This document shows positions 1 to 64,000 of a stretch of 64,000 bases of DNA, one piece after another. Location: contig NZ_CP017195.1 of NCBI RefSeq assembly GCF_006770285.1, positions 496,001 through 560,000 of the forward strand, in the 5' to 3' direction. The notes beneath the pieces are model-generated. The model saw nothing but the letters and a program-made list of their open reading frames with translations. It did no database searches and had not been told where the DNA came from. How positions within the stretch are numbered: the stretch's first letter is position 1; the number at the start of each line of letters is the position of its first letter. Origin of the DNA: Lactococcus paracarnosus (lineage in GTDB: Bacteria; Bacillota; Bacilli; Lactobacillales; Streptococcaceae). Made by a program: the position numbers and the translations under genes.

Positions 1-2361
1 GCAGAAACACAACATGTTTTAGCGGGTATGTTATCTGTAAACGATAGTTTTAGCCAAAATATTTTAACTGATCATGATGTGACGATTGACATGGCTTTGG
101 CAGAAATCGAGAATCATCAGTTACCAGAAAAAACGCTGCAGGTATCTCATATCAAATTTTCACCCAAAGTCGAACGGTTATTATCAGAGTCTGATGCCTT
201 TGCCATGCAAAATCACTTATCAGAGACTGGTTCTGAGCACTTGCTATATGTCCTGCTAACAGATGATGACAATGTTGCTAAGAAACTATTAGAGTTGAAT
301 AAAATCAAGATTACTGACATTGTCAAAGATCTAGTTGAATTGGGTAATCTGACTGTCAAAAAATCCACTAGAAAAGCTGTAACACCGATGGGGAAACGAG
401 ATGCGGCGTCGGATGTTTCTCCATCTAGCTTAACACCAACGCTTGACTCTGTAGCGCGTGACGTCACAGAGGATGCAAGGCAAGGTCTCATCGACCCTAT
501 GATTGGGAGAGATAAAGAAATTGAACGCGTCATTCATATTTTAAGTCGTCGTACCAAAAATAATCCTGTACTCGTTGGTGAGCCAGGTGTTGGTAAATCA
601 GCAATTATTGAAGGACTTGCACAACGTATCGTAGACGGAAATATTCCGATTAGCCTGCAAGGCAGCCGCTTGATGTCGTTGAATATTGCTAATGTGGTTG
701 CAGGAACTAAATTTCGAGGCGAATTTGAGGACCGTATGACGGCTATCGTAGACGAAGTCAGCCAAGATGCGAATACGATTGTCTTTGTGGACGAATTACA
801 TACGATTGTTGGTGCTGGCGGAGGAACTGACTCTGTTACAGATGCCTCTAATATCATGAAACCAGCACTGGCTCGAGGCGAGTTTAAGTTGATTGGTGCA
901 ACAACTTTTAATGAGTATCAAAAGTATATCGAAAAAGATGCAGCCTTAGAACGTCGGTTTGCTAAAGTAACGGTTGAGGAACCAACTGCAAATGAAACTG
1001 TTGCCATTTTACAGGGCTTAAAGGCGACCTTCGAAAGTTTTCATCAGGTTAGTTTTGACGAAGAAGCGATTAAATCTGCTGTTCAGCTCAGTGTTCGCTA
1101 CATGCCAAGTCGCAGATTACCTGATAAGGCGATAGACTTACTAGATGAAGCAGCAGCAGCTGTCAAAATAACAGCCAAAAATAATTTACTAGAACAAAGT
1201 CAACTTGAAAAGCAAATTATGTCCTTAGAAACGCAACTCCAAGAAGCAGTTATAAATAAGACGTTTAAGGAAGCAAAGGCTTTAAATATCTCACTTGAGA
1301 AACAGATTAAGAAACGCGAAAAAACAATCAGTAAAAAGCATATCAGTCGGGTAAAAGAAACGGATGTATTTTCTGTTGTCTCTAATTTAACTGGTGTACC
1401 AGTTACACAAATGAGTAAAAGCGAGATGAAACGCCTAGTTAATTTGGAAAAAGAGTTACACAAGCGTGTTATTGGGCAAAGTGAAGCAGTTAGCGCAGTA
1501 GCAAACGCGATTCGCAGAAGCCGTTCGGGTATCTCTGATGATAAACGGCCGATGGGATCCTTCATGTTTTTAGGTCCAACAGGTGTTGGTAAAACAGAAC
1601 TTGCTAAAGCACTGGCAAAAACTGTATTTGGCGATGAATCCAGTATGATCCGGATTGACATGAGCGAGTACATGGAGAAATTTAATACGAGCCGTTTAGT
1701 CGGTGCGCCTCCAGGTTACGTAGGCTATGAAGAAGGCGGACAGCTGACAGAACAAGTACGCAATAAACCTTATGCAGTCGTCCTTTTTGATGAGGCGGAA
1801 AAAGCACATCCAGATGTCTTTAACTTACTGTTACAAATTCTCGATGATGGGTTTATTACAGATGGAAAAGGCCGCAAAGTTGATTTTCGAAATACAATCA
1901 TTATCATGACCAGTAATTTGGGCGCAACAGCCTTACGTGATGAAAAGACGGTCGGCTTTGGTACGACAAATCAATCAGCTGATTATGCAGCCATGAAAGC
2001 TAGAATACTGGAAGAGCTGAAAAAACAATATCGACCTGAGTTTTTGAATCGGATAGATGAAAGTATCGTGTTTCATCCCTTGGCTGAAAAGGAATTATCT
2101 GATATCGTCAAGATTATGGTACAGCCTTTAGTTGACAGATTAGCCAACAGACAGATCAACTTGAAATTATCAGCAAATGCTTACCAGCTAATTGCTAAAC
2201 ATGGCTTTGATCCTGAATACGGTGCAAGACCAATTAGAAAAGCCTTAGAAAAAGAACTTGAAAACCAACTTTCAGATAAGCTATTGGTAGGTGATATTGT
2301 AGCGGGTAGCCTAGTAACAGTGGGTACTATGAGTGATAAGCTAACAATCAAGATAAAATGA
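1..2361 (+). CDS. clpC: ClpC-type AAA+ unfoldase, 5' end cut by window edge
   Basis: HSP100 ATPase that unfolds substrates and feeds them to the ClpP protease in the cytosol. The reading frame is open from base 1, with residues before the first internal ATG at 28 that continue a Clp N-terminal repeat, so the true start lies upstream of the window. Two AAA modules are visible. Counting from that ATG, Walker A GEPGVGKS is near residue 185 with VDELH downstream, and the second Walker A GPTGVGKT is near residue 516. A UVR/M-like coiled-coil stretch rich in Lys/Glu lies near 390-430, which favours ClpC over ClpB or ClpE, and no ClpE zinc finger is seen. About 786 codons are present against roughly 815 in lactococcal ClpC, so only some 30 residues are missing. 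Its promoter, and a ctsR gene if present, would be upstream and cannot be seen. Confidence 0.95.
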
Positions 2362-2383
2362 TTCGTGAAAAACCGCTAAATAT

Positions 2384-2412
2384 TTGTTAAAAAATCGGTT
2401 TCACGGTATAAT
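2384..2412 (+). promoter_or_regulatory. hpf promoter
   Basis: TTGTTA (2384-2389), a 17-bp spacer and TATAAT (2407-2412) lie 30 bp before the hpf start. The strong -10 and the position just after the clpC stop indicate independent transcription of hpf. Confidence 0.7.
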
Positions 2413-2442
2413 GAGATTATAAAAGATGAAGAGGTGGCTATC

Positions 2443-2994
2443 ATGATTAAATTTAATATTCGCGGTGAAAACATCGAAGTAACAGACAGCATCCGAAGCT
2501 ATGTCGAAGAAAAAATCAGCAAACTTGAAAAATACTTCACTGAGAACCAAGAGTTAACAGCTCATGTGAATCTGAAGGTTTATGCAGAAAAAACATCAAA
2601 AGTTGAAGTCACGATTCCTGCAAAAAATATTACCTTGCGTGCTGAGGATACATCTCAAGAACTTTACGGTTCAATTGATCTCGTTCAAGAAAAATTAGAG
2701 CGTCAAATCAGAAAATATAAAACAAAAGTTCAAAAGAAACGTAACAATATTGCAACAGGGAAAGTCTTTGAAACTTTTGTAGAGTTGTCTGCTGAAGAAG
2801 AGATAGATGAACAAAATGTTGAAATTGTACGGACTAAAAATATTGACTTAAAACCGATGGACGCAGAAGAAGCAGTTTTACAGATGGATCTTGTTGACCA
2901 TGATTTCTTTATCTTTAATGATGCTGAAACAAATGCGACAAGCATTGTCTACCGTAGAGAAGATGGTAACATTGGCTTAATCGAAACAAAATAA
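2443..2994 (+). CDS. hpf: Long-form ribosome hibernation promoting factor
   Basis: Binds the 30S subunit and dimerises ribosomes into inactive 100S particles in stationary phase or stress. The N-terminal half (residues 1-100) is the S30AE/RaiA domain beginning MIKFNIRGENIEVTD. The C-terminal half (about 120-183) is the long-HPF dimerisation domain, with the run DHDFFIFNDAETNATSIVYR. At 183 aa it matches the long form of Firmicutes. I place the start at ATG 2443 because GAGGTGG (2431-2437) sits 5 nt before it; the in-frame GTG at 2434 lies inside that ribosome-binding site. It has its own promoter and a downstream terminator, so it is monocistronic. Confidence 0.95.
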   Translation: MIKFNIRGENIEVTDSIRSYVEEKISKLEKYFTENQELTAHVNLKVYAEKTSKVEVTIPAKNITLRAEDTSQELYGSIDLVQEKLERQIRKYKTKVQKKRNNIATGKVFETFVELSAEEEIDEQNVEIVRTKNIDLKPMDAEEAVLQMDLVDHDFFIFNDAETNATSIVYRREDGNIGLIETK

Positions 2995-3012
2995 GAGTTG
3001 CGTTTAATCTTG

Positions 3013-3042
3013 AAAAGCTCATAAGAATTTATGAGCTTTTTG
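3013..3042 (+). terminator. Rho-independent terminator after hpf
   Basis: AAAAGCTCATAA pairs with TTTATGAGCTTTTT around a short loop and is followed by a T-rich tail. Confidence 0.85.
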
Positions 3043-3121
3043 TATTATCTAATCATATGATTAATGAAAGGTAACGATATGAAAATTTTCTGTAAAAAAA
3101 GCTAGTGTATCGTGTTTTTTC

Positions 3122-3150
3122 TTGAACAAATTGTAAAATAGTGGTAATAT
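3122..3150 (+). promoter_or_regulatory. eno promoter
   Basis: TTGAAC (3122-3127), 17 bp, TAATAT (3145-3150). The leader of about 50 nt ends with AAAGGAG (3191-3197), 7 nt before the eno ATG. Confidence 0.55.
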
Positions 3151-3192
3151 AAGGTAGTAATTAAAAAAATGCCATCGGGTGTTTAAAATTAA

Positions 3193-4530
<1,338 letters not shown>

Positions 4531-4553
4531 TTCGTTAGCTGTATTGATTGATA

Positions 4554-4584
4554 AAAACCGCTATCAACTTGATGGCGGTTTTTT
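4554..4584 (+). terminator. eno terminator
   Basis: AAAACCGC and GGCGGTTTTTT form the stem around a loop of about 12 nt, closed by a run of six T. Confidence 0.85.
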
Positions 4585-4617
4585 GATGCTTAGCATCACA
4601 AATCGTGTATGAAATAG

Positions 4618-4670
4618 AAAAAAGCCAATCTAGTTGTGTGGCCTGCACGTAACTAGATTAGCTTTTTTTT
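4618..4670 (-). terminator. Terminator of the asparaginase gene (bidirectional shape)
   Basis: AATCTAGTT and AACTAGATT pair, extended by AGC/GCT and A/T tracts on both sides. Read on the minus strand it directly follows the asparaginase stop codon. The symmetric A and T tracts mean it could also stop read-through from eno. Confidence 0.8.
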
Positions 4671-5631
4671 AACCTTCTATATAAGTTTTAAGCGCTTGTC
4701 CTGTCAGACCACTATTTAAAGCAATCAGTAATTTGAGACGGGCTTTTTGACTATTGAGTTCTTTGACAAACATGACACCTGCCTTGGCAAGTGCAACACC
4801 ACCACCTTCATAGCCATAGACTGCTTCTGCGATACCGTTGAAACATCTAGATACAAGAATGACCGGCGTTCCCTTAGCGATTAAATCCGTCAGGTAAGGC
4901 ACTGCATCAGGTGGTAGATTACCCGCACCTAATGCTTCAATCACGAGGCCATCGATACGCTCAGAATCAAGGAGTACTAAAATACCGGCTCCCATACCTG
5001 CGTATGCCTTGATAATCGGAATCGTGCCTTTAATCTCAGATAAGTCAAATCTAACTCTTGCTTCAGCAGTTTGAAAATATAAACTATCATGCTTGGTTAA
5101 AAGACCTAATGGACCGTGGGTCGGCGTTTGAAAGGTTGATACGTTTGTGGTATGCGTTTTTGTCACATATTTAGCGGCATGAATTTCATCGTTCATAACG
5201 ACTAATACGCCCTTTCCAACTGCTTTATCATCTGCGGCAACACGAAGGGCGCTTCTATAATTATAAACGCCATCACTACCAAGCTCATTTGAACTTCTCA
5301 TGGCACCGGTTAACACGACGGGCTTGTCATCCGGTAAGGCAAGTGTATCTAGAAAATAGGCTGTTTCTTCAAGAGTATCAGTCCCATGTGTGATGACTGC
5401 GCCATCAAAATAAGGCAGTTTTTGTTTAAGCTCTTGATAGATGATCAACATGTGCTGTGGTGTAATATGTGGGCTAGGTAGATTGAGTAAATCAATGCTG
5501 CTAATCTCTATGTTATCAAATCTTGTTAGTTGCACGTGAGTCATAGGGTTAACATCACCAGGTAAGATCTGGCCATCTGCTTCATGCATGCTAATTGTCC
5601 CACCTGTGTGGATAACTAATATTTTTTTCAT
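4669..5631 (-). CDS. ansA: Type I L-asparaginase
   Basis: Hydrolyses L-asparagine to aspartate and ammonia. There is no signal peptide, so it is the cytosolic type. Both catalytic threonine motifs are present: HTGGTIS near residue 10 and HGTDTLEE near residues 80-88. The 320-residue length fits the AnsA family. Two ATGs are 12 nt apart, and GGAG lies 6 nt before the inner one (complement of 5629-5631), so that start is preferred over 5643. The gene stands alone, converges with eno, and its promoter lies in a perfect inverted repeat (5648-5684). Confidence 0.93.
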   Translation of the reverse strand: MKKILVIHTGGTISMHEADGQILPGDVNPMTHVQLTRFDNIEISSIDLLNLPSPHITPQHMLIIYQELKQKLPYFDGAVITHGTDTLEETAYFLDTLALPDDKPVVLTGAMRSSNELGSDGVYNYRSALRVAADDKAVGKGVLVVMNDEIHAAKYVTKTHTTNVSTFQTPTHGPLGLLTKHDSLYFQTAEARVRFDLSEIKGTIPIIKAYAGMGAGILVLLDSERIDGLVIEALGAGNLPPDAVPYLTDLIAKGTPVILVSRCFNGIAEAVYGYEGGGVALAKAGVMFVKELNSQKARLKLLIALNSGLTGQALKTYIEG

Positions 5632-5647
5632 GTTATGCTCCATTTAA

Positions 5648-5684
5648 CTAGTATAACAAATCTTTAGAAGATTTGTTATACTAG
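5648..5684. promoter_or_regulatory. 37-bp perfect palindrome carrying outward-facing -10 boxes (ansA promoter/operator)
   Basis: The 17-nt arms 5648-5664 and 5668-5684 are exact reverse complements around TAG. Each arm contains TGTTATACT, an extended -10 box, and the minus-strand copy lies about 21 nt before the ansA ATG. A second possible ansA promoter is TTGACT-16-TATAAC reading into the distal arm. There is no T-run, so it is not a terminator. A dimeric repressor site is the natural reading, but the regulator is unknown. Confidence 0.6.
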
Positions 5685-5835
5685 CTAGTTGTTTAAAGTC
5701 AAGAAGAGGTGAGCTAGTAGTAAAAAATGAGTTATGTCTTGACAGCTAAAATTAAAAAGAATAGATCATATTATAGCAAGTGTCTTCTATAAAAAAAGAG
5801 ACAGTTTAATGTCAAACAGAAAGAAGGGTAGTATG

Positions 5836-6419
5836 ATGAGAGCAGCAGTAGTTAAACAAAGCTTAGATGGATACGCAGCAGTTGTTGAGAGAGAACTCCG
5901 TCCCATCAAAGGAAATGAAGCTTTGCTAGATATGGAATATTGCGGTGTTTGCCATATGGATTTACACGTTGCAGCAGGAGATTATGGGAATAAAGCAGGT
6001 ACGATACTTGGATATGAAGGTATCGGCATTGTAAAAAAAAAATAGGAGCTGATATTACCTCTCTTAAAATAGGTGATCGCGTTTACGTCGCCTATTTTTT
6101 TTGAAGGGTGTGGACACTGTGAGTATTGTGTATCAGGCAATGAAACATTTTGTCGCCAGGTAAAAAATGCAGGGTATAGTGTCGATGGGGGTATGGCGGA
6201 ACAAGCTATTGTTACGGCTGATTATGCAGTTAAAGTACCTGAAAACTTAGATTCAATTCATGTAAGTTCAATTACCTGTGCAGGTGGTCTTGGTAATCTA
6301 GCTATCCAATATGCGAAAATGTCTTTAATGCGCGTGTTATTGCTGTTGATGTGAATCAAGATAAATTAACCCTTGCAAAAGCTATTGATGGACGCATGGT
6401 CATTGATTTTACTAAGTAA
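5836..6419 (+). pseudogene. adhA: Decayed zinc-dependent alcohol dehydrogenase (AdhA/AdhP type)
   Basis: Remnant of an NAD-dependent, zinc-containing alcohol dehydrogenase, an enzyme of about 340 aa. The start MRAAVVKQ follows an AAGGG site. The catalytic-zinc part ([10 protein letters not shown]) and structural-zinc part ([16 protein letters not shown]) are recognisable. Three frameshifts all sit in homopolymers: a run of ten A near 6033-6042, a run of eight T near 6095-6102, and a short A-run near 6316. About 22 residues are missing between CAG and [12 protein letters not shown], removing the start of the Rossmann fold, and the frame ends after MVIDFTK, so about 130 C-terminal residues are absent. 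Several independent lesions make this a real pseudogene and not a sequencing slip. Confidence 0.88.
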
Positions 6420-6515
6420 ACTGCTTTACCTTGTTTTATACTTGCCGATCATCATAAATAGATGTTTGATGGAACTAAATTAGAGAGTGGATATTAACTA
6501 TTTAAAGTTGTGATG

Positions 6516-6548
6516 AAAAATAGAAGAGAAAAAGTCTCTTCTATTTTT
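6516..6548. terminator. Bidirectional terminator
   Basis: Perfect 14-bp stem (6516-6529 with 6535-6548, beginning AAAAATAGAAGAGA) with loop AAAAG. It separates the adhA remnant from the convergent membrane-protein gene. Confidence 0.85.
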
Positions 6549-6576
6549 GATATTAAATCTTACTTTAAATAATGCG

Positions 6577-6966
6577 TTAACTGAAGAAAAAAATTGAAAT
6601 ACCTAAACCAAGGAATAAAAGGTCAAAGGTTATTAAAAGTGCAACTGTCCATATTCTACCAACTTTATTGTATGGGTTGAGACCGATACCATAGCCAAAA
6701 GTTCGTGGTATCCAGAGTGGGGAATTCGGTTGCTTTTTGTAATGTTGGCTAGTAATTTTGGATGATTTTACAGAAACATGTAGGAGTGTGCTACAGAGTA
6801 TTAACTCTGCTATTGTTATCCACTTTGCTAGTATAATATTGTTAGTAACGAATAAGACAACTGATAAGAGGACAATGAGGGAGGTTAGTATGATTTGTGT
6901 GATATGATATTTCTTGTTGGTTAACTTGGTATGTCTTAGTTCAGACTCTTTTTTGACTTGTTTCAT
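6577..6966 (-). CDS. Small membrane protein of unknown function
   Basis: 129 residues starting MKQVKKESELRH, with GGAG before the ATG on the minus strand. Three hydrophobic segments are evident: about 22-41, 44-64 and 106-128. Between the second and third is a cytosol-like loop with the conserved-looking run PLWIPRTFGYGIGLNPYNK, which recalls the motif of DUF5808-type proteins; that link is from memory and tentative. The gene is monocistronic with a terminator downstream. I do not recognise a function. Confidence 0.7.
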   Translation of the reverse strand: MKQVKKESELRHTKLTNKKYHITQIILTSLIVLLSVVLFVTNNIILAKWITIAELILCSTLLHVSVKSSKITSQHYKKQPNSPLWIPRTFGYGIGLNPYNKVGRIWTVALLITFDLLFLGLGISIFFFS

Positions 6967-7134
6967 GTTTACTCCATTCTTAGAACTCTATGATATATTA
7001 AAAGTAGTTAATTGTCTAGCAAGTAATTAGAAGCATGCTTTACTTCTCACTTTAGCAATATCTTGTAAGTTGTATGACAATATCCTCATGTCATTGTGAT
7101 CTGTGGTATGAGTGAGCTAGCATCAATAGGATGA

Positions 7135-7161
7135 CATATAGTTGAAAAGGTGTGTTAAAAT
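7135..7161 (+). promoter_or_regulatory. corA promoter with a 27-nt element shared with the baiN promoter
   Basis: Contains TTGAAAAGGTGTG followed by the -10 TAAAAT (7156-7161), preceded by the extended -10 TGT. It matches 60110-60136 on the minus strand at 25 of 27 positions. The -10 ends exactly 6 nt before the ATG, which predicts a leaderless transcript. Confidence 0.6.
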
Positions 7162-7167
7162 GGTCGT

Positions 7168-8082
7168 ATGATTACTAATTATCGTTTAGAAAAAAATAAA
7201 CTAGTGGCATCTAGTGATGGCGTCGACTTTATCTTAGTCAGTGAACCAAGTAGAGAAGAGATAGGGAAACTAGCGTCAGAATATGCCTTTCCCTTTGACT
7301 ATATTGGTGGCATTCTTGATGACGATGAGAATGCGAGATTTGAAATGGATGCGAATCATAATCTTTTATTGTTGTTACAATATCCTTCGGTTGAGGATGG
7401 CACCACAGAGGTCTATCCATTTTCTTTAGTTGTAAATAGTCAGAAACGTGCTGTGATTCTATCTTTAAATCATGCCAGTGATTTGTCTAGTATCTTTAAC
7501 CGACATTATGATATTGAACGCTATCAACATGAAATTATTTTCCAAGTGATGAGTACATTAGGGAAACTATTTCATGACTACTTGTCACAGTATAAAAAAC
7601 GGATGAAAGGACTAGAAGCAGAACTTAAACAATCACAAGAGAATGCACAAATCATGGAGATAATCAGGGCTCAGAAAAGCTTAATTTATTTTGAAGCAGC
7701 GCTTGGAGATAATATTGAAGTGTATGAAAAGTTGATGGCCTATTTACGGGCCCATGATGAAAATGGCTTCTCTAATCATATCTTTGATATTTATGTTGAG
7801 GCGGATCAGGCCTTGACAACAACTAAAATACAGCTCAGACTATTGGAAAATTTAAGTGACTTATTTTCGAATATTGTCTCTAATAACCTCAATATTATCA
7901 TGAAGATTATGACGAGTGCGACCTTTATAATGACTATTCCAGCTATTATTGCAGGCTTGTATGGCATGAATGTTAAGTTACCTTTTCAAAATGTGTCTTA
8001 TGCTTTTTGGTTGATTATGATAGGTGCCACGCTTATTTCCTGGCTGGTTTTCCGTATCATGATTCGCAAACGCATGTTCTAA
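7168..8082 (+). CDS. corA: CorA-family magnesium/divalent-cation channel
   Basis: Pentameric inner-membrane Mg2+ channel. The C-terminus has the diagnostic YGMN motif (near residue 266), flanked by two membrane helices at about 245-263 and 275-297. The first 240 residues form the cytosolic funnel domain with long helices. The 304-aa length fits the family. No Shine-Dalgarno sequence lies at proper distance: the nearest AAGG is about 17 nt away and overlaps the promoter. The gene is probably translated from a leaderless mRNA. It is monocistronic. Confidence 0.93.
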   Translation: MITNYRLEKNKLVASSDGVDFILVSEPSREEIGKLASEYAFPFDYIGGILDDDENARFEMDANHNLLLLLQYPSVEDGTTEVYPFSLVVNSQKRAVILSLNHASDLSSIFNRHYDIERYQHEIIFQVMSTLGKLFHDYLSQYKKRMKGLEAELKQSQENAQIMEIIRAQKSLIYFEAALGDNIEVYEKLMAYLRAHDENGFSNHIFDIYVEADQALTTTKIQLRLLENLSDLFSNIVSNNLNIIMKIMTSATFIMTIPAIIAGLYGMNVKLPFQNVSYAFWLIMIGATLISWLVFRIMIRKRMF

Positions 8083-8185
8083 CCAACTTGTGAACTAATA
8101 CACATATGCGTGAAAATGATACAGAATTCACAAAAAACTATTCTGTTACATAAAAGAAAGTCTGAAAATATTAAGTTTTTCCTTG

Positions 8186-8199
8186 TGTAACCGCTTTCT
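8186..8199 (+). promoter_or_regulatory. cre site upstream of pflB
   Basis: TGTAACCGCTTTCT agrees with the classical cre consensus TGWAANCGNTNNCW at every position. It lies 83 bp before the pflB start, which suggests CcpA control of pyruvate formate-lyase. Confidence 0.7.
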
Positions 8200-8281
8200 G
8201 TGTGATAGACTTAATGTGTAAAGTAAAACAGGTGGCCAATATCGGCACACCTCTCTAGTTTAAATTAGGAGATTACATAAA

Positions 8282-10582
8282 ATGAAAACTGAAGTAACTG
8301 AAAACGTTTTTGAAGAAGCATGGGCAGGATTTAAAGGATTAGATTGGAAAGAAAAAGCGAGCATTTCTCGTTTTGTCAAAGATAATCATGAAAAGTATGA
8401 TGGTGACGAGTCATTTCTTGAAGGACCAACAGCGCGTTCTTTAAAAATCAAAGAAATCGTTGAATCAACTAAAGATCGTTATGAAGCATCTGAGTTTCCT
8501 ATGGATTCAGATCGTGCGGCATCTATCGCAGGTATTCCTGCAGGCTACATTGATCAAGAAAATGAATTGATTTATGGACTACAAAACTCAGAACTTTTTC
8601 GTCTCTCGTTTATGCCTCGAGGTGGCGTACGCATGGCCGAAGTTGCGCTTAAAGAACATGGTTATACACCTGATCCAGTGATGCATGAAATCTATACGAA
8701 ACATGTGACAACTGTTAATGATGGTATTTTCCGTGCTTATACGTCTAATATCCGTAAAGCACGCCATGCGCATACTGTAACAGGCTTACCAGATGCTTAC
8801 TCACGTGGCCGTATCATCGGTGTTTACACTCGTCTTGCACTTTATGGGGCAGATTTCTTGATGAAAGAAAAATCTGCTGATTGGAATGCTATTGAAGAAA
8901 TCAACGAGGAAACAATTCGTCTTCGTGAAGAAATCAACATGCAATACCAAGCAATTGATCAAGTTGCTAAACTTGGTGACTTGTATGGTTTAGATGTTCG
9001 TAAACCAGCTAAAAATGTTAAAGAAGCCATCCAATGGACAAATATTGCCTTCATGGCTGCTTGTCGTGTGATTAATGGTGCAGCGACTTCACTTGGTCGT
9101 GTACCAATCGTACTTGACATCTTTGCTGAGCGTGACTTAGCACGTGGTACATTTACAGAGTCAGAAATTCAAGAGTTTGTAGATGATTTCGTATTGAAAT
9201 TACGTACAGTTAAATTTGCAAGAACAAAAGAATATGATGCGCTCTATTCTGGAGATCCAACCTTTATCACAACATCAATGGCCGGTGTTGGTAACGATGG
9301 TGAACACCGTGTTACAAAAATGGACTACCGTTTCTTGAATACGTTGGATAATATCGGTAATTCGCCAGAGCCAAACTTAACAGTTCTTTGGGCTAAAGAA
9401 TTACCGTACGCATTCAAACGTTACTGTATGAGCATGAGTCATAAACATTCATCTATTCAATATGAAGGTGTAAAAACAATGGCAGAAGATGGCTATGGCG
9501 AAATGTCATGTATCTCTTGTTGCGTATCTCCACTTGATCCTGAAAATGAAGATGGCCGTCATAACATCCAATACTTTGGTGCACGTGTTAACGTCTTAAA
9601 AGCACTGTTGACTGGTATTAATGGTGGATTTGATGATGTGCATCGTGATTATAAAGTGTTTGATAATGCTGCGATTACAACAGATGTCTTGAACTATGAT
9701 GAAGTTGTTGCTAACTTTGAAAAATCATTGGATTGGTTGACAGATACTTATGTAGATGCCTTAAATATCATCCACTATATGACTGATAAATATAACTATG
9801 AAGCTGTTCAAATGGCCTTCTTACCATCTAGACAACGTGCTAATATGGGATTTGGTATCTGTGGCTTTGCAAATACAGTAGATACTTTGTCAGCTATCAA
9901 ATATGCAACAGTTAAACCAATTCGTGATGAAAATGGCTACATCTATGATTATGAAACAATTGGTGACTTCCCACGTTATGGTGAAGATGATGATCGTGCA
10001 GATGACATCGCTAAATGGCTTATGGAACAATACCACACACGTTTAGCAAGTCATCACCTTTATAAAGATGCAGAAGCAACTGTTTCGCTTTTGACAATTA
10101 CGTCTAACGTAGCTTACTCTAAACAAACTGGTAATTCACCAGTTCACCGTGGTGTATTCCTTAATGAAGATGGCACAGCCAACCTCAGTGAAGTAGAATA
10201 CTTCTCTCCAGGTGCTAATCCTTCAAACAAAGCTAGAGGTGGTTGGTTACAAACACTAAGAACGTTGGAAAAACTTGAGTTTAAATACGGTAATGATGGT
10301 ATTTCACTTACAACACAAGTTTCACCAAAAGCACTCGGTAAAACACGTGATGAACAAGTTGAAAACTTAGTTGATGTCCTTGATGGCTACTTTGAAGATG
10401 GTGGACAACACGTAAACTTGAATGTGATGGACTTGGCCGATGTCAAGGATAAAATTCTTAATGGTGAGGATGTTATCGTCCGTATTTCAGGATATTGTGT
10501 TAACACGAAATATCTTACAAAAGAACAAAAACATGAATTGACACACCGTGTCTTCCATGAAATCTTATCGATGGATGTCTAA
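8282..10582 (+). CDS. pflB: Pyruvate formate-lyase (formate C-acetyltransferase)
   Basis: Glycyl-radical enzyme converting pyruvate and CoA to acetyl-CoA and formate under anaerobic mixed-acid fermentation. Adjacent catalytic cysteines are at residues 413-414 (SCISCCVSP). The radical glycine is about residue 737 in [13 protein letters not shown]; Cys after Tyr is the form I associate with streptococci and lactococci, not an anomaly. The 766 aa compare with 770-790 in relatives. AGGAG precedes the ATG. The gene is monocistronic with a terminator. Activity requires a PflA activase, which is not in this window. Confidence 0.97.
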
Positions 10583-10608
10583 TTGTTAGAGTCTCAAAGA
10601 TTTAGAGA

Positions 10609-10637
10609 AAAAGCTCACCGGTTGGTGGGCTTTTTTG
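10609..10637 (+). terminator. pflB terminator
   Basis: AAAGCTCACC and GGTGGGCTTTTTT form a GC-rich hairpin with one G-T pair and a T-run. Confidence 0.85.
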
Positions 10638-10754
10638 GGTCCTTAAAAAGCACTCCCCTACAAATGAAGTTTCCTTAAAAAAAACGTATGATAAAACGAT
10701 GGCATATATAAGGGAGTGAATCCCCCCTGTAGTTAACGTTGATTTATGACGAAA

Positions 10755-10778
10755 ATAAAAAACCTACACCAGTAAGTT
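10755..10778 (-). terminator. Terminator of the DUF1827 gene
   Basis: Read on the minus strand, AAACTTAC-TGGT-GTAGGTTTTTT immediately follows the stop codon. Confidence 0.65.
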
Positions 10779-10779
10779 T

Positions 10780-11085
10780 TTATTTTTTTAAGATAGGGTA
10801 CGAGATTTCTAGTAACCTAGGCTCATCAATAATTGAGATGTTATTTTTGTCAATTATGGATTGGTCAATGCGTTTTTTCAGGAAAAATGTTTGAATACTT
10901 TCGCGTTCATCTGGCCGAATGGCACGATGTTTGTTTGTAATAATCAGTTCGTAGTGTGTAGAAGCTCTTGTAAAAATGGTGGTTGTATTACCGGCTGAAT
11001 AGACTTCAACTGTTAACGCATCAGTGTTTCGTAACTGTTCGTTTACAAGGTTTGGAAAATTGTTAGTCACATTAATTATCTTCAT
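10780..11085 (-). CDS. DUF1827 family protein
   Basis: 101-aa cytosolic protein of unknown function, conserved in streptococci and lactococci. The N-terminus MKIINVTNNFPNLV and the block VEVYSAGNTTTIFTRA are typical of DUF1827. It has no membrane segment or signal. GGAGG lies 7 nt before the ATG on the minus strand. It is divergent from coaE, with a short shared AT-rich promoter region. Confidence 0.82.
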   Translation of the reverse strand: MKIINVTNNFPNLVNEQLRNTDALTVEVYSAGNTTTIFTRASTHYELIITNKHRAIRPDERESIQTFFLKKRIDQSIIDKNNISIIDEPRLLEISYPILKK

Positions 11086-11158
11086 AGGTTTCCTCCATTT
11101 ATCTTTAATCTTATTATAGCACTATTTTTTTGTAAAATAAAAAATTTAGAAATAGAAA

Positions 11159-11168
11159 ATGATATAAT
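11159..11168 (+). promoter_or_regulatory. Extended -10 promoter of coaE, 6 nt before the ATG
   Basis: TGATATAAT: extended -10 with TATAAT at 11163-11168. Transcription would begin at or next to the A of the ATG (11175). No Shine-Dalgarno sequence is present. Confidence 0.6.
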
Positions 11169-11174
11169 TATAAT

Positions 11175-11753
11175 ATGAAAAAAATAATCGGTATAACAGG
11201 TGGCATTGCAAGCGGTAAGTCAACTGTAACCTCTTTTTTGACATCCAGAGGCTATGAGGTGATTGATGCAGATGCTGTTGTGAGAGAGTTACAGCAAATT
11301 GGTGGGGCGTTATACGTGGCAATACGTGACACATTTGGTCCTACTTATTTTTTATCGGATGGTGAGTTGGATCGTATCACCTTTGGTCAAGTAATTTTTT
11401 CCAATCCAAAAATGCGAGCGCAACTGTCAATGCTGCAAGATAAGTTGATTCGAGATGCGCTTTTCGAGAAATGTCAAGCAAGTCAGTCTGATCTTGTATT
11501 CATGGATATTCCTTTATTATTTGAAAAAAACTATACAGGGTTTGATGAAATTTGGCTGGTGTATGTACCTAAACAGATTCAATTAGCGCGGTTGATGAAA
11601 CGCAATAACTTATCACAAGCGGATGCCCTGTTAAGGATAGATAGCCAAATGCCGATAGACGAAAAGTGTACTTTAGCGACACGTATCATCGATAATTGTG
11701 ATACAATAGATACGTTAGAAAGTCAGTTAACAACGATAATAAGCGAGATTTAA
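11175..11753 (+). CDS. coaE: Dephospho-CoA kinase
   Basis: Last step of coenzyme A synthesis: ATP-dependent phosphorylation of the 3'-OH of dephospho-CoA. The P-loop GITGGIASGKST spans residues 6-17, followed by the DADAVVREL motif of the CoaE family. 192 residues is near the usual 195-200. It is the first gene of a coaE/MFS/rpmG block that recalls the streptococcal coaE-pmrA-rpmG arrangement. The start codon is fixed by the P-loop position and appears leaderless. Confidence 0.95.
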   Translation: MKKIIGITGGIASGKSTVTSFLTSRGYEVIDADAVVRELQQIGGALYVAIRDTFGPTYFLSDGELDRITFGQVIFSNPKMRAQLSMLQDKLIRDALFEKCQASQSDLVFMDIPLLFEKNYTGFDEIWLVYVPKQIQLARLMKRNNLSQADALLRIDSQMPIDEKCTLATRIIDNCDTIDTLESQLTTIISEI

Positions 11754-11918
11754 CGGGTGCTATCAACGATAGTGTTCGTTTTTTAAACGGCTAGAATGTG
11801 ATGTAGATGGTAACAATCCCTCTTTTTACATCATCAAGTTGTATAGCAGTCTGTTTGATCGGTCATCGATAACTTACCAATCAAAGTGTGGACGAAAATG
11901 GGATAATGTTAGAAAGAC

Positions 11919-13133
11919 GTGATTATCATAGAAATAAACTGGCGACGTAATCTATCTATTGCATGGTTCGGTACATTCTTTACATCTGCAAGTATCTCTT
12001 TAGTGATGCCTTTTATGGCACTCTATGTCCAGAAATTAGGTGTGAAAGGGAATGCAGTCGAATTATTTACGGGTCTATCTATTGGAATTAGTGCCTTGGC
12101 TAGCGGACTAGTTGCCCCTATTTGGGGGCGTCTTGCAGACCAATATGGCCGACGTGTGATGATGATTCGTGCGTCTATCGTTATGACCTTTACGATGAGT
12201 GCCTTGGCCTTTATACCAAACGTCTGGTGGCTCTTGGTCATGCGCTTACTGAATGGCATATTTGCGGGTTATATTCCCAATTCGACTGCCTTAATTGCCA
12301 GTCAAATTCCCCGAGATAAGAGTGGGTATGCCTTGGGTATTTTATCAACAGGTATGATCGGTGGGTCTTTAATCGGTCCATCTATCGGCGGTTTTTTTGC
12401 ACAGATCGTCGGGATGGAAAATGTCTTCTTGATCACAGGTAGTATTTTACTACTAGTCACCATACTCACGATATTTTTCGTAAAAGAAGACTTTACGCCG
12501 ATTGAAAAAGCTGATTTGCTGACGACCAAGCAAGTATTTGAGCGTGTGCCAAATCAACAAATTCTCTATGGACTATTCATCACCAGTTTTATTCTACAAC
12601 TAACCGTCCAATCAGTTTCGCCTATATTAACACTCTACATTAGGGAGTTAAATGGTCACTCCAGTAATCTGTTCATGATTTCTGGGTTTATCGTTTCAGC
12701 AGTCGGTTTATCTGAAATGTTATCATCAGGTACACTGGGGAAGATAGGTGACAAAATCGGCAGTCATCGCTTAATTATTATCGGGCTGATTTATAGCCTT
12801 ATCGTCTATGTCCCGATGGCTTTTGTTAAGACACCGCTTCAACTTGGGATCTTACGATTTTTATTAGGCTTTGGTTCAGGTGCCTTAGTGCCATCTGTTA
12901 ATTCATTATTATCCAGAATTACACCACCTGAGGGCATTTCACGCATTTTTAGTTTCAATCAAATGTTTATGAACTTCGGACAGGTGGTTGGTCCGCTTTT
13001 AGGAAGTGCGATCGCAGGCTATATTAGTTATCAAGCAGTATTTATAGCGACAAGTTGTTTTGTCCTTTTTAACTTGATTTGGTCATTGTTCAATTTTAGA
13101 AAATTTTTAGGGGTGAGATCGATTGCGAATTAA
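11919..13133 (+). CDS. MFS multidrug efflux transporter, PmrA-like
   Basis: Proton-driven drug exporter of the major facilitator superfamily. 404 aa with about 12 hydrophobic segments. The loop 2-3 signature [14 protein letters not shown] is near residues 70-83, and a second [11 protein letters not shown] copy follows helix 8. The position between coaE and rpmG is where streptococci carry pmrA, supporting a fluoroquinolone/dye-efflux type. The start is GTG 11919 preceded by AGAAAG; no ATG fits the family N-terminus [14 protein letters not shown] better. It overlaps rpmG by 11 nt. The true substrate range is unknown. Confidence 0.88.
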
Positions 13134-13269
13134 AATCAATCTAAAATGTACAGGTTGTGGGCAACAAAATTATATTTCGTCAAAAAATAAGGCCACACAT
13201 CCGGAAAAGGTAAAAGTGTTAAAGTACTGTCCAAAAGAGCGTAAGGTGATCATACATATTGAGTCTTAG
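13123..13269 (+). CDS. rpmG: 50S ribosomal protein L33 (48 aa, TTG start)
   Basis: The frame from TTG 13123 reads [19 protein letters not shown] and ends KVIIHIES. This is bacterial L33, including the [11 protein letters not shown] stretch and the YCPKE segment. GGGGTGAG precedes the TTG by a good spacing, and the gene overlaps the 3' end of the efflux gene, so the two are translationally coupled. Of the four zinc-ribbon cysteines, C9, C12 and C36 remain, but the fourth position (39) is Glu. It is therefore a form with a degraded zinc site, possibly a backup used at low zinc. Other L33 paralogues are to be expected elsewhere in the genome. Confidence 0.85.
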
Positions 13270-13597
13270 GACGTTGAACGTACGATAAACCGAACATTTA
13301 GATATAGTTGTTAGAAAATTTCAACTACTTTCTTTTTTTTTATTTTTAGAAAATGGTATAATTAATGTTAATCATCAATTGACAGATGACCTAAGCTCAG
13401 ACAATCGTTTCAGATGGTGGGTAAAAAATAGTATAGAAACTATAGCAATTTTATAGCGTTTTTATGAGGTCAGCACAATAGACAAATAAATGTACTAAAA
13501 AGAAAAGTAAGGTCATGCATCATACGAGATGATAGAATGACTTTTATCTTTAGATAGCAAAGGAATTGGTGTCACGTCGGTGACCTAAAAAGAATAC
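13270..13597 (+). other. 328-bp intergenic region with possible long ftsW leader
   Basis: No convincing protein gene. After the rpmG terminator, TGGTATAAT (TATAAT at about 13355) is a good extended -10. If used, it would give a leader of about 235 nt before ftsW. Inside are small inverted repeats, including CTATA...TATAG followed by CGTTTTT near 13440-13465 (possible attenuator or small-RNA end) and GGTGTCACGTCGGTGACC near the ftsW start. I recognise no known riboswitch. Confidence 0.4.
13304..13338 (+). terminator. Probable terminator after rpmG
   Basis: TAGTTG and CAACTA can pair around an AT-rich loop and are followed by CTTTCTTTTTTTTTA. The stem is short, so this is moderately supported. 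Confidence 0.5.
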
Positions 13598-14857
13598 ATG
13601 AAAGAACTCAATAAAAGACATTTTTTAAACTACTCGATTTTAATCCCCTATCTGATTTTATCTGTACTGGGTCTCATTATCGTCTTCTCAACAACCGTAC
13701 CACATCAAATTGAATTAGGCTTACCACCCTATCAGCTATTTAGAAACCAGACTATCTTCTTTGTCTTCTCCTTAGTGATGATCGCTATGATCTATAAAAT
13801 GAAGGTGGATAAACTTAGGTCACGAGGCTGGTTTGGCATCTTAATTCCAATCATGCTTGCCCTGTTATTTATTGCAAGATTTTTGGCACCACCTGTTAAT
13901 GGTGCGCATGGTTGGATTCCTATTCCGGGTATTGGGACTATTCAGCCAGCTGAGTATTTGAAACTTGTGTCTGTCTGGTTCTTAGCAGCAACTTTTGCAG
14001 CCAAGCAAGATAAAATTAAGGTTCAAGATATCGATGCCTTGTTTAATCGCAAACAATTTTTTGTTAACTTCATCAGTGGTTGGCGACTTTGGATGGTCTT
14101 AATGGTAGGTGCAGTTGTTGTGATGCCAGATATGGGGAATGCCCTTCTGATATTGATCAGTGCAGCGATTGTTTTGGCGACAAGCGGTATCTCTTATCGG
14201 TGGACAACAGGATTTTTGAAAATATTTGGTATTTTTTCATTGATTGCTTTAGTGATTTTGAAGATTACCGGTGGGAATATTATTCCTAGTATTTTCGGAT
14301 CAATTACCTACGTGAATAAACGCTTTATTGCCTTTGCAAACCCTTTTCAGGATAGTAGTGATTCAGGACACCAAATGATTAATGGTTATTACGCCATGTC
14401 AAATGGTGGATGGTTTGGTCGAGGGTTAGGTAATTCCATTCAGAAAAAAGGCTACCTCCCCGAAGCCCACACCGACTTCGTATTTGCGATTGTGATGGAA
14501 GAACTAGGCTTGATTGGTGGAATGATTATTTTAGGACTACTTTTCTTTCTCATCATGCGCATTTTTATGGTGGGTATCCGTGCCAAAGATCCGTTTAATA
14601 GCATGATGTCGATCGGTGTAGGCGGGATATTTTTTGCCCAAGTACTGGTTAATATTGGCGGTATTGCGGGGCTGATTCCTTCTACAGGTGTCACTTTCCC
14701 ATTTCTAAGTCAAGGTGGGAACTCAATATTAATCTTGTCAGTTGGTATTGGTTTTGTTCTAAATATTTCTGCTGATGAAAAACGGCGAGAGTTAGCAGAA
14801 ATCACATCGAAATATGATTTGTCTGAGTTATCAGATATCTCGCTTAGTAAGTCCTAA
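13598..14857 (+). CDS. ftsW: FtsW/RodA family peptidoglycan glycosyltransferase
   Basis: SEDS-family lipid II polymerase acting in the membrane with a class B PBP during septation. 419 aa with about ten membrane segments. The conserved SEDS block NGYYAMSNGGWFGRGLGNSIQKKGYLPEAHTDFVFAIVMEELG lies around residues 265-305 (given here only as its start and end features: NGYYA, GLG, PEAHTDF and EELG). The long C-terminal tail and position before pyc agree with lactococcal ftsW rather than rodA, though the family cannot be split with certainty by sequence reading alone. The ribosome-binding site is weak. Confidence 0.9.
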   Translation: MKELNKRHFLNYSILIPYLILSVLGLIIVFSTTVPHQIELGLPPYQLFRNQTIFFVFSLVMIAMIYKMKVDKLRSRGWFGILIPIMLALLFIARFLAPPVNGAHGWIPIPGIGTIQPAEYLKLVSVWFLAATFAAKQDKIKVQDIDALFNRKQFFVNFISGWRLWMVLMVGAVVVMPDMGNALLILISAAIVLATSGISYRWTTGFLKIFGIFSLIALVILKITGGNIIPSIFGSITYVNKRFIAFANPFQDSSDSGHQMINGYYAMSNGGWFGRGLGNSIQKKGYLPEAHTDFVFAIVMEELGLIGGMIILGLLFFLIMRIFMVGIRAKDPFNSMMSIGVGGIFFAQVLVNIGGIAGLIPSTGVTFPFLSQGGNSILILSVGIGFVLNISADEKRRELAEITSKYDLSELSDISLSKS

Positions 14858-15006
14858 CAGGCGTTTTATCAAGCAAAAGAAATGAAGTATTGATTAGTAT
14901 AGGCGATATCAAGGGTTAAGCATGTGACACTTGATTGCAGAAACAGTTTTAAAAGGAGCCACTTTAGGCTATCTTTTATTTTTGTAAAAATTGAAAGGTT
15001 TTATAA

Positions 15007-18000
15007 ATGAAAAAACTATTAGTTGCTAACCGTGGTGAAATTGCAATCCGTGTTTTCCGTGCCTGTAGTGAGTTGGGTATTTCAACTGTCGCAATTTATG
15101 CTAAAGAAGATGAGTATTCTGTTCACCGTTTCAAAGCAGATGAAGCTTATATGGTTGGTGAAGGAAAAAAACCGATTGATGCGTATTTGGATAGTGATGA
15201 TATCGTGCGCATTGCCTTAGAATCAGGTGCAGAAGCGATTCACCCAGGGTATGGCTTGCTATCAGAAAATATTGACTTTGCTCGTAAAGTTGAAGCAGCA
15301 GGCTTGATTTTTGTCGGCCCAACCTTGCACCATTTGGATATTTTTGGTGACAAAATCAAAGCTAAAGAAGCATCGGTTGCAGCTGGTGTTGGATCAATCC
15401 CAGGTACTGAAGGGCCAGTTGACCTAGAAGGTGCTTTAGATTTCGGTCGTACTTTTGGCTACCCAGTCATGATCAAAGCCGCGCTTGGTGGTGGTGGCCG
15501 TGGTATGCGTGTCGCCCATAATGAAGCTGAAGCGCGTGAAGGTTATGTACGTGCAGCTTCTGAGGCTAAGTCTGCATTTGGCTCTGATGAAATTTATGTT
15601 GAAAAATACATTACGGATCCGAAGCATATCGAAGTACAAATACTTGGTGACTCACATGGCAATGTTGTCCATCTTTATGAGCGTGACTGTTCTGTCCAAC
15701 GCCGTAATCAAAAAGTGATCGAGGTTGCACCGAGTGTGGGGATGTCAGACGACCTACGTATGCGTATCTGTGATGCAGCAGTCCAACTCTGTAAGCACGT
15801 TGGCTACATCAATGCAGGGACAGTTGAGTTCCTAGTAAAAGATAATGAATTCTACTTTATTGAGGTCAATCCACGTGTTCAGGTGGAACATACGATTACA
15901 GAAGCTGTAACTGGTATCGACATCGTTCAAGCACAAATCCTGATTTCTGAGGGTGCAAACCTGCATCAGGATATCAAGATTCCTTTGCAAGCTGATATGC
16001 CTTTATTAGGATCAGCCATTCAATGTCGGATTACAACAGAAGATCCTGAGAATAATTTCTTACCTGATACTGGGATTATCGACACTTACCGCTCACCGGG
16101 TGGCTTTGGCGTCCGATTAGATGTCGGCAATGCCTATTCTGGTTATGAAGTAACGCCATACTTTGATAGTCTGTTAGTTAAAGTCATTACACAAGCAACT
16201 GACTTTAGTGCTAGTATTTTAAAAATGGATCGTTGTTTACGTGAGTTCCGAATTCGGGGCGTGAAAACAAATATTCCTTTCCTTAGAAATGTTTTGAATC
16301 ATCCGGAATTTGTTGCTGGTAATGCAAAAACGACTTTCATCGATAGTACGACTGAACTATATAACTTCCCAAGACTACGTGACCGCGGGAATAAAACAAT
16401 GAAGTATGTTGCCAATATCACGGTAAATGGCTTCCCAGGTATCAGTAAGGTTTCTAAACCCTACTTTGATGAAACACGCTATCCAAAAGTTAAAAAAATA
16501 GAGACCCTCACAACTAAAAATATCCTAGATAATCAAGGTGCAGATGCTGTTGTGGATTATGTGAAATCTCGTAAGGAAGTCTTACTGACAGATACGACAT
16601 TACGTGATGCCCATCAAAGTCTACTTGCGACACGGATGCGTTTGCAAGATATGAAAAAAGTCGCAAGCTCAATAGATCAAGGTTTGCCTAATTTATTTTC
16701 ATCAGAAATGTGGGGAGGCGCAACATTTGACGTGGCCTACCGCTTCTTAAATGAAAGTCCCTGGTACCGCCTACGTGAACTACGTAAGTTGATGCCAAAT
16801 ACTATGTTCCAGATGTTATTCCGTGGGTCTAATGCGGTTGGCTATCAAAATTATCCAGATAACGTGATTGAAGAATTCATTAAAGTTGCAGCGCATGAGG
16901 GCATGGATGTCTTTCGTATCTTTGACTCATTAAACTGGTTACCACAGATGGAAAAATCTATCCAAGCAGTTCGTGATACAGGCAAGCTGGTTGAGGCAAC
17001 GATGTGTTATACCGGTGATATCTTAGATAATGACCGTCAGAAATATAATATCAAGTACTATAAAGATTTGGCTAAAGAACTACAAGCAACGGGTGCTCAT
17101 ATCTTAGCAATCAAGGATATGGCAGGTATTCTTAAGCCGCAAGCAGCCTATCGCTTGATATCTGAATTGAAAGAGACGATTGATATTCCACTCCATCTCC
17201 ATACACATGATACAGCCGGAAATGGTGTGATGATTTATTCTGCAGCAGTAGCAGCAGGTGTCGATATCATTGACGTAGCAACGTCTGCACTATCATCAGG
17301 TACAAGTCAGCCTAGTATGACATCAGTTTACTATGCCCTCAAAAATGGCGAACGGACACCAGAGTTAGACGTTGATAATGCAACCCAAGTCAACCATTAC
17401 TGGGAAGATGTCCGTAAGTTCTACACACCATTTGAAAAAGGCCTCACAAGCCCGCAAACGGAAGTCTATAGCCATGAAATGCCTGGTGGACAATATACCA
17501 ACCTTCAGTCACAAGCAGCTGCTGTAGGCCTTGGCTTGCGCTTTGACGAGGTCAAGGTGATGTATCATACAGTTAACATGATGTTTGGTGATATCATCAA
17601 AGTCACACCATCTTCTAAAGTTGTTGGTGATATGGCCTTGTTCATGGTCCAAAATGACTTAACCGAAGATGATATTTATGATAAAGGAGAGACACTTAAC
17701 TTCCCTGAGTCAGTCATCAGCTTCTTTGCAGGAGACCTAGGGCAACCGGTAGGTGGCTTCCCAGAGAAATTGAAAAAGATTATTCTTAAAGACAAACCAT
17801 TTTTCACAGACCGTCCAGGCTTACATGCCCCTGCTGTTAGTTTTGAGGCTGTCACTGCAGAGTTAACTGGAAAGTTAGGCTATACACCAGGTCGTCATGA
17901 AGTCTTGAGTTATATTCTATATCCACAAGTTTTCCTAGACTACCAAAAAATGCAAAATGAATTTGGTAGTGTGACCTTGCTTGATACACCAACATTCTTT

Positions 18001-18420
18001 AATGGGATGCGTGTAGGTGAGAAAATTTCAGTCGAAATTGAAAAAGGTAAAACTTTATTGATTCATTTGGATAGTATTTCTGAGCCAGATAATGAAGGTA
18101 ATAGAACGCTCTTCTTTAACCTGAATGGGCAACGACGAGAAGTTGTCATCAAAGATACGTCTGTTAAATCGATGACTGCAGTCAAAGAAAAAGCTGAGCC
18201 AAGTAATCGCCATCATATCGGGGCAACGATGCCAGGATCAGTTGTTACAGTATTGGTTAAAGCTGATGAGAAGGTCGTTAAGGGTCAGCCGCTTATGGTG
18301 ACAGAAGCCATGAAGATGGAAACAACGATTGAATCTCCAGCTGACGGTGAAATTAAAAAAATCTATGTCAAGGCATCGGAAGCGATTGCCACTCAAGATT
18401 TATTAATTGAATTGAAATGA
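15007..18420 (+). CDS. pyc: Pyruvate carboxylase
   Basis: Biotin-dependent anaplerotic enzyme making oxaloacetate from pyruvate and bicarbonate, feeding aspartate synthesis. Domains in order: biotin carboxylase (about 1-450) with the glycine-rich ATP loop GGGGRGMR near 161; carboxyltransferase (about 525-800) starting at DTTLRDAHQSL near 529; allosteric linker; and C-terminal biotin carrier with AMKMET, biotinylated lysine about residue 1103. 1137 aa is the normal length. AAAGG precedes the ATG. It is downstream of ftsW as in lactococci and has its own terminator. Confidence 0.98.
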   Translation: MKKLLVANRGEIAIRVFRACSELGISTVAIYAKEDEYSVHRFKADEAYMVGEGKKPIDAYLDSDDIVRIALESGAEAIHPGYGLLSENIDFARKVEAAGLIFVGPTLHHLDIFGDKIKAKEASVAAGVGSIPGTEGPVDLEGALDFGRTFGYPVMIKAALGGGGRGMRVAHNEAEAREGYVRAASEAKSAFGSDEIYVEKYITDPKHIEVQILGDSHGNVVHLYERDCSVQRRNQKVIEVAPSVGMSDDLRMRICDAAVQLCKHVGYINAGTVEFLVKDNEFYFIEVNPRVQVEHTITEAVTGIDIVQAQILISEGANLHQDIKIPLQADMPLLGSAIQCRITTEDPENNFLPDTGIIDTYRSPGGFGVRLDVGNAYSGYEVTPYFDSLLVKVITQATDFSASILKMDRCLREFRIRGVKTNIPFLRNVLNHPEFVAGNAKTTFIDSTTELYNFPRLRDRGNKTMKYVANITVNGFPGISKVSKPYFDETRYPKVKKIETLTTKNILDNQGADAVVDYVKSRKEVLLTDTTLRDAHQSLLATRMRLQDMKKVASSIDQGLPNLFSSEMWGGATFDVAYRFLNESPWYRLRELRKLMPNTMFQMLFRGSNAVGYQNYPDNVIEEFIKVAAHEGMDVFRIFDSLNWLPQMEKSIQAVRDTGKLVEATMCYTGDILDNDRQKYNIKYYKDLAKELQATGAHILAIKDMAGILKPQAAYRLISELKETIDIPLHLHTHDTAGNGVMIYSAAVAAGVDIIDVATSALSSGTSQPSMTSVYYALKNGERTPELDVDNATQVNHYWEDVRKFYTPFEKGLTSPQTEVYSHEMPGGQYTNLQSQAAAVGLGLRFDEVKVMYHTVNMMFGDIIKVTPSSKVVGDMALFMVQNDLTEDDIYDKGETLNFPESVISFFAGDLGQPVGGFPEKLKKIILKDKPFFTDRPGLHAPAVSFEAVTAELTGKLGYTPGRHEVLSYILYPQVFLDYQKMQNEFGSVTLLDTPTFFNGMRVGEKISVEIEKGKTLLIHLDSISEPDNEGNRTLFFNLNGQRREVVIKDTSVKSMTAVKEKAEPSNRHHIGATMPGSVVTVLVKADEKVVKGQPLMVTEAMKMETTIESPADGEIKKIYVKASEAIATQDLLIELK

Positions 18421-18436
18421 AATAAGTAATACATTA

Positions 18437-18479
18437 AAAACTTGTGAGTTTGCTTAAGCAGCAAAGTGGCAAGTTTTTT
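18437..18479 (+). terminator. pyc terminator
   Basis: AAAACTTG pairs with CAAGTTTTTTT, enclosing a second small hairpin (TTTGCTTAAGCAGCAAA). Confidence 0.75.
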
Positions 18480-18608
18480 TAGTTAATCTTGATGCTACGA
18501 CATCAATAGTTATAAGGCTTAAAGGGCATAAGATGTCTTAGGGGATTTTTATCGAATAAGATAAAGTGAAAATAAGTACAGTAAAAACTAGAATAATGCT
18601 TCACAAAG

Positions 18609-18617
18609 TGGTATAAT
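18609..18617 (+). promoter_or_regulatory. fba promoter, extended -10
   Basis: TGGTATAAT with TATAAT at 18612-18617; the -35 is poorly conserved. TTGGAGGAAA follows in the leader just before the aldolase start. Confidence 0.6.
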
Positions 18618-18652
18618 TAACACGTTAAATAAATTTTGGAGGAAATTAAAAA

Positions 18653-19549
18653 ATGGCAATCGTTTCAGCAGAAAAATTCATTCAAGCCGCTCGTGACAAC
18701 GGGTACGGAATTGGTGGTTTCAATACGAACAACTTGGAGTGGACTCAAGCTATCTTGCGTGCAGCAGAAGCTAAACAAACACCTGTACTTATCCAAACTT
18801 CTATGGGTGCGGCTAAATACATGGGTGGTTACAAAATGTGTAAATTACTCATTGAAACGCTTGTAGAATCAATGAACATTACAGTACCAGTAGCAATTCA
18901 CCTTGACCACGGTCATTTTGATGACGCTTTGGAATGTATCGAAGTTGGTTACTCTTCATTGATGTTTGATGGATCACACCTTCCAATCGAAGAAAACCTT
19001 AAACTTGCTGAAGAAGTTATCGCTAAAGCACATGCTAAAGGTATCTCAGTTGAGTGTGAAGTTGGCTCTATCGGTGGTGAAGAAGACGGTATTGTTGGTG
19101 AAGGCGAACTTGCACCAATCGAAGATGCAGTAGCAATGGCTAAACTTGGCGTTGACTTCCTTGCAGCTGGTATCGGTAACATCCACGGACCTTACCCAGA
19201 AAACTGGAAAGGTCTTCACATCGACCACTTGACTAAATTAAACGAAGCGCTTATCGCTGCTATGGGCAAAAATGTACCGATCGTATTACACGGTGGTTCA
19301 GGAATCCCTGACGATCAAATCCGCGAAGCAATCGCTAACGGTGTTGCTAAAATCAACGTTAACACTGAGTGTCAACTTGCTTTTGCAAAAGCAACTCGCG
19401 AATTCGTAGCAGAATTTAACGCTAACGAAGCTGAATACATGAAGAAAAAAATCTTCGACCCACGTAAATTCTTGAAACCTGGTTTCGATGCAATCACTGC
19501 TTCAGTTGAAGAACGTATCGACGTTTTCGGTTCAGCAAACAAAGCATAA
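18653..19549 (+). CDS. fba: Class II fructose-1,6-bisphosphate aldolase
   Basis: Zinc-dependent glycolytic aldolase producing dihydroxyacetone phosphate and glyceraldehyde-3-phosphate. The catalytic Asp and zinc ligands appear in HLDHGH (residues 83-88), a second zinc/substrate block in GIGNIHGPYP, and phosphate binding in HGGSGIP. 298 aa is normal. Codon bias is very strong. GGAGG precedes the ATG. It is monocistronic. Confidence 0.97.
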   Translation: MAIVSAEKFIQAARDNGYGIGGFNTNNLEWTQAILRAAEAKQTPVLIQTSMGAAKYMGGYKMCKLLIETLVESMNITVPVAIHLDHGHFDDALECIEVGYSSLMFDGSHLPIEENLKLAEEVIAKAHAKGISVECEVGSIGGEEDGIVGEGELAPIEDAVAMAKLGVDFLAAGIGNIHGPYPENWKGLHIDHLTKLNEALIAAMGKNVPIVLHGGSGIPDDQIREAIANGVAKINVNTECQLAFAKATREFVAEFNANEAEYMKKKIFDPRKFLKPGFDAITASVEERIDVFGSANKA

Positions 19550-19595
19550 TTAATTTCTGCGAAGCAATCTTAGATTGTGAGCAAACAAAGCATAA
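19534..19595 (+). repeat. 16-bp direct repeat spanning the fba stop codon
   Basis: AGCAAACAAAGCATAA occurs at 19534-19549 (last codons and stop of fba) and again at 19580-19595 in the 3' untranslated region. This points to a small past duplication of the gene end. Confidence 0.8.
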
Positions 19596-19602
19596 ATAAA
19601 TC

Positions 19603-19634
19603 AACGTTTGTCACTTGTGGCAGGCGTTTTTTTT
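19603..19634 (+). terminator. fba terminator
   Basis: AACGTTTG pairs with CAGGCGTT (two G-T pairs), followed by a run of eight T. Confidence 0.7.
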
Positions 19635-19790
19635 AATGCGTTTATTAGCTATTTTTGATTAGCTAACTAGTGTGTTTAGAAGGGCAGATTGATAGCTTAG
19701 GTTGCTTAGCTAGATAAGGTGCTAGAGTAGGCTGCACAGAAAGGTGATAGCCCCTAAATAAGTCAAATTATTTTTAATTTGCGTGTATAC

Positions 19791-19819
19791 TTGAAAAACA
19801 ACTCATTTTAAGGTAAAAT
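19791..19819 (+). promoter_or_regulatory. Promoter of the 39-aa membrane peptide gene
   Basis: TTGAAA (19791-19796), 17 bp, TAAAAT (19814-19819), then exactly 6 nt to the ATG. It is a good promoter by both boxes and predicts a leaderless mRNA. Confidence 0.65.
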
Positions 19820-19825
19820 CTCTTT

Positions 19826-19945
19826 ATGGCTTATAAAAAACAACAAAAAACGACTTTCCAAAAAGTCGTCATGATCATTGTCTGGTTGATGTTGATTCTA
19901 ACTGTCTTTGCGGCAGTTGCAGCAGCATTAGCAGTATTCGTTTAA
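19826..19945 (+). CDS. DUF4044-like 39-aa membrane peptide
   Basis: Short protein MAYKKQQKTTFQKVVMIIVW..., with a basic N-terminus of about 15 residues and one membrane helix (about 15-38). It resembles the DUF4044 family of tiny membrane proteins in streptococci and lactococci (the TTFQKV...WLMLI pattern). Support: a good promoter, a terminator right after the stop and family-like sequence. Function unknown. The N-in orientation is inferred from the basic N-terminus. Confidence 0.78.
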   Translation: MAYKKQQKTTFQKVVMIIVWLMLILTVFAAVAAALAVFV

Positions 19946-19974
19946 TCTCGTCTATTGACGAGGTTTTTTTATTG
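19946..19974 (+). terminator. Terminator after the 39-aa peptide gene
   Basis: CTCGTC-TATT-GACGAG plus a T-run. Confidence 0.85.
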
Positions 19975-20024
19975 ATGTTAACAATACTTGCTATAATTAG
20001 CGACTGTATAGAGGAGGAAGAACG

Positions 20025-20831
20025 TCAGATGCTATATAAGGGACTGGCCTCTACATGACTTGTATCTAGTACTTGGATACCATTTTTAGTATCGACATCA
20101 TGTTGCATTAAGGTATTCTCCATCGTTAGGTGGGCGAGTTCCTTGAGATTGTTTTCTTGGCTGCGGTGGCCGAGTAATATTTTTTTGGTTTGGTTACCAA
20201 TAACAGAAAGTGCTGTTGTGGCACCATCTTCATTAGAGAGATGGCCGTGATCAGATAGAATACGCTGTTTCAGGCGCCAAGGATAATTTCCCATACGAAG
20301 GATCTCAACGTCGTGGTTTGACTCCATGAGATAGGCGTCAGCGTTCTCAATCGTACCTCGCATGCGATCGCTCACGTAGCCAGTATCTGTTAGCATGACA
20401 AAACTTTTGCCATCTTTCATAAATTTATAAAACTGGGGAGCAGCAGCATCATGGCTAACACCGAAACTTTCGATATCGATATCACCAAAGGTCAATAATT
20501 TGCCCATTTCAAAGGTGTTCTTTTGCGCGTTATCAATCTTCCCACAGCCGTCTCCGATGGCCTGCCAGGTCTCTTGATTGGCATAGAGTGCCATTTTATA
20601 CTTACGTGCAAGAACACCTAGTCCTGCGATATGGTCCTTATGCTCATGGGTTACGAGCAGACTGTCAACGTCTGCTAGGCTTCTACCGATGTCATTCATG
20701 AGGCCTTCTATCTTTTTACCAGATAGGCCAGCGTCTACTAAAATTTTGCGTTCTGGCGTTTCGATGTAGGTTACATTGCCTGAGGAACCACTTGCTAATA
20801 TACTATATTTAAATCCTTGTGTCATCGTCAA
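20025..20831 (-). CDS. walJ: WalJ/YycJ metallo-beta-lactamase-fold hydrolase
   Basis: Metal-dependent hydrolase, probable nuclease, encoded with WalRK in Firmicutes and linked to cell-wall and chromosome-replication homeostasis. The N-terminus reads SILASGSSGNVTYIE and the metal motif is THEHKDH near residue 60, with further His/Asp ligands (MLTDTG, ESNHD). 268 aa is typical. The start is uncertain: TTG (complement of 20829-20831) has AAGGA 7 nt upstream, while an ATG lies 6 nt further in at 20825. It is the last gene of the minus-strand walR-walK-walJ operon, after a 135-bp gap without a gene. Confidence 0.92.
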   Translation of the reverse strand: MTMTQGFKYSILASGSSGNVTYIETPERKILVDAGLSGKKIEGLMNDIGRSLADVDSLLVTHEHKDHIAGLGVLARKYKMALYANQETWQAIGDGCGKIDNAQKNTFEMGKLLTFGDIDIESFGVSHDAAAPQFYKFMKDGKSFVMLTDTGYVSDRMRGTIENADAYLMESNHDVEILRMGNYPWRLKQRILSDHGHLSNEDGATTALSVIGNQTKKILLGHRSQENNLKELAHLTMENTLMQHDVDTKNGIQVLDTSHVEASPLYSI

Positions 20832-20966
20832 TTTCTGTTCCTTACTAAGCTTAATTACAGGTCGGTATCATGTTTTTGTGTCAGGTTAAGATAAACGATC
20901 TTTTGACTAAAGCAATTGGCTGATTCGCTAGCATATCTTGCTGAGTATCTGGCCCAGCTTACTTTA

Positions 20967-22424
20967 TCAGAGAGAGGGGGTATCAGTTGTTTGATTGCCC
21001 CAACTGCTCGCTTCGTCATCATTGTCTGTCTCAAGTGGTGCATAAGGTAAGACAACAGTGAAAGTCGTCCCTGTTTCACCATCAGATTTAGCCCAGACGA
21101 AGCCATCGTGCATTTTGACAATATCACGGACAATCGCGAGTCCTAGGCCACTCCCACCTTGGTTCCGACTGCGTGCCTTGTCTACTCGATAAAATCGGTC
21201 AAATATCTTAGGGATATCCTTCTTAGGTATGCCCATACCTTCATCAGTGATTCTAAGTAAGACTTGTGTATTGGTTTGTTCTAGACTGACGGTAACCTTA
21301 CCCCCGTCGGGACTGTATTTGATGGCGTTGTTCATTAGGTTGTCGATCACTTGTCCTAGTTTATCGGTATCAATTTCCATCCAAATTGGTTGTAAAGGAA
21401 TTTGACGGATGATTTTGAATTGCTTTTCATTTGCATCCGAGTTACCAACAATTTGGTCAAAGCGATTGAGTTGATAATGCAAGAATGCAATTAGATTAAT
21501 CACTTCTTTTTCTAAAATAATCGTGTCGGAGTCCATTCGGGATAGTGTTACTAAATCTAGGATCATCCGAATCATTCTGTCGGTCTCTTTGAGAGAGACT
21601 TTAATGAATGAAGGGGCAATATCTGGATCTTGTAATACACCTTCATCTAATGCTTCAAGGTATGATTTGATAGACGTTAAGGGTGTACGAAGCTCATGTG
21701 AGACGTTTGAAACGAACAGCCTGCGTTCGCGCTCGTTTTTTTCTTGTTCAGTAACATCATGTAAAACAGCAACGACACCAGAGATAAAGCCTGATTGACG
21801 ACGGAATAAGGCAAAGTTAATGCGTAGGGTGGTAAACTCACCCATCATATTTTCGCAGTCGATAATGATTTCTGGTTCGGATTCTAACAAATCACGAAAG
21901 GTGTAATCTGCTTCTATGTCAAGCGCATCAATAATTTTACGTGATAAAATATCTTTTTCTTTAACGTTCAAATATTCTAGGGCCGCAGTATTAGCTAGTA
22001 CAATCTTACCACGACGGTCTGTTGCGATGACACCATCAGTCATATAAGTCAAAATACCATTTAATCGGGTACTTGAAGATTCTAACCTCTCTTGTGCATG
22101 CTCACTTTTTTCACCTAAATCAACCACTTTATCATAAAGCCGATTGATCTCTGTGTTACCTGGAATCTGTTTTCTGACAGTATACTTCTTTTCAGTAAAC
22201 TCACTGATTTGATCAGAAATTTGGTTTAGGCCAATAGAAATCCGTCTGGTAAACCAGATAATAATGATGAGTGACAGGATATAAAAAGATAAAAATCTTA
22301 TGAATGCATCATGTTGGTCTAGAAAAACATGTGGATTTAGCGCAAAAAGACCTGAAAAAAGCAGTAGGTGTAAGATTACTGCTTTAAATAAAATGCTACT
22401 GGTGAACGGTAATTTATTTTTCAT
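20967..22424 (-). CDS. walK: WalK (VicK) sensor histidine kinase
   Basis: Membrane sensor that phosphorylates WalR and controls autolysin and wall-metabolism genes. Two hydrophobic segments (about 11-30 and 41-60) enclose only a short outside loop, much smaller than in Bacillus and nearer the streptococcal type. Then come HAMP-like and PAS domains (about 60-230), the H-box [15 protein letters not shown]-box [12 protein letters not shown], and G-boxes DEGMGIP and [10 protein letters not shown] chose ATG at 22424: upstream GTGATCC pairs with the 16S 3' end. A GTG at 22433 would add three residues. It overlaps the end of walR, so translation is coupled. Confidence 0.94.
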
Positions 22425-23121
22425 TTGGATCACTTAAATAGTAGCCAACACCACGTCTTGTAGCAACATATTCTGGTCGGCTAGGCGTATCTTCGACCTT
22501 TTCACGTAATCGACGAATTGTGACGTCAACTGTTCTTACATCGCCAAAGTAATCATAACCCCAAACCGTTTCGAGGAGGTGCTCGCGTGTCATCACTTCA
22601 CCGGTGTGTTGCGCTAGATAGTGTAACAGCTCGAATTCTCTGTGTGTCAAATCAATATGCTTGTCGTTCTTATAGGCCGCATATTTTTCTGGGGCAATCG
22701 AAATGTCACCAATCCTAATTTCTTTTTTATCATTAGTGGTAGCACTCAATTCAGTACTAAGGTTTGAGCGTCTTAAGTTGGCTTTGACACGCGCTAATAG
22801 TTCGCGATTTGAAAATGGTTTTGTGACATAATCATCAGCCCCCAGTTCCAAGCCGATGACTTTATCAAACTCTGTATCTTTCGCAGACACCATAATAATA
22901 GGCACTTCAGACGACTTACGAACTTCGCGTGCCACCTCAAGTCCATCTTTTTTAGGCAACATCAAATCTAATATAATCAAATCAGGTTGCTCGGCAGCAA
23001 AAATAGCTAATGCTGCCTCTCCGTCAAAAGCTGTTAAAACGTCATAACCCTCTTTCGTTAAGTTGAACTTAACGATATCTGAGATGGGTTTTTCATCATC
23101 AACGACGAGTATTTTCTTCAT
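22414..23121 (-). CDS. walR: WalR (VicR) response regulator
   Basis: OmpR-family response regulator, partner of WalK and essential in most relatives. Receiver domain (1-120): acidic pair DDE near residue 9, phosphorylated Asp in IILDLMLP, and Lys in TKPF. Winged-helix DNA-binding domain in the last 100 residues ([33 protein letters not shown], here split by its key features). The start is ATG with GGAG upstream on the minus strand (complement of 23119-23121). A TATAAT at about 23147-23152 on the minus strand is the likely promoter. First gene of walRKJ. Confidence 0.96.
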
Positions 23122-23216
23122 ATATATTTTCTCCATTAATAGTCCTATTATAACGTTTTTTAAAGATTTCATCAATTAAAAGCGTTTATTGGTGATCCAA
23201 TAAAAAGATAAATTGT

Positions 23217-23292
23217 TTGACAATTCAGATATTACATGATAAAATAGGCACATGTTATAAGTTGTGACATATGAAAAAACGGATGATATAAT
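23217..23292 (+). promoter_or_regulatory. Tandem promoters of the amino-acid ABC operon
   Basis: P1: TTGACA (23217-23222), 17 bp, TAAAAT (23240-23245) with extended TG. P2: TGATATAAT, with TATAAT at 23287-23292, close to the start. TAGGAG follows before the ATG at 23309. The region is shared with divergent walR. Confidence 0.65.
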
Positions 23293-23308
23293 AGATTAGG
23301 AGTTTTAG

Positions 23309-24049
23309 ATGCCACTTATAGAGTTTAAAGATGCCGAAAAATATTACGGTGACTATCATGCATTGAAGCATATTAATTTAGCAATTGAAGAAGGGCAAGT
23401 TGTTGTTTTATTAGGCCCTTCTGGATCGGGTAAGTCTACCTTAATCAGAACAATAAATGCTTTGGAAGGTATTGAAGCGGGTCAATTAACTGTAAATGGT
23501 CATCGTGTTGATCATGCCTCGAAAAAAGAGTTAGTAGAGCTTCGCAAGGAAGTTGGGATGGTGTTCCAACATTTTAATCTCTATCCTCATAAAACTGTGC
23601 TAGAAAATGTCACATTAGCACCGGTTAAAGTGCTCAAAAAAGAATTACGTGAAGCGACAGTTGTTGCTGAAAAGTACTTGAAGTTTGTTAACATGTGGGA
23701 TAAAAAAGATGCCTACCCTGGTCAACTTTCCGGTGGTCAAAAGCAACGGGTTGCCATTGCCCGTGGCCTTGCCATGAATCCTAAGCTATTATTATTTGAT
23801 GAGCCGACCTCAGCATTAGATCCAGAAACAATTGGTGATGTCCTATCAGTGATGCAAGGGCTTGCCAAAGATGGCATGAACATGGTAGTCGTTACTCACG
23901 AGATGGGCTTTGCTAGGTCAGTAGCGGATCGGATTATCTTCATGGATGCAGGGGAAATTTTAGAAGATACGACGGATGTTGCAGGATTCTTTGATAATCC
24001 ACAAGAGCCTAGAGCCAAGCAGTTTCTCAGTAAAATTATCAATCATTAA
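23309..24049 (+). CDS. Polar amino-acid ABC transporter, ATPase (GlnQ-like)
   Basis: Cytosolic ATPase of an importer for glutamine/glutamate/aspartate-type amino acids. Walker A GPSGSGKST (near 37-45), Q-loop VFQHFNLYPH, signature LSGGQKQRVAIARGL, Walker B LLLFDEPTSALDPE and H-loop VTHEMGFA match the GlnQ/HisP subfamily closely. 246 aa is normal. First of four genes: ATPase, binding protein and two permeases. The substrate is inferred from the subfamily. Confidence 0.93.
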   Translation: MPLIEFKDAEKYYGDYHALKHINLAIEEGQVVVLLGPSGSGKSTLIRTINALEGIEAGQLTVNGHRVDHASKKELVELRKEVGMVFQHFNLYPHKTVLENVTLAPVKVLKKELREATVVAEKYLKFVNMWDKKDAYPGQLSGGQKQRVAIARGLAMNPKLLLFDEPTSALDPETIGDVLSVMQGLAKDGMNMVVVTHEMGFARSVADRIIFMDAGEILEDTTDVAGFFDNPQEPRAKQFLSKIINH

Positions 24050-24095
24050 TGATTAAACTTTAAACATCAATGTCAAACGTTTAATATAGTATTGT

Positions 24096-24150
24096 ACCGT
24101 TACTACTTGAAAATAGGCTTAATGTAAAGATGTCTATGAGTAGTTACGGT
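24096..24150 (+). other. Long-range inverted repeat in the leader of the binding-protein gene
   Basis: ACCGTTACTACT (24096-24107) and AGTAGTTACGGT (24139-24150) pair with one mismatch over a 31-nt loop, 23 nt before the binding-protein ATG. It has no T-run, so it is an RNA structure or operator and not a terminator. Confidence 0.55.
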
Positions 24151-24172
24151 CAATTATTAAAAGGAGCCTATT

Positions 24173-24979
24173 ATGAAAAAATCAATTAAAGTTTTAGCTA
24201 GTCTTGCAGCTGTTTTTGCAGCGGTAACACTTGCAGCCTGTGGCGCGTCAAAAGATGACAGCTCAAAATCAGCAACAGCTAAGATTAAAGACAACGGAAA
24301 AATTGTTTTTGGCGTGAAACAAGATGTCCCAAATTTTGGCTATAAAGATCCAAAAACAAATAAATTTACAGGTGTTGAGATTGATATTGCCAATAAAATT
24401 GCTAAGGATTTAGGTGTTAAGGCTGAGTTTGTACCAGTTACTGCACAAACTCGTGGACCATTGCTTGATAACAAACAAGTTGATGCTGTCATTGCAACCT
24501 TTACAATTACCGATGAACGTAAAAAAACGTATAACTTCACAACGCCTTACTTTACAGATGAAGTTGGCTTCTTAGTTAAAAAAGATGCAGGCTTTAAATC
24601 TGTCTCAGATTTAAATGGTAAGACAATTGGTGTCGCACAATCGTCTTCTACAAAAACGGGTCTTGCAGCATTAGCTAAAGAAAAAGGCATTTCATTTGAG
24701 TATTCAGAATTACCAGATTACCCGACGTTAAAAACGGCATTGACTTCAGGCCGTATCGATGCTTTCTCAGTTGACAAATCAATCTTGTCAGGCTATGTAG
24801 ATTCGAAAACAGAGATTCTTGGCGAAGGATTTGCTAGACAAGAATATGGTATCACAACTAAGAAATCAAATACTGAGTTGGCAAGCTATCTGGATAAACA
24901 AATTAAAACGCTCAAATCAAATGGCGAGTTGAAAAAAATGACAGACAAGTATAACTTGAAAGATGCAACTGCTAAATAA
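24173..24979 (+). CDS. Amino-acid ABC transporter substrate-binding lipoprotein
   Basis: Extracytoplasmic solute receptor. A lipoprotein signal (MKKSIKVLASLAAVFAA...) ends in the lipobox LAAC, with the lipid-modified Cys at about residue 23. The mature part is an SBP_bac_3 domain, with features such as VDAVIATFTITDERK and GVAQSSSTK that favour a glutamate/glutamine/aspartate ligand. 268 aa is normal. AAAAGGAG precedes the ATG. The preceding 120 nt form a structured leader that may raise its expression over the other subunits. Confidence 0.92.
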   Translation: MKKSIKVLASLAAVFAAVTLAACGASKDDSSKSATAKIKDNGKIVFGVKQDVPNFGYKDPKTNKFTGVEIDIANKIAKDLGVKAEFVPVTAQTRGPLLDNKQVDAVIATFTITDERKKTYNFTTPYFTDEVGFLVKKDAGFKSVSDLNGKTIGVAQSSSTKTGLAALAKEKGISFEYSELPDYPTLKTALTSGRIDAFSVDKSILSGYVDSKTEILGEGFARQEYGITTKKSNTELASYLDKQIKTLKSNGELKKMTDKYNLKDATAK

Positions 24980-25052
24980 GCGTCAGGTATAAGTTTCACG
25001 GCCAGTTCAGCTACTTAGTCTAATGGCTAAAGTTAACATGGCTAGCAACAGA

Positions 25053-25069
25053 CGCTAGATAAGCTAGCG
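25053..25069 (+). other. GC hairpin between binding protein and permease genes
   Basis: CGCTAG-ATAAG-CTAGCG, without a T-run. Such hairpins after binding-protein genes often protect the upstream mRNA end, so high receptor and low permease output is a reasonable inference. Confidence 0.5.
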
Positions 25070-25094
25070 CGTTAAAAACAAAGAAAGGTAATAT

Positions 25095-25778
25095 ATGAGT
25101 CCTTTTGCTTTAGAACGTTGGCAGGCATTCTTTGCTGACTTTGGTCAATTTGCCAAGGGGTTTCTCTTTACCTTAGAGATTTCAATTGGTGCATTATTGT
25201 TAGCGGTACTGCTGGGGTTGATTTTTGGCTCGCTATCAGCGACACGAAACAAATTACTAAGAGGCATCAGTAGAGCCTATGTGGAAGTATACCAAAATAC
25301 ACCACTGTTGATCCAATTTGTGATCGTCTACTATGGTTTTCCACTTTTAAATAAAAACTTCGTTATTTCAGCGTTTTGGACAGCGATTATTTGTGTCGGT
25401 CTTTATCATGGTGCCTATATTGCGGAAGTGATTCGCTCAGGCATTGAGGGCGTTTCTAAAGGTCAGACGGAAGCTGCAGAGGCACAGGGATTCACTTATG
25501 GTGATACCATGCGCTTGATTATTTTACCCCAAGCCATCCGTATGATCTACCCGCCTTTAACAAATCAGGTTGTTAATCTGATTAAAAATACATCGACAGT
25601 CGCGATTATTTCAGGAGCGGATTTGATGTTTACGGCTAAATCTTGGTCATCGATGAATGTCAACTACATTCCAGCCTTTGTTGGTGTTGGTGTGCTATAC
25701 TTTGTCCTATGTTTCCCGCTTGCGACATTAGCGAGACGGATGGAAGAAAAGAATAAAAAATCCTATAGTGTTGGGTAG
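25095..25778 (+). CDS. Amino-acid ABC transporter permease 1
   Basis: Integral membrane subunit of the HisMQ family. 227 aa with five to six membrane segments. The EAA loop EAAEAQGFTYGDTMRLIILPQAIR (key residues EAA...G...PQA) lies near residues 133-156 and contacts the ATPase. AAAGG precedes the ATG. It pairs with the next gene as a heterodimeric channel. Confidence 0.92.
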   Translation: MSPFALERWQAFFADFGQFAKGFLFTLEISIGALLLAVLLGLIFGSLSATRNKLLRGISRAYVEVYQNTPLLIQFVIVYYGFPLLNKNFVISAFWTAIICVGLYHGAYIAEVIRSGIEGVSKGQTEAAEAQGFTYGDTMRLIILPQAIRMIYPPLTNQVVNLIKNTSTVAIISGADLMFTAKSWSSMNVNYIPAFVGVGVLYFVLCFPLATLARRMEEKNKKSYSVG

Positions 25779-25792
25779 AAAGGTAATGAAAT

Positions 25793-26461
25793 ATGAGTTT
25801 AGCACAAGAAGCAGCACAGGTCTTTACGGCGACTAATATACGATTCCTTTTTCAAGGCTTAGGATTAACGATTTTTATCGCCTTTATTTCAATCGTCTTA
25901 TCCACGATTTTTGGGACCTTCTTAGCAGTCATGCGTAATGGTAAAAATCCATTTTTTAAGTTAATTGCGAGTGTTTACATCGAAGTTGTTCGAAATGTCC
26001 CCAATCTCCTCTGGATTTTCGTTATTTTCCTTATTTTTCAAGTTAAATCGGTACCTGCTGGTATTATTTCTTTCACGGTCTTTACGACCGCAGCACTTGC
26101 GGAAATTATTCGTGGTGGTTTGAATGGCGTGCCAGAAGGTCAGACTGAGGCTGGGAAATCACAAGGATTTACCGATAGACAAATTCTAACAAGTATTGTA
26201 TTACCTCAAGCTATTAGAAAAATGTTACCAGCGATTATTTCACAGTTTGTAACAGTGATTAAAGATACGTCCTTCTTATATTCGGTTATTGCCTTACAAG
26301 AATTATTTGGGAACTCTCAAATTTTAATGGGTCAATATTTCCAAGCAGGTCAAGTTTTCATGCTCTATGGATTTGTCGCAGCAATCTATTTTGTCATCAA
26401 CTTTGTCATCTCACAGTTTGCGCGAAGACTACAAAAATCTTGGGCAAATTCTTTAGAATAA
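25793..26461 (+). CDS. Amino-acid ABC transporter permease 2
   Basis: Second HisMQ-type permease, 222 aa, with about five membrane helices. Its EAA-like loop is EAGKSQGFTDRQILTSIVLP. It starts 14 nt after the first permease, with AAAGG upstream, so the two are co-transcribed. Last gene of the transport operon. Confidence 0.92.
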   Translation: MSLAQEAAQVFTATNIRFLFQGLGLTIFIAFISIVLSTIFGTFLAVMRNGKNPFFKLIASVYIEVVRNVPNLLWIFVIFLIFQVKSVPAGIISFTVFTTAALAEIIRGGLNGVPEGQTEAGKSQGFTDRQILTSIVLPQAIRKMLPAIISQFVTVIKDTSFLYSVIALQELFGNSQILMGQYFQAGQVFMLYGFVAAIYFVINFVISQFARRLQKSWANSLE

Positions 26462-26494
26462 ATGTTAAAATAGAGCCGAGAGGTTCTTTTTTAT

Positions 26495-27235
26495 ATGACA
26501 AAACGACCAGATGATACAGCAACTGCTATGACAGAGCTGACGAGTAAAAATAGAAATGATATGTTTATTGTTCAGTATAAGCAGCTCGAAGCCTTTGCCA
26601 ATCAAAAGTTTAACAAGACGGGTAAATATATGCCCATGTCGCAACTGACAGATATGATGATTGCGCAGCTTCCTGGGGCGCGTGATTTTGCAACTGATTT
26701 TGAGTTGTTTAATAATTTACGCAATATGATTCAGCATAAAGCTGCTAATCGATACTTTATCATTCAACCAGAGGTTGTGACACGCATCAAACATGTTCAT
26801 GACGTTCTGACTAGGCCGATAACAGTAGGTGAGCTGTTCTCATCTAAGGTTATATTTGTCAATGAATCAGATCAGTTTGTCACAGTCATGAGTAAAGTGA
26901 GGGAACATCATCACACCCAATTTCCCGTCGTCAGAACAGATGGTATGCTCATGCGTCGGGTCGTAACCGCCAATGCCATAGCGCATGCCTTAAGTGTTTC
27001 ACAAGCGCCAACTGTTTCAGAGATGATCCAGCATACGGAGTCAGTTGTCTTTTTCATTCAGTCATCCGCCTCTATTTTCACAGCTGAAAAAATGATGCTT
27101 GATGAGATGAGAACGGGTAAAAAATCAGTTGTTTTATTACTGACTAATGTGACAGACTTTAAAAAGGTAAGGCCTTCTGATGTGCTTGGCATCATCAATA
27201 TTGCTGATTTACCCCAAATCTTATCAAAAAAATGA
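26495..27235 (+). CDS. CBS-pair domain protein of unknown role
   Basis: 246 aa, soluble. The N-terminal 100 residues are mostly helical (Lys/Asn rich, including FELFNNLRNMIQHKAANRYFI) and match nothing I can name. A tandem CBS module follows (about 105-240), with PITVGELFSSKVIFVNESD opening the first CBS and VFFIQSSASIFTAEKMML in the second. CBS pairs usually bind adenine nucleotides or cyclic di-AMP, so a regulatory role is inferred. It directly precedes tmk, whose promoter lies inside its 3' end. Confidence 0.75.
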   Translation: MTKRPDDTATAMTELTSKNRNDMFIVQYKQLEAFANQKFNKTGKYMPMSQLTDMMIAQLPGARDFATDFELFNNLRNMIQHKAANRYFIIQPEVVTRIKHVHDVLTRPITVGELFSSKVIFVNESDQFVTVMSKVREHHHTQFPVVRTDGMLMRRVVTANAIAHALSVSQAPTVSEMIQHTESVVFFIQSSASIFTAEKMMLDEMRTGKKSVVLLLTNVTDFKKVRPSDVLGIINIADLPQILSKK

Positions 27236-27241
27236 TATAAT
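27233..27241 (+). promoter_or_regulatory. Extended -10 promoter of tmk
   Basis: TGATATAAT, with TATAAT at 27236-27241 overlapping the CBS-gene stop codon, then 6 nt to the tmk ATG. No Shine-Dalgarno site. Confidence 0.55.
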
Positions 27242-27247
27242 TTAAGA

Positions 27248-27892
27248 ATGAATAAGGGAATTTTGATAACGTTTGAAGGACCTGAGGGTGCCGGTAAGAC
27301 GACTGTTTTACAACATGTTTTACCAGAATTAGCAAAACAGGATATTGACATCATCACAACACGGGAACCTGGCGGGATTCGGATTGCTGAATCCATCCGA
27401 GAAATCATCCTTGCACCTGAGAATACAGCAATTGATGGCAAGACGGAATTGCTTTTATTTGCTGCGGCCAGAAGACAACATCTGAATGAGAAAGTTCTAC
27501 CAGCTTTAGCAGATGGTAAGCTCGTCATCATCGATCGCTTCATAGACTCCTCAGTAGCCTATCAAGGCTATGCACGTGACATTCCTGTATCAGACGTTGA
27601 GATGATAAATAATTTTGCAACGGATGGTCTTTTACCAGATTTGACACTCTATTTTGATGTTGATACAGCGGTAGGCTTGGCGCGGGTCATGACTGGTGAT
27701 CGCGAAGTCAACCGACTTGATTTAGAGGCGCAAGAGATGCATGAAAAAGTTCGAGCAGGCTATCAAAAAATAGCAGTCTTGCATCCTGAACGGATCATCA
27801 CAATAGATGCCTCACAAGAGTTAGACCAAGTCATAGCAGACACGTTATTGGCGATAAAGACCAAATTTCCGGAGAGTTTTGATGGGAATTGA
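27248..27892 (+). CDS. tmk: Thymidylate kinase
   Basis: Phosphorylates dTMP to dTDP. The P-loop [11 protein letters not shown] is at about residues 8-18, DR motif in [15 protein letters not shown], and TREPGG in the thymidylate site. 214 aa is standard. The start is fixed by the family N-terminus [14 protein letters not shown]; it lies 6 nt after a TATAAT and is probably leaderless. It overlaps holB by 11 nt. Confidence 0.95.
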
Positions 27893-28745
27893 TCAGTTAC
27901 AGCCAGACTTGTTTAACCGCTTTTCTCATGTCCTAGCAAATGACAGATTACATCATGCCTTCCTGTTTTCAGGGGAATTTGGTGCGATGGAGATGGCTAT
28001 ATGGCTAGCCCAGTCTAGGTTTTGTCTTCAAAAAAAAGCAGGCTTGCCTTGTGGTGTTTGCCGGGAATGTCGCTTGGTTGCAGCTAATGACTATACTGAC
28101 TTACACATCGTAAGCCCAGATGGTCAGACAATCAAAACACAACAGATTCGAGAGTTATTACTCACGTTTGCTCAGTCAGGGTTTGAGAGTAATCGACAAG
28201 TGGTGATCATAGACGGTGCTGAAAAGCTGCATGTCAATGCTGCCAATGCACTGCTAAAATCGATTGAAGAACCAGAATCTGAAATCTATATCTTTTTATT
28301 AACTGCGTCTGAAAACATGGTTTTAGATACGATTAAGTCTCGGGCACAGGTGATTAACTTTCCAAACCAGTCCAAGATGGTACAAAGAGGGTTAGAGCAA
28401 GATGGAATGCTAAAGACAGATGCGATGATTATCTCAGAGATTGTCTCATCGCTATCCGAAGCAAAAAGTTTAGCCAAAGATAACCTATTTTTGGACGGTA
28501 TCAAACAGATAGAAAAATTTGTCATGCTACTTATCTCAGATGCCTCAGAAGCATTTTTGCAAGTCACGCAACTTGCTTCATTTTTTAAAGATAAAAAAGC
28601 ACAGGGACTCGCTTTTAAAATACTGGCCATATGCTTGGTTAGAAAACGTCAAGCAGGACGCGTTGAACATGTTTTTAGGGCGCAAAAGTATTGGCAGTCA
28701 AATGTTAATTTTCAATCCTGTTTGGAAAAAATTTGTTTAGGATAA
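27882..28745 (+). CDS. holB: DNA polymerase III delta' subunit
   Basis: Clamp-loader subunit. N-terminal AAA-like domain with the Cys cluster [16 protein letters not shown] (key Cys pattern of the clamp-loader zinc module), followed by [25 protein letters not shown] and a sensor-like arginine region. 287 residues. The start ATG 27882 has GGAG (27871-27874) 7 nt upstream; it overlaps the tmk end, so the two are translationally coupled. The P-loop is degenerate, as is normal for delta'. Confidence 0.92.
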
Positions 28746-28845
28746 TCGGTAGTATCTCAAGTATAAACGCATGATTTTAGGCAGATCAGCTTGCCTCTTG
28801 TCAGCCAGTCTTTGAGATAGGGTTAATACATAAAGAGAGAAAACA

Positions 28846-29616
28846 ATGAATTATGAAATAAAATTTGCGCATGGTGAAGATAACATTTTTGTTGCAAGCG
28901 ACAAAAACTATACTGTATCTGATATGGTGATTGTTAAAGTAGACAAGTGTAAAATGATTGGCCGTGTGATTCGTGAGCTATCTGAGTCGTTAGCACCTGA
29001 AGGCGTCATAATCGAGCTAGCAACATCACTCGATCTTGAATTAGCAGAAAAAGTGGCACAAGACTCTGATCATGCTAAAGTAAAAATAAAAGCCTTAGTC
29101 AAGTCTCATGGTCTTGATATGAAAGTGATAGAAGTTAAGTATACGCTTGATTACAAGCGCCTATATATCAGTTTTACGTCTGAACATCGTGTTGACTTTA
29201 GAGCGCTATTAAAGGATTTAGCTAGTAATTTCAAAACTAGGATTGCCTTACGACAAATTGGTCCTCGAGATGTTGCCAAAACATTTGGTGGTCTCGGTCC
29301 TTGTGGTCGCCCGCTTTGTTGTTCAGAATTTATGGGTGAATTTCCTAATGTCAGTATTAAGATGGCAAAAAATCAGGCCTTATCACTCAACCAGAACAAG
29401 CTAAATGGGCTTTGTGGTCGATTGATGTGCTGCTTGACCTATGAAGATGATTTCTACCGTCAGGCGCGTAAGAACTTTCCGGATTTTGGAGATGTGATTA
29501 AGACAGCAGATGGACAAGCGCGTGTCATTGGCTTGAACATTTTAGGGAATACTGTAAAAGTGCGTTTAGATAATGCAGTGCGAGATTATGACGTGACAGA
29601 AATAGAGGTGGTTTGA
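28846..29616 (+). CDS. ricT: RicT/YaaT PSP1-domain protein
   Basis: Iron-sulfur protein of the Ric (YaaT-YlbF-YmcA) complex, which in Bacillus stimulates RNase Y-dependent mRNA maturation. Two cysteine clusters are visible: GPCGRPLCCSEF and GLCGRLMCCLTYE, near residues 150-200, which match the 4Fe-4S ligands. 256 aa. AGAGAG precedes the ATG. It overlaps yabA by one nucleotide, and the ricT-yabA-rsmI order is conserved in Firmicutes. Confidence 0.9.
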   Translation: MNYEIKFAHGEDNIFVASDKNYTVSDMVIVKVDKCKMIGRVIRELSESLAPEGVIIELATSLDLELAEKVAQDSDHAKVKIKALVKSHGLDMKVIEVKYTLDYKRLYISFTSEHRVDFRALLKDLASNFKTRIALRQIGPRDVAKTFGGLGPCGRPLCCSEFMGEFPNVSIKMAKNQALSLNQNKLNGLCGRLMCCLTYEDDFYRQARKNFPDFGDVIKTADGQARVIGLNILGNTVKVRLDNAVRDYDVTEIEVV

Positions 29617-29954
29617 TGACGGGTAAAGTACCCTTTTTTGATAATTTATCAGAACTTGAGGGAATCTTGGTCGCAACGCTAACTCAGGTGAGTGACATTA
29701 AGAGTAATTATCAAAAATTACTGACAGAGAATACAAGTCTGCGCCTAGAGAATGCACGTTTACGTGATCGATTGGCTGAGTTTTCAGAGTCTCATGTTTC
29801 AGAAAACAAGAGCGAACAGATAACAAAGAAAGGGCCGATGTCCAATCTACACGAAATTTATGAAGATGGGTTTCATGTCTGTCGTGATTTTTATGGGCAA
29901 CGCTTAGAGCCTGGAGAAACGTGTTTGTATTGTGCGGAGATTTTATATAGATGA
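29616..29954 (+). CDS. yabA: YabA, negative regulator of replication initiation
   Basis: Binds DnaA and the sliding clamp to restrain initiation. An N-terminal leucine-zipper coiled coil (about 10-60) leads to a C-terminal zinc-binding domain with HVCRDFYG and CLYC (H-C-C-C type). 112 aa. ATG 29616 overlaps the ricT stop (TGATG), and GAGGTGG lies just upstream; the in-frame TTG three bases earlier is less likely. Confidence 0.92.
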   Translation: MTGKVPFFDNLSELEGILVATLTQVSDIKSNYQKLLTENTSLRLENARLRDRLAEFSESHVSENKSEQITKKGPMSNLHEIYEDGFHVCRDFYGQRLEPGETCLYCAEILYR

Positions 29955-30814
29955 TGAATTTTCAGCAAAGTTTTAAAGGGGTTAAGACAGCTGGCCAATT
30001 ATTTTTAGTACCGACACCAATTGGCAATCTGGATGATATGACCTTTCGTGCGGTAACGATTTTGAAAACAGTTGACTTAATCGCATCAGAGGACACACGT
30101 AACACAAAAAAATTATTGAATCATTTCGAGATTACTACCTCACAAGAAAGTTTTCATGACCATAACAGTGGTTTAAAACTAGGTAAGATGATCGACTTGC
30201 TAAAGTCGGGGAAATCAATCGCTCAGGTATCAGATGCTGGTTTGCCGTCTATCTCCGACCCGGGACATGATTTGGTGCTGGCCTGTATTACCCAGGGGAT
30301 CGATGTCATCGCACTGCCAGGTGCTAGTGCTGGTATCACAGCCTTGATTGCCTCAGGTATTGCGCCGCAGCCACACATTTTCTATGGCTTTTTACCGAGA
30401 AAGAAAAATGAGCAACTTGCTTTTCTAACTGAGAAGGTAGCCTATCCTGAAAGTCAGATTTTTTATGAGTCACCTCATCGTGTGTCCGCAACTTTGACTA
30501 ACATGTTGGCAGTTTATGGTGATCGGGAGGTCGCCTTTGTACGTGAACTGACAAAGATATACGAGGAGTATCGTCGTGGCCCTATTTCAGAGGTTTTAGC
30601 ATCCATCATTGAACAGCCGATAAAGGGAGAATGCCTGATTATTGTAAGTGGTTCAGTAGAACAGCTGAGTCAAGCAGATTCAGACTTAACAGATTTAGAA
30701 GCCGTGCAAGCCCTAATTACGGCAGGTGAAAAGCCTAATGCTGCCATCAAAAAAGTAGCTAAGACACGTGGTTTAGTCAGACAAGAACTGTATCAAGCCT
30801 TCCATCAGCTTTAA
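29951..30814 (+). CDS. rsmI: 16S rRNA (cytidine-1402-2'-O)-methyltransferase
   Basis: SAM-dependent methyltransferase of the tetrapyrrole-methylase fold. The N-terminal block LFLVPTPIGNLDDMTFRA and SEDTRNTKKLL, with VSDAGLPSISDPG further on, are diagnostic for RsmI (YraL). 287 aa. It overlaps the yabA stop by 4 nt (ATGATGA); a second ATG follows immediately. Last gene of the block, with a terminator after it. Confidence 0.94.
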   Translation: MMNFQQSFKGVKTAGQLFLVPTPIGNLDDMTFRAVTILKTVDLIASEDTRNTKKLLNHFEITTSQESFHDHNSGLKLGKMIDLLKSGKSIAQVSDAGLPSISDPGHDLVLACITQGIDVIALPGASAGITALIASGIAPQPHIFYGFLPRKKNEQLAFLTEKVAYPESQIFYESPHRVSATLTNMLAVYGDREVAFVRELTKIYEEYRRGPISEVLASIIEQPIKGECLIIVSGSVEQLSQADSDLTDLEAVQALITAGEKPNAAIKKVAKTRGLVRQELYQAFHQL

Positions 30815-30820
30815 GGTGAA

Positions 30821-30852
30821 AAGATAGTCATTTATTGGCTATCTTATTTTTT
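30821..30852 (+). terminator. Terminator after rsmI
   Basis: AAGATAG pairs with CTATCTT, followed by ATTTTTTT. Confidence 0.7.
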
Positions 30853-30955
30853 TAGGTCGTCATATCATTTTTAAAAGTCCTAAGCAATATAGCTTATGTT
30901 AAACTTAATCTATGATAAAATTAAGCTTAGAAATGATAGAAGAGGTGAAGTGGTT

Positions 30956-31792
30956 ATGAAATTGAAAAAAATTTTAGCGGTAACAGCAGTAGGGTTATTA
31001 AGTGTTGGGTTTTTAGCAGCATGCGGTAAATCTGATAAAAAAGCATCAGATACCGATAAAAAAGTGACGACGGTGACGATTGCTCAGACTGCAGATTCAA
31101 AACCCTACGCTTATAAAGACGGTGATAACTTAACTGGATTCGACATCGAAGTCTTAAAAGCGGTTGATAAAAACTTGCCCGACTATAAATTTGACTTTAA
31201 AACAGTAACAGACGAGTCAATATTGACTGATGTTGATGCTGGTCGTAGCCAAATTGGTGCCAATAATTTTGGTAAAACACCAGAGCGTGAGAAAAAATAT
31301 CTGTTTACATCCCCTATTTCGGAAAATGTAAATGCGATCTTCTCTAGCACCAAAAACAACTTCACATCAATTAAAGATTTGATTGGCAAGAAGACAGAGA
31401 TTCCTGCAGGTACTAACTATGGCGCTATTTTTGAAGCTTGGAATAAGAAAAATCCTGATAAAAAAATTGAGGTTGCTTATTCAGAACGCTCATTAACAGA
31501 CCGACTAGCTGCCGTGGAATCTGGACAAATTGATTTCTTATTTGCATCAAAATTAGCTGCAGAAAATTTTGCTAAAAAACACAATATCACAGTGGCTAGC
31601 AACATTCCTGATCTCAAAAACTATCCGACATTTAAGACCTATGAATATTTTATTTTAGATGGCTCACAAGAAAAACTTCAAAAAGTGATCGATAAAGAAT
31701 TAAAAGTCCTCTATAAAGATGGTACACTCGCAAAATTATCTAAAGAATTTTATGGTGGCGATTATGCACCATCAGCAGATAACTATAAATAA
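30956..31792 (+). CDS. Orphan amino-acid-binding lipoprotein (SBP family 3)
   Basis: Lipoprotein with signal peptide MKLKKILAVTAVGLL... and lipobox LAAC, Cys at about residue 23. The mature protein is a periplasmic-binding-type domain (AYKDGDNLTGFDIEVLKAV; RSQIGANNFGKTPEREKKY, key features only), suggesting an amino acid such as cystine or a polar residue. The start ATG 30956 has GAGGTG upstream. It stands alone between two terminators, so it must use permease and ATPase subunits encoded elsewhere. Confidence 0.88.
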   Translation: MKLKKILAVTAVGLLSVGFLAACGKSDKKASDTDKKVTTVTIAQTADSKPYAYKDGDNLTGFDIEVLKAVDKNLPDYKFDFKTVTDESILTDVDAGRSQIGANNFGKTPEREKKYLFTSPISENVNAIFSSTKNNFTSIKDLIGKKTEIPAGTNYGAIFEAWNKKNPDKKIEVAYSERSLTDRLAAVESGQIDFLFASKLAAENFAKKHNITVASNIPDLKNYPTFKTYEYFILDGSQEKLQKVIDKELKVLYKDGTLAKLSKEFYGGDYAPSADNYK

Positions 31793-31828
31793 TACGTTGT
31801 CGATAGCACACGAATTGAGCTTATAAAA

Positions 31829-31863
31829 AATGACTAAAGGTTTGATACCCTTAGTCTTTTTTA
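31829..31863 (+). terminator. Terminator after the binding lipoprotein gene
   Basis: GACTAAAGG pairs with CCCTTAGTC (one mismatch), followed by TTTTTT. Confidence 0.8.
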
Positions 31864-31909
31864 TATGATAAGTCAGATAAGTGGAGTAGCTAGCTACGGT
31901 AAGGTGTCT

Positions 31910-33013
31910 TTAATGTAATAGGAGCAATCCTGCTATGAAAAAGACAAAGAGATAAACGATATTGTAGACTGTAAACTTGGCAAAAAAGGATGACGTTGAC
32001 TGATCCTCAGATAGGAGATGATATTGTCTTAAGGCTAGGAGATTAGCTAAAGAGGCAACGATTGTCCCTAGACCACCTACTGTGACACCTAAATAAATAG
32101 CAGAGACATGGTTGGTGAATTTAGAGAGTAAAACCGCCGCTGGCACATTACTAATGAGTTGGCTTGAGATAATAGCAGTCGAGAAAATCGAGAAAGTTGT
32201 CGTTGTGACGTGCTCTAGAAATAGATGAATCTCTGGAATGCGACCTACTGCACCAACAATGATGAAAAAGTTGATAAAGGTTAAAATAATCCCATAGTCG
32301 ACGGTTTCATAAATGGTGCGATCGACATAAGCTGTACAAAGCAAACTGGCAATTAGCGAGAGGATAATCGGGATAAAGGATAAGACCCCCAGTAAAACGA
32401 GGAACGTCGTAAGGAGTAAGGCAAGGAGGTGTTTTCGAGGGACGGTTAGCTCAGTACTTTTAAGTTGACTAATTTTGTCTTTGGGAAAGAAAAATAGGCA
32501 AAGTAGTAGGGTTAGGAAACTGACCAAACCGATGGGTAAGGAGAGACTTAGAAAATCAATAATCGATAGATGAAAGAAAGAGACGAGGTAGATATTTTGC
32601 GGATTAGCAAACGGCGTGATCGAGCTACCTAAATTTGCATATATTGTCATCAGACTGATGACAGCTATCTTGGGTAGTTTTATTTTTTTGCTAATATTAA
32701 ATACAATCGGAACAAGTGTTAAAATCGCAACATCATTGGTGAAAAACATGGAACCAAAAAAGGAGAATAGGAAGATGACGAGGATAATCCCTCTGGTCGT
32801 ATTACATTTCTCTATGATTAGGTTAGCGACATGATTGAGGATTGTCAGGTGCTCGTAGATTGAGATGACAATGATTAAACTTAATAGGGTAAGGATCGTC
32901 TTCATGTCAATATCAGATGGCTTTACGGTGCCAAAGATAAGGGCAAGCAGCGACATGAAAAGGGTCACTAGTAGTGTTTTATCGGAGAAAATCCGTTTTA
33001 AGGTAAGTGTCAT
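31910..33013 (-). CDS. ArsB/NhaD-superfamily anion permease
   Basis: 367-aa membrane protein with about ten hydrophobic segments. Signature-like stretches FFTNDVAILTLVPI, NLGSSITPFANPQNIY and a repeated half ISNVPAAVLLSKF are typical of the ion-transporter (IT) superfamily, covering citrate, arsenite and Na+/H+ carriers. The Asn-rich hairpin motifs suggest an inorganic or carboxylate anion; the substrate is unknown. Shorter than the usual 420 or more residues. Monocistronic on the minus strand, with GGAAAAG upstream. Confidence 0.8.
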   Translation of the reverse strand: MTLTLKRIFSDKTLLVTLFMSLLALIFGTVKPSDIDMKTILTLLSLIIVISIYEHLTILNHVANLIIEKCNTTRGIILVIFLFSFFGSMFFTNDVAILTLVPIVFNISKKIKLPKIAVISLMTIYANLGSSITPFANPQNIYLVSFFHLSIIDFLSLSLPIGLVSFLTLLLCLFFFPKDKISQLKSTELTVPRKHLLALLLTTFLVLLGVLSFIPIILSLIASLLCTAYVDRTIYETVDYGIILTFINFFIIVGAVGRIPEIHLFLEHVTTTTFSIFSTAIISSQLISNVPAAVLLSKFTNHVSAIYLGVTVGGLGTIVASLANLLALRQYHLLSEDQSTSSFFAKFTVYNIVYLFVFFIAGLLLLH

Positions 33014-33227
33014 ATTGTCTTTTCCGGTCTTTAAAAAAGTATTGGTACAAAGTGTATTCTATCATAAAAGACGATGGATAGGCATATAAAATAACTCAGT
33101 ATTAAGCGATATATCGGAAAAGTAAGCAAAGGCATGGCTTGCTAGCTAGCATGACCTAACGCATTGTATAACAAAACAAGTCATGACTAATCAATCAAAT
33201 CGTTGACCCGTGTGCTACAATATAGGT

Positions 33228-33950
33228 ATGAAAACACAAAAATATGTGACGATCGCAAATATTTTAAGAAACAAGATTTTATCTGGCGAGTATCCTGTTA
33301 AGAGTAAACTGCCCTATGAGCGGGAAATGATTGCTAAATTTCAGGCCTCTAAAATGACCATAAAAAAGGCAACAGATATTTTAGTGGATGAAGGGATGAT
33401 TACCAAAATCAAGGCGAAGGGGACCTTTGTTAATGATTTTGCAGAAGGCTCCCTTGACCAGATGAAGCAGGGGAATTATTTTAGAGGATTGACGGCACTC
33501 TATGCAGACATCACGCTGACGTCTCATGTCTTAGTATTTGAAGTCATTCCCTCGGATGCCTTTATCAGTGACAAATTAAATCTATCTGTTAATACAGCAG
33601 TCTATCATATTAAACGCGTGAGAATCAAGGATGAACAGCCATTTGTTGTGGAAGAGATATGGATGCCAGCTAGTTTGATCGTCAATTTGAAGCGCGTCCA
33701 TGTTGAACATTCTATCTATGAATATATCGAGCAACAGCTGGGCTATATTATTGATAAATCACATAGACGAATTGAAGTCCATACTGCCAATGAAACTGAT
33801 GCAGCACTCTTACAAATTGCCATTGGTCAACCGGTTATACTTGCTAGGCAAACAGGGCGTTTTAGCACAGGTCAAGTATTTGAATATTCTAAGGCAACAC
33901 ACCTTGGAGAGACATTTAGCATGGATGTTATCCTAACCAGACGAAATTAA
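33228..33950 (+). CDS. GntR/HutC-family transcriptional regulator (UTRA domain)
   Basis: Winged-helix N-terminal domain (1-75: KYPVKSKLPYERE-type core with MTIKKATDILVDEGMI) plus a UTRA effector domain (80-240) that senses a sugar phosphate in related proteins. 240 aa. ATG 33228 is preferred over an in-frame TTG at 33210: the -10 TACAAT (33216-33221) overlaps the longer version and ends 6 nt before this ATG. It directly precedes a cellobiose-type PTS permease and phospho-glycosidase and probably represses them. Confidence 0.88.
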   Translation: MKTQKYVTIANILRNKILSGEYPVKSKLPYEREMIAKFQASKMTIKKATDILVDEGMITKIKAKGTFVNDFAEGSLDQMKQGNYFRGLTALYADITLTSHVLVFEVIPSDAFISDKLNLSVNTAVYHIKRVRIKDEQPFVVEEIWMPASLIVNLKRVHVEHSIYEYIEQQLGYIIDKSHRRIEVHTANETDAALLQIAIGQPVILARQTGRFSTGQVFEYSKATHLGETFSMDVILTRRN

Positions 33951-34027
33951 GCTATACATTAGCAGGTATAAAATAGCCTAAATCCCTTTATATAGCTGAT
34001 TTTAGGTGTAATATAAGCTATACATTA
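33949..34027 (+). promoter_or_regulatory. Paired 13-bp operator-like repeats upstream of the PTS permease
   Basis: AAGCTATACATTA occurs at 33949-33961 and 34015-34027, exactly 66 bp (about six helical turns) apart. The first is part of the palindrome GCTA-TACAT-TAGC. They are the likely binding sites of the GntR-type regulator encoded just upstream. Confidence 0.55.
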
Positions 34028-34048
34028 CCGAAAACCCTCTTGTAACTT

Positions 34049-34067
34049 TATAATGGAAGCGTTATCA
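34049..34067 (+). promoter_or_regulatory. PTS operon -10 box overlapped by a cre site
   Basis: TATAAT (34049-34054) abuts TGGAAGCGTTATCA (34054-34067), which fits the cre consensus except at the third base. Binding of CcpA there would block the start site. Confidence 0.6.
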
Positions 34068-34100
34068 TAAGCTTATCAAATAAGATTTGGAGGTTCTCAC

Positions 34101-35384
34101 ATGAATCGATTTATGGATGTATTGGGTGCTAAAATTGCACCTATCGCACAGAAAATAGGCGGTAATCTTTATCTGACAGTCCTTCGGGATGCGTTTATGC
34201 TTAGTTTTCCACTCACCATGTTTGGCTCATTCATTGTTGTATTTAACAATTTACCATTTTGGCCAGATTCATTAAAAGCACAATTTTCAACTTTATTCGG
34301 TAATGGACAAAATGCAACCATGTCTATCATGACCGTTTTTGTGACACTTGGTATCGGCTATTATTTTTCAAAAGCAAAACAAGTTGAGGCAATCTTTGGG
34401 GCAGTCGTATCCTTAGCGTCATTTTTAATTCTGACACCATTCTTCATGACTGTTCTGGATGGCAAGAAAGAAATTCAGGCTTCTGGTCTTCTCTCTCTTG
34501 ATCGCTTAGGTGCTAAGGGCATGTTCCTTGGTATGATAGCGGCCTTCTTAGCAGCTAAACTCTACGTCTATTTCACACAAAAAGGCTTTGTCATCACAAT
34601 GCCTGATGGTGTGCCACCTGCAGTTTCTAAATCATTTTCAGCATTAATTCCTGTTTTAGGCACACTATTACCATTTCTAATTGGTAATGCAATCATGGTT
34701 GGCGTTTTCAATACCAACTTACACGATGTCATCTATAACATCATCCAAAAACCACTCACAGGACTTGGTACCTCTTTACCAGGCACAATTATTGCCGTAT
34801 TCTTTGTTCAATTCCTTTGGTTCTTCGGCTTGCACGGTCAAGTTATTGTTAACTCAGTATTTGAACCATTTTGGCAAACAAATGGACTTGACAATGCAGA
34901 ACTCCTCAAAAAAGGCAATACAGCCTTACAAGAACATGGTCATATCGTAACAAAATCATTTATGGATACCTTCACTGTATCCCTCGGTGGATCAGGTTCA
35001 ACTTTAATCGTCTTGATTTTGATTATGGTTGTTATGACTAAAAAACAATATAAAGAAGTTGCAAGACTTGCAATCGCACCAGGTATATTTAATGTGAATG
35101 AACCCGTTATCTTCGGTTTACCGATGGTGATGAATGCGACACTCTTCATCCCTTGGATTCTTGCACCACTTGTATCAGTTGTCATCGCTTATGCAGGATT
35201 TGCATCAGGTCTTGTGCCATTGACGACGGGTGCACAAGTACCATGGACAATGCCAGCTATCATTTCAGGATTCCTTGCCACTAACTCGATTATGGGTAGT
35301 GTGCTTCAAATCGTTCAGATGCTTGCCGTTGGCCTTATCTATCTACCATTCTTACTCATGATTGATAAATCAAAAGAGGTATAA
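34101..35384 (+). CDS. celB: PTS cellobiose/beta-glucoside permease, EIIC component
   Basis: Membrane sugar channel of the lactose/cellobiose PTS family. 427 aa with about ten membrane segments, including FMLSFPLTMFGSFIVVFNNLPFW near the N-terminus, the FGLHGQVIVNSVFEPFWQTN region, and NEPVIFGLPMVMN near residue 335, where the conserved Glu binds sugar. GGAGG precedes the ATG. No EIIA or EIIB gene is nearby, so these must be supplied in trans. It is followed by a GH1 gene in the same operon. Confidence 0.92.
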   Translation: MNRFMDVLGAKIAPIAQKIGGNLYLTVLRDAFMLSFPLTMFGSFIVVFNNLPFWPDSLKAQFSTLFGNGQNATMSIMTVFVTLGIGYYFSKAKQVEAIFGAVVSLASFLILTPFFMTVLDGKKEIQASGLLSLDRLGAKGMFLGMIAAFLAAKLYVYFTQKGFVITMPDGVPPAVSKSFSALIPVLGTLLPFLIGNAIMVGVFNTNLHDVIYNIIQKPLTGLGTSLPGTIIAVFFVQFLWFFGLHGQVIVNSVFEPFWQTNGLDNAELLKKGNTALQEHGHIVTKSFMDTFTVSLGGSGSTLIVLILIMVVMTKKQYKEVARLAIAPGIFNVNEPVIFGLPMVMNATLFIPWILAPLVSVVIAYAGFASGLVPLTTGAQVPWTMPAIISGFLATNSIMGSVLQIVQMLAVGLIYLPFLLMIDKSKEV

Positions 35385-35438
35385 TGAGCTAAACACAAGA
35401 CGAGCCATATAGACTTAGTAAAAATAGAAAGAGCGCTT

Positions 35439-36860
35439 ATGACATTACTTGAATTTCCACAAAATTTTTGGTGGGGTGCTGCCACCTCGGGACCACAAAC
35501 AGAAGGTAGATTTCATAAGACACACGACAATATATTTGATTATGACTTTGATCACTTTCCAGACCATTACTGGGGAGGGATTGGCCCAGATACAGCTTCC
35601 AATTTTTACAATGACTACCAAACAGATATCGCCTTAATGAAGGCAGCAGGCTTAAGCTCTGTCAGAACATCGATTCAATGGACACGCTTGATTGATGATT
35701 TGGAAACGGGCACTGTTAATGCAGATGCAGCTAGATTTTATAATGCTGTGATCGATGAATTTATCGCAAATGGTATCAAACCGGTCATTAATCTCCATCA
35801 TTTTGACATCCCGGTTTCACTAGTCCACAAATATGGTGGCTGGGAGTCCAAACATGTTGTCGACTTATTTGTTAAGTTTGCGCAAGCAAGTTTTACCTTG
35901 TTCTCTGATCGTGTGACCGATTGGTTCACACATAATGAGCCTATGGTAGTGGTTGAAGGGGGCTATCTTTACCAGTTTCACTATCCAGATATCATAGATG
36001 GTAAGCGGGCTGTTCAAGTTGCTTATAATTTACAGCTTGCCTCTTCGAAAGCAATCGCTGCATTTCGTCAGGTAAATCAAAATCCTGACGGTAAAATCGG
36101 TATCATTCTGAACTTGACACCAAACTATCCTGCATCAGCATCACCTGAGGATCAGGCAGCTGCAACATTTGCAGATTTATGGCAAAATCGCCTATTCTTA
36201 GACGCATCTGTTAAAGGTGCATTTGCAGCAGAACTCGTCGATGTGCTAACAAATGATGACGTACTTTGGGCATCAACAGCTGAAGAGTTAGCCATCATTC
36301 AGAAAAATACAGTCGATTACCTAGGTGTTAATTTCTATCACCCTAACCGTGCACAAGCACCGAAATACGCACCAGATTCACTAGCCATAGATTGGTTGCC
36401 AGACAAATACTTTGAAGTATTTGACAAACGTGGTGTGCGCATGAATGCGGATCGCGGATGGGAAATTTATCCTAAAGCACTCTATGATATTGCCAAAAAT
36501 ATCCAAGAAAATTATGGGAATATTGCCTGGTTTGTATCTGAAAATGGTATGGGTGTAGCGCGTGAAGATCGCTATCTAGGTGAAGATGGGATCATTCAAG
36601 ATGACTATCGCATTCGCTTCATCAAAGAACATCTTTACTATGTTCATAAAGCAATTGCAGAAGGTGCTAACTGTTTTGGCTATCATCTTTGGACACCGAT
36701 AGACTGTTTTAGCTGGCGAAATTCATATAAAAATCGCTATGGCTTGATTGCAGTTGATGTACATAGACAAGACAAAACACTTAAAAAATCAGCTCACTTC
36801 TTCAAAGCCTTGTCAGCATCATCTAGCTTCGATATTAGTGATATTGAAATGGCGAAATAA
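35439..36860 (+). CDS. GH1 6-phospho-beta-glucosidase/galactosidase
   Basis: Retaining glycosidase of family 1 that cleaves the phosphorylated disaccharide delivered by the PTS. Acid/base Glu is E167 in THNEP; the nucleophile is E368 in VSENG. The phospho-sugar pocket pattern Ser...Lys-x-x-Tyr is seen in SWRNSYKNRYG, which supports a 6-phospho substrate. 473 aa is normal. It lies 54 nt after the permease, with a strong terminator after it. Confidence 0.9.
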   Translation: MTLLEFPQNFWWGAATSGPQTEGRFHKTHDNIFDYDFDHFPDHYWGGIGPDTASNFYNDYQTDIALMKAAGLSSVRTSIQWTRLIDDLETGTVNADAARFYNAVIDEFIANGIKPVINLHHFDIPVSLVHKYGGWESKHVVDLFVKFAQASFTLFSDRVTDWFTHNEPMVVVEGGYLYQFHYPDIIDGKRAVQVAYNLQLASSKAIAAFRQVNQNPDGKIGIILNLTPNYPASASPEDQAAATFADLWQNRLFLDASVKGAFAAELVDVLTNDDVLWASTAEELAIIQKNTVDYLGVNFYHPNRAQAPKYAPDSLAIDWLPDKYFEVFDKRGVRMNADRGWEIYPKALYDIAKNIQENYGNIAWFVSENGMGVAREDRYLGEDGIIQDDYRIRFIKEHLYYVHKAIAEGANCFGYHLWTPIDCFSWRNSYKNRYGLIAVDVHRQDKTLKKSAHFFKALSASSSFDISDIEMAK

Positions 36861-36897
36861 GTAGTAGTAGATTGCTTAACCTTAGCTAATACAAGTC

Positions 36898-36937
36898 AAA
36901 AACCGGATAGCGGTAAATCCGCTATCCGGTTTTTTTT
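36898..36937 (+). terminator. Strong terminator after the GH1 gene
   Basis: The stem AAAACCGGATAGCGG / CCGCTATCCGGTTTT around TAAAT is perfect, with a run of eight T. It forms the left border of the peptide locus. Confidence 0.92.
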
Positions 36938-37028
36938 GACGTTATCAGGTATCAGATAGCATGAGTAAGAGCACACTGACACTAGCTAACATCTGCTAGA
37001 TTAAAAAATAACAAATTTTACTTTATCC

Positions 37029-37083
37029 TTGACACACCGATTATGATATTGTATAATAACATCATAAAGTAAGCGCTTACTTT
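37029..37083 (+). promoter_or_regulatory. Peptide-gene promoter with palindromic cre-like operator
   Basis: Consensus promoter TTGACA (37029-37034), 17 bp, TATAAT (37052-37057). An 18-bp perfect palindrome, AAAGTAAGCGCTTACTTT (37066-37083), begins at the expected start site. It fits the lactococcal cre pattern except at the last base and would act as a roadblock operator for CcpA or another LacI-family protein. Confidence 0.75.
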
Positions 37084-37106
37084 AAAAAATAAAAGGAGGA
37101 TTCAAA

Positions 37107-37277
37107 ATGAAACAATTAACAGTTAATGAAACTCAAAAGATTGTAGGTGGGGTATCTTGGGAGTGTTTGGAGTGCCGGTTTAAGAGTGCTGATCATGTAT
37201 TCAGAGCTACTGCAAGTCAAAGAGCCTATGAGCATGAATCACGATATGGCCACTATGGTGAAACAAGAATAAGATAA
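37107..37277 (+). CDS. Double-glycine-leader peptide precursor (putative bacteriocin or signal)
   Basis: 56-residue precursor with AGGAGG 8 nt before the ATG. The leader is MKQLTVNETQKIVGG (15 residues). Counted from the cleavage site it has Leu(-12), Glu(-8), Ile(-4), Gly(-2) and Gly(-1), the classical class II/ComC leader pattern. The predicted mature peptide has 41 residues starting VSWECLECRFKS and ending HYGETRIR. It has two Cys (C20, C23) and His at 30, 43 and 49. It is rich in Tyr, Arg and Glu, nearly neutral, and has no hydrophobic helix. The adjacent C39 exporter supports export and cleavage. Antibacterial activity is inferred from context; a signalling role is the alternative. Confidence 0.85.
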   Translation: MKQLTVNETQKIVGGVSWECLECRFKSADHVFRATASQRAYEHESRYGHYGETRIR

Positions 37278-37339
37278 TTTTTTGTCAAGACTGCTAAACG
37301 CGCGTGTAAACTAGTCACTAGTTAGTGATAATTATTAGG

Positions 37340-37376
37340 AAACTGCTATTGCATGACTGTCAATATGCAGTTTTTT
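37340..37376 (+). terminator. Hairpin terminator between the peptide gene and its transporters
   Basis: AAACTGC pairs with GCAGTTT, with an inner ATTG/CAAT stem, followed by TTTTTT. It should let the peptide mRNA accumulate in excess of the transporter message. Confidence 0.75.
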
Positions 37377-37395
37377 AGTTAAGTATGGAGGAAAC

Positions 37396-38265
37396 TTGTT
37401 AGTATTAAACAATATTTATAAAAAATATCAGGATAAAGTCATTCTAGAAGATATCTGTTTGACTTTAAACAATGGTATCTATGGCTTACTTGGTGCGAAT
37501 GGAGCTGGCAAAACGACGCTGATGAAAATGATTTGTGGCGTGATCAAACCAAGCTCTGGTCATATCCACTATGATGGTGAAGCGATAGGAAGTGGTCAAA
37601 GTCAACTCATCGATTGTCTGGGCTATTTACCTCAAGATTTTAGCTACTACCCGGAGTTTACCGCCTATGAATTCATCACCTATATGGCTACTTTAAAAGG
37701 GATGAGTAGAAGTGATTTTGAGAAGCAGGGACACGCTCTTTTACAGATGGTGGGACTGGACACAGTGAAACATGCTAAAATAAAGTCCTTCTCTGGTGGG
37801 ATGAAACAAAGATTAGGCATTGCCCAAGCGCTTTTAGGCGACCCAAAAGTTTTAATTCTGGATGAGCCAACTGTTGGTCTGGATCCCAAGGAAAGAATTC
37901 GCTTTCGTAATCTGATCAGTTCCTTGTCTAAAGATAAGATCATTATTTTATCAACGCATATTATTGGTGATATCGATGCAGTGGCAGACGAGATACTCAT
38001 TCTTAAAAAGGGTATCCTGCTTGAGCAGGCGACACCCCAATTATTATTAGAGAAAATAGACAACCAAGTTTGGGAAGTTGAAGTGGAGATAGACCTTGCT
38101 GATAAACTCAAAGCATCATACATTATTAGCAATCAAAAAGTTGTCAATAATCGGCTGATGCTACGGATTGTATCAAGTGTTTCGCCTATTGAGGGTGCCC
38201 ATCATGTGCAACCTAATCTGGAAGACTTGTATCTTTATTATTTTCCAAATATAGGAGAAAGTTAA
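37396..38265 (+). CDS. ABC transporter ATPase, candidate peptide immunity
   Basis: 289-aa ATPase of the multidrug/ABC-2 export type. Walker A GANGAGKTT (near 36-44), Q-loop LPQDF, signature FSGGMKQRLGIAQAL, Walker B VLILDEPTVGLDPKE and H-loop STHI. The start is TTG 37396 with GGAGG 4 nt upstream. It overlaps the permease gene by one base (TAATG). The pair most resembles self-protection transporters of bacteriocin and lantibiotic clusters; this role is inferred from location. Confidence 0.85.
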   Translation: MLVLNNIYKKYQDKVILEDICLTLNNGIYGLLGANGAGKTTLMKMICGVIKPSSGHIHYDGEAIGSGQSQLIDCLGYLPQDFSYYPEFTAYEFITYMATLKGMSRSDFEKQGHALLQMVGLDTVKHAKIKSFSGGMKQRLGIAQALLGDPKVLILDEPTVGLDPKERIRFRNLISSLSKDKIIILSTHIIGDIDAVADEILILKKGILLEQATPQLLLEKIDNQVWEVEVEIDLADKLKASYIISNQKVVNNRLMLRIVSSVSPIEGAHHVQPNLEDLYLYYFPNIGES

Positions 38266-39428
38266 TGTATATGTTATATAAATTTGAGCTGAAAAAGGTA
38301 GTCAAGACAAAATTATTTTTAGGTGTTTGCCTCGCTTTACTGGTAACCACTTTAGGGGCCATGTGGACTGTCTTCTACATATCTCCTATGGGGATTGGTC
38401 CCAAGGAGATGTCGAAGCGATCAGTTGTCCAGTATAACCAGAAATTTGCTAGACAGTATGAAGGCGATTTAACTGATAGTAAAATTAAGGAGGTTCTGAG
38501 TGATTATTTAGCTTTTTATAAGTCACGAAAACAAGACCGGAATAAAGACCAAGAGGAGATACCAAATAATGTCTTTTCCTATCGGATAGCTGATGCAGTG
38601 CTAAATCCTAAAGATAATCTGCCCAATCAAGTAGATAAAAATCCAAATGTATCGATAGATGACATACCAGTAAAGCCGATCAGTAGTTTGGGGATCAACA
38701 AAGATATAAAACCTATCAAATTAACAAGTTATTACGGGTGGTCCGATTTGTATAAGATGACAGAAATCATATGTCTCCCCATTGTGATGGCGATCATTGT
38801 GGCATGTTCGGGCATCTTTTCAAGCGAGCGTGCCGCAAATATAGATCAACTCTTGTTAGCGACTAAGCATGGTCGTAAGCGATTAACGACCTCGAAAATT
38901 TGTGCAGTAGGACTTGTTTCGGTTACTTTATTTCTTGTCACCAGTTTACTGATTTTGGGGTCATTCTTTATATTCTATGGCTTTGATGGCTGGAATGGCA
39001 GTATTCAGGCAAATTTTGAACTAGCAACATTTACCTTTCCAATCGCACTTAGCCACTTACAAGTTTATCTTGTCATGCTAGGCATTCAACTCTTTAACGT
39101 CCTATTTATCAGTAGTCTAGGTATTTTGATCTCCAGTTTTACAAATTCACCTTTTATATCTATGATCATATCATTAGTTATATTTGTTATACCAAAAGGC
39201 TTAGATAAACTCTTTACTGTAGGGACGTTACCCAACAAGGTGCAACAGTACTTGCCAATTAATAATTTTAGTGTCGATACCATCTTACAGAAGATGACTA
39301 ATAACGAGGAAGTTTTGCGTAATAGTTTCACAGCAAATCTATTAATCATTGGCGTCACAGCAAGTTTGGTTATGGTGGTGAGTCTAGTCGTCACGAGCAC
39401 ACATCAAAAAAAATATTATGCATCATGA
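38265..39428 (+). CDS. ABC-2-like permease, candidate peptide immunity
   Basis: 387 aa. One N-terminal membrane helix (about 16-40), an extracytoplasmic domain of about 120 residues that is charged and Lys/Asp rich, then five or so membrane helices (from about 165). The layout fits an ABC-2 permease with a large outside domain, as in transporters that expel peptides from the membrane. It is translationally coupled to the ATPase. I cannot place it in a named subfamily. Confidence 0.78.
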   Translation: MYMLYKFELKKVVKTKLFLGVCLALLVTTLGAMWTVFYISPMGIGPKEMSKRSVVQYNQKFARQYEGDLTDSKIKEVLSDYLAFYKSRKQDRNKDQEEIPNNVFSYRIADAVLNPKDNLPNQVDKNPNVSIDDIPVKPISSLGINKDIKPIKLTSYYGWSDLYKMTEIICLPIVMAIIVACSGIFSSERAANIDQLLLATKHGRKRLTTSKICAVGLVSVTLFLVTSLLILGSFFIFYGFDGWNGSIQANFELATFTFPIALSHLQVYLVMLGIQLFNVLFISSLGILISSFTNSPFISMIISLVIFVIPKGLDKLFTVGTLPNKVQQYLPINNFSVDTILQKMTNNEEVLRNSFTANLLIIGVTASLVMVVSLVVTSTHQKKYYAS

Positions 39429-39443
39429 GGTTAGGAGGTTACT

Positions 39444-41573
39444 TTGATCATTACAAGGGGGATTTTACAGCATGATCAGTCTGACTGTGGTGCTGCCGCG
39501 CTAGCTAGTGTCTTTAACATGCATCGTCTGTTAATACCTGTTACCCAGTTAAGAGAAACGATGCGAGTTGATAAATCAGGAGCTAGTATCTACGCAATCA
39601 TTAAGACAGCTGAAACGTATGGTATCAGAGGAGAAGGGTTAGTAGGGGATTTAGAGGAGCTAGCAGCTAGTATTGGCAGTAAGACCATTTCTTTACCAGC
39701 GATTTTACATGTTGAAATTAAACCTCAGGTAGGGCACTTTCTCGTGCTGATCAACTTAACTAGTCAATTTGCAAAGGTTTTTGATCCTGCATTCGGTATA
39801 AAAAAATTAAAAATAACAGAACTAAATAAACTCTGGACTGGTAATTTGATTCATTTTAACAGTTCTGATTTTAAAAAGTCATCTAGAAGTGTTTCGAAAG
39901 CGACGATAAGAAAAATGAAAGCTAACAATTTCATGCTTTCACTGTTTCGTCATGAAAAAAAATCTTTAGTTTGGATCACTATTTTATCCGTAGCGACTTT
40001 AATCATGTCATTCTTAGGCAGTTATTTGTATAAAGTCATCGTAGACGCAATCATTCAAAGTACATCAAAAGGTAATCTGGTAGCATCAATCTTTATTTTG
40101 CTAGCAGTTCTGTATGCTGTTCAAATGACTTTTAGTATCATTCAAGGAAGTGCTATTTCTAGATTAAGCTTTAGAATGAGCAGATCAGGAACGATGGCAT
40201 TCTATAATAAATTATCTAGCCTACCCAATGATTTTTTCAATAGATTCGATTCTGGTAATCTTATCTCTAGGTTTCAGTCAGTTCCAGATTTACTAGACAA
40301 AGTCGTTATCATGGTATTAGACTTATGTTTGTTGCTCTCATCAATTATTGGCAGCTCAATTGTTTTAATGTTGATCAGCCCTGTTTTGTATGGTCTCACG
40401 ATCTTAATTATGCTCCTTTACGGCTGTCTTGTTTTATCTTTTATCAAACCGATGAGCGAAAAAAATAAGGCAATACAGGTAAACCAAGCAAAAACGATTA
40501 CGCTTTTAAGGGAGTCTGTGGACGGTATTAGTACGATAAAATTGAGTTCAAGCCAGTCGTGGTTCAAATCAAAACTAGCAACGGTTATCGATCGGTTATG
40601 TCTAGATATTTCAAAACTGATACAACTATCTGTCACATCAGAATCCATAGTTGGCTTTATTGAGAGTGTTGGGATGATGGGGATATTTTGTTTAGGGAGT
40701 ATCTTTGTAACAAAAAAAACGATTACTTTAGGTGAGTTAATTGTCTTTAATTCATTAATGATTTACTTTTTCAGTCCCGCCAAAAAACTGATGATGATGC
40801 AAAAAGATGTACAAGATGCTAAAGTGCTTTATGATAGAATAAAAGATGTGATGTATGCGACTACTGAACTGGAAAGAGTTAGTAGATTTGTATCTCCATC
40901 AGCTGGCATAAGGAATAACTATTTGGCTTTGAATGGTGTAAGCTTTTCCTATAATCTAGATCAAGTTATACTGAATCAGATCGATATCACGATTGAACAG
41001 TATGCTAAAGTAGGGATAATAGGAAAGAGTGGGAGTGGCAAAACGACCGTCATCAAACTTCTAGCCACGTTATTATTTCCAGATAAAGGAGTTATGAGTT
41101 ATCGTGGGCAACTCATTAATAAGGAAAACTTGATAACATATAGACAAAAGATGACGTATGTTGATCAAGAGTCTTTTGCATTTGAGGGAAACCTGTATGA
41201 TAATATTGTGATGGGAATGACCAATATTGATGAAGATTGGTTAGGTACTCTGTGTCAAGTATTTGATATTTTTGATATGAGCAATCAAGGATTGGCCCTG
41301 TATATATTGGAGAATGGGAAAAATTTATCAGGTGGACAGAAACAAAAACTAGGATTGGTTAGAGCATTATTGACTAAACCAGAGATTTTAATCCTTGATG
41401 AGGCCACAAGCAAGATAGACAAAGCATCCGAGGAAAAAATCATAGATTTTATAATGACTATTGAAAAAATGACCGTTATTTCTGTATTTCATAACTTAGA
41501 CCTGGTTGACAAGTATGAAACGATACTAAACGTTGCGCAAAACGGAATTTATGAACCACTTAAACATAACTGA
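39444..41573 (+). CDS. C39-peptidase ABC exporter of double-glycine peptides
   Basis: Cleaves the leader after GG and exports the peptide. Peptidase C39 domain (1-135): Gln9, catalytic Cys15 in HDQSDCGAAALAS, His98 in VGHFLVLI and Asp114 in VFDPAFG. Membrane domain (about 155-440, six helices). ATPase domain (about 475-705): Walker A GKSGSGKTT, signature LSGGQKQKLGLVRAL, Walker B ILILDEATSKID and H-loop VFHNLD. All catalytic residues are intact and 709 aa is the family norm. The start is TTG with AGGAGG 5 nt upstream. No HlyD/LcnD-type accessory gene follows. Confidence 0.92.
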   Translation: MIITRGILQHDQSDCGAAALASVFNMHRLLIPVTQLRETMRVDKSGASIYAIIKTAETYGIRGEGLVGDLEELAASIGSKTISLPAILHVEIKPQVGHFLVLINLTSQFAKVFDPAFGIKKLKITELNKLWTGNLIHFNSSDFKKSSRSVSKATIRKMKANNFMLSLFRHEKKSLVWITILSVATLIMSFLGSYLYKVIVDAIIQSTSKGNLVASIFILLAVLYAVQMTFSIIQGSAISRLSFRMSRSGTMAFYNKLSSLPNDFFNRFDSGNLISRFQSVPDLLDKVVIMVLDLCLLLSSIIGSSIVLMLISPVLYGLTILIMLLYGCLVLSFIKPMSEKNKAIQVNQAKTITLLRESVDGISTIKLSSSQSWFKSKLATVIDRLCLDISKLIQLSVTSESIVGFIESVGMMGIFCLGSIFVTKKTITLGELIVFNSLMIYFFSPAKKLMMMQKDVQDAKVLYDRIKDVMYATTELERVSRFVSPSAGIRNNYLALNGVSFSYNLDQVILNQIDITIEQYAKVGIIGKSGSGKTTVIKLLATLLFPDKGVMSYRGQLINKENLITYRQKMTYVDQESFAFEGNLYDNIVMGMTNIDEDWLGTLCQVFDIFDMSNQGLALYILENGKNLSGGQKQKLGLVRALLTKPEILILDEATSKIDKASEEKIIDFIMTIEKMTVISVFHNLDLVDKYETILNVAQNGIYEPLKHN

Positions 41574-41705
41574 ACCTACTGAATTGCAAGTTATAAATCT
41601 TAAAGAGTTACCAGAGTAAAGTCTAATAGTTGGCAGTAAGATGTAAAAACTCAAGCTAATGATTGGTTTAGCACAAGCATTTAGAACGGTTAATCTTGTA
41701 TAGGA

Positions 41706-41730
41706 CAAAAGGCGCATTGCGTCTTTTTTT
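41706..41730 (+). terminator. Terminator at the right border of the peptide locus
   Basis: AAAGGCGC-ATT-GCGTCTTT followed by a T-run that leads directly into the tex -10 box. Confidence 0.75.
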
Positions 41731-41738
41731 GGTATAAT
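41730..41738 (+). promoter_or_regulatory. Extended -10 promoter of tex
   Basis: TGGTATAAT, with TATAAT at 41733-41738 and 6 nt to the ATG at 41745. No Shine-Dalgarno site. Confidence 0.55.
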
Positions 41739-41744
41739 AAGAGA

Positions 41745-43901
41745 ATGGAAAATAATGAACATATCAAGAAAATAGCTGATCTATTGACGATTTCACCCAA
41801 GCAAGTCAATCAAGTTTTAGACTTGACTGCCGAAGGCAATACGATTCCCTTTATTGCCCGTTATCGGAAAGAAGTGACTGGTGAGTTAGATGAAGTACAG
41901 ATAAAAGCGATTGTTGATGAACATGATCGTGTGATCAAGTTAACTGATCGTAAGACAGCCGTACTTGCAAAGATTGAGGAGCTAGGCAAGCTGTCTGATG
42001 ACCTGAAGCAAACGATTCTTGCTGCTGAAAAGTTATCAGAGGTTGAAGAGTACTACCTCCCATATAAAACCAAGCGCCGTACCAAAGCGATGATTGCCAA
42101 AGAACGTGGTTTATTTGGTCTGGCCAAAGTAATCATGCAAAATGGTGATGTGGCTGGTCAAGCTGAGACCTTTCTAAACGATGATGTGCTGACAGCTGCT
42201 GATGCCATAACAGGGGCACTGGATATCTTATCTGAGGCGATTTCTGAGGATGTCAAAATGCGTGCCTGGGTCCTAACTGAGCTCAAGCAAAATGGTCGAT
42301 TGGTGACCAGTGAAAAAGATAGCAGTCTGGATGAGAAACAGGTTTTTCAGATGTACTATGACTTTTCAGATAGCCTATCAGACATCCCCAACTATCGTGT
42401 GCTAGCCGTTAACCGAGGTGAAAAACTTGGTATCTTGACGGTCAAATTTGAGCATAATTGGGATAAGATGATTGCTATGTTTGAGAATCGCTATAATGCC
42501 AAACAAAATGCCCATTTAAAAACTGCCATTCATGACGCACTCAAGTCAAAAATCGTGCCAGCCATGGAAAGAAATGTACGTGCAGAACTCAAAGAACGTG
42601 CCGAAGATGGGGCGATTGAAACCTTTGGTAAGAATCTACGCAACTTACTCCTTGTTGCGCCTTTAAAAGGTAAGGTTATTCTAGGATTTGACCCTGCCTT
42701 TAGGACGGGGGCTAAAATCGCCATTGTCGATAAGACAGGTAAGATGTTGATGACTACTGTGATTTACCCCGTTAAACCAGCCTCTGCTAAACAGATCGAG
42801 CAGGCTAAGGTTGAGTTGGCAAAACTCGTTATGACTTATGAAGTAGAGATGATTGCTATTGGTAACGGAACGGCATCACGTGAGAGTGAACAGTTTGTGT
42901 CTGATGTCATTAAAGCGCATAACTTATCTGCCAAGTACGTGATTGTCTCAGAGAGTGGGGCGTCAGTTTATTCAGCAAGTCCGATCGCACGTGACGAGTT
43001 CCCAGACTTGACTGTCGAGAAACGCTCGGCTATTTCGATCGCCCGTCGCTTGCAGGATCCTTTAGCTGAATTAGTTAAGATAGAACCTAAAGCGATCGGT
43101 GTTGGTCAGTACCAGCATGATGTGTCTGAGAAGAAATTAACGGATAATCTGGATTTTGTCGTTGAAACAGTGGTAAACCAAGTCGGCGTTAATGTCAACA
43201 CGGCAAGTGCCAGTTTACTTGCTCATGTGGCGGGACTTAATGCAACGATTGCTAAAAATATCGTCACCTACCGTGAGGCAAATGGGATGATCAACTCACG
43301 TAAGGAAATTAATAAAGTCCCACGTTTGGGTGCGAAAGCATTTGAACAGGCAGCTGGTTTCTTACGTATTCCGACGAGTGATAATGTACTTGATCATACG
43401 GGTGTCCATCCAGAATCTTATCCGGTGGTTGCACAACTGTTTACTGAGCTTGGTATTGACGAATTAGCTGATGAAGCGCGTGCCAAACTCAAACAGGCTG
43501 ATTTAAAGCAGCTAGCTGAAAAGTTAAGTGTTGGACAGTCGACATTAAAAGATATCATATCTGATTTGTTAAAACCAGGTCGGGACTTACGTGATGAATT
43601 TGATGCACCGATTTTACGATCTGACGTCTTATCTGTTAAAGATTTACGTGTGGGCCAAAAATTAGAAGGCGTTGTCAGAAATGTCGTTGATTTTGGTGCC
43701 TTTGTTGATATTGGAATCAAAGAAGATGGTTTAGTTCACGTCTCTCGTATGTCTAAAAAATTCATCAAAGATCCATCTAGTGTCTTAGCTGTTGGTCAGA
43801 TCGTAACCGTTTGGGTCTATCAGATAGATCAAAGCCGAGGTGGAAAAGTTGGTCTATCAATGATTGAGTTACCACCACAAGCTAAAGCTGATGACAAGTA
43901 A
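41745..43901 (+). CDS. tex: Tex-family RNA-binding transcription accessory protein
   Basis: Conserved nucleic-acid-binding protein of the Tex/Spt6 group. The N-terminal helical domain contains TIPFIARYRKEVTG. YqgF-like RNase H fold near 315-450 (ILGFDPAFRTGAKIAIVD), helix-hairpin-helix near 485-560 (VNVNTASASLLAHVAG), and an S1 RNA-binding domain at 640-710 (GQKLEGVVRNVVDFGAFVDIG). 718 aa is full length. First gene of tex-sprT-endA, probably leaderless. Confidence 0.95.
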   Translation: MENNEHIKKIADLLTISPKQVNQVLDLTAEGNTIPFIARYRKEVTGELDEVQIKAIVDEHDRVIKLTDRKTAVLAKIEELGKLSDDLKQTILAAEKLSEVEEYYLPYKTKRRTKAMIAKERGLFGLAKVIMQNGDVAGQAETFLNDDVLTAADAITGALDILSEAISEDVKMRAWVLTELKQNGRLVTSEKDSSLDEKQVFQMYYDFSDSLSDIPNYRVLAVNRGEKLGILTVKFEHNWDKMIAMFENRYNAKQNAHLKTAIHDALKSKIVPAMERNVRAELKERAEDGAIETFGKNLRNLLLVAPLKGKVILGFDPAFRTGAKIAIVDKTGKMLMTTVIYPVKPASAKQIEQAKVELAKLVMTYEVEMIAIGNGTASRESEQFVSDVIKAHNLSAKYVIVSESGASVYSASPIARDEFPDLTVEKRSAISIARRLQDPLAELVKIEPKAIGVGQYQHDVSEKKLTDNLDFVVETVVNQVGVNVNTASASLLAHVAGLNATIAKNIVTYREANGMINSRKEINKVPRLGAKAFEQAAGFLRIPTSDNVLDHTGVHPESYPVVAQLFTELGIDELADEARAKLKQADLKQLAEKLSVGQSTLKDIISDLLKPGRDLRDEFDAPILRSDVLSVKDLRVGQKLEGVVRNVVDFGAFVDIGIKEDGLVHVSRMSKKFIKDPSSVLAVGQIVTVWVYQIDQSRGGKVGLSMIELPPQAKADDK

Positions 43902-44352
43902 AAATGATGCCTTATTAGCCCTTGTTAGATGGGTTTCGCTGGTTGATTTTGCTAAACCTTTTGAGCATGAGGCTAGATTTAATGGTCGCTTGCGGTCTAC
44001 AGGTGGCCGTTTCTTTCCCAAAGACCTCCATCTAGATTTTAATGAAAAGATGTATGATGCCTTTTCTGAGGATGTCTTTCGGCAGATTGTGCAACATGAG
44101 CTGGTGCATTACCATCTATATAGAGCAGGTAAGGGTTATCGTCATAGGGATGCAGATTTTAAGGTCTTACTTACACAAGTAGGTGGCTTAAGATTTGCCC
44201 CCGCCTTACCTGATACGTCCTTCCTCGTTTATCAGTGTATGAGCTGTAAGCAGGTGTATCAGAGACGTAGAAAAATTGATCTTAAAAAATATCGGTGTGG
44301 TAAATGTGGCAAACCGTTACAATTTGTTAAGGGAAAGGAGCTTAATCTTTGA
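43891..44352 (+). CDS. SprT-like metallopeptidase-fold protein
   Basis: 153 aa with the zincin motif HELVHYH (His69, Glu70, His73) and a C-terminal zinc ribbon with two CxxC pairs (CMSC, CGKC). SprT-family proteins act on DNA-protein crosslinks in eukaryotes, but the bacterial role is unclear. ATG 43891 overlaps the tex stop by 11 nt and matches the SprT-like N-terminus better than an upstream alternative. Ribosome reinitiation from tex is likely, since the Shine-Dalgarno site is weak. Confidence 0.88.
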   Translation: MTSKNDALLALVRWVSLVDFAKPFEHEARFNGRLRSTGGRFFPKDLHLDFNEKMYDAFSEDVFRQIVQHELVHYHLYRAGKGYRHRDADFKVLLTQVGGLRFAPALPDTSFLVYQCMSCKQVYQRRRKIDLKKYRCGKCGKPLQFVKGKELNL

Positions 44353-45167
44353 AAAAATCAGATGAGAAAAAATTGATTAAGGCAACAGAAAAAGTTTTTA
44401 AAGGCTTAACGAAAACCCAGCAACTCATTGCTGTTCTCATCGTAGCGGTTGGGTTTGGTACCTATTACTTTGTATCACAATCGACGCATGAACAGCCAGC
44501 ACGACAAGAGAAACGCATCACGGCAACTGATGCTGCTGAATTTCTTGAGTTGAAGTGGGATGGCTCGGATAAGTATTATACGGAGATCAATGGTGGGAAG
44601 TCAACATTTTCAGATGCTGATTTAAAGCAAAATACCACATCAGATTACTGGATAGCATTTTCAAAATTGGATCAGCTAAATAGAGCGAATCAGGCTAATG
44701 CCCGTCTCAGTTATACACAGTATATGAAGATTAAAAAAATGAAGCGGCCCAGGATTCCAAATAATCCCGTTGGCTGGTATTATAAGGGACGCTCAAATAA
44801 TCAGGATATCTTGTTTAATAACACACCTCTGACCTTATATAATCGGAGCCATCTTATCGCTTGGATGTTTTCTGGTGATGTTGGCAGTCCCAAAAATTTG
44901 GTAACTGGTACTCGGGCCATGAATTCACCTGGCATGCAGGACTTCGAAACCAAGATTTCTGATGTCTTGTATCGGGATAGGTTGCACGTCCGCTACCAAG
45001 TTACCCCAATATATCAATATAATGAGTTATTACCACGTGGCATGCACATGATGGCAAAGTCTGTCGAAGATGACGGTAAAGCGTGTGATATCAATGTTTA
45101 TGTGTTTAATATTCAGCCCAATTATCAAATCGACTACACGACAGGTGTCGGTCAAAAGATGCATTAA
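44349..45167 (+). CDS. Membrane-anchored DNA/RNA non-specific endonuclease (EndA-like)
   Basis: 272 aa. A basic N-terminus and one membrane helix (about 25-45) leave the nuclease domain outside. The active-site block NRSHLIAWMF carries the catalytic His168, with NLVTGTRAMN providing the metal Asn, as in beta-beta-alpha-metal nucleases such as pneumococcal EndA. Such nucleases degrade incoming DNA during transformation or act on extracellular DNA. The start is TTG 44349 with AAGGAG 8 nt upstream, overlapping the sprT-like gene by 4 nt. Confidence 0.88.
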   Translation: MKKSDEKKLIKATEKVFKGLTKTQQLIAVLIVAVGFGTYYFVSQSTHEQPARQEKRITATDAAEFLELKWDGSDKYYTEINGGKSTFSDADLKQNTTSDYWIAFSKLDQLNRANQANARLSYTQYMKIKKMKRPRIPNNPVGWYYKGRSNNQDILFNNTPLTLYNRSHLIAWMFSGDVGSPKNLVTGTRAMNSPGMQDFETKISDVLYRDRLHVRYQVTPIYQYNELLPRGMHMMAKSVEDDGKACDINVYVFNIQPNYQIDYTTGVGQKMH

Positions 45168-45232
45168 GGTTTATAATAGATGAAAAGCGTTTAGAACAGC
45201 AATTAGTTAAGTTAAAAAGTGAGGTTAGACAA

Positions 45233-46240
45233 ATGTGCTTATCGCGTACTGAATTAAATCAACTCCCTAAGATAGAATTGCATTGCCATCTAGATGGCTC
45301 GATTTCGATGGCTACGATCCGCGTCTTAGCTGAAAAAGCTAGGATCAGTATTCCAGAGTCAGATGAGGCATTGCGTCTTAAAATAACAGCACCAGAAAGT
45401 GCTGAAAGTCTGTTGGATTATTTGGCACCATTTGATTTTGTATTACCGATGTTACAAACACAAGAGGCACTAGAGCTTGCAGCCTATGATTTGATTTCGC
45501 AGGCGAAGGCAGATCATGTTCGCTATATCGAAGTCCGATTTGCGCCAACGCTGCATACTGCAGGGGGACTTAGTCTAGAGCAAGTTGTTGTGGCGGTAAC
45601 AAAAGGGTTGGCAAAAGGAGAAGCCGATTTTGCTGTCAAATCTAATGCGTTACTTTGCGGTATGCGGCATGAATCTGTTGATACGATCATGAAAGTGGTT
45701 GACCTATTTTCAAAAGGTGAGTTAACGCATGTAGCGGGATTTGATCTGGCTGGTGGAGAAGCAGATGGTTACGTTTCAGACTTTGCTTCTATCCTTGAAA
45801 CGGTCAAGGAACGTGGTATTCCATTGACACTGCACGCAGGTGAATGTGGGTGTGCGCAAAATGTCATGGATGCGATTGAGTTAGGCGCAACACGTATCGG
45901 TCATGGCGTTGCCATCAAAGATATGCCTGACAAATGGGCTGAGCTGATCGATAAAAAAATTACCTTAGAAATGGCACCAACATCAAACATTCAAACAAAA
46001 GCGATAGATAAAGCTGAAAACTATCCCTTTAAGACCTTATTTGATGCAGGTGTTAGGGTAACCATCAATACAGATAATCGAACTGTTTCTGATACCACAC
46101 TGACAGACGAGTATGTGAAACTTGCCGACTGGTTTGGCTTTGATGAAGCAGTCTTTCGGCAAGTGGCCCGCTACGCTTTTGAAGCAAGCTTCATGTCACC
46201 GCAACAACGTGCTGACTTGGCAGATGAGTTTATGCTGTGA
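45233..46240 (+). CDS. add: Adenosine deaminase
   Basis: Zinc-dependent conversion of adenosine to inosine in purine salvage. Metal-binding ELHCHLDGS near residues 15-23, HAGE in LTLHAGECG, catalytic ATRIGHGVAI, and the late Asp pair in VTINTDNRTVS. 335 aa is typical. GAGG lies 9 nt before the ATG. Monocistronic. Confidence 0.95.
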   Translation: MCLSRTELNQLPKIELHCHLDGSISMATIRVLAEKARISIPESDEALRLKITAPESAESLLDYLAPFDFVLPMLQTQEALELAAYDLISQAKADHVRYIEVRFAPTLHTAGGLSLEQVVVAVTKGLAKGEADFAVKSNALLCGMRHESVDTIMKVVDLFSKGELTHVAGFDLAGGEADGYVSDFASILETVKERGIPLTLHAGECGCAQNVMDAIELGATRIGHGVAIKDMPDKWAELIDKKITLEMAPTSNIQTKAIDKAENYPFKTLFDAGVRVTINTDNRTVSDTTLTDEYVKLADWFGFDEAVFRQVARYAFEASFMSPQQRADLADEFML

Positions 46241-46242
46241 CT

Positions 46243-46280
46243 AAAAAAAGAGAATCCTGAACATTTAGGATTCTCTTTTT
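46243..46280. terminator. Bidirectional terminator between add and rnjA
   Basis: AAAAAGAGAATCCT pairs with AGGATTCTCTTTTT around GAACATTT; A and T tracts on both sides serve the two convergent genes. Confidence 0.9.
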
Positions 46281-46282
46281 GA

Positions 46283-47980
46283 TTATTTTTTATCAGGTGT
46301 TAAAATCATCGGTATGATGATGGGTTCACGTTCTAATTCACGGTAGAAGAAGGGTTTGATTGCTTCTGTCATGGCACGTGAGACACTTGCTTCATTTGCA
46401 TTTTCAGCATTCATTGCTTTACGAATAGCATTAAACAAGACGCGTTGGCCTGAACGAATCAAGTCACCAGACTCACGCATGTAGATAAAGCCACGGCTGA
46501 GCATGTCAGGACCGGCAAGAATCATCTTACTTTTGAAGTCAACTGTAGCAACAGCAAGTACGACACCATCTTCTGAAAGTTCATGGCGATCACGTAAGAC
46601 AGCGTTACCGATATCTCCGATGCCATTTCCATCTACATAAGTATCTTGGGCATTGAAATGACCGGCAGGTCGTGCAGAATCGGCAGTGAGGGCAAGAACA
46701 TCACCATTTTCAAAGATGAAACAGTTTTCCTTAAGTACACCAGTGTCTTGTGCAAGACCAGAATGGATTTTCAACATGCGGTATTCACCATGAACAGGCA
46801 TGAAATACTTAGGTTTGATCAAACGAAGCATGAGTTTTTGTTCTTGTTGTCCACCATGACCAGATGTATGGACGTTGTTCATCTTACCGTAGATAACTTT
46901 AGCGCCAGCTTCTGAAATGCGGTTAATCAGTTGGTTAACACCATGTGTATTACCAGGGATCGCATTAGAGGAGAAGACGACAGTATCACCCATTTGAAGG
47001 GTAACAAAACGGTGCATGCCATTAGAGATACGGCTAAGTGCCGCCATCGGTTCACCTTGAGAACCCGTACACATGATCAATAATTCATGTGGTTGGAATT
47101 GGTTAACTTCTCCAGGCTCGATGAAGGTATCTTTTGGTGCTTTGATATAGCCAAGCTCAATCCCATTAACGATTGCTTTTTCCATAGAGCGACCAAAGAC
47201 CACGATTTTACGGCCAGTTTTTACGGCAGCTTCAACGGCTTGTTGGAGGCGGAAGATGTTTGATGCGAATGAGGCAAAGATAATCCGGCCTTCGATACGT
47301 TCAAATATTTTTTGGATAGATGCGCCGACAACTTTTTCTGAATGAGAAAAAGTCGGGATTTCAGCATTTGTAGAATCCGAAAGTAATAGTAACACACCCT
47401 CATCACCAAGTGCTGCCATACGATGTAGATCGGCAGGTTCACCAACAGGGGTAAAGTCAAATTTAAAGTCACCAGTCGCAACAATCTTACCTTGTGGGGT
47501 ATCAACGACCATGGCGATTGGTTCAGGTATCGAGTGAGTCGTCCGGAAGAACGAGAGTTTCAAGTGTTTGAAAGCGATGACATCGTCTGGTTGGATTTCA
47601 AATAATTTGGCATCCCGTAACAGACCGTGTTCTTCAAGTTTACCGCGGATCAAAGCCAGTGACAAAGGTCCTGCGTAAATCGGAACGTTAGCCTGTTTGA
47701 GTAAGAAAGGAATCCCACCAATATGGTCTTCGTGACCATGGGTGATGAAAACACCCTTAATTCGGTCTTGGTTTTCAACGATGTAACTATAGTCAGGAAT
47801 GACATAGTCGACACCTAGTAAATCATCTTCTGGGAATTTGATCCCAGCATCAACGATGATAATCTCATCTTGATATTCAACACCATAGGTGTTCTTACCA
47901 ATTTCTCCCAGTCCACCAATGGCAAAGACTGCCACTTCATCGGGGGTTATGGCTAAATTGGTGTAACTATTATCGCTCAT
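46283..47980 (-). CDS. rnjA: Ribonuclease J
   Basis: Beta-CASP metallo-beta-lactamase ribonuclease with 5' exo and endo activity in mRNA decay. HGHEDHIGG near residues 80-88 is the metal site, GDFKFD and the beta-CASP motif GHGGQQEQ further on, and the C-terminal HGEYR. 565 aa is usual for RNase J1. On the minus strand it follows rpoY, with AAGAGA before the ATG. Confidence 0.95.
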
Positions 47981-48022
47981 AAGTCTCTTTTCTATTTGTT
48001 TATTTCACTGCTTATTTTAGTT

Positions 48023-48054
48023 TATTAAAAAACCTGTGATGACGCTCACAAGTT
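48023..48054 (-). terminator. Hairpin between rpoY and rnjA (terminator or attenuator)
   Basis: On the minus strand AACTTGTGA-GCGTCA-TCACAGGTT is followed by TTTT. It lies after the rpoY stop and before rnjA, so it may only partly terminate. Confidence 0.7.
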
Positions 48055-48064
48055 GTAAGGTTGC

Positions 48065-48295
48065 TTAAAAGGTTGTGATTGAAAAATGTGCTGCTTCTTT
48101 TTCGTATTCAGCTTGTTCATCACTGATCGCATCAATGAATTCAACATGAAAATCAGTGTGGTCACGCATGATTTCGCGTGCTTGGATGACACCACTACGG
48201 ACGTCTGTTGTATCCAATTCTAGGTATAGTGAATGTGTTGTTTCGCGTTTAGGGCTACGTTTTTTTGTTTCTTGATAAAAGACTTTAAATAACAT
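48065..48295 (-). CDS. rpoY: RNA polymerase epsilon subunit (DUF1447)
   Basis: Small RNAP-associated protein of Firmicutes. 76 aa. The MLFKVFYQETKKRSPKRETTHSLYLE beginning (key features FKVFYQ and PKRE.T) and the DFHVEFIDAISDEQAEYE end are characteristic of YkzG/RpoY. AGAGAG precedes the ATG. The rpoY-rnjA neighbourhood is conserved in streptococci and bacilli. Confidence 0.93.
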   Translation of the reverse strand: MLFKVFYQETKKRSPKRETTHSLYLELDTTDVRSGVIQAREIMRDHTDFHVEFIDAISDEQAEYEKEAAHFSITTF

Positions 48296-48497
48296 GTTTT
48301 CTCTCCATTTTATAAGGTAATTAGTTTACAGGTGCACCTCTAATAGAGGTCGCATTATTGCAATTACTTATATTTTATCATAAAATGGTAATATACTCAA
48401 CAAGCACAAATTGGAAATGCAGACATGCATAGCCTGATAGGCAAGTCGCCTAGGATGGTGTGGGATTGTGCAAAAAGATGGGAAGAATCGACAAGAC

Positions 48498-49205
48498 ATG
48501 AAACTATTAGCTTTTGATACCTCTAGTCAAGCATTATCTGTCGCCTTGTGCGAAGATGATTGCTTACTCGGTAAAATTGATCTGAATATAAAGAAAAATC
48601 ACAGCCTAACCTTAATGCCAGCTATTGATTTTTTAATGAAAAATGCTGGTGTTAAGCCGCAAGAACTGGATAGAATTGCTGTTGCCATGGGCCCGGGCAG
48701 TTATACTGGCCTTAGAATTGCCGTAACGACAGCTAAAACATTGGCTAGCACGTTAAATATTGACTTAGTTGGTGTATCAAGTCTCGCGGCTATTGCAGCA
48801 AATGCGACTGTTACTGGCAAAATAGTTCCCATATTAGATGCAAGACGCCAAAATGTCTATGCCGGTGTTTACCAGGATAAAGGCTTGATTAGTGCAGAAG
48901 GTCATATGTCACTTGAGCAGTTATTGCATACACTCAAGGAAGAGGATGATCTTTATTTTACTGGCGAGATTGCCCAATTTCGCGACAGCATTCGCCAGGC
49001 ATTACCGAATGCGAGTTTTATAGACAATCCAGAACGGCGTTTGCCAAATGCCTATGAAATTGCCTACTTAGGCATCAATGCGGTGCCTGTTAACGTGGAT
49101 TTCTTTGCACCTGAATATTTGAAGAAAGTTGAAGCGGAAGAAAAATGGTTGGAGACGCATGCGCATGATGAAGCAACTGATGCAAACTATATCAAAAAAA
49201 TTTGA
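48498..49205 (+). CDS. tsaB: TsaB, tRNA threonylcarbamoyladenosine synthesis factor
   Basis: ASKHA-fold partner of TsaD in making t6A37 of ANN-decoding tRNAs. The N-terminus MKLLAFDTSSQALSVAL and AMGPGSYTGLRIAVTTAKTL (near 65-85) are diagnostic. 235 aa. ATG 48498 fits the family N-terminus; an earlier GTG at 48468 would add ten unrelated residues. First gene of tsaB-GNAT-GNAT-tsaD. Confidence 0.93.
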   Translation: MKLLAFDTSSQALSVALCEDDCLLGKIDLNIKKNHSLTLMPAIDFLMKNAGVKPQELDRIAVAMGPGSYTGLRIAVTTAKTLASTLNIDLVGVSSLAAIAANATVTGKIVPILDARRQNVYAGVYQDKGLISAEGHMSLEQLLHTLKEEDDLYFTGEIAQFRDSIRQALPNASFIDNPERRLPNAYEIAYLGINAVPVNVDFFAPEYLKKVEAEEKWLETHAHDEATDANYIKKI

Positions 49206-49731
49206 GTACCACCAATTTCGAAAGTATCGCGCTTTTGATGATTTCGAAGTAGATACTGTCATCGATCAGGCCCGCTATCGTATTTCAGAACGTGAAGATA
49301 TCGTCAGTTTTTTGACAATCGAGCGGGATGTTTATGGTGGTGAGACGCCTTGGACTTTTTCGCATTTTGAGCACGAAATCATGACCAATGATAAAGCAAT
49401 CTTTCTAACAGCAGAAGCAGGTGGTAGAATCGTCGGCTTTATCGGCGCACGTATAGTACCTGAGAGACAGTCCGTACATCTTTCTAATCTAGCTGTTTTA
49501 TCTACTTTTCAAAATCAAGGTATTGGGTCAAATCTTGTTAAAATCATGGCAAATTTGATGCAACACCTTGGTGTTTCGCGATTAACATTAGAAGTGATGC
49601 GAGACAATACATCTGCTCAAGCCATGTATCGCAAGTTAGGCTTTGAAACCAAGGAAATTTTACCTGAATACTATGAAAATAAATCAGATGGCTTATGGAT
49701 GGCCAAGGAACTCAAGGATATGAGGAAGTAG
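49165..49731 (+). CDS. RimI-like GNAT acetyltransferase with N-terminal extension
   Basis: GNAT-fold acetyltransferase. The acetyl-CoA pyrophosphate loop QNQGIGSNL lies near residues 120-130 and the RimI-like C-terminal run YRKLGFETKEILPEYYENK is present. About 50 residues precede the fold, which typical RimI proteins (about 148 aa) lack. The start is uncertain: ATGs at 49159, 49165 and 49168 are in frame, with GGAG at 49151-49154. It overlaps tsaB by about 40 nt. It may acetylate ribosomal protein S18, but the next gene is a competing candidate. Confidence 0.82.
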   Translation: MMKQLMQTISKKFEYHQFRKYRAFDDFEVDTVIDQARYRISEREDIVSFLTIERDVYGGETPWTFSHFEHEIMTNDKAIFLTAEAGGRIVGFIGARIVPERQSVHLSNLAVLSTFQNQGIGSNLVKIMANLMQHLGVSRLTLEVMRDNTSAQAMYRKLGFETKEILPEYYENKSDGLWMAKELKDMRK

Positions 49732-49737
49732 CTTAGC

Positions 49738-50184
49738 GTGATAAAAATTAGGCAGATAAATGTCATGACAGATGACGACAAAGCCATTGCACAGGCGATT
49801 TATGACATCCTAAGAGAAGCTTATTTACATGTGCCTTGGACACTAGATCAGACTTTTTATGATATGTGCCGCAAAGATACGGTCTATTATCTGGCAAGCA
49901 ATGACCAGAATCAAATGGTTGGATTTCTAGCGACGACTAGCGTCATGGATGAAATCGAAATTACTAATCTTGCAGTAGCTAAAGCTTATCAAAATAAAGG
50001 AGTAGCAAGTTTGTTGTTAAAGCAGTTGCTCACTCATGATGGGACCTTTTTTTTGGAAGTTAGGGCATCTAATCAAACAGCAAGACACTTATACGAAAAA
50101 AATGGATTTGATCCGTATTTTATCAGGCAAGATTATTATCAAAATCCAAAAGAAAATGCAATTTTAATGAAAAGAGAGCCATGA
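49738..50184 (+). CDS. rimI: Second RimI-size GNAT acetyltransferase
   Basis: 148-aa GNAT protein with GTG start (49738). Contains [19 protein letters not shown] (CoA-binding loop) and the C-terminal [19 protein letters not shown] block that is typical of RimI. It overlaps tsaD by 4 nt (ATGA), so the two are coupled. Length and the LEVR motif make it the better RimI candidate of the two, although no function is proven by sequence. Confidence 0.8.
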
Positions 50185-51197
50185 AAGATAAGTATATATT
50201 AGCATTTGAAACATCATGTGATGAAACAAGTGTTGCCGTATTAAAAAATGATCAGGAACTTTTGAGCAATATAATTGCCAGTCAGATCAACAGTCATAAA
50301 CGATTTGGTGGTGTTGTGCCTGAGGTTGCTAGCCGACATCACGTCGAAGTGATCACAACTTGTATTAACGAAGCCTTGTCAGAAGCTAATATTACCGTTT
50401 CAGATCTGACTGCTGTTGCAGTAACTGAAGGACCGGGCCTTGTTGGTGCCCTTTTAGTCGGTATTGCAGCGGCTAAAGCCTTTGCGTGGGCACATGATCT
50501 CCCCCTTATTCCAGTGAATCATATGGCCGGTCACTTATGGGCAGCACGTCAGGTCAAACCACTTGAATTCCCTCTGATGGCCTTACTAGTTAGTGGTGGG
50601 CATACTGAACTTGTCTATGTTTCGGAACCAGGTGATTACAAAATTATCGGGGAAACACGAGATGATGCAGTAGGAGAGGCCTACGATAAAGTCGGTCGTG
50701 TCATGCAGTTGACCTACCCTGCTGGACGAGAGATTGATACCTTAGCCCACCAAGGTCAAGATGTCTTTAATTTTCCACGTGCGATGATGAAGCATGACGA
50801 TCCAGCACTTGAATTTAGTTTTTCTGGTCTAAAATCAGCCTTTATTAATACCGTCCATAATGCAGAACAAAAGGGTGAAAGCCTTGATGTAAAAGATTTA
50901 TCAGCAAGTTTTCAAGCAGCTGTTCTGGATGTCTTATTAGCAAAAACAAAGATAGCTTTAACGGAATATCCAGTCAAGATGCTAGTCGTTGCTGGCGGGG
51001 TAGCTGCCAACAAAGGGTTACGTGATCGGCTTGCAGCTGAAATCACAGATATTGATGTCGTGATCCCACCGCTTAGACTGTGTGGTGATAATGCAGGGAT
51101 GATTGCTTATGCTAGTGTTTGTGAATATAACCAGAATCACTTTGCAGACTGGGATTTAAACGCCACACCAAGCTTGAGCTTTGAGCAATTGAGCTAG
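50181..51197 (+). CDS. tsaD: TsaD, tRNA N6-threonylcarbamoyladenosine transferase
   Basis: Catalytic subunit of t6A synthesis. [15 protein letters not shown] at the N-terminus, metal-binding HMAGHLWA (two His near 112 and 116), nucleotide-binding [10 protein letters not shown], and [14 protein letters not shown] with a late Asp in CGDNAGMIA. 338 aa is standard. AAAGAGAG precedes the ATG inside the upstream gene. Confidence 0.97.
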
Positions 51198-51248
51198 CCT
51201 ATAGTGTTGCAGGAGTAGTTGAACGGTGCAAGATGCAGGAGAAACCTT

Positions 51249-51986
51249 ATGTCTTTTTTTGAAAATGTTGACTTAGCCCAATTATCCGAAACGGATCGCT
51301 ATATTTACGGGTATTTAGCAGATAATAGCAGTAAGGTACCTTACATGCGCATTCGAGAAATCGCAGAAGGATCTCATACGTCATCAGCATCGGTTATGCG
51401 CTTTATCCATAAAATAGGCTATGCTAGTTTTGTCGAGTTTCGGACACATTTAAAGCAGGTGACGCAAGACAAGGATCAGTCGCCAGATTTTTCAAATCGG
51501 TTAGCTAGTCTGACACAAGCGAGCTTTCCCCAAAATATCGAGATGAAGTTAGAAATTGTTGCTGATTTGATTAGTGATGCAGAAAATATCATGTTTCTGG
51601 GGATGGGTGCAAGTGGTGCAATCTGTGAGTATGCTGCAAGACGTTTGGCTACACTTGGCTATAATGCATTTGCGATGAGTGATCCCACTTACCCGGTTGC
51701 CCAAAAATTGAAGCATACAGCTAATAATGTGCTTGTGATTCTATCCGTATCAGGAACAACAAATGAAGTGATTGAAGTGGTGAATACCTTTAAAAATAAG
51801 GAGGATTTTACAATCATCACGATCACGTCTGATGACGTGTCAATTCTGGCACGGATGTCAGATTATGTCCTTGGCTATCAGACACCTCTGGTTAGGCTAA
51901 ACACCTATCATGATATGTCTAGCCAAATTCAGGCTGTGTTTCTAGTAGAGTCTTTAACGCAAAAAATTTGGCATCGAGAAACATGA
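51249..51986 (+). CDS. MurR/RpiR-family transcriptional regulator
   Basis: N-terminal helix-turn-helix (1-75; IREIAEGSHTSSASVMRFIHKIGYASFVEFR key helix pair) and a C-terminal SIS sugar-phosphate isomerase-like domain (105-240; MFLGMGASGAICEYAARRL). 245 aa. ATG 51249 has AGGAG 7 nt upstream; an earlier GTG at 51219 would add ten residues. It directly precedes the GH1/ABC/ROK operon on the same strand and probably regulates it in response to a sugar phosphate. Confidence 0.87.
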   Translation: MSFFENVDLAQLSETDRYIYGYLADNSSKVPYMRIREIAEGSHTSSASVMRFIHKIGYASFVEFRTHLKQVTQDKDQSPDFSNRLASLTQASFPQNIEMKLEIVADLISDAENIMFLGMGASGAICEYAARRLATLGYNAFAMSDPTYPVAQKLKHTANNVLVILSVSGTTNEVIEVVNTFKNKEDFTIITITSDDVSILARMSDYVLGYQTPLVRLNTYHDMSSQIQAVFLVESLTQKIWHRET

Positions 51987-51989
51987 GTT

Positions 51990-52028
51990 AACACAAATGG
52001 AACGCTACGTTCCATTTGTGTTTTTTTA
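51990..52028 (+). terminator. Terminator after the RpiR regulator gene
   Basis: ACACAAATGGAACG pairs perfectly with CGTTCCATTTGTGT around CTA, followed by a run of eight T. Confidence 0.92.
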
Positions 52029-52058
52029 ATCAGCTTTTTGGAACATAACCCAAACTAA

Positions 52059-52072
52059 AGAAAGCGCTTACT
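52059..52072 (+). promoter_or_regulatory. cre-like site before the GH1/ABC sugar operon
   Basis: AGAAAGCGCTTACT shares its GCGCTTACT core with the operator at 37066-37083 and fits the lactococcal cre pattern except at the last base. It lies about 95 bp before the GH1 start, implying carbon catabolite repression. Confidence 0.6.
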
Positions 52073-52120
52073 GAAGGTGTTTTTTTTGCTATCATAAAGT
52101 TAAAGTGTTTATAAAATTAG

Positions 52121-54563
<2,443 letters not shown>

Positions 54564-54577
54564 GAAGGAGGCATCAC

Positions 54578-55471
54578 TTGCAACATCAAACAAGTACAAT
54601 CAAACTCAAGGCTAAAAAGCATACCTTTGATATATTTAATATGTTACTCATGGCTATTTTCACCTTACTCATCGTCGTCCCACTCTGGAATGTGCTCATC
54701 TCTTCTTTTGCCTCAAGCCAAGCACTAAATGAGGGCGGGTTTATCTTCTGGCCATCAGAATTATCCTTAGATCATTACAGAAGTGTCTTTCAGGATAAAA
54801 GTCTGTGGTCAGCCTTTCTTATCTCAGTTGCCAAAACAGGTATTGGTGTCTTTGCCCATGTCGTCTTTTGTGCGATTGTCGCTTACGCGTTGAGTAAGCG
54901 TGATTTGAAGGGGCGTAAGCTCTACGCATCAATGGGCATCGTGACTATGTTTTTTACGGGTGGCATGATTCCAACTTACCTCTTGATCAAGTCATTGGGC
55001 TTACTTAACAGTTTCTGGGTCTATATTCTACCAGCCATGTTTAGTTATTACGATGTCGTGATTCTCATGAATTTCTTTAGAGATGTCCCAAGCACCCTGG
55101 AAGAATCGGCAAGGATAGATGGGGCAAGTGATTGGGGGATCTTCTTTAAGATTATCGTTCCGCTATCAAAACCAGCCCTTGCTACGATTGCCTTATTTCA
55201 TGGCGTTTGGCAGTGGAATGATTTTATGACCACAAAACTGTATGTCCAAAATGAAGCACTGTATCCCTTACAAATGAAACTTTATGAGCTTATCTTAAAA
55301 TCTCAAGCTGCTGCACAGACTGGCTTGAGTGCCCAGGTCAGTATTCAAACCTCATCCAAAGGCATGCAGCTAGCAACAATCGTCGTCACAATGGTACCCA
55401 TTTTAGTTTTATATCCTTTTTTACAAAAATACTTTGTAACGGGGACAATGCTAGGTGCTGTTAAAGAGTAA
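54578..55471 (+). CDS. Carbohydrate ABC permease (YtcP type)
   Basis: 297 aa MalG-like permease with six membrane helices and EAA-like loop EESARIDGASDWGIFFKIIVPLSKP (key ESA---G---P). The start is TTG 54578 with AAGGAGG upstream. Together with LplB it forms the channel. No ATPase gene is in the operon, so a shared MsmK-type ATPase from elsewhere is expected. Confidence 0.9.
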   Translation: MQHQTSTIKLKAKKHTFDIFNMLLMAIFTLLIVVPLWNVLISSFASSQALNEGGFIFWPSELSLDHYRSVFQDKSLWSAFLISVAKTGIGVFAHVVFCAIVAYALSKRDLKGRKLYASMGIVTMFFTGGMIPTYLLIKSLGLLNSFWVYILPAMFSYYDVVILMNFFRDVPSTLEESARIDGASDWGIFFKIIVPLSKPALATIALFHGVWQWNDFMTTKLYVQNEALYPLQMKLYELILKSQAAAQTGLSAQVSIQTSSKGMQLATIVVTMVPILVLYPFLQKYFVTGTMLGAVKE

Positions 55472-55560
55472 CGTTAAAAATACAGCTAAACGATAAATAA
55501 GAAACTTAAGGTTTAGCTGTGTTCTTAAATAATATCAACAAAAAAAGTATAGGAGAGTTG

Positions 55561-57189
55561 ATGATGAAGATAAAAAGTATGATAGGGCTATCCATGACAG
55601 GTCTAGTAGCAGTTGCGCTACTTGCCTCTTGTGGTGCCAAGAAAAAAGAATCGACTAGTACAACAAAATTACCTGATCCCACTTATAAAGTGGACAAGTC
55701 AAAACCTGCCTGGCAGTCAGATAAAAGTAAAGATAATACCTTAACTTGGTATATCAATGCGGAATGGTGGAATAAAAAATATGGTACCGATTTGATCACT
55801 AAACAGGTCAAAAAAGATCTAAATCTTGATATCAAATTTATCGTAGGTGATGATACCAAACTCAATACCTACTTTGCTAGTGGTGATATCCCTGATATTG
55901 TGACGGTGCTTGATCCAAATACTGAAGTCGCCCGTACAGCCAATAAATGGGCACTTCCTTTGCAAGACCTAGCTAACAAATACGATCCCTATTTTTATGA
56001 TGTAGCGCGTGAAGATACCCTCAACTGGTATAAACTATCAGATGGGAAAACCTATGGCTATCCAAATTATTCAAATACTGAAGCTGATTTTAAGAGTGGA
56101 AAAGTCCCAGCAAAGGATGCTTTTGTGATTCGACAAGACGTACTTGATGCCATCGGTCCGCAAGACTTTAAGACACCACAAGGCTTTATCAGCGGTATGA
56201 AAGTAATAAAGGATAAATTCCCTGATCTTGTCCCATTTGGCTTTAATGACTTTTCAGGTGGGACAAGTTCACTAGGTGATATCGTCCAAGATATGCTTGG
56301 TGTACCGGTGACAAATACGGATAATACCTACTATGATCGGAATCTAGATGAGGATTATATCACCTGGTTAAAAGCTTTCCGCCAAGTTCATGAGGCAGGT
56401 AATATATCTGATGATAGTTTTTCTGATAATAATGATGCATTTAAAGAAAAAATGACAAGTGGTAAATATGCAACGATGATGGTGGCAGCAAATGTCAACC
56501 AGGGTAATAGCTTACAAACATGGCTTTCTGCAAACCCTAATAAGGAATACATAGCCATTGATGGGATTCAATCAACCAAAGGTAAGACACCAACTTTATC
56601 TCAAGCTGGGCTTTCAGGTTGGATGATTAATTATATTTCTCAGAAGACGAAAAATCCTGCCAAAGCCATTCAAGTATTTGAATACCTACTGAGTGATTAC
56701 GGGCAAATTTTGACTAATTTCGGTAATGAAGGAGACACGTTCAATTATATTGATGGCAACAAAGAAGCCATTAGTTGGACAGATACCGCTTCAAAAATCC
56801 AATCAGATGACCTGACAAAATGGCAAAACGACTATCGGATTGGTGAGTTCATTCAATTCGGTCATGATCGCTTCAAGGCATACAATAAGGCATCTTATGT
56901 AAAAGCGGTTTGGCAACAACAAGAATGGGGACAAAAATATTTGACACCTCAGTTTAAAATGGAGAATATTTCGCCAGATCCTGGAACGCAAGAAGCGCGT
57001 GCTTTAAGTGCCATTACAACCAAATGGCAGACGACCTTGGTCAGCTTGATTCGTGCTAAAGATACAGCAGAGTTTGACAAAACATTAGCGACATTTAAGC
57101 AATTCCAAAAAGACAATAAAATCAAAGAAATTAACGTGACACGTGACAAGAATATTAAGCAAAACATGAAAAAATTAGAGGAGAAATAA
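55561..57189 (+). CDS. Carbohydrate-binding lipoprotein (LipO type)
   Basis: 542-aa extracellular solute-binding protein. A signal peptide with lipobox LASC ends at about residue 25, followed by a large binding domain; the size and the YGYPNYSN and WLSANPNKEYI regions fit the family 1 binding proteins paired with LplB/YtcP permeases. The start is ATG 55561 (a second ATG follows) with AGGAG 6 nt upstream. Ligand unknown; a beta-linked oligosaccharide is inferred from the GH1. Confidence 0.9.
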   Translation: MMKIKSMIGLSMTGLVAVALLASCGAKKKESTSTTKLPDPTYKVDKSKPAWQSDKSKDNTLTWYINAEWWNKKYGTDLITKQVKKDLNLDIKFIVGDDTKLNTYFASGDIPDIVTVLDPNTEVARTANKWALPLQDLANKYDPYFYDVAREDTLNWYKLSDGKTYGYPNYSNTEADFKSGKVPAKDAFVIRQDVLDAIGPQDFKTPQGFISGMKVIKDKFPDLVPFGFNDFSGGTSSLGDIVQDMLGVPVTNTDNTYYDRNLDEDYITWLKAFRQVHEAGNISDDSFSDNNDAFKEKMTSGKYATMMVAANVNQGNSLQTWLSANPNKEYIAIDGIQSTKGKTPTLSQAGLSGWMINYISQKTKNPAKAIQVFEYLLSDYGQILTNFGNEGDTFNYIDGNKEAISWTDTASKIQSDDLTKWQNDYRIGEFIQFGHDRFKAYNKASYVKAVWQQQEWGQKYLTPQFKMENISPDPGTQEARALSAITTKWQTTLVSLIRAKDTAEFDKTLATFKQFQKDNKIKEINVTRDKNIKQNMKKLEEK

Positions 57190-57241
57190 GATAGCGTATT
57201 TTTATTGAACGATGGCAAATAGTAGACAAGGAGATGAAGGG

Positions 57242-57868
57242 ATGCGTGGGTTATTTGCGATTGATGGCAACATCTATAACTATATGTTAAAGCTATATGA
57301 GGTGATGGTATTGAATCTGCTATTTATCATAGCTAGTCTACCGATTATTACAATCGGTGCTGCGCTAACAGCGCTCTACGATGTGACATTAAAAATGCAA
57401 GTTGGGATTGAAAAAGAAATGACACGCTCATTTGTAAAAAGTTTTAGAAAAAATGGCATGCAAGCTACAAAGATTTGGCTGACTTTTCTAGGCTTTATTG
57501 CGATAGCATGTTTGGCCATCAGTCTGGTAAATGGTCACCCAGTTGTATTTTTGCCACTTTTATATCTGAGCGTCCTTGTGGTTGGGACTTTACCCTATAC
57601 CTTTTCTTTAGTTGCCACATTTGAGAATAAGACAGGCGTCATGATGCGAAATGGGCTGATGCTGGCTATGCAACATGTGCCACATACGCTTATCATGATC
57701 AGTATTGCTGGTTTACTTTGCCTGTATCTACCGATTTATCAAAGATGGCTTTTGTTACCAGTTATCATGCTTGGCTTTAGCCTGACAGCGGTGATTCAAA
57801 GTCACTTTATTTTTGGTATTTTGGTAAAATTAGTAGGAGAAGAAGAAGTAACTGATAGGGAAACATAG
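57242..57868 (+). CDS. YesL-like DUF624 membrane protein
   Basis: 208 aa with about five to six membrane helices. The N-terminus GLFAIDGNIYNYMLKLYEVMVLNLLFI (features GNIYNYMLKL...NLLF) and the TIGAALTALYDVT segment are typical of YesL. These proteins accompany complex-sugar ABC importers, role unknown. ATG 57242 with AAGGAG upstream is preferred over an earlier ATG at 57212. Confidence 0.85.
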   Translation: MRGLFAIDGNIYNYMLKLYEVMVLNLLFIIASLPIITIGAALTALYDVTLKMQVGIEKEMTRSFVKSFRKNGMQATKIWLTFLGFIAIACLAISLVNGHPVVFLPLLYLSVLVVGTLPYTFSLVATFENKTGVMMRNGLMLAMQHVPHTLIMISIAGLLCLYLPIYQRWLLLPVIMLGFSLTAVIQSHFIFGILVKLVGEEEVTDRET

Positions 57869-57966
57869 GATATGACTCACATGTTTTTACGAGTGAATAG
57901 TTTGGTATTTAGAGGATCAAAATGGGATCAGCCTTTAGTGCCTTTGGATAAAGTAGGAGGTAAGAA

Positions 57967-58881
57967 ATGACATATTACATAGGATTTGATATTGGTGGGA
58001 CATCCATCAAATATGCTCTTGTTTCAGACAGTGGTGAGCTAATAGACAATGGCTCATTTCCATCGACACCTGATGATGGTGAACAAATCATGGCTAGTAT
58101 GACAAAGCAAGTCACTCGCTTCCAAGAGAGCTATCATATTGAAAGTGTTGGCATTAGTATGCCTGGTATAGTCAGAAAAGATGGGTATATGGTTGCAGCT
58201 GGTGCTATAAAACCATTTTATAAAGTCAATCTCAAAGAAAAATGTGAAGCTGCTTTTCACTTGCCAGTTGTTCTTGAAAATGATGCAAATTGCGTAGCGA
58301 TTGCCGAGCAATGGCTGGGCAATGCCCAAGGTATTGAAAATTATGTCGTCGTTACATTGGGTACTGCCGTTGGCTGCGGTATTATCATTAATGGTAAAAT
58401 CTATCATGGCGCTCATGGCGCTGCTGGAGAAATTGGCTGGAGTATGCAAGGCTCACTCGACTACACACATGATCTAGAAGAAGACTCATGGAACTTTACT
58501 AGTGGTGTTATATTAGGGCTTTACAATCGCTATTATCAAGCAACTGGTCAGGAAATATCTGATGCACGCCTGATACTCGACTTAGTCCGAAAAGGTGATG
58601 TGGTAGCTACCAAAGTCATGGATCAGTATTATGAGGATGTCGCCAAGGGCTTACTAAATTTGATTTGTGCGTTTGATCCCGAGGTGTTACTCATAGGTGG
58701 TGGCATCAGTGCCAATCAGGAGTTTTTGGAAAACCTTACAGATAGATTTGATAAAATTAAGCGTCATCATAGCAGCATTAATCGATTAAAAAATGAAACG
58801 ATAGCAGATATCAAACCTTGTTTCTTACGAAATGATGCAGGCTTGATTGGTGCTGTATATCAAGCTAAAAAAATGAAGTAA
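57967..58881 (+). CDS. ROK-family sugar kinase, candidate beta-glucoside kinase
   Basis: 304 aa ASKHA-fold kinase. Phosphate-1 motif FDIGGTSIKYALV at residues 6-18, catalytic Asp in LENDANCVAIAEQWLG (near 105), and GTAVGCGIIINGKIYHGAHGAAGEIGW. The usual ROK zinc motif CxCGxxGCxE is absent, as in BglK-type kinases that phosphorylate intact beta-glucosides at the 6-hydroxyl. Its operon partner is a phospho-glucosidase, which fits. AGGAGG precedes the ATG. Confidence 0.87.
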   Translation: MTYYIGFDIGGTSIKYALVSDSGELIDNGSFPSTPDDGEQIMASMTKQVTRFQESYHIESVGISMPGIVRKDGYMVAAGAIKPFYKVNLKEKCEAAFHLPVVLENDANCVAIAEQWLGNAQGIENYVVVTLGTAVGCGIIINGKIYHGAHGAAGEIGWSMQGSLDYTHDLEEDSWNFTSGVILGLYNRYYQATGQEISDARLILDLVRKGDVVATKVMDQYYEDVAKGLLNLICAFDPEVLLIGGGISANQEFLENLTDRFDKIKRHHSSINRLKNETIADIKPCFLRNDAGLIGAVYQAKKMK

Positions 58882-58918
58882 AAAAAATGAGTAGGTCATG
58901 TCTAGACCTGCTCATTTT

Positions 58919-58920
<2 letters not shown>
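58882..58920. terminator. Bidirectional terminator
   Basis: AAAATGAGTAGGTC pairs with GACCTGCTCATTTT (one mismatch) around ATGTCTA, with T and A tracts for both convergent genes. Confidence 0.87.
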
Positions 58921-60106
<1,186 letters not shown>

Positions 60107-60109
60107 TTA

Positions 60110-60136
60110 ATTGTAACACACCTTTTCAATTATATG
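60110..60136 (-). promoter_or_regulatory. baiN promoter with the same 27-nt element as corA
   Basis: Read on the minus strand: CATATA, then TTGAAAAGGTGTG and TGT-TACAAT (60115-60110). 25 of 27 positions match 7135-7161, and the distance to the ATG is identical (6 nt). Confidence 0.6.
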
Positions 60137-60168
60137 CCACCCTATTGTCGCTAGGGCACTCATACCAA

Positions 60169-60186
60169 GGGTCAAGAATGGGTCAA
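60169..60186 (+). repeat. GGGTCAA direct repeats, possible recombinase arm sites
   Basis: GGGTCAA at 60169-60175 and 60180-60186, one helical turn apart, next to the DUF3173-like remnant. Integrase-type binding sites often look like this; that reading is inference. Confidence 0.35.
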
Positions 60187-60237
60187 ATCAATATATCAGT
60201 CCTAGGAAATAAATTAGTAAGTCACCATGTCTAGGGT

Positions 60238-60324
60238 TTAATAATACGGATAGCCTAGCGCAATCATGTCTAGCTTGATTAGGTCACGCTTTGTTATTGC
60301 TATTGTTAATGTTAAGTTATTCAT
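60238..60324 (-). pseudogene. Truncated DUF3173-like (ICE excisionase) remnant
   Basis: 28-codon frame with a strong GAGGAG site 6 nt before the ATG. It reads MNNLTLTIAITKRDLIKLD and ends ALGYPYY then TAA. The ITKRDLI...LGYPYY pattern matches, from memory, the N-terminus of DUF3173 proteins, small partners of integrative-conjugative-element integrases (normally about 65-70 aa). Only the first part remains. No integrase gene is present. Confidence 0.45.
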
Positions 60325-60430
60325 TGTTGTCTCCTCTTGACGTAGATTACAGTCAGGGTTTCTGTTGGTATATGATGTTATCCTTAAATCTTAGAGTCAT
60401 TATTGTATAATTTACACAAAGGAAAAAAAC

Positions 60431-60691
60431 ATGCAAAAACGATACTCAAAAGAATTTAAAGAAACCCTTATTGACTTCTACCATTCTGGGCAATCCGTTA
60501 CACAGCTTTCTAAAGAATACAGCGTGTCTCCTGCAACAATTTATAAATGGATCGACCTCTACTCTAAGTCTAATGAAAGCTCAGTTTCTAAAGCTGATTT
60601 TCTAGAATTAAAAAGACAACTAGCAAAAGTTAAGGAAGAACGAGACATCTTAAAAAAAGTATTGACCATATTCGCCGAGAAAAAGAAGTGA
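60431..60691 (+). mobile_element. IS3-family OrfA (helix-turn-helix)
   Basis: 86-aa transposase first ORF. MQKRYSKEFKETLIDFYHSG and SVSPATIYKWI form the HTH, followed by the C-terminal leucine zipper LELKRQLAKVKEERDILKK. AAAGGA precedes the ATG. OrfB begins 4 nt before its stop in the -1 frame, as in the family, with a slippery-like A5G run (GAGAAAAAG) nearby. OrfA itself looks intact. Confidence 0.9.
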
Positions 60692-61194
60692 GTGCTGCGG
60701 ATATGACTCAAACCATTAAAACTTTAGCACTCAATGTCAGGCTCAGTTGTCAACTTCTTGGTGTCCCTGAATCAAGTTATTATGAACGGATCAATCGACG
60801 TCGTTCCAAAACTCAATTACGGAGGCAACACTTGGCAATTAAGATTGTCCAACTTTTCAAGGCGAATCGGGGAATCTATGGGGCACCTAAGATTCAGCAC
60901 CTCTTACTAAATCAAGGGGAAAAAGTAGGGTTAAACCTCGTACAAAAAATAATGAAACAACTTCAGATCAAGTCAGTCGTCGTTAAAAAATTTAAACCAG
61001 GACACTCCGTTAGGGATGGCATTAAAAGAAAGAACCTCATACAAAATGAGCCTACAAAGGACATCTACTTAATTTACCAGGTAACATTTGACATAGCTAG
61101 TCTGCGCATATGCCTTACCTACCTCAAAAAAGAACCCAAAACACGTGGCAGTAGGTCACGTGTTTTTTGCATGCTTACAATCAAAGTTAAATAA
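60688..61194 (+). pseudogene. IS3-family OrfB, truncated before the DDE domain
   Basis: The frame carries the OrfB N-terminal region (SSYYERINRRRSKTQLRR, RGIYGAPKIQHLLL and QIKSVVVKKFKPG) to about residue 125 (NEPTKDI, near 61065), then runs into unrelated sequence and stops at 168 aa. A complete IS3 OrfB has about 280 aa with the DDE catalytic core, all of which is missing here. The element cannot transpose by itself. I could not define its inverted repeats. Confidence 0.85.
61137..61168 (+). terminator. Terminator inside the IS scar
   Basis: AAAACACGTG and CACGTGTTTTTT pair around GCAGTAGGT. It insulates the following operon. Confidence 0.8.
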
Positions 61195-61369
61195 AATATA
61201 TAAGTCGTTATTTATTTTCGAAAATAGCAGTTTCTATAAAGTTAAAAAATCAGATATATGTTACAATTAAGATGTAGTTAGATGTTTTAATGATTAGATG
61301 GTGATATGATTTTGTCGTCGCTTGTTTAGATATCGCAATCTCATGAGGTAAGTAGAGTAAAGGAGAATT

Positions 61370-62962
61370 ATGAATTTTTTTAAGCGCGCAATTCACTCAG
61401 TCACAAGGCAAAAATCAAAGTCATTGATTTTGTTTGCCGTGATTTTCTTACTTGGTAACATCCTTGCAGGAAGTGTTATCATACAACAAGCGACCCAAAA
61501 TGTCGAAAAGACGACAAAGCAACAGATGGGTGCACTCACAACAGTTGACATCGATTGGAATGATCCTAAAGTACAGAAAGAGATGGAGAAATCAAATGGT
61601 TCGCTAAATAACCCCTTATCTGTTAAACTCATAGAAAAAATCGGGGCTAGTCCCTATGTCAAAAATTATGACTATTCTGAATCATCGGGATTTGAATCTC
61701 AGCAGCTGAAACAATTTGCCCCATCAGGTAGCAAAAAAAATAAAACTGAAGAAAAATCGGACGATAAATCAGGCATGGCTAATGGGATGGACACTTATAT
61801 CCCAATACGTGGTGTACAAGATCCTAAAATAATGGATATTGCTTTAGGAAAAATCAAGTTGGTTGAGGGGGCTATTTTTTCACAAACTGATATTAAAAAA
61901 GGGACGCTAGTCGTTTTAGTTTCTAAAGAATTTGCCAGTAAAAATGGCCTATATGTCGGTGATGAGATGACCATCGACCAAACCTTGATGACACCAGGTA
62001 ATATGGATGAAGAAAATAAAGCATCGACTAAGGCATCTTTTGATACTAAAGTTAAAGTAGTAGGGACTTATCAGGTACTTGAAACTGTTCAAAAGAAATC
62101 AGGTAAATCGGATAAAGCAGATAATGGGTCGGTTGTGCATGCAGCAACAATTGGCAGCGGTGGCGGTGATCAAGATATGCTAGATTTTGCGACCTATAAT
62201 ACGATCTATATGCCAAATAAAGCAGTTCATATCATCAATCAAGGCTACATGAAGTATCTGATGGAGAAAAGTCCTGAGTTATTTACTGGTATGAGTGAAA
62301 AGGATTTAAAAGAAGCTAGTGAATCACGGTACACACCACTCTATCAACTCAAGTCAATCGATGATTTAGATAAATTCAAGGCGGATACCAAACCCCTATT
62401 GCCAAAGCCTTATACTATCATGGCATCAACAGATGAATTTGATAAAATTGCAGGACAATTCAACAAATTATCTAAAATTGCTAAAGCAGTCATCGTTGCA
62501 GCCATTAGTTTATCGATTATCTTGATTCTCTTAGTCATCTTACTCTTTATGCGCGATCGAAAAAGAGAGTTGGGTATTTATCTGTCACTAGGCGATAAAA
62601 AATCTACAATTATTTTACAAATTATGGTAGAAGTGTTGACTGTTGCGATTGTCGCACTAGTTATTTCATTAGTGTCAGGTAAATTCCTAGGTGGATTCGC
62701 ATCGGAAGCTTTCCTAAGCTCAAGCAGTAGTCAAGAAGCTACTAATGGCATGATGGGTGGCAACATGATGTCTACTTCATCACTATTTGGTAGTGGTACA
62801 CCTATAAATGCTAAGGCCATTTTAGAAAATTATACTGTATCCTTCACGCCATTTTATATCGTGACCTACCTACTAGCTGGCTTAGGTACAGTAATAGTTT
62901 CTGTCCTTCTCTCAACGCTTTATATCTTCAAATTAAAGCCTAAGAAAATTTTATTGGGGTAA
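61370..62962 (+). CDS. FtsX-like ABC permease
   Basis: 530-aa membrane protein of the MacB/FtsX type. One N-terminal helix (about 18-40), a large extracytoplasmic domain (about 45-365) with a Lys/Ser-rich linker, then three helices (about 370-395, 415-440 and 495-520). Such permeases pair with LolD-like ATPases to export peptides or sense antimicrobials. TAAAGGAG precedes the ATG. It is 6 nt before its ATPase. Confidence 0.88.
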   Translation: MNFFKRAIHSVTRQKSKSLILFAVIFLLGNILAGSVIIQQATQNVEKTTKQQMGALTTVDIDWNDPKVQKEMEKSNGSLNNPLSVKLIEKIGASPYVKNYDYSESSGFESQQLKQFAPSGSKKNKTEEKSDDKSGMANGMDTYIPIRGVQDPKIMDIALGKIKLVEGAIFSQTDIKKGTLVVLVSKEFASKNGLYVGDEMTIDQTLMTPGNMDEENKASTKASFDTKVKVVGTYQVLETVQKKSGKSDKADNGSVVHAATIGSGGGDQDMLDFATYNTIYMPNKAVHIINQGYMKYLMEKSPELFTGMSEKDLKEASESRYTPLYQLKSIDDLDKFKADTKPLLPKPYTIMASTDEFDKIAGQFNKLSKIAKAVIVAAISLSIILILLVILLFMRDRKRELGIYLSLGDKKSTIILQIMVEVLTVAIVALVISLVSGKFLGGFASEAFLSSSSSQEATNGMMGGNMMSTSSLFGSGTPINAKAILENYTVSFTPFYIVTYLLAGLGTVIVSVLLSTLYIFKLKPKKILLG

Positions 62963-62968
62963 ATAACG

Positions 62969-63643
62969 ATGTCAATTATCGAAACAAAAAAATTAGCTTA
63001 CTACTATCAAGACGGTGATATGCAGCGTTATATCTTACGTGATATTTCTGTTAGCTTTGAAAAAGGCAAGATTTACACGATCGTTGGGGAGTCTGGTTCT
63101 GGTAAAACAACATTACTAGCGATGATTGCGGGACTAGATGGGGCCAAAGACGGACAAGTGCTCTTTGAAGGAAAAGATATCAAAGAAATCGGTTTGGACA
63201 AATACCGACGAAATAAGGTATCTATTATCTTTCAAAACAATAATCTGGTGCCTTATTTAACTGCAGTAGAAAATGTATTAGTTGCCATGGACATCACAGA
63301 TAACCCCTTACCGAGTGATAAAAAAGTGATTGCCTATAATTTACTAGATTATATTGGGATTACCCATGATAAAGCTGATCGATTAGTTAGCGGCTTATCA
63401 GGAGGGGAACAACAGAGAATTGTCATTGCTCGAGCTTTAGCAACCAATAGTGATGTTATCCTAGCAGATGAACCAACAGGAAGCCTAGATGAAGCGCGTG
63501 AAAGTGAGATTGTTGCTATCTTTCAACGCTTAGCGCATGAAGATGGCAAAGCAGTTATCATGGTGACACACTCACAAGAAGTTGCAGCGAAATCTGATGT
63601 CACTTACCGGCTTAAAAAAGGTAATTTAAGACAGGAGGATTAA
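62969..63643 (+). CDS. MacB/LolD-like ABC ATPase
   Basis: 224 aa. Walker [10 protein letters not shown] (near 41-49), Q-loop [11 protein letters not shown], signature [15 protein letters not shown], Walker [15 protein letters not shown] and H-loop VTHSQEVAA match the FtsE/LolD/MacB group. It is co-transcribed with the FtsX-like permease. The substrate is unknown, and antimicrobial-peptide defence or lipoprotein/peptide export are possibilities. Confidence 0.92.
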
Positions 63644-63646
63644 TGT

Positions 63647-64000
63647 ATGAGTGATTTTTTATCAAATTTTTCAAATGGTAAGTATCAACCAGAAGCTGCT
63701 AAAGATCCTTTGGAAAATGGCGCAACTAGTCAAGTATCAGATACGGATCAAGATAAGGTAATACCTGATGAGGTGACGCAAAAGCAAGGGAATCCTGAGG
63801 AGATGCCTTGCGCAAAGCCTAATCAAACCAGGAGCGAAGGGGGTATGAAAAACGATAGAGGCATAACAAAGTCATTTGATTCACGCACAGATAAGAACGA
63901 GAAACTTGTTGACCAGATCCAAGAACCTAGTACTTCCCAGCCCGTTCTTAAAGATAGTCTCCTAGTTAAAGATCAATTATTTGCTAAAAAAAGGCAGATG
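63647..64000 (+). CDS. Hydrophilic protein of unknown function, 3' end cut by window edge
   Basis: An open frame from ATG 63647 (AGGAGG upstream) runs 118 codons to the window end without a stop. It begins MSDFLSNFSNGKYQPEAAK and is very hydrophilic (Asp, Glu, Lys, Gln, Ser) and low complexity, with no signal or membrane segment in the visible part. It starts 4 nt after the ATPase stop, so it belongs to that operon; a membrane-linked or adaptor C-terminal domain may follow outside the window. I do not recognise it. Confidence 0.7.
   Translation, partial: MSDFLSNFSNGKYQPEAAKDPLENGATSQVSDTDQDKVIPDEVTQKQGNPEEMPCAKPNQTRSEGGMKNDRGITKSFDSRTDKNEKLVDQIQEPSTSQPVLKDSLLVKDQLFAKKRQM

What the first reader, a model, noticed from the sequence alone, without database searches (positions are those of the whole stretch)
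37029..41730. Self-contained double-glycine peptide locus between housekeeping genes
Seen: a consensus promoter, a 56-codon gene with a textbook GG leader, then ABC ATPase, ABC-2-like permease and a C39-peptidase exporter with intact Cys15/His98/Asp114. Strong terminators bound it on both sides (36898-36937 and 41706-41730), between a GH1 gene and tex. Three features suggest acquisition: two TTG starts, AT-rich codons in the exporter and the cassette-like borders. Known: C39 exporters mature class II bacteriocins, lantibiotics and signal peptides. Inference: this is a new bacteriocin or signal system, since I cannot match the core peptide to any described one.
Basis: partly seen in the sequence, partly recalled or inferred. 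Interest (0 to 1): 0.88.

Follow-up and report, generated by a model that had tools for sequence, protein, structure and literature searches.

The report
Zinc-finger-like bacteriocin-type peptide locus
A meat- and fish-associated Lactococcus carries a small secreted peptide, most likely a weapon against competing bacteria, with its own exporter and a probable self-protection pump; its Cys/His-rich, zinc-finger-like core defines a scattered family in related bacteria that matches no catalogued bacteriocin family.

Summary
The locus is real and as described: perfect promoter, 56-codon GG-leader gene, ABC ATPase, ABC-2 permease, intact C39 exporter, flanking terminators. The 41-residue core matches no Pfam, NCBIfam, PHROG or PDB family above threshold. 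It has relatives in Lactococcus, Streptococcus and other Lactobacillales, in three forms. Form a has a GG leader and CxxC...H...H. Form b has a GG leader, has lost the second Cys and tail His, and has gained a C-terminal Cys. Form c has the same core behind a Sec signal peptide. GG forms lie beside a C39 exporter and/or this ABC pair (19 of 20 loci); Sec forms do not (0 of 8). Form-b genes lie in Blp-type bacteriocin islands, where one relative carries the same leader with a glycine-rich bacteriocin core. Permeases split into clades matching forms a and b. The ABC pair persists where the peptide is absent or broken, as expected of an immunity pump. Best reading: a class II-type, unmodified bacteriocin with ABC immunity, possibly zinc-stabilised. 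Neither activity nor metal binding is shown. The recent-acquisition idea fails: cassette and flanks have similar synonymous divergence. No regulator is adjacent, so signalling is less likely.

The parts
36898..36937 (.). intrinsic terminator (bidirectional hairpin) after the GH1 gene
   Evidence: 16-pair stem with T-run
37029..37057 (+). promoter, TTGACA-17 nt-TATAAT
   Evidence: 12/12 match; -10 box and surrounding sequence conserved in two sister species, the -35 intact in one and TTGACG in the other
37066..37083 (.). perfect palindrome AAAGTAAGCGCTTACTTT, cre-like; possible CcpA operator
   Evidence: 13/14 match to a cre consensus taken from memory; conserved in all three sister species; function inferred
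37107..37277 (+). precursor peptide gene: leader codons 1-15 (MKQLTVNETQKIVGG, 37107-37151), core 37152-37274 (VSWECLECRFKSADHVFRATASQRAYEHESRYGHYGETRIR)
   Evidence: homologues; dN/dS; AF2 model
37334..37379 (+). stem-loop with T-run between peptide gene and ATPase gene; probable attenuator or partial terminator
   Evidence: unrelated hairpins at the same place in L022, L023 and L080
37396..38265 (+). ABC ATPase (TTG start), probable immunity/efflux ATPase
   Evidence: PF00005 1.9e-31; best NCBIfam relatives GldA, DrrA and lantibiotic-protection ATPase, all below cut-off
38265..39428 (+). ABC-2 permease, probable immunity/efflux permease
   Evidence: PF12679 3.8e-14; family search; tree
39444..41573 (+). 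C39-peptidase ABC exporter (TTG start), catalytic C15/H98/D114
   Evidence: PCAT1 (4ry2) 2e-87 and ComA (8hf7) 2e-74
39673..39684 (+). direct repeat TTGGCAGTAAGA, left endpoint of the exporter deletion seen in sister species G010
41630..41641 (+). direct repeat TTGGCAGTAAGA, right endpoint of that deletion
41707..41730 (+). terminator before tex
   Evidence: 9-pair stem with T-run

Best explanation
A class II-type, unmodified bacteriocin locus. The peptide is made with a double-glycine leader. The C39 exporter removes the leader after GG and exports a 41-residue core (calculated 4933 Da average, reduced). The core folds as a small beta-knuckle plus helix; Cys5, Cys8, His28 and His34 of the core (and possibly His15) are placed to bind one zinc ion. 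The mature peptide acts on related Gram-positive competitors. The ATPase plus ABC-2 permease protects the producer by expelling the peptide from its membrane or surface. Shown from sequence: gene layout, conserved ORF, leader and C39 catalytic residues, co-occurrence, and persistence of the ABC pair without the peptide. Inferred: cleavage site, killing, zinc binding, pump direction, possible CcpA control.
For: Core conserved under purifying selection between Lactococcus and Streptococcus. GG-leader members lie beside a C39 exporter and/or this ABC pair at 19 of 20 loci, Sec-leader members at 0 of 8 loci. Form-b members sit among other GG bacteriocin genes with BlpA-like exporters or response regulators. 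In G101 the locus that carries the peptide in G095 holds the same leader (MDTKVMSQFEVMDEDMLTAIEGG) fused to a glycine-rich bacteriocin core. Permeases form separate fully supported clades for forms a and b. The ABC pair survives without the peptide in eight close relatives of G095 and in G078; with a broken peptide in S. thoraltensis (GG to GE, stop at codon 22, exporter gone), G124 and G020. G010 lost most of the exporter between 12-bp repeats but keeps the peptide and ABC pair.
Against: No activity data. The core is hydrophilic (GRAVY -0.99, charge about +1), unlike typical pore-forming class II bacteriocins. Sec-form relatives lack the ABC pair. Some GG-form loci (L029, L030, L070, L071, L073, L077) have a C39 exporter but not this permease, so immunity there must differ. 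L. piscium CNCM I-4031 has been called non-bacteriocinogenic, with contact-dependent inhibition (reference list and text of PMC5270698).
Confidence: 0.7

Rival explanations
1. The peptide is a cell-cell signal: exported by C39 and sensed by a receptor, with the ABC pair as sensor, importer or export helper.
For: GG-leader peptides exported by C39 transporters are often pheromones; in G001/G003 an HTH regulator of Rgg type (298 aa) lies next to the peptide.
Against: No regulator or kinase adjacent in the window. The core is conserved across genera (TASQRAYEHESRYGHYG identical between Lactococcus and two streptococci), whereas pheromones usually diverge to stay private. Form-b genes are extra members inside bacteriocin islands.
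Confidence: 0.12
2. The peptide is a secreted metal-handling peptide (zinc or copper capture) and the ABC-2 pair is a detoxification pump.
For: CxxC and three His in 41 residues; several Sec forms carry His-rich stretches before the core.
Against: Form-b members drop two of the putative ligands and keep the same ABC partner. The adjacent ABC-2 pair is not a solute-binding metal importer. A cre-like rather than metal-type operator lies at the promoter.
Confidence: 0.07
3. The mature peptide inhibits competitors, but the ABC-2 pair is a second secretion transporter rather than immunity.
For: Direction of ABC-2 transport cannot be read from sequence; L069 has the ABC pair without a C39 exporter nearby.
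Against: C39 exporters suffice for GG peptides. The ABC pair is kept where the peptide is absent, which fits resistance, not secretion. No modification enzyme is present.
Confidence: 0.08

Closest known systems
Class II double-glycine bacteriocins of Blp/Com islands in Streptococcus
   Same: GG/ComC-type leader, C39 exporter, relatives inside such islands, exchange of cores behind one leader
   Different: Core has no glycine-zipper or TM helix; Cys/His-rich and hydrophilic; partner is an ABC ATPase-permease pair instead of a small or Abi-type immunity protein
Lactococcin 972 family (Sec peptide plus ABC)
   Same: Non-modified secreted peptide with an ABC pair; some members here are Sec-secreted
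   Different: No Pfam match to that family; here the ABC pair goes with GG forms, not Sec forms; different permease family
Lantibiotic immunity ABC transporters (LanFEG, BcrAB type)
   Same: DrrA/GldA-like ATPase with ABC2_membrane_2 permease beside a GG-type peptide
   Different: ATPase scores below the cut-off of the lantibiotic-protection model (177 vs 310 bits); no lanthionine enzymes
ZnF-UBP / short CCHH zinc-binding domains
   Same: WxCxxC...H-x5-H arrangement; weak Pfam (E 0.026 for a relative) and Foldseek (E above 5, prob 0.15) resemblance
   Different: Not significant by either method; secreted, 41 residues only; second Cys and tail His lost in form b

Membership tests
Class II (unmodified) GG bacteriocin | GG leader before a short core | tested here: met
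   MKQLTVNETQKIVGG; TIGR01847 13.9 bits, just under its 15.7 cut-off
Class II (unmodified) GG bacteriocin | C39 exporter with catalytic Cys/His/Asp | tested here: met
   C15, H98, D114; PCAT1 and ComA homologue
Class II (unmodified) GG bacteriocin | no peptide-modifying enzyme in the locus | tested here: met
   only the four genes between GH1 and tex
Class II (unmodified) GG bacteriocin | antimicrobial activity of the mature peptide | not testable with these tools
   needs culture or synthetic peptide
Class II (unmodified) GG bacteriocin | dedicated immunity | tested here: inconclusive
   ABC pair co-occurs, follows peptide form and outlives the peptide, but protection is not shown
Class IIa (pediocin-like) | YGNGV-C-x4-C box | tested here: not met
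   core is WECLEC; no Pfam hit
Lactococcin 972 family | match to the family profile in Pfam | tested here: not met
GG pheromone system | cognate kinase/regulator or Rgg adjacent | tested here: not met
   none in the locus or among the flanking genes examined
Zinc-finger domain (zf-UBP or C2H2) | significant profile or fold match | tested here: not met
Zinc-finger domain (zf-UBP or C2H2) | zinc binding by C5, C8, H28, H34 of the core | not testable with these tools
   ligands conserved in most forms a and c; AF2 model pLDDT 74

The most novel reading that the evidence does not exclude
The core is a metal-dependent bacteriocin: a one-zinc CCHH mini-fold that one branch of the family keeps, while another replaced the metal site by a disulfide (second Cys and tail His lost, C-terminal Cys gained), with export switched between C39 and Sec and a dedicated ABC-2 immunity pump following the GG forms.
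Probability: 0.33. Interest if true: 0.75.

Novelty: new variant of a known kind. Interest (0 to 1): 0.6.

Why it matters
If true, this is an uncatalogued bacteriocin family with a hydrophilic, zinc-finger-like core, found in food lactococci, streptococci and other Lactobacillales, with a recognisable immunity pump that can be used to find more members. It also gives a testable candidate for inhibition by bioprotective L. piscium-group strains, whose mechanism was reported as not elucidated (PMC5270698); whether strain CNCM I-4031 carries the locus was not tested here. The apparent swap of a metal site for a disulfide in a secreted peptide would be a useful small case of fold evolution.

Tried and rejected
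Core against Pfam, NCBIfam, PHROGs and PDB sequences: nothing above threshold. No match in phages or plasmids at E up to 1. Foldseek on the core model: no significant hit. Permease AF2 model too poor to search (pLDDT 50). An empty-site test was not possible: gene order upstream of tex is not conserved outside the three sister species. Recent acquisition rejected on synonymous divergence. First-search hits with stop codons inside (L013, L015-L017, L020) judged chance. Literature searches for zinc-type GG bacteriocins and for core motif strings found nothing; the library holds open-licence papers only. One row of the first structure job came from a genome search locus (L003); it was accepted, and no further such rows were sent.

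Full report
Observation. The four-gene unit at 37029-41730 is present as described. The promoter is a 12/12 sigma-70 match, the only one in the 5 kb scanned, and terminator-like hairpins flank the unit. The ORFs, starts and lengths match. The exporter has C39, ABC membrane and ATPase domains, carries C15, H98 and D114, and is closest among solved structures to PCAT1 and ComA. The window lies in a 2.27 Mb single-contig genome; Lactococcus piscium DSM 6634 has the identical peptide and 97-98% identical ATPase, C39 exporter and tex proteins.

Is the small ORF a gene? Yes by conservation. Against the copy in Streptococcus saliviloxodontae, whole-gene dN/dS is about 0.19, and the C-terminal half has dN 0.06 with dS 0.72. 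The stretch TASQRAYEHESRYGHYG is identical in Lactococcus and two streptococci, while the neighbouring ATPase is 54-55% and the permease 44-46% identical. A ribosome binding site AGGAGG precedes the ATG.

Family. A profile search of 335 Streptococcaceae genomes found the core in 28 at E up to 0.01; a few of the weakest are probably chance. A search of 395 genomes of the order found it in 14, including several outside the family. Three forms appear. Form a: GG leader, WxCxxC...H...H (window, S. saliviloxodontae, G225, G001/G003, G353). Form b: ComC-like or GG leader, W-x-C-x-D-G-Y...WH...C-x-V-Y, the second Cys and the tail His lost and a C-terminal Cys gained (G114, G130, G211, G228, G095, G285, G121). 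Form c: the form-a core behind a Sec signal peptide (G013, G022, G018, G033, G466, G614, G617). A C-terminal Cys is found mostly where the second Cys of CxxC (Fisher p 0.002) and the tail His (p 9e-5) are missing; the sequences are related, so this is descriptive, and the script scored the tail His of G466 (DH) as absent. W18, C20, S27 and H30 are invariant in the 19-sequence alignment, so the zinc reading rests on C20, C23, H43 and H49 in forms a and c only. A three-sequence AF2 model of the core (pLDDT 74) shows strand 2-5, helix 21-32 and strand 36-39. Weak resemblance to ZnF-UBP appears in Pfam (E 0.026 for a relative) and Foldseek; neither is significant.

Neighbours. Scanning the loci with profiles, 19 of 20 GG-leader loci with an intact ORF have a C39 exporter and/or the ABC ATPase-permease pair nearby (L148 has neither), whereas 0 of 8 Sec-leader loci do. 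L074 (GG form without a called start codon) also has neither. In L066, L072 and L143 other GG peptides lie near form b, and L066-L068 and L072 also have a BlpA-like C39 exporter. In G101 the locus that carries the form-b peptide in G095 holds the same leader joined to a glycine-rich class II core. That places the peptide in a bacteriocin role.

The ABC pair. A reverse search found this permease family in 33 of 335 genomes. A tree of 29 permeases separates the form-a and form-b partners with full support. The pair is present without a peptide in eight near relatives of G095 and in G078, with a broken peptide in S. thoraltensis (GG to GE and a stop at codon 22, exporter absent), and with decayed copies in G124 and G020. 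More distant permeases without a peptide may serve other substrates. In sister species G010 the exporter is cut after about 80 residues, exactly at one of two 12-bp repeats (39673 and 41630 here), while peptide and ABC pair are intact. Retention of a pump after loss of the peptide is the usual signature of immunity. A stem-loop sits between peptide gene and ATPase gene here and in three other lineages with unrelated sequence; it could give much peptide and little pump. The fold is only mildly better than shuffles in the window (z -1.2) and strong in L023 and L080 (z -4.4, -4.9).

Regulation and history. A perfect 18-bp palindrome, cre-like, lies just after the -10 box and is conserved in the three sister species; CcpA repression is an inference. 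Synonymous divergence of cassette and flanks is similar among the three species, so the unit has been inherited vertically in that clade. GC is slightly low in the exporter.

Assessment. The evidence fits a class II-type bacteriocin with ABC immunity. Against it: no activity data, a hydrophilic core, and Sec forms without the pump. Signalling is possible but has no adjacent receptor. No curated family or paper searched describes this core; BAGEL, antiSMASH and UniProt were not available, so absence from those is untested.

Noticed in passing
L155 6934-9897 (own genome, about 2,171,000-2,176,000): A second zinc-finger-like GG peptide, MRLLSDEVLRKETGGFSWFCCWCGKAGGSKTTFLRHAQANVFCQGLMISW, with ATPase, small permease, a stand-alone C39 domain (131 aa) and a further ABC half-transporter; relatives in other Streptococcaceae genomes (G014, G023, G020, G059).
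   Followed up: partly
L154 7462-14793 (own genome, about 1,255,000-1,263,000): A separate bacteriocin-type island: C39 exporter (741 aa), accessory protein (486 aa) and three GG peptides with leaders ending EEMM(Y/N)VDGG.
   Followed up: no
L021 3857-7345: L. piscium DSM 6634 has extra genes between GH1 and the peptide, including a large (872 aa) secreted-looking protein with repeated domains containing Cys and His motifs; absent from the window.
   Followed up: no
L152, L137, L140, L146: Small putative single-TM proteins (38-54 aa) lie directly downstream of several Sec-form peptides: possible immunity proteins of the Sec branch.
   Followed up: no
L022 7880-7990: Upstream of the S. saliviloxodontae peptide a stretch with CTATACTATCAGTGTAG is tandemly duplicated, possibly a regulator site.
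   Followed up: no
L029 1540-8812: In G003 (and G001) the peptide lies between an Rgg-like regulator and genes for a large lipoprotein (solute-binding type), a C39 exporter, ABC permeases and an HlyD-like protein: an unusual mixed operon.
   Followed up: no
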